23,800 nucleotides of DNA from a virus. Numbering within the stretch: the first letter of the stretch is position 1; the number at the start of each line of letters is the position of its first letter. Below are positions 1-23,800 of the stretch, in pieces. The notes beneath the pieces are model-generated. The model was not told where the DNA came from, did not search any database, and saw only the letters and a list, made by a program, of their open reading frames with translations. The stretch is taken from IMG/VR virus record IMGVR_UViG_3300047557_003513, positions 1 to 23,800 of that record; one strand, given 5' to 3'. Made by a program: the position numbers and the translations under genes.

Positions 1-227
1 ACCCTCCTTTTTTCGGGGGGGGGTATTGGAATTGATACCGACCGGACGCGGAAGATATCCATCGAAAGAGGGCGCTACGGCACTCGAGACAGAACTCTCT
101 CCGGATCAGCCGCCGGGCGACCCCGGACCCCGCCGGCGAGAGGGGGATCTCGACCCCTGAGCTTCACGCCCTGGTCCGTCCGACGGGGGCTGCGCGCCTT
201 TCGATCGGGTAGGTCCTCCGGGTCGCG

Positions 228-357
228 ATCCATCGAGACAGGATCTCCTATCGGAAGACCCCTAATCCTTAAGGAGTGGTGACCCGATGGGGCTCGATAG
301 GAACAAATCAGGGGTAGGGGGCTCCTCTCGTAGTGGAAAGGGACTGACTCGATGGAT
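228..357. repeat. nested inverted repeats (three levels)
   Basis: The outer arms are ATCCATCGAG (228-237) and CTCGATGGAT (348-357). The middle arms are TCCTATCG (246-253) and CGATAGGA (295-302). In the centre is the 10-bp palindrome TCCTTAAGGA (266-275). An alternative pairing is ACCCCT (258-263) with AGGGGT (310-315). Such nesting is compatible with a cruciform or folded RNA, an origin, or binding sites for a replication protein. I cannot choose among these. Confidence 0.5.
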
Positions 358-422
358 GGCGAAGGACGGTCACCCCTGGCCCCCGCGAGCGCATCACAAA
401 GGAACACCCATCGCCGTCCTGT

Positions 423-439
423 CATAAGGAGCGATTATG
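423..439. promoter_or_regulatory. short dyad, possible operator
   Basis: CATAA (423-427) and TTATG (435-439) form a 5-bp dyad with a 7-bp spacer, ending 22 bp before the -35 box at 462. This position suits a regulator site, but the dyad is short enough to be chance. Confidence 0.2.
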
Positions 440-461
440 GGGGGGCATCAGTACGCTGAAT

Positions 462-490
462 TTGACACGACCCTGCGACCCTGGTAGAAT
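462..490 (+). promoter_or_regulatory. sigma70-type extended -10 promoter P1
   Basis: TTGACA (462-467), a 17-bp spacer, and TAGAAT (485-490) preceded by TGG. The sequence after it (AGAGT) is shared with the other promoters of the window. The leader runs about 40 nt to the start at 539 and contains TCAACC and an AGGAGA ribosome-binding site, both also found behind promoters P2 and P3. This is the best consensus match of the five and probably an early promoter read by host RNA polymerase. Confidence 0.8.
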
Positions 491-538
491 AGAGTTGTAG
501 CAGGCAGCACCAGACCCCTCAACCCTCAGGAGATACCC

Positions 539-1273
539 ATGAAAGCCAAACCCGCCACCAACACCGCCGCCTTCGCCATCGGCGATCACGTCACCGTCAC
601 GAACGCTCAGACCGACGACTGCTCCGCCACCGGCATCATCGAGGAAATCGCCAAGGGCTGGTACCGCGTCCGCCTCGATGCCCCTGAAATCTTCGAGAAG
701 TCGAAGAACGGCTGCGTCAGCGCCCGCGTCAGCTCCCTGGCCGCTTACAGCATGGCCGCCGCCGTCGAGCTGGCTGGTGCCGATCTGGACGAGGATGAGG
801 AATCCGACGAGTCCGACGACGATCTGGAGGATGAGGAATCCGACGAGTCCGACGACGATCTGGAGGATGAGGAATCCGACGAGTCCGACGACGATCTGGA
901 GGACGAAGCTCCCTGCTCCATGGCCGAGCAGCTCCGCCGGGCACGCGTCCGGTACGTCAAGACCAAGCGCCCTAGCGGCGCTGGCTCGATGGACAACGGC
1001 GATACCATCGCCAAGAATCTCCGGGATTTCGAGCCTGAGGAAGTCATGACGATCGCCGATCGCGTCTGCGAGGAATCGGCTGGGTTCCATGCCACCAAGT
1101 ACGACGGCCTCAACCCTGGCCAGAAGAGGATGAACAGCGGCAACAAGATCCGGTCGCGCTGGATGAAGGCGTGGAAAGAGAACAACAAGGACGAGATCAT
1201 CCGGATCGCTGCAATCGTCGCCGTGGCCCTGCCGGACGGGTTCGGCGAGGAAGTCGAGGAAGTCGAAGCCTGA
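539..1273 (+). CDS. acidic-repeat protein with phage GQKRM domain
   Basis: A 244-aa protein of unknown function. The N-terminus (residues 10-75) resembles a small beta-barrel of the SH3/KOW kind (IGDHVTVTN, GWYRVRLDAPE). Residues about 82-122 are three near-perfect copies of a 12-residue acidic unit (DLEDEESDESDD). The C-terminal part carries KYDGLNPGQKRM, which matches KYDNLNNGQKRM in the gene at 4263, so the two share a domain. The ATG at 539 has AGGAG upstream and is the first gene behind promoter P1. The acidic linker suggests binding to a basic partner or DNA mimicry, but this is inference. The C-terminal domain is conserved between two genes of the same phage and is probably functional. 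Confidence 0.85.
   Translation: MKAKPATNTAAFAIGDHVTVTNAQTDDCSATGIIEEIAKGWYRVRLDAPEIFEKSKNGCVSARVSSLAAYSMAAAVELAGADLDEDEESDESDDDLEDEESDESDDDLEDEESDESDDDLEDEAPCSMAEQLRRARVRYVKTKRPSGAGSMDNGDTIAKNLRDFEPEEVMTIADRVCEESAGFHATKYDGLNPGQKRMNSGNKIRSRWMKAWKENNKDEIIRIAAIVAVALPDGFGEEVEEVEA
782..906 (+). repeat. 36-nt tandem repeat, three copies
   Basis: Three copies of a 36-bp unit beginning GATCTGGAGGATGAGGAATC are nearly identical at the DNA level; the first copy has one extra GAC codon. The identity at synonymous positions points to recent duplication. The repeat lies inside the gene at 539 and encodes its Asp/Glu/Ser linker. Confidence 0.85.
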
Positions 1274-1280
1274 TTCACCC

Positions 1281-1322
1281 GGCCCCCGCAGGGGGGCCAC
1301 CGGTCCTGCCGTATAGCGGCAG
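1281..1322 (+). other. two adjacent intergenic hairpins
   Basis: The first is GGCCCCC (1281-1287) with GGGGGCC (1292-1298), a 7-bp stem. The second is CTGCCG (1306-1311), loop TATAG, CGGCAG (1317-1322). There is no T tract, so these are not classical terminators. The second hairpin is followed by ACGATGAAGGCAGT, the same 14 nt that starts the helicase gene at 4800, which also follows small hairpins. Confidence 0.45.
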
Positions 1323-1363
1323 CTGACGATGAAGGCAGTTACCTTCGAAACCGGGGAAAGAAC

Positions 1364-1588
1364 ATGGGAACGATTTACCAATGCCTTAAACGGGATGACC
1401 GTTACACGCCACCGCTCATGAGTGTGATGCACGAAGCGTCAAGTGAGCGTGAGGCAATCGCTTGGCTTGAGAAAAACGGCGGTGGAATTTACCGGAACCT
1501 CCTTCACGGGTTCGATTGTGAGGTGCGGGTAAAGGTGACGGCAAGGCCGCCCCTGCCGCTTTCATCGGCAAGACCCCGCTCTGGCTGA
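1364..1588 (+). CDS. small hypothetical protein
   Basis: A 74-aa frame of unknown function. GGGGAAAG lies a suitable distance before the ATG. The first 55 residues look like a folded small protein (EREAIAWLEKNGGGIYRNLLHG), whereas the tail is Pro/Arg-rich and may be poorly constrained. A competing short frame (1329-1421, 30 aa, MKAVTFETGERTW) begins with the same nucleotides as the helicase gene at 4800. At most one of the two is likely to be translated well. I recognise neither. Confidence 0.45.
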   Translation: MGTIYQCLKRDDRYTPPLMSVMHEASSEREAIAWLEKNGGGIYRNLLHGFDCEVRVKVTARPPLPLSSARPRSG

Positions 1589-1617
1589 CCGAACCCCAGC
1601 CGATTTCCGTTTAGGGA

Positions 1618-1646
1618 TTGTGCCGAGAGTCCCATCGTGGTATACT
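1618..1646 (+). promoter_or_regulatory. extended -10 promoter P2
   Basis: TTGTGC (1618-1623), 17-bp spacer, TGG then TATACT (1641-1646), followed by AGAGTCT. It shares the -35 variant TTGTGC and the initial transcribed sequence with promoter P3 (4174-4202). It drives the gene at 1694. Confidence 0.75.
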
Positions 1647-1654
1647 AGAGTCTT

Positions 1655-1674
1655 CGGGGGCGATCCTGCCCCCG
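1655..1674 (+). promoter_or_regulatory. 5' leader hairpin behind P2
   Basis: CGGGGGC (1655-1661), loop GATCCT, GCCCCCG (1668-1674), placed at the very 5' end of the predicted transcript. A matching hairpin with a GATC-containing loop lies behind P3 at 4219-4233. Both are followed by ATCAACC and then the ribosome-binding site. 5'-terminal hairpins often stabilise mRNA; that role is inferred. Confidence 0.6.
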
Positions 1675-1693
1675 ATCAACCAAGGAGAGTGAA

Positions 1694-2029
1694 ATGAACC
1701 AAGCCACCAATCAAGCCATCAGCCTCATGCCCAAAACCGTTCCTGGCGTCCTGGTCCAGATCGGTTACAGCGCGCACCTGCTGGTGCCGTCCAGCGTCGT
1801 CGGTACCCTCGTCAAGATCCTCGAACAGGCTGCCCTGGTTCAGGAGAATCGGATCCGCGAAATCGGCGAACTGCTGGTCCTCCAGTCCGGCGACGGATTC
1901 AAGATGAAGCTCGGCACCTTTCATGTCCACACGCAGGAGCAGTACGAGGAATTCCGTCGGCTCGAGGACGTGAAGAGAGAAGCCGAGAAGAAAGCCGCTG
2001 CCGCTGAAGCCAACAACGACGTCGATTGA
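1694..2029 (+). CDS. hypothetical early phage protein, charged C-terminus
   Basis: A 111-aa protein that I do not recognise. AAGGAGAG stands 5-7 nt before the ATG, and the gene is the first behind promoter P2 and its leader hairpin. The middle (PGVLVQIGYSAHLLVPSSVV) looks like beta strands. Residues about 80-108 (EQYEEFRRLEDVKREAEKKA) are a strongly charged probable helix or coiled coil. No catalytic motif, signal peptide or membrane segment is visible. A 10-bp-stem hairpin follows the stop. Confidence 0.8.
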   Translation: MNQATNQAISLMPKTVPGVLVQIGYSAHLLVPSSVVGTLVKILEQAALVQENRIREIGELLVLQSGDGFKMKLGTFHVHTQEQYEEFRRLEDVKREAEKKAAAAEANNDVD

Positions 2030-2041
2030 TCGCCCACCATC

Positions 2042-2070
2042 TGGCCCCGCCACCAGCACCGGCGGGGCCA
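2042..2070 (+). terminator. strong intergenic hairpin
   Basis: TGGCCCCGCC (2042-2051) and GGCGGGGCCA (2061-2070) form a perfect 10-bp GC-rich stem with a 9-nt loop. No T tract follows, so it may attenuate transcription, protect the upstream mRNA end, or control entry to the Cys-rich genes rather than fully terminate. Confidence 0.5.
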
Positions 2071-2086
2071 CCACCGAGGAACAAAC

Positions 2087-2428
2087 ATGGATCGCTACTA
2101 TTCCGACACTACGCCTAAGGGCAATTCGGCCATCTCCACGGTCAGCAAGGACCACGCTGACCAGATCGCGCTGGCCATGGACGACGCAGGTTGCGTCAAT
2201 TGCTACCAGTGCTCGTTTTGCGTCCGCTGCGTGGCTTGCTATGACTGCCACAACTGCGAAGATTGCGTCAACTGCGCTAACTGCAAGCACTGTACTCAAT
2301 GCGTCAACTCGGCGATGTGCGATAATTGCGTCAGTTGCGTTTGCTGCTCAGCGTGTGACGACTGCTCGTATTGCGTCAATAGCGCAGACGTCACTGATCT
2401 CGCCAACGTGCGCAACGTGACGAAATGA
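2087..2428 (+). CDS. Cys-triplet repeat protein 1
   Basis: A 113-aa protein. After a polar N-terminus that ends in MDDAGCVNC, residues about 37-100 are 21 consecutive triplets of the form C-x-x, 20 of them starting with Cys (for example CVNCYQCSFCVRCVACYDC). The second gene of this type, at 2703, has the same lead-in (MDDNGCVNC), so they are paralogs. The repeat is more diverse here than in the second copy, both in residues and codons, suggesting older divergence. Regular period-3 Cys could form a disulfide-laced or metal-loaded solenoid or a polyproline-II-like rod; no family is recognised. GAGGAAC precedes the ATG. The stop overlaps the next start (ATGA). Confidence 0.85.
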   Translation: MDRYYSDTTPKGNSAISTVSKDHADQIALAMDDAGCVNCYQCSFCVRCVACYDCHNCEDCVNCANCKHCTQCVNSAMCDNCVSCVCCSACDDCSYCVNSADVTDLANVRNVTK

Positions 2429-2514
2429 GCAGAGCGGCGAGCGTACGCAGGCTTCTCGTCATCTGCCTGCTTTCCTGGGCCATCATCGCCATTATCATAG
2501 GGGCAATAATATGA
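2425..2514 (+). CDS. 29-aa single-span membrane microprotein
   Basis: The frame MSRAASVRRLLVICLLSWAI continues with Ile/Ala/Gly and stops at 2514. It has a short basic N-terminus and then about 20 hydrophobic residues, a typical small transmembrane helix with positive-inside orientation. Its ATG overlaps the stop of the Cys-rich gene (ATGA at 2425-2428), and its own stop overlaps the next start (ATGA at 2511-2514). Translational coupling on both sides is the main argument that it is real. Function unknown. Confidence 0.6.
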   Translation: MSRAASVRRLLVICLLSWAIIAIIIGAII

Positions 2515-2693
2515 AACACGTACTGACTGCCTACCTGGTCGTCTATGACGAGCACGGAGCCATCATCCATACCGGCGACTCTGGCGGGGAGGTTCCGCAA
2601 TCCGTCATGGATCGCGCCAAGACCGTGACCACGATCGTTGTGAAGACCGTCCTTGACAGCCACGGTGAGGTTGTCTCGGCCAAACTGTTGTAG
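2511..2693 (+). CDS. small hypothetical protein
   Basis: A 60-aa protein of unknown function, translationally coupled to the membrane microprotein by an ATGA overlap and placed between the two Cys-triplet genes. It looks like a compact alpha/beta fold with alternating hydrophobics (HVLTAYLVVYDEHG, TTIVVKTVLDSHGEVVSAKL). It contains no Cys, so it is not part of the repeat family. The four genes 2087-3440 form one tight cluster. Confidence 0.75.
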   Translation: MKHVLTAYLVVYDEHGAIIHTGDSGGEVPQSVMDRAKTVTTIVVKTVLDSHGEVVSAKLL

Positions 2694-2702
2694 GAGAGGA
2701 AC

Positions 2703-3440
2703 ATGTACACGTTTGAGACGGAAAAGAGGAACGTTGCGACCAGCATCATCAGTCAGCATGACGCCGAGTCCAAAGCCCAGAACATGGACGACAACGGCTG
2801 CGTGAACTGCACGAACTGCGCGGGCTGCACGGACTGCACGGGCTGCACGGGCTGCACGGGCTGCACGAACTGCGCGAGTTGTGTGAACTGTACGGACTGC
2901 ACGAACTGCACGTATTGCACGAACTGCGCGGGCTGCACGAACTGCACGAACTGCACGAACTGCACGGACTGCACGAACTGCGCGGGCTGCACGGACTGTA
3001 TGCACTGCGCGGACTGCACGTATTGCACGAACTGTATGCACTGCACGGACTGCACGGACTGCACGGACTGCACGGACTGCACGGACTGCACGGGCTGCAC
3101 GGGCTGCACGTACTGCGCGAACTGCACGCGCTGCGCGAACTGCACGCACTGCAGGTATTGCACGGGCTGCAGGTATTGCATGAACTGGGGGGGAGGGGCG
3201 GTGAGGGATCTCATTTGCATCAACGCAACCCCTTGGACCATTGCCATTTCCGCCACTCACGCTCAGGTTGGTTGTGTTAACATGAGTCACGGGTGGTGGT
3301 TAGCGGCAACTGACGAAGACATATGGAACAAATCGAGATCGTCAGTCCCCGAGATCGTCAATTACCGCAAAAAGTACGGCCCCCTGATCAAGTTCTTGAT
3401 CGCAGCCATGAAGGAGAAGTCAAATGACCAAGAGAACTGA
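2703..3440 (+). CDS. Cys-triplet repeat protein 2 with C-terminal domain
   Basis: A 245-aa protein. After about 32 N-terminal residues come 43 uninterrupted Cys-x-x triplets (residues about 33-161), mostly CT[N/D/G], ending near [11 protein letters not shown] separate C-terminal part (about 165-245) contains [13 protein letters not shown] and a basic helix. The DNA is an almost pure 9-nt/18-nt tandem repeat (TGCACGGAC, TGCACGAAC), which suggests expansion by slippage or recombination. The N-terminus (MDDNGCVNC) matches the gene at 2087. AGGAGAGGAAC precedes the ATG. Possible roles are metal or redox binding or a rigid spacer; I know no named family that fits. The last codons overlap the next gene at 3424. 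Confidence 0.85.
2799..3183 (+). repeat. TGC-ACG-RRC tandem repeat
   Basis: A 9-bp-period repeat encoding Cys-Thr-x, running about 385 bp with few interruptions. It is the DNA basis of the Cys-triplet domain and probably length-variable between related phages. Confidence 0.8.
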
Positions 3441-3642
3441 AATTCTCCAGCAGGTGCTGGACCTTACCAACAAGGCCGGGAGCGACGCTCGGGTGACCCA
3501 CATCCGGCTGACCAGGGTCAAAGGGTTCAAGAAGAACATCCTGCTCCAGCTCGCTGCCCGACATCACTACAACGTGGCTAGGGTCAATTGCGAGATCGCC
3601 GTCTTCCTCGAATCACTTTTGCACAAGGAGAACCGTAAATGA
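3424..3642 (+). CDS. small basic hypothetical protein
   Basis: A 72-aa basic protein, unrecognised. AAGGAG stands before its ATG inside the end of the Cys-triplet gene, and its stop overlaps the next start by 4 nt (ATGA at 3639). It has many Lys/Arg (HIRLTRVKGFKKNI, LLHKENRK) and predicted helices, so nucleic-acid binding is possible but not shown. Confidence 0.75.
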   Translation: MTKRTEILQQVLDLTNKAGSDARVTHIRLTRVKGFKKNILLQLAARHHYNVARVNCEIAVFLESLLHKENRK

Positions 3643-4133
3643 GCACCCAAATCGATCACACGGTAGCGTCGCTCGTCGGCAGCGCTGCCTCAAACATCCT
3701 CGCGGCCATCGTCGCGAAGACCGGAATCAACGTTCCCAGACCGGCTGTCATCGATCACATCGTGGCCCTGTATGACCGGCTGGTCAATGAATACGTCGAC
3801 GACGAAACCGGCTGGGAACAGAGGCCGATGCCCGGCCAGTACGACATCTACCTCGAGATTCGGCGCGAGTCCGGTACGGTGACCGCTTACGATCTGGTCC
3901 GGCGCGGTCTGGCCGTCGAAGATTTCACCGACGGGGTGGAATTCAACAAGCACAACATGCGGGTAGCCGAATCCAGGATGCGTACGGCACCGCAGGGGTG
4001 CATGTTGAAGGAGTGCTCTTCCTGCGGCCAGCTCAAGGACAGGGCCAAGTTCCCCAAGGCCGGCGGCTCGAAGTGCAAGACGTGCGTCGATCGTTCCACT
4101 CGGTCCAACCGCAAGCAACGCGAATCAATCTGA
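3639..4133 (+). CDS. hypothetical protein with C-terminal zinc finger
   Basis: A 164-aa protein. The N-terminal two thirds are unrecognised. Residues about 124-151 form a Cys4 zinc-finger motif: CSSCG, then KFPKAGGSKCKTC. This C-x2-C...C-x2-C arrangement is common beside HNH endonucleases in phages, but no HNH catalytic motif is visible here, so it may be a DNA-binding or endonuclease-accessory protein. The ATG overlaps the stop of the preceding gene. It closes the P2-driven block; the next promoter begins about 40 nt downstream. Confidence 0.8.
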   Translation: MSTQIDHTVASLVGSAASNILAAIVAKTGINVPRPAVIDHIVALYDRLVNEYVDDETGWEQRPMPGQYDIYLEIRRESGTVTAYDLVRRGLAVEDFTDGVEFNKHNMRVAESRMRTAPQGCMLKECSSCGQLKDRAKFPKAGGSKCKTCVDRSTRSNRKQRESI

Positions 4134-4173
4134 TGAAACAGGCCGGGGCAATGGTTACAGTATCTCATTCCCA

Positions 4174-4202
4174 TTGTGCCCGGCTCCCGGGTGTGGTATA
4201 AT
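4174..4202 (+). promoter_or_regulatory. extended -10 promoter P3
   Basis: TTGTGC (4174-4179), 17-bp spacer, TGG then TATAAT (4197-4202), followed by AGAGTCT. The -10 is perfect consensus. It drives the gene at 4263 and probably the helicase beyond. Confidence 0.8.
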
Positions 4203-4218
4203 AGAGTCTCATAGCAGG

Positions 4219-4233
4219 GGGGCGATCGGCCCC
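4219..4233 (+). promoter_or_regulatory. 5' leader hairpin behind P3
   Basis: GGGGC (4219-4223), loop GATCG, GCCCC (4229-4233), followed by AATCAACC. It matches the leader hairpin of promoter P2 (1655-1674) in stem, GATC loop and downstream ATCAACC. Confidence 0.55.
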
Positions 4234-4262
4234 AATCAACCATTAACTTGAGGAGAATGAAA

Positions 4263-4709
4263 ATGGAAGCAACCACCGAAGTCACGGCGAAGGCCAGGAT
4301 CCGCCCGAACATCGCCAATATGGTCAAGGGTCCCAACGGCAGCTACCACAAGGGCGACGTCATCGGCAACGTTCTGGCCGGCCTGAGTGTCGATCAGGTC
4401 CTGTTCATCGCCACCGAGTGCGGCGTCGACATCAGCAAGTACGACAACTTGAACAACGGCCAGAAGCGGATGACCGTCGGCGGAATCCTGCGCAAGCTGA
4501 CCAAGACCGTCGAGGGCGACGCCCTGACCGACAAGCAGCTGGAATCGAACCAGGATGCCGTCGATTGCCTGGCCCAGATCACGAAGCTCGCCGACGGTTT
4601 CCGCGCCGACAACGAAACCGCCAAGGCGGCCAAGGCAGAAGCCAAGGCGGCCAAGACGGCGGCTGTCGAAGGCGACACCACGGATTCCGAGGGCGGCACG
4701 CTCGACTGA
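4263..4709 (+). CDS. phage GQKRM-domain protein
   Basis: A 148-aa protein. I chose ATG 4263 because GAGGAG (4250-4255) lies 7 nt before it; the ATG at 4257 is only 1 nt from that site. Residues about 25-75 align with the C-terminal domain of the gene at 539: GDVIGNVLAGLSVDQV corresponds to GDTIAKNLRDFEPEEV and KYDNLNNGQKRM to KYDGLNPGQKRM. The C-terminus is an Ala/Lys-rich helix (AKAAKAEAKAAKTAA) with an acidic tail. It looks like a small early DNA- or nucleoid-associated protein, but that is a guess. Confidence 0.85.
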   Translation: MEATTEVTAKARIRPNIANMVKGPNGSYHKGDVIGNVLAGLSVDQVLFIATECGVDISKYDNLNNGQKRMTVGGILRKLTKTVEGDALTDKQLESNQDAVDCLAQITKLADGFRADNETAKAAKAEAKAAKTAAVEGDTTDSEGGTLD

Positions 4710-4716
4710 TCCCCCG

Positions 4717-4786
4717 CGTTTGGTGGTACCGTATAACCACCCTCTCCTTCACGTTTGGCGGTATCGGATAAACCGCCACTCTCTTC
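4717..4786 (+). promoter_or_regulatory. tandem covarying hairpins before the helicase
   Basis: Two 35-bp units lie head to tail (4717-4751 and 4752-4786). Unit 1 pairs GGTGGT (4722-4727) with ACCACC (4736-4741); unit 2 pairs GGCGGT (4757-4762) with ACCGCC (4772-4777). The T-to-C change in one arm is matched by A-to-G in the other, so pairing is kept. They lie between the stop at 4709 and the start at 4800. Possible roles are a translational operator or a protein binding site. Confidence 0.6.
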
Positions 4787-4799
4787 CTCGGGGGATACG

Positions 4800-6437
4800 A
4801 TGAAGGCAGTCATTGAAGATGGGACAATTGTCCTCAGGCTCCCGTTTTTCCAGAATTTCATAGCCAAGTCGGCTGGTGCCCGGTGGCACCCTGCGACTAA
4901 GACTTGGCGCTGTTCGCCCAATCCGCTAGTAGCAGCGTTGCTGACTGCGGCGCTGCCGAGGGAAGAGATCAGTGACGACATCCTGATCCTCAACGACGCC
5001 CCGGTTGCCATCCCCAACAAGCCCGATGATTTCAACGAATTCGTTCGCGGCGTTACCCTGCGGCCCCGACAGGTGCAGGGGCTGAACAAAGCCTGGGACC
5101 GGAATGGCTACGCCTTGTTCTGGGTTATGGGGGCTGGCAAGACGCTGGCCACCATCGTCCTGGCCGGGGCCAGATTTGACCGGGGCCTGATCCAGCGCCT
5201 GTTGGTAGTTTGCCCGACGTCCATCAAAGGAGTGTGGGCCAAAGAGCTGAACAGGTATGCCAAGTTCCCCGTTTCTTTGTATATTCATGAGTCTGGGAAG
5301 ACGCCGCCGCGAGTCTGGCACAAGCCCGACGAAGAGCGGCCCTTGTTGATAATGGTGGCGGGGATCGAGTCCCTGTCAGCCGGGTCTGGGGAGTCCATCT
5401 GCAAAGAGTTCTTAACCCCAGGCAACGCGATGGTGGTGCTGGACGAGAGCAGCCGGATTAAACATCACGACTCTGGCAGGACCAAGGCATCGTTGCGGCT
5501 GTCGCAGCTAGCGAGTTTTCGGCTGGCCCTGACCGGCACCAACGCCACGCAGGGGATCCAGGACCTGTACACCCAAATGCATTTCGTTGACCCCATGGCC
5601 ATCGGGGAGATTTCGTATTACTCGTTCAGGTCCCGATACTGCGTCATGGGCGGGTTCCAGGAAAGGAAGATCGTTGGTTATATCAGGGTAGACACCCTGT
5701 TGAACAAGATCGCCCCGTACAGCGATACCATTCGAAAATCTGACATGAAGGACCTTCCCCCGAAGCTGTACCAGACGAGGAAGGTATCGGCCAGCAAAGA
5801 GCAGCTCGACATGTGCAAGTCTCTTCGCCGGGATCTGAAGATGAAACTGTCCGAGGACAGAGAGCACCGGGTCAAGAACGTACTAGAGGCTATGTTAAGG
5901 GCACAGCAGGTGGCTGGCGGGTTCGACCACACCGGGGAGCCGCTCAGGTCAAACCCGAAGCTCGACGAGTTGATGGACTTGCTGGAAGAGTTCGACGGCA
6001 AGGCGGTGATATGGGCTCGGTTCCTGCCAGAGATTGCTGCTATTGTCAAACGTTTGAATGAAAGGTACGATCGAGCCACGGTCGTGCTGACCGGTGCTGT
6101 TCCGCCGGCTGACCGCCAGCCGCTGATCGACAAATTCCAGGCCGACGACAAGATCAGGTTTTTTGTTTCGAGCCAGACAGTAGGCGGGGCTGGGGTGACA
6201 TTAACCGCAGCGACGCTGGCCGTCTATTACAGCAACACATTCAATCTAGAGGATCGTCTGCAATCCGAGGACCGGAATCACCGGCTCGGCCAGACGAATT
6301 CCTGCCTGTATGTCGATCTGACGTCCAATCTCCAGGTGGACCAAATCATCGCTGAAACTATCGGGAATAAGCTCGTGATGTCGAAGTTCGTGGCCGACAC
6401 CCTGGCCAACAGCGGTGAAGTAGATTCCTTGATCTAG
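4800..6437 (+). CDS. SNF2-family (HARP/SMARCAL1-like) helicase
   Basis: A 545-aa superfamily 2 ATPase. The start is ATG 4800, with GGGGGA 6 nt upstream; the longer frame from 4755 runs through the hairpins. Residues about 5-50 resemble a HARP-type module (GARWHPATKTW). Helicase motifs are Walker A GAGKT (about 112), DESS motif II (about 213), LTGT motif III (about 243) and a C-terminal RecA-like lobe ending in the SNF2-type motif QSEDRNHRLGQ (about 487-497). In this family ATP hydrolysis drives translocation on duplex DNA and, in HARP proteins, strand reannealing. Position at the head of the replication block suggests fork remodelling or recombination. The phage-sized protein lacks long accessory domains. 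Confidence 0.92.
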   Translation: MKAVIEDGTIVLRLPFFQNFIAKSAGARWHPATKTWRCSPNPLVAALLTAALPREEISDDILILNDAPVAIPNKPDDFNEFVRGVTLRPRQVQGLNKAWDRNGYALFWVMGAGKTLATIVLAGARFDRGLIQRLLVVCPTSIKGVWAKELNRYAKFPVSLYIHESGKTPPRVWHKPDEERPLLIMVAGIESLSAGSGESICKEFLTPGNAMVVLDESSRIKHHDSGRTKASLRLSQLASFRLALTGTNATQGIQDLYTQMHFVDPMAIGEISYYSFRSRYCVMGGFQERKIVGYIRVDTLLNKIAPYSDTIRKSDMKDLPPKLYQTRKVSASKEQLDMCKSLRRDLKMKLSEDREHRVKNVLEAMLRAQQVAGGFDHTGEPLRSNPKLDELMDLLEEFDGKAVIWARFLPEIAAIVKRLNERYDRATVVLTGAVPPADRQPLIDKFQADDKIRFFVSSQTVGGAGVTLTAATLAVYYSNTFNLEDRLQSEDRNHRLGQTNSCLYVDLTSNLQVDQIIAETIGNKLVMSKFVADTLANSGEVDSLI

Positions 6438-6473
6438 TTGATACTATGCACGAGCCCGTAGCTGTGGTATACT
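6438..6473 (+). promoter_or_regulatory. promoter P4 with shared upstream 13-mer
   Basis: TATGCA (6445-6450), 17-bp spacer, TGG then TATACT (6468-6473), followed by AGAGT. The preceding 13-mer TTGATACTATGCA (6438-6450) is repeated exactly before promoter P5 (11978-11990). The weak -35 is offset by the extended -10; the conserved 13-mer may be an activator or phage-factor site. Confidence 0.7.
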
Positions 6474-6500
6474 AGAGTTTTTGACGTAGGAGAGGACGAC

Positions 6501-6911
6501 ATGAGCATTGATCAATTGAAGGAGCTGGCCGGCGAGATGCGCCGGATTCAGGTAAGGTTGGACGAGCTGGATGCCGAGTGGAAGCCGCTGATCAAGCGGT
6601 TGGACGAGATCCGGCTGAAGGAGATCCCGGACTTGATGTCTGAAGAGGGCGTCCGCACGGCGTCATTTGTCGGCATTGGCAGGGTGCAGCTGACGTCGGA
6701 CCTGTATGTGTCCATCGTCGGGCCGAAGGACGAAGCCTACGAGTGGCTTACCAGCAATGGCTACGGCGGGGTGGTGGTCGATTACGTCCACCCTTCTACC
6801 ATGAAGGCGATCACGAAGGAGATGTTGCAGAACGGGAAGCAGCCCCCGGAAGAGCTGTTCAAAGTTAGCCCGTTCATGCGGGCGTCAATCACAAAGGAAA
6901 AAGTGCAATGA
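6501..6911 (+). CDS. hypothetical phage protein, coiled-coil N-terminus
   Basis: A 136-aa protein. Residues 1-50 form a charged helix with heptad character (QLKELAGEMRRIQVRLDELD). The C-terminal half is mixed alpha/beta (VSIVGPKDEAYEWL, GGVVVDYVHPSTM). AGGAGAGG precedes the ATG, and it is the first gene behind promoter P4. Its stop overlaps the next start (ATGA at 6908). Similar small coiled-coil proteins sit beside ssDNA-binding genes in many phages, but I cannot name the family. Confidence 0.8.
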   Translation: MSIDQLKELAGEMRRIQVRLDELDAEWKPLIKRLDEIRLKEIPDLMSEEGVRTASFVGIGRVQLTSDLYVSIVGPKDEAYEWLTSNGYGGVVVDYVHPSTMKAITKEMLQNGKQPPEELFKVSPFMRASITKEKVQ

Positions 6912-7639
6912 AAAACGAAAACGCAGTGGCAACCCTGATCTCCGGCGTCGAAGCAGAACGCCCCGATTGGCTCAAGGCCGGCAACGCTGGCAGCGAAGAG
7001 GTCCGGGCGACGGACATGATCATCCCCCGGCTCGACGTTCTGCAGGCGCTGTCGCCGCAGATCAAGAAGAGCGACCCGTCCTACATTCCCGGTGCTGAGC
7101 AGGGAATGATCTACAACACCGTCACCGGCGAACTGTACGGTGCCGAAGTCAATTTCGTCCCGGTGTTTTTCCGCAAGGAGTGGCTGCTCTGGAAGACCCG
7201 CAAGGCTGGGGGCGGATTCTTCGGGGCCTACCGGACCGAGGCAGAGGCCAACATCGCCTTGTGTGCATCCCAGGACCCCGGCAGTCACGAGGTTGTCGAG
7301 ACGCATCAGCACTTCGTGCTCGTCCTCCTGCCACATGGCGTCCAGCAGGCCGTCATGTCGATGTCGAAGTCGAAGCTCAAGGTCAGCCGGTCGCTCAACA
7401 CCCTGGTCCAGATGTCGGAAGCAGACCGCTTCGCCAAGGCGTACAAGGCGTCGACCGTCGAGGCATCATCGCAGAAGGGCGAGTTCTGGAACCTGAGGAT
7501 CACGGCCATCGGTTTCGTTACGAAGCAGCTCTACGACAAGGGCAAGGAGTTGTACGAGGCCATCAAGTCCGGCGCTGCCGATGTCGATCGCACTTCGCCC
7601 GATTCCGGCGAAGGCCATGTCGAATCAGCGGAGCTTTGA
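6908..7639 (+). CDS. probable phage ssDNA-binding or recombination-associated protein
   Basis: A 243-aa protein, coupled to the preceding gene by ATGA. It contains beta-rich stretches (GAEVNFVPVFFRKEWLLW, HFVLVLLPHGVQQAVMSM) and the pattern FAKAYKASTVEASSQKGEFW NLR, similar in type to phage proteins annotated as single-stranded DNA-binding or polymerase-accessory. It lies directly before a mini-protein with an SSB-like tail and before the DNA polymerase, which supports a replication role. No catalytic motif is visible. The assignment rests mainly on context and general resemblance. Confidence 0.8.
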   Translation: MKNENAVATLISGVEAERPDWLKAGNAGSEEVRATDMIIPRLDVLQALSPQIKKSDPSYIPGAEQGMIYNTVTGELYGAEVNFVPVFFRKEWLLWKTRKAGGGFFGAYRTEAEANIALCASQDPGSHEVVETHQHFVLVLLPHGVQQAVMSMSKSKLKVSRSLNTLVQMSEADRFAKAYKASTVEASSQKGEFWNLRITAIGFVTKQLYDKGKELYEAIKSGAADVDRTSPDSGEGHVESAEL

Positions 7640-7641
7640 CC

Positions 7642-7911
7642 ATGGCCGGCCAGTACGACAACACCAACCGGGGGGTACTGTTCAAGAACGACAGGAAGGA
7701 ATCCCCCAATCACCCCGATTACAAGGGCTCCATCAACGTCGGCGGGGAGTATTACCGGATCAGCGGCTGGATCAAGACCGCCGGTCCCGGCGCCCGCAAC
7801 CCTGGGTCTAAGTTCTTGTCGGTGCAGGTGACGCCGAAGGAAGACAAGGCCCCGCCCCCGCGATACACCACGCCCGATCTGAGCGACGACGACGACGACA
7901 TCCCGTTCTAG
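7642..7911 (+). CDS. small SSB-like protein with DDDDDIPF tail
   Basis: An 89-aa protein with ATG 7642, 2 nt after the previous stop. The body (NRGVLFKNDRKESPNHPDYK ... YYRISGWIK ... FLSVQVTP) looks like a small OB-type or DUF736-like beta barrel common in phages. The C-terminus is acidic and ends DDDDDIPF, which reproduces the C-terminal tip of bacterial SSB (DDDIPF), the known docking peptide for SSB partner proteins. Inference: it binds ssDNA, or at least recruits host SSB partners to the phage fork. The longer frame from 7180 is a shadow of the upstream gene. Confidence 0.8.
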   Translation: MAGQYDNTNRGVLFKNDRKESPNHPDYKGSINVGGEYYRISGWIKTAGPGARNPGSKFLSVQVTPKEDKAPPPRYTTPDLSDDDDDIPF

Positions 7912-7920
7912 GCAACAAGC

Positions 7921-7941
7921 GGGGCGGCTAATCCCCGCCCC
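7921..7941 (+). terminator. intergenic GC-rich hairpin
   Basis: GGGGCGG (7921-7927) pairs with CCGCCCC (7935-7941) across a 7-nt loop, followed by ATTTCC. It may be a weak terminator or attenuator between the SSB-like gene and the polymerase. Confidence 0.5.
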
Positions 7942-7959
7942 ATTTCCACGGGGGTGGTT

Positions 7960-9774
7960 ATGAGACTTGATTCTTGCCCTGTCATAGGGTTCGATACAGA
8001 GACTACCGGCCTGCGTTATATGGTCGATCGCGTGTTCGGGTTCAGCATCGCTGCCCCGGATGGTACCAAAGAATACCACGACATACGCCAGAATCCGGGG
8101 GCGATCGACTGGTTCAACGACGAGATGAGCCGATTTACCGGCACCATCGTTTGCCATAACGCTAGCTTTGACTACCGGATGGCGAAATCCACAGGGTTGT
8201 ATCTCCCGCTGTCTCAGGTTGATGACACAGCGGTGAGGGCCTGCCTGCTCAACGAGCACGAGCACTCTTTTTCCCTGGAATCTCTCTCCGCGAAATACCT
8301 GAAGCAGGGCAAGGAGGACATCTATCCTGAGTTGGCGAAGCTGTTTGGCGGAAGGGCCACTCGGTCTGTGCAGATGCCAAACATCCACAGGGCTCCCCCC
8401 GAGATGGTTGCACAATACGCTACCACGGATGCCCTGCTGGCCCTGCGCCTGTACGAGTGGCAGGAAGAGGAGATCAAACATCAGGGGATCGAGCGGATCG
8501 TTCAGTTCGAGCGGAGGGTCATGAAGCCCCTGATTGAGGCGGAGGGCAGAGGCATCCGGGTGGATGCCGATCGGGCCATCCGGGCCATGGAAGAGCTGAC
8601 GGTGAAAATAGATCGGTCGGAGAAGGAACTTTACTCTCTCATAGGCCGGCAGGTTAATGTTAACAGCCCAAAGCAGATCAAGGAGTTGTTCGGGGCTAAG
8701 AAGACAGATAACGGGTGGATCGCGGACAACGGGGCCAGCCTGCCATCAACGAATTCCGGGGGACCGTCCCTCGACGCGCTGGTGCTCAAGGCCATGGCTT
8801 GGGATAAACGAGCCGAGCTGATCCTATTAATCCGCTCTATGATCAAGACCCGCGACACCTTTCTTGGTGGCCATGTCTTGGGCCACATGGTGGGCGACCG
8901 GGTGTATCCCCGGATAAATCAGAACAAGAGCGACGAGGGCGGTACTGGGTCCGGCAGGCTGTCATACGTCGATCCGGCACTCCAACAGATCCCGGCCAGG
9001 AACAAAGAGGTCGCAGCGATCGTCAAGCCGGTGTTCCTGCCCGAGAGGGGGTGCCGATGGGCGTCGCTGGATCAGCACAGCTTCGAGGTCAGGGTATTCG
9101 CCCATCTGGTGAACAACCCGTCGATTATCGGCGCGTACCACAAGGACGAGCGGCTGGATTTCCATTCGTTCGTGGCCAGTCTGACCGGTCTGGTGCGGAA
9201 TGCCACCTACAGCGGCCAGCCCAACGCCAAGCAACTCAATCTGTCCGCCATCTTTAACAGCGGGAATGGTGCGATTGCGGAGCAGATGGGCATGCCCTGG
9301 GAATGGTCGTCATTCAGAGCAAAAGACGGCAAGGAGATCACCTACAAGAAGGCCGGTGAAGAAGCGATGGCGGTGATCGAGGAGTACCACAGGAGGGTTC
9401 CGGGGGTCAAAGAACTGGCCGACAAGGCCAAGAAGATCGCGGAGCAGTACGGGTATGTCCAAACCAAATATGGCCGCAGGATCAGGTTCCCGAACAAGTA
9501 CAAGACGTACAAGGCATCCGGCCTGACCATTCAGGCGACGTCAGCTGACATCAACAAAGAGATGTGGTTGGTGGCAGCGGACGAAGCCTCATACAGCGGA
9601 TGCCGGATGATCATGAACACGCATGATTCGTATGAGATCAACGTGCCGGAGGGCGAGGATCCAAAGGCTATGAGGGATAGGTTGCAGGAGTCCCTCAGGA
9701 GCAGGGTTCCGTGGTTTAGGGTGCCCTTGGTGCTGGACCTCAAGGGCGTAGGCGACAATTTTTGGGCCAAGTGA
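7960..9774 (+). CDS. dpoZ: family A DNA polymerase, DpoZ-like
   Basis: A 604-aa PolA-type polymerase. I prefer ATG 7960 (GGGGGTGG upstream) to GTG 7954. The 3'-5' exonuclease motifs are intact: FDTETTGL (about 12-19), CHNASFDYR (about 65) and YATTDALLALRLYEW (about 152). Polymerase motif A reads LDQHSFEVRVFAHL (about 370), motif B lies in RNATYSGQPNAKQLNLSAIF (about 412-432) and motif C is MNTHDSYEI (about 553). Motif A (usually DYSQIELR) and motif C (usually HDE) diverge from textbook PolA, as expected of a specialised phage clade. DpoZ enzymes of Z-genome phages copy 2-aminoadenine in preference to adenine. That assignment rests on the neighbouring purZ-mazZ-datZ genes. The stop overlaps the primase start. 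Confidence 0.9.
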   Translation: MRLDSCPVIGFDTETTGLRYMVDRVFGFSIAAPDGTKEYHDIRQNPGAIDWFNDEMSRFTGTIVCHNASFDYRMAKSTGLYLPLSQVDDTAVRACLLNEHEHSFSLESLSAKYLKQGKEDIYPELAKLFGGRATRSVQMPNIHRAPPEMVAQYATTDALLALRLYEWQEEEIKHQGIERIVQFERRVMKPLIEAEGRGIRVDADRAIRAMEELTVKIDRSEKELYSLIGRQVNVNSPKQIKELFGAKKTDNGWIADNGASLPSTNSGGPSLDALVLKAMAWDKRAELILLIRSMIKTRDTFLGGHVLGHMVGDRVYPRINQNKSDEGGTGSGRLSYVDPALQQIPARNKEVAAIVKPVFLPERGCRWASLDQHSFEVRVFAHLVNNPSIIGAYHKDERLDFHSFVASLTGLVRNATYSGQPNAKQLNLSAIFNSGNGAIAEQMGMPWEWSSFRAKDGKEITYKKAGEEAMAVIEEYHRRVPGVKELADKAKKIAEQYGYVQTKYGRRIRFPNKYKTYKASGLTIQATSADINKEMWLVAADEASYSGCRMIMNTHDSYEINVPEGEDPKAMRDRLQESLRSRVPWFRVPLVLDLKGVGDNFWAK

Positions 9775-11981
9775 TGGAAATATCCCCTAAGGACTTATTA
9801 GACCTGTCGCCACCCACTCTGCGGTTTGCTCGCAGGGTGCACGCGGCGGCTCTTTATTACATCCGGAATGGCTTGCCTGTCATCCCAATAAAAAGCGGGG
9901 ACAAGGGGCTCCCGGAAGGGACCGGACTCAATTACCAGTCGGCATCGCTCAAGAAGGACACCATTGATCGATGGTTCGGGACAGAGGGCAAGTACGCTGG
10001 GTTCAACATAGGCATCGCCTGCGGCACCGACACCGGGGTGATGGCACTTGACATCGATTCCAAGCCAGTCAGGGGCACGACCGGGCTAATCGAACTGAAG
10101 AAGATCACGGACAAGGAAGGGCCACTCCCGGCGGGGCCTGTCCAGAAGACGCCTTCCGGAGGATTTCATCATCTGTTCAAGTGGCAGGAGAATGCTGTTT
10201 CGAGCTCGTCCAAGGTGGCTAATGGCATTGATACCAGGGGCGGGATGGCAGACCGTTACACCGGCCACATTGTGGTTTATCCTTCAGTGGTCGACGGCCA
10301 TACGTACGAGTGGGTGGAAGGAGGAGTCGTGCCCGAAGCCCCGAAGTGGTTGATGGACAAATTAGGGAAGCCCTGGTCCCCATCAGACGTCAAGCCCACG
10401 AAGACGGAGATATCTGAGGGCCAGGTAAGCAGGATGCTGGCTGCGATCGACCCAAATGACTTGTCGTATGAGGAATGGGTCAAGGTCGGAATGGCCCTAA
10501 AGTCCTGCCAGGGCGAGAATGGGTTCGCTCTGTGGGACGAATGGTCAATCAGGGGCGAGAGGAGGAAAGACGGGGAGTGCGGATTTCGGTGGAAGTCTTT
10601 CAACGACGACGGCCCTGTGGGATTCGGTACCCTGCTGTTCATGGCCAAGAACTCCGGCTGGCGACCGATGCCGGGGGACGTCACCTCCTCTGGGAATGAA
10701 TCCGAGGTGGAGGAGAGAGTCTTGGAGATGAACACGAGGTATGCTCTGGTCAGGGCTAGTAAATCCCTGATGATGGCCACCTTCAGCAACAACGCGGACA
10801 ACAAGAGCGTTGACTTTCTGTCTATGCAATCATTCAAGGATTTGACAGCCCCGGAGAAGATTCTCGTCAATACTTCGAGGGGGGTCGCACAAAAACCGAT
10901 GGCCGACATTTGGCTGGCGTCGCCGTTGAGGAGGGCGTACAGCGGGATGGGCATTTACCCTCGGGACGATGGGCCGTCGAACATGCTAAACATCTGGGAC
11001 GGTTGGGGCGTCGAGCCAAGCGAGACCGCATCCTGCGACCTGTACTTGTTCCATCTCAGGACGGTGATTTGCTCAGGCGACGAGACTATTTACGGGTGGC
11101 TGCTGGACTGGATGGCAGACTGCGTACAGGACTCCCGCCTGGTGAAAGGTTGCTGCGTGGTCCTCCGGGGAATCGAGGGGTGCGGGAAGGGGGTGTTTGC
11201 GGACAATTTCGGCAAACTATTCGGCGCTCATTATTCCCACATCATCGACTCCGAAAGGTTAACCGGGAAGTTCAACAGCTATCTGGCGGACAGCATCGTT
11301 ATTTATGCCGATGAGGTCCTGTGGCCAGGGGATAGGAAAGCGGCGAACATACTGAAGGGCAGGATCACCGAGACGCGAATCCACCGAGAGGCCAAAGGGA
11401 TCGATGCCGTCGAGGTCGACAATTTGGCCAGGGTGATAATCGCGTCCAACGAGGACTGGATAATCCCGGCTGGCCCTCAATCCCGGCGATGGTGCGTGCT
11501 GAATGTCAGTGGCAGTAAGGTTGGGAACAGGGAGTATTTCGATCGGCTGTCTGACGAGATGAACAACGGGGGCCGGGCAGCCCTGCTGCACCTGCTGCTG
11601 AACCGGAAGATCACCAGAGACTTGCGGCTGGCCCCCGTAACTGATGCCCTGTTGGAGCAGCGAGCGATGTCAGCGGGGCACGATAGCGTGATGCATTGGC
11701 TCAACGAGGCCCTGGCCAAGGGCACTTTCGACACGATCGACACAGAGGCATCTGTGGGCGACGATATCCGGTGGCCCAGGAAAGTCCGAAAGTACGAGCT
11801 GTATGCCGAGTATAGGGGATGGGCGAAAGATACAGGGGTCAGCCGGTACGACGTGCTGCAGCTGGCGGTGTTTTCGAGCAGGATCGAACGATACGGATTC
11901 TCGGTGTCCGGCGACATCGCCGAAGTCCCCTCGAAGGACGATCTAATGAATCGTCTGCATAAAGCTCTGGGGCAGGGTTGA
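9774..11981 (+). CDS. bifunctional primase-polymerase and D5-like helicase
   Basis: A 735-aa fusion; ATG 9774 overlaps the polymerase stop by 1 nt. The N-terminal archaeo-eukaryotic PrimPol domain has ALDIDSK (catalytic Asp pair, about 89-93), GGFHHLFK and DTRGG...VVYPS. Residues about 225-300 fit a PriCT_2 linker (YEEWVKVGMALKSC ... WKSF ... NSGW). The C-terminal AAA+ superfamily 3 helicase of the DUF5906/D5 type has Walker A GIEGCGKG (about 463-470), Walker B VIYADE (about 508) and a following IIASNED sensor region. The protein would unwind the fork and lay primers for the polymerase. Cyanophage S-2L uses a PrimPol for Z-DNA synthesis; here PrimPol and family A polymerase occur together. 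Confidence 0.92.
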   Translation: MEISPKDLLDLSPPTLRFARRVHAAALYYIRNGLPVIPIKSGDKGLPEGTGLNYQSASLKKDTIDRWFGTEGKYAGFNIGIACGTDTGVMALDIDSKPVRGTTGLIELKKITDKEGPLPAGPVQKTPSGGFHHLFKWQENAVSSSSKVANGIDTRGGMADRYTGHIVVYPSVVDGHTYEWVEGGVVPEAPKWLMDKLGKPWSPSDVKPTKTEISEGQVSRMLAAIDPNDLSYEEWVKVGMALKSCQGENGFALWDEWSIRGERRKDGECGFRWKSFNDDGPVGFGTLLFMAKNSGWRPMPGDVTSSGNESEVEERVLEMNTRYALVRASKSLMMATFSNNADNKSVDFLSMQSFKDLTAPEKILVNTSRGVAQKPMADIWLASPLRRAYSGMGIYPRDDGPSNMLNIWDGWGVEPSETASCDLYLFHLRTVICSGDETIYGWLLDWMADCVQDSRLVKGCCVVLRGIEGCGKGVFADNFGKLFGAHYSHIIDSERLTGKFNSYLADSIVIYADEVLWPGDRKAANILKGRITETRIHREAKGIDAVEVDNLARVIIASNEDWIIPAGPQSRRWCVLNVSGSKVGNREYFDRLSDEMNNGGRAALLHLLLNRKITRDLRLAPVTDALLEQRAMSAGHDSVMHWLNEALAKGTFDTIDTEASVGDDIRWPRKVRKYELYAEYRGWAKDTGVSRYDVLQLAVFSSRIERYGFSVSGDIAEVPSKDDLMNRLHKALGQG

Positions 11982-12013
11982 TACTATGCAGGGCAGCGTG
12001 GGTATGGTATACT
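11978..12013 (+). promoter_or_regulatory. promoter P5 before purZ
   Basis: TATGCA (11985-11990), 17-bp spacer, TGG then TATACT (12008-12013). The 13-mer TTGATACTATGCA (11978-11990) is identical to that in P4. The leader runs about 45 nt to purZ with AGGAGAAACGAC before the ATG. It gives the Z-nucleotide operon its own start. Confidence 0.7.
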
Positions 12014-12062
12014 ATGGGTGCGGGGATGCCGCGTGGAGCAGTAATTCAACAGGAGAAACGAC

Positions 12063-13100
12063 ATGAGTAAGAGAGTAGATGTGGTGGTTGATTTGCAGTT
12101 CGGCAGCACGGGCAAGGGCTTGCTGTCGGCCTATCTTTCCACCAGGGAGCGCTACACGGGGGCCATCTCTGTCAACATGCCCAATGCCGGCCACACGGCG
12201 TACGACTTCGGGGGCAACAAGTTCGTGCACAAGGTCCTGCCGTCCGGCCTGTTCAGCCCGTATCTGGAGTTCATCGGCATCGGCCCCGGATCGGTGTTCA
12301 GCATCGACCGTCTGGCCAAGGAATGGGCCAACGTGAAAGATAAGATTCGGGGCGAGTTCCAGTTGATGATCCATGAGGCGGCTGGGGTTCTTACCGAGGG
12401 GCACGCCGAGATTGAGAGGGCGTCGCTGGGGCGGATCGCCAGCACCATGCAGGGGTCGGGGGCCGCCCTGTGCGACAAGGTCATGAGGAATCCGGGGGCG
12501 ATCGCCAGAGACAACGAGTTCGCCATTTTGGCAAAGGTTCCTGACGCCAGGATTCTTACGAGCCAGCAATGGACGTCGCTCATTCACCATTCGACGGGAC
12601 CGATTCTGGTCGAGGGCAGCCAGGGCTATTCCCTGGGGCTGTCGGCGGGGTTCTACCCGCACTGCACCAGCCGGGACTGCACCCCGGCCAGGGTGCTGGC
12701 CGATGCGAACGTGCCCCTGCAGATGGTCCGTCACGTGCACGGGTCCTGCAGGGTTCACCCGATCCGGGTAGGGAACGTCCCCGAGGGCACCAGCGGGGGT
12801 TGGTATAAGGACCAACAGGAGATCTGTTTCGGGACCCTTGGCGTTGCCCCCGAGACGACCACCGTTACCGGCAGGGTTCGCAGGGTGGCGACGTTCTCCA
12901 AGATCCAGATCCAAGAAGCCATTCTGGCCGCGATGCCGGACCACATCTTCCTGAACTTCTTCCAGTACAACAAGGAACACTCGAACGCGGCGTTGGCCGA
13001 TATCGTGTCGGTCTATCTCGCCAATCAATTGCCTCTTCCAAGGGTCTACATCGGCGAAGGCCCCATGCTTTACAACGTCAAGCAGCGGAACGCGCCATGA
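12063..13100 (+). CDS. purZ: PurZ, dGMP:aspartate ligase (Z-base synthesis)
   Basis: A 345-aa adenylosuccinate-synthetase homolog. PurZ ligates dGMP and aspartate to form the direct precursor of 2-aminoadenine deoxynucleotide. Direct evidence: the P-loop reads QFGSTGKG (residues 12-19), where PurA has GDEGKGK, so the catalytic Asp is replaced by Ser15 as in known PurZ proteins. Also present are NMPNAGHT (38-45), YPHCTSRDCTPARVLAD and TTVTGRVRRV, all matching the phiVC8-type PurZ that I know. The length is typical of PurZ and about 80-90 aa shorter than PurA. It heads the cluster with mazZ (4-nt overlap) and datZ, behind promoter P5. Confidence 0.95.
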   Translation: MSKRVDVVVDLQFGSTGKGLLSAYLSTRERYTGAISVNMPNAGHTAYDFGGNKFVHKVLPSGLFSPYLEFIGIGPGSVFSIDRLAKEWANVKDKIRGEFQLMIHEAAGVLTEGHAEIERASLGRIASTMQGSGAALCDKVMRNPGAIARDNEFAILAKVPDARILTSQQWTSLIHHSTGPILVEGSQGYSLGLSAGFYPHCTSRDCTPARVLADANVPLQMVRHVHGSCRVHPIRVGNVPEGTSGGWYKDQQEICFGTLGVAPETTTVTGRVRRVATFSKIQIQEAILAAMPDHIFLNFFQYNKEHSNAALADIVSVYLANQLPLPRVYIGEGPMLYNVKQRNAP

Positions 13101-13420
13101 AGTGGCCCGAGAACATAGGGATGATGCAGGGCATGGTGGTTGAGTGGATTTCGCCCCTCCTCCCTGATCGTAATCCGATGGCCACAGCCGTGAAGATGAC
13201 GGAAGAGCTGTCGGAGCTGATGGGGGCCATGCTGCATGGGGACAAGAACATTGGCGAAGAGTGCGCCGATGTCCTGATCCTCCTCCTGGACATAGCATAC
13301 CTCAACGGTGTTGATATCTCCGAAGAATTCTGGGAAAAGATGAAAATCAACCGGGGCCGAAGCTGGACCCCAAAACAAGGAGCACTGAAGCATGAAAACG
13401 CCAATCAGCAAGATGCTTGA
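13097..13420 (+). CDS. mazZ: MazZ, (d)GTP pyrophosphohydrolase
   Basis: A 107-aa all-helical MazG-fold protein (DUF550-like). The metal-binding pattern is EELSE (36-40) followed by EECAD (54-58), i.e. the ExxE...ExxD signature. It also has an N-terminal W...R.P segment. In Z-genome phages MazZ cleaves dGTP to dGMP and PPi, feeding PurZ. Its ATG overlaps the purZ stop (ATGA), and its end overlaps datZ by 29 nt, so the three are translated together. Single-domain size is normal for phage MazG-like proteins. Confidence 0.9.
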   Translation: MKWPENIGMMQGMVVEWISPLLPDRNPMATAVKMTEELSELMGAMLHGDKNIGEECADVLILLLDIAYLNGVDISEEFWEKMKINRGRSWTPKQGALKHENANQQDA

Positions 13421-13907
13421 CCTGGATTCGGTTAAACGCTGGACGATGGTGAATACGGCGGCCAGCAGCACGGTCGCTTCCCATTCCTTCAACGTGGCAG
13501 CGATAGGCATGGCCATCTGGACGAATCTGCACGTGAAGGTGGGGTACTCGGAGCGAGACGTTTGTTACCACGCCATCATGCACGACCGGATCGAAGCGTA
13601 TTCCGGGGACATAGCCACCCCGGTGAAGAGGGCCATGAGGGAGGCGGGGTTCGACGCGAACGGCAGCACTTACGGGGCTCCAGAGGAAGTTGGGCCTACG
13701 GAGCACATCTGCGCCCTGCTCAAGATCGCCGACAAGATCGAGAACTGGAACTTCATCAGGCAGTACGGGGTGGGGGACAGGGCCAGAGTGGCGAAGCGTC
13801 ACTGTCGAACCGACTTGCTCAATACCCTCAATAGCGCTGACGAGGATCTTCAGCAAGCCGCCAAAAAGGTTCTCGTCGAGATACTACGTAGGGATCCTAG
13901 TTTCTGA
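13392..13907 (+). CDS. datZ: DatZ, HD-domain dATP triphosphohydrolase
   Basis: A 171-aa HD-superfamily protein of the YfbR/DatZ type. Metal ligands are visible as SHSFNVA (His31), MHDRIEAYSGDIATPVK (His64, Asp65, Glu68) and KIADKIEN (Asp114). DatZ strips triphosphate from dATP, removing adenine from the pool so that the polymerase incorporates Z. AAGGAG precedes ATG 13392, inside the end of mazZ. The order purZ-mazZ-datZ makes the function nearly certain even though sequence alone would allow a generic 5'-nucleotidase. Confidence 0.9.
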   Translation: MKTPISKMLDLDSVKRWTMVNTAASSTVASHSFNVAAIGMAIWTNLHVKVGYSERDVCYHAIMHDRIEAYSGDIATPVKRAMREAGFDANGSTYGAPEEVGPTEHICALLKIADKIENWNFIRQYGVGDRARVAKRHCRTDLLNTLNSADEDLQQAAKKVLVEILRRDPSF

Positions 13908-14377
13908 TGGCCAGTAGGGAATACGATCTCAGGGCCTATTTGAAGGGGCTGTTCAAGGGGGTCGAGGAGAGCCCCCTGTCGATTAGCTGGGTCGAAAGCC
14001 CCAGCACGTCGCCGGGGATCCCTGATCTTTCCTATTGTCACAAGGGCATCGAGGGCTGGCTGGAGCTGAAAGCAGGGCCTAAGCCAGAGATCAGGGTGAC
14101 GCAGGAAAGATGGTTCGAGGAGAGGATCGAGGCAGGGGGACACCCCCTGATCTTAGCCCAATGGGGGCAGGATTACATGGTCATCCCTGGATCCCGGATC
14201 TCGGCCCTCAGACGGCGACCAGTCGAGGAAACATTCAGGGAGCTGGCCACCACGTCTTGGCACAGGAGGATCCCTGTTTACTCGCTATTGAAGGTTATGA
14301 TTTCACCGGAGCAAGAATATGAAGACAGCAGAAGAAATTCTGAAGGAACGGGGGTCGGTGTACGGGCCGTTCGATGA
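13907..14377 (+). CDS. VRR-NUC type nuclease
   Basis: A 156-aa protein whose ATG overlaps the datZ stop by 1 nt. The nuclease core is SPGIPDLSYCHKGIEGWLEL: Asp40 in PDL, then Glu53-x-Lys55, the PD-(D/E)xK arrangement of VRR-NUC nucleases, followed by a Gln/Arg helix (VTQERWFEERIEAGG). Such phage enzymes cut branched or single-stranded DNA intermediates. The C-terminal 20 residues (YEDSRRNSEGTGVGVRAVR) are encoded by the DNA that also starts the next gene, an unusually long overlap (59 nt). A GTTATGA at 14294-14300 resembles a cassette boundary, so the tail may be replaced sequence; this is speculative. Confidence 0.85.
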   Translation: MASREYDLRAYLKGLFKGVEESPLSISWVESPSTSPGIPDLSYCHKGIEGWLELKAGPKPEIRVTQERWFEERIEAGGHPLILAQWGQDYMVIPGSRISALRRRPVEETFRELATTSWHRRIPVYSLLKVMISPEQEYEDSRRNSEGTGVGVRAVR

Positions 14378-14711
14378 GGTATCGGAGGTTTCCCAGGACA
14401 TTGAGCACCTGATAATCGGGGGCAACAAAAGGGCTAAGTTCACCGCCGCCCAACGAGAGGCCATTAAGATGGTGTCCTCTAAGCTGGCAAGGCTCGCGTG
14501 CGGGGACCCGAATCACCTGGATTCGTGGATGGATGCCTCCAATTACCTGAAATTGGCGCACGACGACACGCTGAAAAAGGTAAATCCGAAGCGGGACGGT
14601 CAAGGGGCCAAGCTCAGCGAGGCAGGCCATGCTTGGAACCTTGGCACGCTTCGGGACGACCCAACTGCCTTGTGGACTCAAGAAAGGCAAAAGGATATTA
14701 CCGGTGGGTAA
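14319..14711 (+). CDS. DUF6378-type protein
   Basis: A 130-aa protein. The pattern ILKERGSVYGPFDEVSEVSQ, followed by QREAIKMVSSKLARLACGDP and HLDSWMDASNYLKLA, is that of the DUF6378 family found in many phages; the role is unknown, and the helical Glu/Asp layout recalls MazG-like nucleotide hydrolases. GGAG precedes the ATG. It overlaps the VRR-NUC gene by 59 nt and stops 21 nt before the first attC site, so it is either the last native gene or the first cassette-borne gene. Confidence 0.8.
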   Translation: MKTAEEILKERGSVYGPFDEVSEVSQDIEHLIIGGNKRAKFTAAQREAIKMVSSKLARLACGDPNHLDSWMDASNYLKLAHDDTLKKVNPKRDGQGAKLSEAGHAWNLGTLRDDPTALWTQERQKDITGG

Positions 14712-14732
14712 TCAAGGGCCTGAGCAAGTGAC

Positions 14733-14822
14733 GCCCAACGTGGAGTTCAGGGGGCGCGGCACGCAAGCCGACGCCAAGACCAACGCCGCTTGCCCGCGCT
14801 CCCCTGGAACGCAGGGTTAGGG
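14733..14822 (+). other. attC site 1 (about 90 bp)
   Basis: The R'' box is GCCCAAC (14733-14739) and the R' box GTTAGGG (14816-14822). GGGGGCGCGG and CCCGCGCTCCCC pair imperfectly between them, with GCAAGC/GCTTGC nearer the centre. It is the longest site and defines the left edge of the recognisable array. Confidence 0.75.
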
Positions 14823-14852
14823 GTTTGGTTACTACGAAGAGAGGGTTTTGAC

Positions 14853-15056
14853 ATGAGTAAGATGCTGGAGTTTGTTGGCTACAACGGCAAGCCGATTTTT
14901 GTCGCGCGCGACAAGATCATGGCCGTGAGCGACGCGAACGAAGAGAAGCACGGCGCACCAGCGGCGACGATCACGATGGCGCTCGGGGATACGAGCGAAG
15001 ATTGGATAGTCTACGAAACGATCGAGGCAGTGCGGGCGAAGTATGACAACCCCTAA
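14853..15056 (+). CDS. cassette A: small hypothetical protein
   Basis: A 67-aa protein, unrecognised. I start it at ATG 14853 (GAAGAGAGGG upstream) because the longer frame reads through attC1. It looks like a compact beta-rich fold (FVGYNGKPIFVARDKIMAVS, ATITMALGDTSEDWIVYETI). Its TAA lies in the R'' box of attC2, a normal cassette arrangement. The cassette is 288 bp (14817-15104). Confidence 0.75.
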   Translation: MSKMLEFVGYNGKPIFVARDKIMAVSDANEEKHGAPAATITMALGDTSEDWIVYETIEAVRAKYDNP

Positions 15057-15110
15057 CGCCCAGCATAACCGGCCCGCTTCAGCGGGTCCGGGTTGATGCG
15101 CCAGTTGGGC
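15051..15110 (+). other. attC site 2 (60 bp)
   Basis: CCCTAAC (15051-15057) and GTTGGGC (15104-15110) flank the near-palindrome ACCGGCCCGCT, TC, AGCGGGTCCGGGT. The arm CAGCATAACCGGCCCGCTT is shared with attC7, showing that the two sites are related. Confidence 0.88.
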
Positions 15111-15124
15111 GCGGGAGGTGAGAG

Positions 15125-15784
15125 ATGACGAAATACGTTGTTTGGTGCCCGGACCTGGGCCAGGAGCAGGAAGACGGCGCGACGATCCCGGCGACTGACC
15201 CCGCCGATGCGGCAGAAGGGTGGGCGGAATGGCACGACCGCAGCAGTGCAGAATATCGGATTGCCAGCGGGCGCGAGGAGATCGTGATAGTCCGCGACGT
15301 GGAGACCGGCGAGCAGCGCGAATGGATTGTGCGCGGCGAGGCGATGCCGTACTACACGGCGCAGCCTGGGGAGTCCGCGACGATCCGGGCGCAGGTGGCG
15401 CCGCAGGACGGGCGCTTGCGAACGGAGTGCCTGCAGCCATGCGAGCAGACGCATGAGATGCAGACGCTTTTTGATGCTGGCGCGGCTATGTGCCGGTCGC
15501 TGGTTGATGCGGTGTCACACATGAATCAATGGGTTACAGCGGGTTTCCACACAGAAAACGGAGAAGATATGGCGAACACGATGGCGAACACGATAGCGAC
15601 CTGGACACTGGAGCTGAACTGCGAGTGCCCCGGTTGCGGGGAGGACGTGGACTTGCTCGACCACGCGGACTTCTGGCACGGACGAAACCTAGCTGTTGGC
15701 GAGAGCAGCACGGAGCGCAGCCGAGACGTCGAAGTTGTCTGCCCGGCGTGCGGCCACGAGTTCGCGGTGGATTGCAGGTACTGA
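15125..15784 (+). CDS. cassette B: hypothetical protein with C-terminal zinc ribbon
   Basis: A 219-aa protein. GGGAGGTGAGAG stands before the ATG. The first about 80 residues form an acidic alpha/beta region (EDGATIPATDPADAAEGWAE, EIVIVRDVETGEQREWIV). Residues about 165-215 carry two Cys pairs, CECPGCG and CPACGHEFAVDC, a likely zinc ribbon. No family is recognised. Its stop overlaps an ATG at 15784, but the next gene more likely starts at 15799. Confidence 0.75.
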   Translation: MTKYVVWCPDLGQEQEDGATIPATDPADAAEGWAEWHDRSSAEYRIASGREEIVIVRDVETGEQREWIVRGEAMPYYTAQPGESATIRAQVAPQDGRLRTECLQPCEQTHEMQTLFDAGAAMCRSLVDAVSHMNQWVTAGFHTENGEDMANTMANTIATWTLELNCECPGCGEDVDLLDHADFWHGRNLAVGESSTERSRDVEVVCPACGHEFAVDCRY

Positions 15785-15798
15785 TGAGGAGCGAAACG

Positions 15799-15990
15799 AT
15801 GACAAGCGAAGATCAGGATTTGCCCGGCATGCTTGCTTTAGCTAAAGGCGTGCACGATGGCGAGTGGCCGCACACGAGCAGAGCATCGATGCCCACGACA
15901 AGCAATACGGCTGCGCAGAGGACGGGTGCGATTGCGAGACGCCCAACGCCTGAAATAACCGGAGCCGCGAAGCGGCTTCCGGTTGATTGA
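15799..15990 (+). CDS. cassette B: second small frame, possibly frameshifted
   Basis: A 63-aa frame, start ATG 15799 with AGGAG at 15786-15790. The N-terminal half (MTSEDQDLPGMLALAKGVHD) looks like a natural protein. The C-terminal half then turns into low-complexity Thr/Arg and runs through attC3. From about 15876 another frame reads EQSIDAHDKQYGCAEDGCDC followed by ETPNA-stop, ending in the attC R'' box as cassette genes usually do. A single-base indel near 15865-15876 would join the two halves. It may be a decayed gene or a sequencing error. Confidence 0.45.
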   Translation: MTSEDQDLPGMLALAKGVHDGEWPHTSRASMPTTSNTAAQRTGAIARRPTPEITGAAKRLPVD

Positions 15991-16000
15991 ATTGTTATGC
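15941..16000 (+). other. attC site 3 (60 bp)
   Basis: GCCCAAC (15941-15947) and GTTATGC (15994-16000) flank AACCGGAGCCGC, GAA, GCGGCTTCCGGTT, a hairpin with a single extrahelical position on one side, as attC sites have. Confidence 0.88.
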
Positions 16001-16019
16001 CGAACTACCGGAGAACGAC

Positions 16020-16637
16020 ATGGAACAAGGCTACTACAGCATGATCGCAACCCCGCGCGAAGCGAATCCGCTTGACCGTTTTGTTAGGTTGCGGCGCTCG
16101 GACTGGGATGTTCGGACCATTCCTCTTGCTGTTGCCCAGGATCTTGTGCGGAAACACCACTACTCCGGCGGAGGTTCTAACACTGCGACGTACCGGCACG
16201 GGCTATTCCTTAAAGGGAGTGATGAGTGTTACGGGGTGGCGTGGTGGATTCCACCAACGAAGGCTGCCGCAAACGCTACCTACCCGGCAGATTGGCGTGG
16301 CGCGTTGGCGCTAACCCGGCTTGCTATAGCGCCAGAAGTCCCGCGTAACGGGGCATCGTTCCTACTGGGATCAAGTATGCGACTCATAGACCGGAAGCGG
16401 TGGCCGTTCCTTGTGACCTATGCCGACGAAATGCAAGGGCACACGGGAGCGATATACCGCGCCACAAATTGGGAATACTGCGGCATGACCGCCAAAGAGG
16501 CCACGTTTTTCAAAGATGGGAGGATGGTGGCTCGTAAGGCTGGGCCGAGAACAAGAACCCACCAAGAGATGATAGACATGGGTTGTGAGATGGTCGGACG
16601 CTTTGCGAAGCACAAGTTCCGCCACCTAGCAACCTAA
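16020..16637 (+). CDS. cassette C: Mom-like DNA modification protein
   Basis: A 205-aa protein starting at ATG 16020 (CGGAGA upstream). The core resembles the GNAT-fold Mom family of phage Mu: LTRLAIAPEVPRNGASFLLG (about 98-117) and LVTYADEMQGHTGAIYRATN followed by WEYCG (about 131-155). Mom converts adenine in DNA to N6-carbamoylmethyladenine and protects phage DNA from restriction. Here it is a cassette gene; its TAA overlaps the R'' box of attC4. If the phage carries 2-aminoadenine, the natural substrate is an open question, and the protein may act on another base or in the former host of the cassette. Confidence 0.75.
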   Translation: MEQGYYSMIATPREANPLDRFVRLRRSDWDVRTIPLAVAQDLVRKHHYSGGGSNTATYRHGLFLKGSDECYGVAWWIPPTKAAANATYPADWRGALALTRLAIAPEVPRNGASFLLGSSMRLIDRKRWPFLVTYADEMQGHTGAIYRATNWEYCGMTAKEATFFKDGRMVARKAGPRTRTHQEMIDMGCEMVGRFAKHKFRHLAT

Positions 16638-16689
16638 CGCCTGAATTCAGCGGCGCCCGCAGGGCGTCCGCTGGACTGCCGGGTTAGGC
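16632..16689 (+). other. attC site 4 (58 bp)
   Basis: ACCTAAC (16632-16638) and GTTAGGC (16683-16689) flank TTCAGCGGCGCCC, GCA, GGGCGTCCGCTGGA. This is a near-canonical attC with bulged centre. Confidence 0.92.
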
Positions 16690-16711
16690 GCGAGACAGGA
16701 AAGGAAGCGAG

Positions 16712-16984
16712 ATGCGAAGCAAATACGCGGAACTGTTGAACAGGCTAGACGCAATGCAGCAAGCCCCCTACTACGCCACGGCACGGGAAACGCTGGCCGA
16801 CGCAGAGCGAACGATTGTAGCGCTGGAAACAGCGCTGACCGAGTTAGTGCACGCTTACGACGCGATGCCAGATGGAGAACTTGGCAAGGGCTTGACCAAT
16901 GGGCACTTCTTGAGGGCGCGGCCATTGGTGGTGCCTAACGCAGAGGTAACCGGCAGACCCGGCTTGCCGGGGCTGTCCGGTTGA
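16712..16984 (+). CDS. cassette D: small hypothetical protein
   Basis: A 90-aa protein, unrecognised. AGGAAAGGAAG precedes the ATG. Residues 1-55 are helical (KYAELLNRLDAMQQAPYYAT, ADAERTIVALETALTELVHA). The last 17 residues (NAEVTGRPGLPGLSG) are encoded by attC5 itself. The cassette is 309 bp (16684-16992). Confidence 0.7.
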   Translation: MRSKYAELLNRLDAMQQAPYYATARETLADAERTIVALETALTELVHAYDAMPDGELGKGLTNGHFLRARPLVVPNAEVTGRPGLPGLSG

Positions 16985-16998
16985 GTGACGGGTTAGGC
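16933..16998 (+). other. attC site 5 (66 bp)
   Basis: GCCTAAC (16933-16939) and GTTAGGC (16992-16998) are exact complements of each other, with AACCGGCAGACCCGGC, TTGCC, GGGGCTGTCCGGTT between. Confidence 0.92.
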
Positions 16999-17035
16999 GC
17001 GTGCCCGTTTCACGCGCCACTGCATGAGGACCATC

Positions 17036-17239
17036 ATGGAACTGCAACCCCACCAACAACGAGTTGTGACCGAGAAGGCCGAACTCGACGAGAAGCTGGC
17101 GAAGCTGGACGCCTTCGGCCGCACACCGCTTTTTGCATCGCTGCCCGCCGACGAGCAGGGTCGACTGAACCGCCAGCACTCGCTGATGGAGCAATACAGC
17201 GCCGTCCTGGGCGAGCGCATCGCGGCCTTCACGGCGTGA
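17036..17239 (+). CDS. cassette E: crAss001_48-related small protein
   Basis: A 67-aa helical protein. I use ATG 17036 because AGGA (17027-17030) serves it; ATG 17024 is 12 nt upstream. The pattern MELQPHQQRVVTEKAELDEK, LAKLDAFG, then HSLMEQYSAVLGERI is that of the crAss001_48-related family, small phage and bacterial proteins of unknown role. This is a phage-associated gene carried as a cassette, showing that cassettes and phages share a gene pool here. Confidence 0.75.
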   Translation: MELQPHQQRVVTEKAELDEKLAKLDAFGRTPLFASLPADEQGRLNRQHSLMEQYSAVLGERIAAFTA

Positions 17240-17243
17240 TGGC

Positions 17244-17266
17244 GGCGGGCCTACTGCTGGCCCGCC
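17244..17266 (+). terminator. hairpin after cassette E gene
   Basis: GGCGGGCC (17244-17251), loop TACTGCT, GGCCCGCC (17259-17266): a perfect 8-bp stem followed by TTGA. It lies between the stop and attC6 and may end the cassette transcript, though the T tract is short. Confidence 0.5.
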
Positions 17267-17273
17267 TTGAAGC

Positions 17274-17328
17274 GCCTAACGCCTGAGTTAAGCCGCGCCT
17301 AAGCGTCGGCTTGAATGAGGGGTTAGAT
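17274..17328 (+). other. attC site 6 (55 bp)
   Basis: GCCTAAC (17274-17280) and GTTAGAT (17322-17328) flank AAGCCGCGCCT, A, AGCGTCGGCTT. It is the shortest site in the array. Confidence 0.88.
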
Positions 17329-17346
17329 TTTACAGAGGGCTAGGTT

Positions 17347-17646
17347 ATGACAAAGATTTTTGGATATGAGTTTGAGCAGATTAAGCGAGCACAGCAAGGA
17401 GGGCGTTTAAGTGATCCTGTAATACCAAAGGATGACAGCCACTACTTACCGCACGACAAGCAACTTTTGGAGCAATATGGAGAAAATAAGTTGCGCGAGA
17501 TGGGTTATTTAGGCGTGATTGATAGATTGGAGCGGCACGGTGTTCTGAAATCTAACGACCAGCATAACCGGCCCGCTTGCGGCGCATCCGCTGCACCGAC
17601 GGGTTGTGCGTCAAACGGTAACTACAACGAAAGGACAGACAAATGA
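17347..17646 (+). CDS. cassette F: small protein reading through attC7
   Basis: A 99-aa frame. The first 70 residues (MTKIFGYEFEQIKRAQQGGR ... QYGENKLREMGYLGVIDRLE) look like a real small helical protein; the rest is translated attC7 and the start of the next cassette, with no stop in the R'' box. Its codon use is visibly more AT-rich than its neighbours, so it has a different origin. Its stop overlaps the DHH gene start at 17643. The real protein may be meant to end earlier, with the read-through an accident of cassette joining. Confidence 0.65.
   Translation: MTKIFGYEFEQIKRAQQGGRLSDPVIPKDDSHYLPHDKQLLEQYGENKLREMGYLGVIDRLERHGVLKSNDQHNRPACGASAAPTGCASNGNYNERTDK
17550..17609 (+). other. attC site 7 (60 bp)
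   Basis: ATCTAAC (17550-17556) and GTTGTGC (17603-17609). The left arm shares CAGCATAACCGGCCCGCTT with attC2, while the right arm has diverged (GCATCCGCTGCACCGACGGG), so the hairpin is less perfect than in the other sites. Confidence 0.75.
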
Positions 17647-18467
17647 GCATGTGTATCTACCACGGCAATTGTGCCGATGGCTTTGGGGCCGCGTGGGTTG
17701 TTCGCAAGGCGCTCGGCGAGATTGACTTTCACGGCGCGAAGTACCAGGAGCCGCCGCCCGACGTGACCGGCAAAGACGTGGTGATGGTGGATTTCAGCTA
17801 CAAGCGCCCGGTGCTGCTGGAGATGGCAGAGAAGGCCAACAGCATCTTGATCCTCGACCACCACAAGACGGCAGTGGAAGACTTGATCGACCTGCCGGCG
17901 AACGTGACGGCCAAGTTCGACATGGGCCGCAGCGGCGCCATGCTGACGTGGGAGCACTTCTTTCCCGGCGAGGCCCCGCCGCCGCTCCTGCTGCACATCG
18001 AGGACCGCGACCTGTGGCGCTTCGCGCTGCATAACACGCGCCAGATTCAGGCGAATGTCTTTTCCTTTCCCTATGACTTCCAGGTGTGGGACACGCTCAT
18101 GGCGGCGGCGCCGGCAGCACTGGCGGCCGAGGGCGAAGCCATCGAGCGCAAACACTTCAAGGACATTCGGGAACTACTTGGAGTGACGACGCGGGAAATG
18201 GTTATCGGTGGGCACCGCGTGCCGGTGGCGAACCTGCCGTACACGTTGGTCAGCGATGCCGCGCATGAACTGGCCAAAGGGCGACCGTTCGCTGGTTGCT
18301 ATTGGGACACGCCTGACGGTCGGGTTTTCGGACTGCGCTCTACCGACGAAGGTGTCGACGTGTCGGCAGTGGCGAAGCAGTACGGTGGCGGCGGGCATCG
18401 CAACGCGGCAGGGTTTCGCGTCAGTTTCGCAGAGGCGCAGGCGTTCGAGATTCAGCCAGGCGCCTGA
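17643..18467 (+). CDS. DHH-family phosphoesterase
   Basis: A 274-aa protein with AAGGACAGAC before the ATG. The DHH domain shows YHGNCADGFGAAW (5-17, Asp12), VMVDFS (Asp50) and ILDHHKT (70-76); the DHHA1 domain ends in GGGGHRNAAGF (about 248-258). All metal and phosphate-binding motifs seem intact. Relatives hydrolyse oligoribonucleotides, cyclic dinucleotides, pAp or polyphosphate; the exact substrate cannot be read here. It follows attC7, but no attC follows its stop, so it is either a truncated last cassette or flanking DNA that came along. A role against cyclic-nucleotide defence is conceivable but only a guess. Confidence 0.88.
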   Translation: MSMCIYHGNCADGFGAAWVVRKALGEIDFHGAKYQEPPPDVTGKDVVMVDFSYKRPVLLEMAEKANSILILDHHKTAVEDLIDLPANVTAKFDMGRSGAMLTWEHFFPGEAPPPLLLHIEDRDLWRFALHNTRQIQANVFSFPYDFQVWDTLMAAAPAALAAEGEAIERKHFKDIRELLGVTTREMVIGGHRVPVANLPYTLVSDAAHELAKGRPFAGCYWDTPDGRVFGLRSTDEGVDVSAVAKQYGGGGHRNAAGFRVSFAEAQAFEIQPGA

Positions 18468-18489
18468 CAGATCGGATAAAATGCACCGC

Positions 18490-18636
18490 ATGAACCGCCC
18501 GAAGACTACCGCCCGCGACCTGCCGCCAAGGCGGTTGCTTCAGCGTCGATTCTGGAGGATGGAGAGTCTGCCAGTCGCGACCTCTGGAGCGTTTCGGTCA
18601 CGCAGGTTTCCTCACGATGCCGTCGCCAATGCCTGA
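18490..18636 (+). pseudogene. possible N-terminal remnant of a tyrosine recombinase
   Basis: Just after a GATAAAATG sequence, the frame MNRPKTTARDLPPRRLL reads like the N-terminus of phage-type tyrosine integrases, which often begin with a basic K-T-x-R-x-LPPR motif. After about 20 residues the similarity is lost and the frame ends at 18636. The rest of an integrase (DNA-binding and catalytic R-H-R-Y parts) is absent. Inference: a truncated gene at the junction between imported DNA and the phage late genes. The short match could be coincidence. Confidence 0.4.
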
Positions 18637-18891
18637 GTCCGTGACCCAATCCGCGATATCGGTGCTTCGACGTTTGAGCCTTGAATCATCGGCATCAGAC
18701 GCCGGTTTCCCAGAGATGTGGTCCTCGTGGGCCTGCCTGAGAGCATTGAACTCAACTGCGAACTTCTTTACTGCTGTGTGCAGTTGTGATCTTGTTTCCC
18801 GAGTGATGGATAGCATTTCGAGTATCGCAAAAAGCTGGATCGCCCAGATAATCCCAAACACCACGAACGCGCCAAACGATACCTCGATCAT
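18598..18891 (-). CDS. small membrane protein, possible lysis component
   Basis: A 97-aa protein. One N-terminal transmembrane helix (FGAFVVFGIIWAIQLFAILE, about 6-25) is followed by a charged amphipathic helix (TRETRSQLHTAVKKFAVEFN) and an acidic tail. The shape recalls an i-spanin (Rz) or a small holin, but it is shorter than typical Rz. Its ATG overlaps the stop of the gene upstream (18888-18891). It is the last gene of the leftward virion arm, convergent with the imported region. Confidence 0.75.
   Translation of the reverse strand: MIEVSFGAFVVFGIIWAIQLFAILEMLSITRETRSQLHTAVKKFAVEFNALRQAHEDHISGKPASDADDSRLKRRSTDIADWVTDSGIGDGIVRKPA
18637..18660. other. convergent junction of early and late arms
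   Basis: Rightward genes end at 18467 (or 18636 with the remnant) and the leftward virion arm ends at 18598. No strong bidirectional terminator is visible; the only nearby hairpin is GCCGCC, AAG, GCGG at about 18522-18535. Confidence 0.3.
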
Positions 18892-19328
18892 CGCTTCTTC
18901 CCTTTCTCAAGTTCGTCAACTCTTCTGTCCAACGAATCAAGGTACCTCTGCAGGCGTTCTTCCAACCGCCTGGCGTCCTCACCGCGAAAGCGGTCACTAG
19001 TTGCTGCGGCCTTCTCTGTCCTGAGGGCAGACAGCTCCTCCATCATAAACCGTTGCCTCTCTGCGATGGTGGGGATCAACTCGACCTGAGCTGCTCGACC
19101 CTCGTACTTGGTGCGAAGTTCGGTCAGGGTCTGTTGCATGCTGAATAGAGAGGTGGCCGCAGCGATAAGGCCGGCGGTCAAGCCACCAGTCAGGATTGAC
19201 GACCACTTGATCTGACCTTCTTCGTCCTTGATGATAGACGTTGCGGCCAATCCGACGACGGCAGAGTGCTCCACCATAGCGCGGCCCTTCTGTAAAACCT
19301 GAAGCCAGATATCTTGCGTCCACTCCAT
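18888..19328 (-). CDS. membrane protein with coiled-coil tail, possible holin
   Basis: A 146-aa protein. A hydrophobic stretch (ILTGGLTAGLIAAATSLFSM, about 45-64) is followed by about 80 charged residues with heptad character (RRLEERLQRYLDSLDRRVDE). An additional weaker hydrophobic segment lies near residues 20-33. The start is immediately after the stop of the tail fibre gene (TAGATG). Position after the tail genes suggests lysis or membrane-anchored virion release; I do not recognise the family. Confidence 0.75.
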   Translation of the reverse strand: MEWTQDIWLQVLQKGRAMVEHSAVVGLAATSIIKDEEGQIKWSSILTGGLTAGLIAAATSLFSMQQTLTELRTKYEGRAAQVELIPTIAERQRFMMEELSALRTEKAAATSDRFRGEDARRLEERLQRYLDSLDRRVDELEKGKKR

Positions 19329-20342
19329 CTATAGCTCACAGTCCAAGTAAACAGTATGCATCCCGTTGTCGCCAGCGCCATCGACCTTGATAACCAAAAC
19401 ATCAGCCGTCGTGCCGGTTGTCGTGAATGCTGCTGCGTCACCCAGCGTCACGGTCGGAACATCGCGCATTGAGATAGGAATATTTATTTCTGCGGTCGTG
19501 AGGTACAGATCGAGCTTTTGATAGTATCGCTGGCACTCGCGCTGTACAACGGCAAGAGGCTTGCTGTCGCGCTCTGATGATATGTCGCTTGGATCATCGA
19601 CGAGGAAATAATAGATGTAGACCTCATCATCGGTTGCTGATGCTGTCGAATCGAACTCCACGCTGATCTCGAATGCGATTTGCGTCAGGGAATCAAACGT
19701 CAGGTTGTATGATCCGCTTGATGTTCCTGATGTTGCTTCAGTCTGCCAGGTCCAAGATCCAGAAAGATAATCGTCGATTGATTCATCTACGCCCGCTCCG
19801 CTACTGACCGAAAAGCGCACTTGCGTGATATTTGCTCCAGACTTCGGGGAAAAACTTACCCTCATTGTTTTGTCTGTTCCGGCCCATTGCAGACTGTCTT
19901 CAGTATCAAGAATCTGTACCAGACGAACCGGATCGGTGTTGTTTCCGGCTGTGCGCTTGATCGTGATGAAGTTCTGGTCATTACTGCTGGATAGTTGCGT
20001 TTCAAAGTCTCCGGTTGAAGCCACTCCATACCATCGCCTGGCATGCTGGCTATACGGAGCCGAAGTGGCAAATGCGACCGTCGCCTGATCGGTTTTCTGC
20101 CTGACTTGAAAATAGCTATTGTGGACGATGTTGTTACATGGAGGAAGCGCAATTGAGCCAGATCCAGGCACCGGAGCCCATGTTACGTCGTAATCTGTCC
20201 CAGATACCTTCGTCAGAACATCGTTCGTGTTTCCGCCATCAGGAATGCCGATTGCGTTGAGCAGCCGCTTCCAGAACAGGTACATCCAGTCGTCAAACTT
20301 GACGTCCTTCTTCGGAGGTGGAGGGGAAACAACGACTCCCAT
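19329..20342 (-). CDS. tail fibre / receptor-binding protein
   Basis: A 337-aa protein. The N-terminus (VSPPPPKKDVKFDDWMYLFW) fits the virion-attachment end of podovirus fibres; the remainder is Thr/Ser/Gly-rich beta structure, and AVVQRECQRYYQK near the C-terminus is a motif common in phage tail fibre and RBP carboxyl domains. Its DNA is visibly less GC-rich than the genes on both sides, consistent with modular exchange of host-range genes. It starts 2 nt after the stop of the internal virion protein gene. The ribosome-binding site is weak. Confidence 0.75.
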   Translation of the reverse strand: MGVVVSPPPPKKDVKFDDWMYLFWKRLLNAIGIPDGGNTNDVLTKVSGTDYDVTWAPVPGSGSIALPPCNNIVHNSYFQVRQKTDQATVAFATSAPYSQHARRWYGVASTGDFETQLSSSNDQNFITIKRTAGNNTDPVRLVQILDTEDSLQWAGTDKTMRVSFSPKSGANITQVRFSVSSGAGVDESIDDYLSGSWTWQTEATSGTSSGSYNLTFDSLTQIAFEISVEFDSTASATDDEVYIYYFLVDDPSDISSERDSKPLAVVQRECQRYYQKLDLYLTTAEINIPISMRDVPTVTLGDAAAFTTTGTTADVLVIKVDGAGDNGMHTVYLDCEL

Positions 20343-20344
20343 GG

Positions 20345-21961
20345 TTAGCGGTCCGCAACGTGGCCGGCGACGCCCGGCGCAGCATAAACCCCGCCCCTAC
20401 GGAGCATCTCAGCCAACGGGACAGCTGCCGCAGGCCGATTGACGATTCCTTTCACGATCTTGTCCTGAATCCAGGGGGCGTATGCCGCCGAAGAGGCCAA
20501 CAGGGATAAAGGGATAGCAGGCTGCGCGAATCCCGACGCCAGCGCTCCTGCGGTTGCCGCCAGCCTTCCGGTGAGACCACTGTCGGGGTGCGAGGCCAAG
20601 ATGGTTTTGGCCGGGCCTGACAGGTCCTGGAGGAACGCGTCGCCTTCCGAGAATGCGCGTTTCCCTTTCGTGATGTCTTGAGCCCTGACAGCAGAGTGGA
20701 ACTGCGCCGGGTTGAATACGCCCTCGGGTGCTGCGACCGATTTGGACGCCTCCCGCGCCGCACTCAGGATTCTCCAGGCTGTGTTGATTCTCCGGAATTC
20801 GTCGGAGAATTGTGGGTTAGTCCGCTCCAAGAGGTCCTTGATTTCCGATTGGAGGGCCTTGAGAGCTTCACCCAGGTCGTTTTCAAAGGCCGACGACGAC
20901 CTGCTATATCTGGACCCTTCATCCCTCAACGACCTGACCGCATCCTGAAGCAGTTCCCCCTGCAGCTGGCCGTTCGGCCCCATGCGAGAGCCCAATTCCC
21001 TGTTCACGATGTAATCGAACGCATCGCTGTACTCTTTCGGCATCTGGGCAACGTGTTGGCGCAGAAGCTGGACATTGGCGTAGAACTGCGTATCGTTCAG
21101 ATCAGCCGTCAAATGAGGGACCAGCTTGTTGTATGCCAATTGCGCCGTGTCCCTGAGCTGGGCGATCCCAGCGTGGCCGGGGGCCAGGGCTTTGGTGGGA
21201 AGACCTACCATCGGGCCGACAAGCTCCAGGCCCTTGTTCAAGACCATGGTGTTAAGATCGCGCTCCGCCCTGTTAAACGACGACGAAATGGCGTCGCCCA
21301 GGCCAAACAGGCTGCGAGATTTTTCTTCGACGCGTGCCGGAATGCCCCCAAGGACCTGCCCTGGCGTAAGCCGAACCCCGCCATCAAGAAGCATCCTGAC
21401 GTCAGGATTGGTTGAGGCTTTGGGGCTGAGAACTCGGGCGGCACCGGCAAACGCAGCGGGGACTGCCCCCCCTACACCAGCCCCAACAGCCGTCTGTTGG
21501 CCTTTGGTGGTCCAGTAGTTTGCCTGATCCTCAGGCGATGTTACCGGAAACATCAGGCCGGCGACGGCCCCCGCCCCCGCCCCCGCTCCGACTCGGGAAC
21601 CGAGGGAAGCGCCAGAGGCAGCCCTAACAAGAGTCCCAAGTCCCAGATTGACCGGGCTGGCGACCTCCCCGATCATTTGGGCGGCGTCGAACCCTTCCCG
21701 GCCAGCGGCTTTCCTGGCCTGCTGGTACTCCTGCTCCTTGGCCGCTATGGCGGGGTCAATCTTGTCCCCCAGGCCCAGGGCATGAGCCCCAAGCTGGACT
21801 GTCCCAACCACGGGGTTGGCCATCCCCTGCATGACCCCTCCGATGGACGACCCCCTCAGGTTACCGTTGGGGCCGAAGGTATCCGCGATCCAGTTCCCAG
21901 CCCGTTGCAGTACGCCAGGACCGCTTGCCCCGGCTTCGTCTTCAACAACGTATCTTCCCAT
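20345..21961 (-). CDS. probable internal virion / DNA-ejection protein
   Basis: A 538-aa Ala/Gly-rich protein. I prefer the second of two adjacent ATGs (21961), 6 nt after GGAG; it overlaps the stop of the zincin gene. It contains glycine-rich hydrophobic segments (GSRVGAGAGAGAVAGLM about 125-142; AVGAGVGGAVPAAFAGAARV about 160-180) and a long helical middle (QFSDEFRRINTAWRILSAAR). Such composition is typical of podovirus ejection proteins that line a channel or cross the host envelope. No lytic transglycosylase motif is seen. Position between the zincin and the tail fibre supports a virion role. Confidence 0.7.
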   Translation of the reverse strand: MGRYVVEDEAGASGPGVLQRAGNWIADTFGPNGNLRGSSIGGVMQGMANPVVGTVQLGAHALGLGDKIDPAIAAKEQEYQQARKAAGREGFDAAQMIGEVASPVNLGLGTLVRAASGASLGSRVGAGAGAGAVAGLMFPVTSPEDQANYWTTKGQQTAVGAGVGGAVPAAFAGAARVLSPKASTNPDVRMLLDGGVRLTPGQVLGGIPARVEEKSRSLFGLGDAISSSFNRAERDLNTMVLNKGLELVGPMVGLPTKALAPGHAGIAQLRDTAQLAYNKLVPHLTADLNDTQFYANVQLLRQHVAQMPKEYSDAFDYIVNRELGSRMGPNGQLQGELLQDAVRSLRDEGSRYSRSSSAFENDLGEALKALQSEIKDLLERTNPQFSDEFRRINTAWRILSAAREASKSVAAPEGVFNPAQFHSAVRAQDITKGKRAFSEGDAFLQDLSGPAKTILASHPDSGLTGRLAATAGALASGFAQPAIPLSLLASSAAYAPWIQDKIVKGIVNRPAAAVPLAEMLRRGGVYAAPGVAGHVADR

Positions 21962-22794
21962 CATTCGCTCCAAAGGTCTTTGAGAGAGATGCCGTCAAAC
22001 GGATACTTCATCCTGCGCTGCATGTCGTCCATGTCGCGTCTGCTTTGAGTTATCCTAGCCATCGTCTCCCCGGCATTACTGAGGTACTTCTGAAGGTATT
22101 CATCGAAGGTAGGGTTCGCCAGCAGCTTCTTGGCTCTTGCAAGGCTGGACCCTTTTGGCCAGCCTTCCTCGGCCTGTACAGCATGCTGGAGTTCGTGCAG
22201 TATTGACGACCCCACATCAGAAACCCCGTACCCAGTAGCGTCTATTCTCCCGTTATCGGGATAGTAAGAACCAGAAGGGGGAAGCCCGACTGCCACCGAT
22301 ACTTTGTTTCTCCCCAGTCTTGGATATCCCTCGAACAAGGCGGGGTGTGGATACGAATCTTCCGCTGGGGCAAACGATAATCCAGACCATTTCGTGCCTT
22401 TGTCCGACAACTCTTGCATGGCCTCCACCCCTGGGAACTCAGTCAGGGTTCCTGTCGTCTTATGGATAGAACGAGGGTCAACATTGCCCGCCTTCATCTG
22501 CAGAGCCAGTTCTGCCGCTTCCTTATTCCAGGAGGGGTGCTTGGGGCCGATGAAGATGCCGGCGATGGCGGGAATGCTCCCTTTCGCCAGTGCTGCCAAC
22601 TTTGTAGGGATGCCTGAGCCGATCAGATCGTCTGGGGCAATCATAGGGGCTTCGAGCTGACCCGACGCATACGGACGGTCTATGGGCGCAGCTCTTTGCT
22701 CCCTCTCAAAGTCAGTGAGAGGGCGTTCCATGACGCTGGTGTACGAGGCCTTGGGCCGAAGGTCCATCCCGTAGAGGTCGCGCAGCTTGGGCAT
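21961..22794 (-). CDS. virion-associated zincin metallopeptidase-like protein
   Basis: A 277-aa protein. ATG 22794 overlaps the previous stop (TAATG), with GGGAG 8 nt before it. The key motif is SSILHELQHAVQAEEGWPKG (about 193-212), an HExxH zinc site, followed by an AGETMARITQSRR helix that may give the third ligand. This ELQHAxQ-EG pattern is known from zincin domains in large phage polyvalent proteins. Likely role: cleaving host envelope or cytoplasmic targets after ejection, or processing virion proteins; not determined. Flanking virion genes suggest it is packaged. Confidence 0.75.
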   Translation of the reverse strand: MPKLRDLYGMDLRPKASYTSVMERPLTDFEREQRAAPIDRPYASGQLEAPMIAPDDLIGSGIPTKLAALAKGSIPAIAGIFIGPKHPSWNKEAAELALQMKAGNVDPRSIHKTTGTLTEFPGVEAMQELSDKGTKWSGLSFAPAEDSYPHPALFEGYPRLGRNKVSVAVGLPPSGSYYPDNGRIDATGYGVSDVGSSILHELQHAVQAEEGWPKGSSLARAKKLLANPTFDEYLQKYLSNAGETMARITQSRRDMDDMQRRMKYPFDGISLKDLWSE

Positions 22795-23800
22795 TACTGG
22801 ATCTCCCACTTCCCGTTGACAACACGTAGGCGCTGTCCCGTCTGGGTATCGCGCAACACCTTACCCTGAGGCCATGTGGCCGGGTCAGGGAGGTTGTCGA
22901 ATGAGGACTCCTGCTCCGACACCGGTGTAGTAGGGGACGAGGGCGGGAGATTTTCCGGCGCAGGGGGCTGCATTCCCCTATACATCCGGGCGTGGTGCCC
23001 CTCTATCCGTTTGACCGCTGCTTCAGTCTTGGCGATCAGGTTGGTGATCTCGTCCTTGGCCTGTTTCAGCGATTGCGCCTTGTCCAAGCTGGCCAGCTGA
23101 TTTTGGAGCAGTCGGTGCTCGAACTCCGTGACCGCCCCCAGACCGCTGGAGCCGTTATTGCCTGCGGCCTTCAGAGCCTCCAGAGCAGACATCCCCGCCA
23201 CGTCCTTCAGACGCCCCAGCAGTACCTTGGCGTCGGCTGAGTGCCCGCCAGGATAATCGGGGAACATCCCCATTACCCCGAACCGACCAGACAGTCCTGG
23301 AGCCTTGAGAACCTGGGCAGCCAGATCGGTCAGGTTCTTCATCGACGCGATGCTGTTTTGTACCCCATGATCGTCCCTGTAGTACTGCGCCATGAACTTC
23401 TCATCGGCAGGGCCACCGGGAATGCGGCTCAGTTTCCCATCAGGGTCAAACTGCCACCCAGCAGGGGCTTTGGCCCCCTTCACTTGTTGCTTGAGGGCGG
23501 TATCAGCCCGAATTCGGTCAGTCTCCGCCTCTGTGCGCTGCATGTCCTGAATCGTCTTGGCCCTGAGAAGATTGGCGTTGTCGCGTTTCATCTCCTGCTC
23601 GGTGTCGCGGCCAAAATCTACCCGGCGACCGTTCACCATGGCGGACATAGGCTCGCCCTTGATGTAGTGCCCCTTGCCGACGCCGAACACTTCCACCGGA
23701 CCTCTGGTGTAGTCCAGCTCTGGACCTTGCGCCTGCGCCTGCCCGTTTCCGTTGAACACGTACTCTGCGCCTGTTCGGTTGTTCCGCAGCAGCCCCGTGC
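22794..23800 (-). CDS. partial virion-type protein (runs off window)
   Basis: The open frame continues to the end of the window; a GTG at 23759 is an internal candidate but the residues before it (LLRNNRTGAEYVFNGNG) look like continuing protein, so the gene is probably truncated by the window edge. Visible features are a charged helical stretch (LLRAKTIQDMQRTEAETDRI), an EFEHRLLQNQLASLDKAQ coiled-coil region and a Pro-rich linker. The C-terminus GKVLRDTQTGQRLRVVNGKW echoes the LLRNNRTGAEYVFNG near the other end, a repeated LR-x-TG-x-V-x-NG module. Function unknown; context says internal virion. Confidence 0.7.
   Translation of the reverse strand, partial: TGLLRNNRTGAEYVFNGNGQAQAQGPELDYTRGPVEVFGVGKGHYIKGEPMSAMVNGRRVDFGRDTEQEMKRDNANLLRAKTIQDMQRTEAETDRIRADTALKQQVKGAKAPAGWQFDPDGKLSRIPGGPADEKFMAQYYRDDHGVQNSIASMKNLTDLAAQVLKAPGLSGRFGVMGMFPDYPGGHSADAKVLLGRLKDVAGMSALEALKAAGNNGSSGLGAVTEFEHRLLQNQLASLDKAQSLKQAKDEITNLIAKTEAAVKRIEGHHARMYRGMQPPAPENLPPSSPTTPVSEQESSFDNLPDPATWPQGKVLRDTQTGQRLRVVNGKWEIQ

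What the first reader, a model, noticed from the sequence alone, without database searches (positions are those of the whole stretch)
2087..3440. Two paralogous Cys-x-x triplet repeat proteins
One protein has 43 uninterrupted Cys-x-x triplets, the other 21 (20 starting with Cys), both introduced by MDD[A/N]GCVNC. Cysteine at every third residue over so long a stretch is very unusual. It could be a metal sponge, a redox buffer, or a new solenoid stacked by Cys ladders.
Basis: seen in the sequence. Interest (0 to 1): 0.85.

Follow-up and report, generated by a model that had tools for sequence, protein, structure and literature searches.

The report
Phage cysteine-every-third-residue solenoid proteins
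This phage carries two neighbouring genes for proteins in which every third amino acid is cysteine; they belong to a widespread, unstudied phage family that probably folds into a small spring-shaped rod with cysteines lining the inside, but what it does in the infected cell is unknown.

Summary
ORF 2703-3440 encodes 43 uninterrupted Cys-x-x triplets. ORF 2087-2428 encodes 21 triplets, 20 starting with Cys. Both have ribosome-binding sites and share an N-terminal cap.

It is neither a one-off nor an artefact. A capped scan of viral contigs gave roughly 80 related proteins. Named, mostly cultured relatives occur in Campylobacter, Vibrio and Flavobacterium phages. The frame is conserved: in Campylobacter phage orthologs, Cys positions show 168 synonymous against 37 non-synonymous differences, and the other positions 108 against 428. 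When the Cys series breaks, 21 of 23 breaks keep the period of three (Ser, Leu, Phe or Gly replaces Cys).

Best reading: a tripeptide-repeat beta-solenoid with inward cysteine ladders between exchangeable caps. One cap family also ends hexapeptide and YdcK solenoids. AlphaFold predicts the solenoid for the window protein (pLDDT about 80-87) but not for a relative (33-45), so the fold is likely, not shown.

Function is unknown. I favour an accessory early-operon protein whose variable outer face binds a target; a metal sponge or redox role is untested. A parity rule I thought I saw failed replication. Novelty: new variant of a known kind.

The parts
1637..1652 (+). promoter-like motif GTGGTATACTAGAGTC upstream of the gene cluster that contains both Cys genes; exact copy at 4193-4208, 1 mismatch at 6464-6479
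   Evidence: 4 matches with up to 3 mismatches against 0.25 expected (0 of 100 shuffles reached 4); promoter role inferred; the generic sigma-70 scan did not flag it
2076..2081 (+). Shine-Dalgarno GAGGAA of the first Cys gene
   Evidence: read from sequence
2087..2428 (+). first Cys-triplet protein (P0001, 113 aa)
   Evidence: phrog_15341 E 3.5e-10
2192..2380 (+). 21 triplets of P0001 (13 C-x-x, one S-A-M, 7 C-x-x)
2381..2425 (+). P0001 tail: triplet period continued by SAD VTD LAN VRN VTK (S/V/L/V/V in the Cys phase)
2511..2693 (+). 60-aa ORF between the two Cys genes, no family match
2692..2699 (+). Shine-Dalgarno AGGAGAGG of the second Cys gene
   Evidence: read from sequence
2703..3440 (+). 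second Cys-triplet protein (P0002, 245 aa)
   Evidence: phrog_15341 E 1.1e-18
2703..2798 (+). N-terminal cap of P0002 (predicted hairpin and helix), homologous to the P0001 N-cap and to GN-x-S...SQ..AD caps of relatives
2799..3185 (+). 43 uninterrupted Cys-x-x triplets; predicted beta-solenoid (pLDDT mostly 72-87)
3186..3437 (+). C-terminal region of P0002, similar to L002's cap (phrog_31567 in L002); low AF2 confidence (mostly below 65)

Best explanation
Both genes encode small, probably cytoplasmic accessory phage proteins of one modular family: an N-terminal cap, a tripeptide-repeat beta-solenoid in which each C-x-x triplet puts Cys into the core and x-x on the surface, and an optional C-terminal cap. 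Four triplets (12 residues) probably make one coil, as in the Tenebrio antifreeze protein, so P0002 would have about 11 coils with four internal cysteine columns. The core needs a small, hydrophobic residue, so Cys dominates but Ser, Leu, Phe or Gly can replace it in phase. Array length changes by whole triplets through tandem duplication. As for function, the surface residues vary while the scaffold is kept, which suggests an early-made binding scaffold or decoy for a host or phage macromolecule; the thiols would be structural. SHOWN: frame, period, selection on Cys, in-phase substitutions, caps shared among relatives, cluster position. PREDICTED: solenoid fold, handedness, coil length. INFERRED: binding role, early expression, cytoplasmic location.
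For: Related proteins in about 70 viral loci with C-[S/T/R/I/V/A]-[D/N/G/S/R/Y] triplets. Protein-level selection in Campylobacter phage orthologs: Cys columns 168 synonymous / 37 non-synonymous, x columns 108 / 428; 21 of 23 interruptions keep the period of three, filled by S 11, L 6, F 4, G 3. The residue in the Cys phase just after the last Cys is L/V/I/F/M/Y/W in 60% against 8-17% at the flanking positions. AF2 on P0002: repeat pLDDT mostly 72-87, beta-bridge every third residue. VIA: 1ezg Tenebrio antifreeze protein Z 7.6, rmsd 3.1, 81 of 82 residues, 82 model residues onto 82 chain residues; top rows are right-handed beta-helices. The CGCF C-cap occurs on YdcK-type (PF18836) and hexapeptide (PF00132) solenoids and on Cys-triplet proteins, and its model matches caps of phage proteins named hexapeptide, polymer-forming, pentapeptide or beta-solenoid.
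Against: Only the best of five AF2 models reached mean pLDDT 67 (others 49-59), and the repeat of a relative (L020) was not predicted (pLDDT 33-45). Foldseek gave no PDB match with E below 1e-3 and Z 7.6 is within the common range for repeats. No strong 4-triplet periodicity: lag 4 z 3.4 but lag 8 z -1.7. CGCF homology was not detectable for the window's own C-cap (hhalign probability 4.3). Nothing tests binding, expression or location. A TmAFP-like coil in nature is held by disulfides, unlikely to form in a reducing cytoplasm.
Confidence: 0.5

Rival explanations
1. Metal-binding protein (phage metallothionein-like sponge or store): the 33% Cys with CxxC spacing binds Zn, Cu(I), Cd or Fe-S along its length, and length sets capacity.
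For: Cys fraction like metallothioneins (own knowledge); CxxC is a classical metal half-site; very variable length fits a capacity function.
Against: In-phase replacement by Ser/Leu/Phe/Gly and Leu/Val/Phe in terminal Cys-phase positions; aromatic and aliphatic residues common in x positions; no Pfam metallothionein hit; strict period of three rather than mixed CxC/CxxC.
Confidence: 0.2
2. Redox protein: the Cys ladders form and break disulfides, acting as a thiol buffer or oxidation-triggered switch during infection or lysis.
For: Up to about 80 thiols per chain; TmAFP, the nearest solved sequence match (phmmer E 7e-6), is disulfide-laddered.
Against: No redox partner gene recognised next to it in the window; cytosol is reducing; in-phase hydrophobic replacements.
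Confidence: 0.12
3. DNA mimic or topoisomerase/nuclease inhibitor, like pentapeptide-repeat proteins Qnr/MfpA.
For: Mostly acidic repeats (median -0.16 charge per triplet; 10% of proteins positive); often located among replication genes.
Against: Charge weak and inconsistent (-0.57 to +0.18 per triplet); no pentapeptide Pfam hit.
Confidence: 0.12
4. Not a functional protein: a DNA tandem repeat that happens to be open in the Cys frame.
For: 9-bp tandem array in P0002; other frames also open.
Against: P0001 and the Campylobacter, Helicobacter and L171 members have diverse non-repetitive triplets; synonymous Cys codon changes; ribosome-binding sites and homologous caps.
Confidence: 0.03
5. Ice-binding (antifreeze) protein, as one deposited annotation says.
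For: Vibrio phage NVP1238A_68 is annotated 'insect antifreeze protein' through IPR016133; phmmer hit to 1ezg.
Against: The T-C-T face of TmAFP is absent (x2 is mostly D/N/G); hosts include Campylobacter phages of poultry and Helicobacter.
Confidence: 0.02

Closest known systems
PHROG phrog_15341 (unknown function)
   Same: Both window proteins match it (E 3.5e-10 and 1.1e-18), as do relatives with other caps; the match covers the Cys repeat.
   Different: It has no function; the window proteins' caps are not covered by it.
Cys-rich proteins of Campylobacter Firehammervirus phages (CP220 CPT_0032, CP21_165/166, F379_210, IBB_35, WX1)
   Same: Same C-x-x arrays (up to about 80 triplets) behind an N-cap; in named phage genomes.
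   Different: Different N-cap (DGYYVDSNNNKW), different position (between portal and DNA ligase), less repetitive DNA.
Tenebrio molitor antifreeze protein (PDB 1ezg, 1l1i)
   Same: Small side chains at every third residue point into a 12-residue right-handed coil; phmmer E 7e-6; VIA Z 7.6 over 81 residues.
   Different: Cys at only 2 of 4 inner positions, strict 12-residue TCTxSxxCxxAx, secreted and disulfide-bonded; Foldseek E only 0.78.
Pentapeptide-repeat proteins (Qnr, MfpA)
   Same: Quadrilateral beta-solenoid with equivalent short units (general knowledge).
   Different: Period five, A(D/N)Lxx; no Pfam match here.
YdcK-type and hexapeptide (LbetaH) phage solenoid proteins
   Same: Relatives of the window proteins carry the same CGCF C-terminal cap (phrog_20532 in both; Bobb, phiAGATE, phiRM10).
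   Different: Repeat sequence quite different (A-x-V-x-G-[DN]); the window protein's own C-cap is not recognisably CGCF.

Membership tests
phrog_15341 | profile match | tested here: met
   E 3.5e-10 (P0001), 1.1e-18 (P0002); the repeat drives the score
Insect (Tenebrio) antifreeze protein | 12-residue TCTxSxxCxxAx repeat with paired Thr face | tested here: not met
   every triplet has Cys; x2 is D/N/G rather than Thr
Insect (Tenebrio) antifreeze protein | right-handed 12-residue-per-coil beta-helix | tested here: inconclusive
   AF2 model aligns to 1ezg Z 7.6, rmsd 3.1, 81 residues; second AF2 model fails in repeat
Insect (Tenebrio) antifreeze protein | ice binding / thermal hysteresis | not testable with these tools
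   needs protein
Pentapeptide-repeat protein | period-5 A(D/N)Lxx repeats (Pfam match) | tested here: not met
   no Pfam hit up to E 1; period is 3
Metallothionein | metal-thiolate clusters | not testable with these tools
   needs ICP-MS/UV
Metallothionein | family profile match | tested here: not met
   no Pfam hit up to E 1
CGCF-capped phage beta-solenoids | CGCF C-terminal cap (phrog_20532) | tested here: not met
   met for relatives L020 etc. but not for the window proteins: P0001 ends without a cap, P0002's cap has hhalign probability 4.3
Beta-solenoid (general) | regular coil of stacked strands with inward residues at fixed period | tested here: inconclusive
   supported for P0002 by AF2 and in-phase substitutions; not supported by AF2 for L020

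The most novel reading that the evidence does not exclude
The array is a thiol-lined nanotube: a genetically tunable-length beta-solenoid whose four inner Cys columns hold a linear file of metal ions or reversible disulfides, i.e. a new kind of phage-encoded metal or redox device built from a three-residue unit.
Probability: 0.12. Interest if true: 0.88.

Novelty: new variant of a known kind. Interest (0 to 1): 0.62.

Why it matters
If the fold is right, this is about the smallest beta-solenoid repeat unit possible (three residues, a single amino acid type in the core), widespread in phages yet, in the papers I could search, undescribed. It is encoded in cultured laboratory phages, so structure, metal content and knock-out phenotype can be tested at once. 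Up to a third cysteine in a cytoplasmic protein is costly and chemically risky, so its persistence in phages of many hosts implies a real function in infection.

Tried and rejected
(1) Parity rule: in 9 of 9 in-phase CGCF-capped proteins the number of triplets between caps was odd; 12 further proteins gave 6 odd and 6 even, so it was chance. (2) 12-residue register from sequence: lag-4 autocorrelation z 3.4 and lag-2 z 2.9 but nothing at lag 8; weak at best. (3) A link to a PAPS-reductase-like neighbour seen in two prophage-like regions of one genome: no hit in the other loci. (4) The PDB phmmer hit to 9e5c (E 8e-23) is an alanine/threonine-rich repeat, i.e. low complexity, not homology. (5) Full-length tblastn in 'phages' found nothing, probably because low-complexity masking hides the repeat; cap-only queries found the cultured relatives. 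(6) A1 gave no searchable conserved stretch. (7) The unbiased pattern scans also pull in microsatellite-like and antisense frames, removed by requiring cap motifs. (8) No paper describing the family was found; only the CP220 and CP21 genome papers (PMC2853527, PMC4546147), whose main texts do not name these genes. (9) PDB second look with the L020 model found nothing above Z 3.4.

Full report
OBSERVATION. Two + strand ORFs, 2087-2428 (P0001, 113 aa) and 2703-3440 (P0002, 245 aa), are present as described. P0002 has 43 uninterrupted C-x-x triplets (window 2799-3185; 39 TGC, 4 TGT). P0001 has 21 triplets, 20 beginning with Cys. In 200 shuffles of the window no frame had more than 4 consecutive C-x-x. 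Both genes have strong ribosome-binding sites and share the lead-in MDD[A/N]GCVNC. In P0001 the period of three continues beyond the last Cys with S, V, L, V, V in the Cys phase. They lie in a tightly packed + strand gene cluster (1694-4133) downstream of a promoter-like motif (GTGGTATANTAGAGTC) repeated at 1637, 4193 and 6464.

NOT AN ARTEFACT. P0002's DNA is partly a 9-bp tandem array, so a repeat artefact had to be excluded. Three lines exclude it. (i) Relatives with non-repetitive DNA keep the pattern: CP21_166 has 284 aa and dozens of different triplets, and L171 and L213 likewise. (ii) AT-rich members use TGT almost throughout (L032: 29 of 29 in the longest run) and GC-rich ones TGC. In aligned Campylobacter phage orthologs, Cys columns differ 168 times synonymously and 37 times non-synonymously, while the x columns differ 108 and 428 times. 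The aligner itself favours Cys on Cys, so the synonymous count is the robust part. (iii) Caps before and after the repeat are conserved in the same frame.

FAMILY AND DISTRIBUTION. A P0002 search of viral contigs gave 24 loci; L001 is identical to the window protein over its whole length. After removing spurious frames by cap motifs there were roughly 80 proteins in about 70 loci. Several N-caps and C-caps occur in different combinations. L002 repeats the window's arrangement: a short uncapped copy plus a longer copy with the same C-cap type. Cap-only tblastn found named phages: 17 Campylobacter phage records, Vibrio phage 1.238.A/B, Flavobacterium phage FL-1 and a Helicobacter prophage. In Campylobacter phages the main copy sits between portal gp20 and DNA ligase, with lengths of 55-284 aa. 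Copies are broken in some isolates: an in-frame stop in CPt10 and CP20, a frame change in CJLB-14, a truncated array in CJLB-12. The gene is therefore accessory. PHROG 15341 was absent from 14 control genomes and present in the five genomes reached from loci; in one of these both copies lie in prophage-like regions with single-strand-binding-protein-like or terminase-like genes (judged by eye).

STRUCTURE. Interruptions keep the period of three in 21 of 23 cases, with Ser, Leu, Phe or Gly in the Cys position (several examples are orthologous, so not all are independent). The residue in Cys phase directly after the array is hydrophobic in 60%, against 8-17% at the flanking positions. This is what an inward-facing position looks like. 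AF2 on P0002 with an alignment of 15 sequences gave repeat pLDDT mostly 72-87 with a beta-bridge every third residue. The VIA alignment shows right-handed beta-helices and the Tenebrio antifreeze protein 1ezg (Z 7.6, 82 residues onto 82), implying about 12 residues, four triplets, per coil. Caveats: only one of five AF2 models was good, Foldseek alone found no significant PDB match, and the L020 model has an unresolved repeat. In BFVD the best hits of the P0002 model are a Cys-rich protein of a giant virus (E 2.5e-10) and the IBB_35 family member. In relatives, the CGCF cap is confidently modelled and is shared with hexapeptide, YdcK and pentapeptide-type phage proteins, so the Cys array occupies the slot of a beta-solenoid. 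For the window's own C-cap this relation could not be shown.

MECHANISM. I commit to a structural role of the cysteines (small, hydrophobic core residue) in a scaffold whose outer x-x residues (S/T/R/I/V/A and D/N/G/S/R/Y) and length evolve quickly, consistent with binding or decoy work during early infection. The binding role is inference. Metal or redox use remains open (about 0.2 and 0.12). Repeats are mildly acidic (median -0.16 per triplet), too inconsistent for a general DNA mimic. The antifreeze label in one record fails on the Thr face.

NOVELTY. The family exists in databases as unknown, 'cysteine rich' or misnamed proteins, and my literature searches found no description (open-access subset only). 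I rate it a new variant of a known kind (beta-solenoid with a three-residue, Cys-core unit).

Noticed in passing
12063-13907 (and 7954-9774): Genes typical of 2-aminoadenine (Z) DNA phages: PurZ-like adenylosuccinate synthetase (phrog_1211, E 2.7e-72), MazG-like pyrophosphohydrolase, DatZ-like dATP triphosphohydrolase (phrog_7076), with a family A DNA polymerase.
   Followed up: partly
L152 (Flavobacterium phage FL-1, KY421186.2), 1897-2713: The Cys-triplet gene is annotated in the wrong frame (APZ82901.1, a VAPIAPVAP repeat); its C-terminal WHTC cap is read in another frame in the deposited sequence.
   Followed up: partly
1637-1652, 4193-4208, 6464-6479: Repeated promoter-like motif GTGGTATANTAGAGTC, 4 matches against 0.25 expected; two copies are followed by GGGGGCGATC-type sequence.
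   Followed up: partly
791-903: Perfect 36-bp tandem repeat (3.1 copies) encoding an acidic DE/S-rich 12-residue repeat inside ORF 539-1273.
   Followed up: no
L113 731-1807 (-): A second Cys-containing solenoid protein (SFGxxC hexapeptide repeat, PF00132) near the Cys-triplet gene in the same viral locus, ending in a CGCF-type cap (phrog_20532).
   Followed up: partly
BFVD A0A5B8IEK9 (Mimiviridae sp. ChoanoV1): A giant-virus protein labelled TNFR-Cys is the best structural match of the P0002 model (E 2.5e-10, 35% identity): possible C-x-x proteins outside phages.
   Followed up: no
L283 1501-1926 (IBB_35): A second, non-syntenic Cys-triplet copy in a Campylobacter phage; a BFVD entry of this phage that matches the P0002 model carries the misleading name Caib/baif family protein.
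   Followed up: partly
3639-4133: Protein whose C-terminus resembles endonuclease VII / HNH zinc-binding regions (phrog_1035 E 5e-5), downstream of the Cys genes in the same cluster.
   Followed up: no
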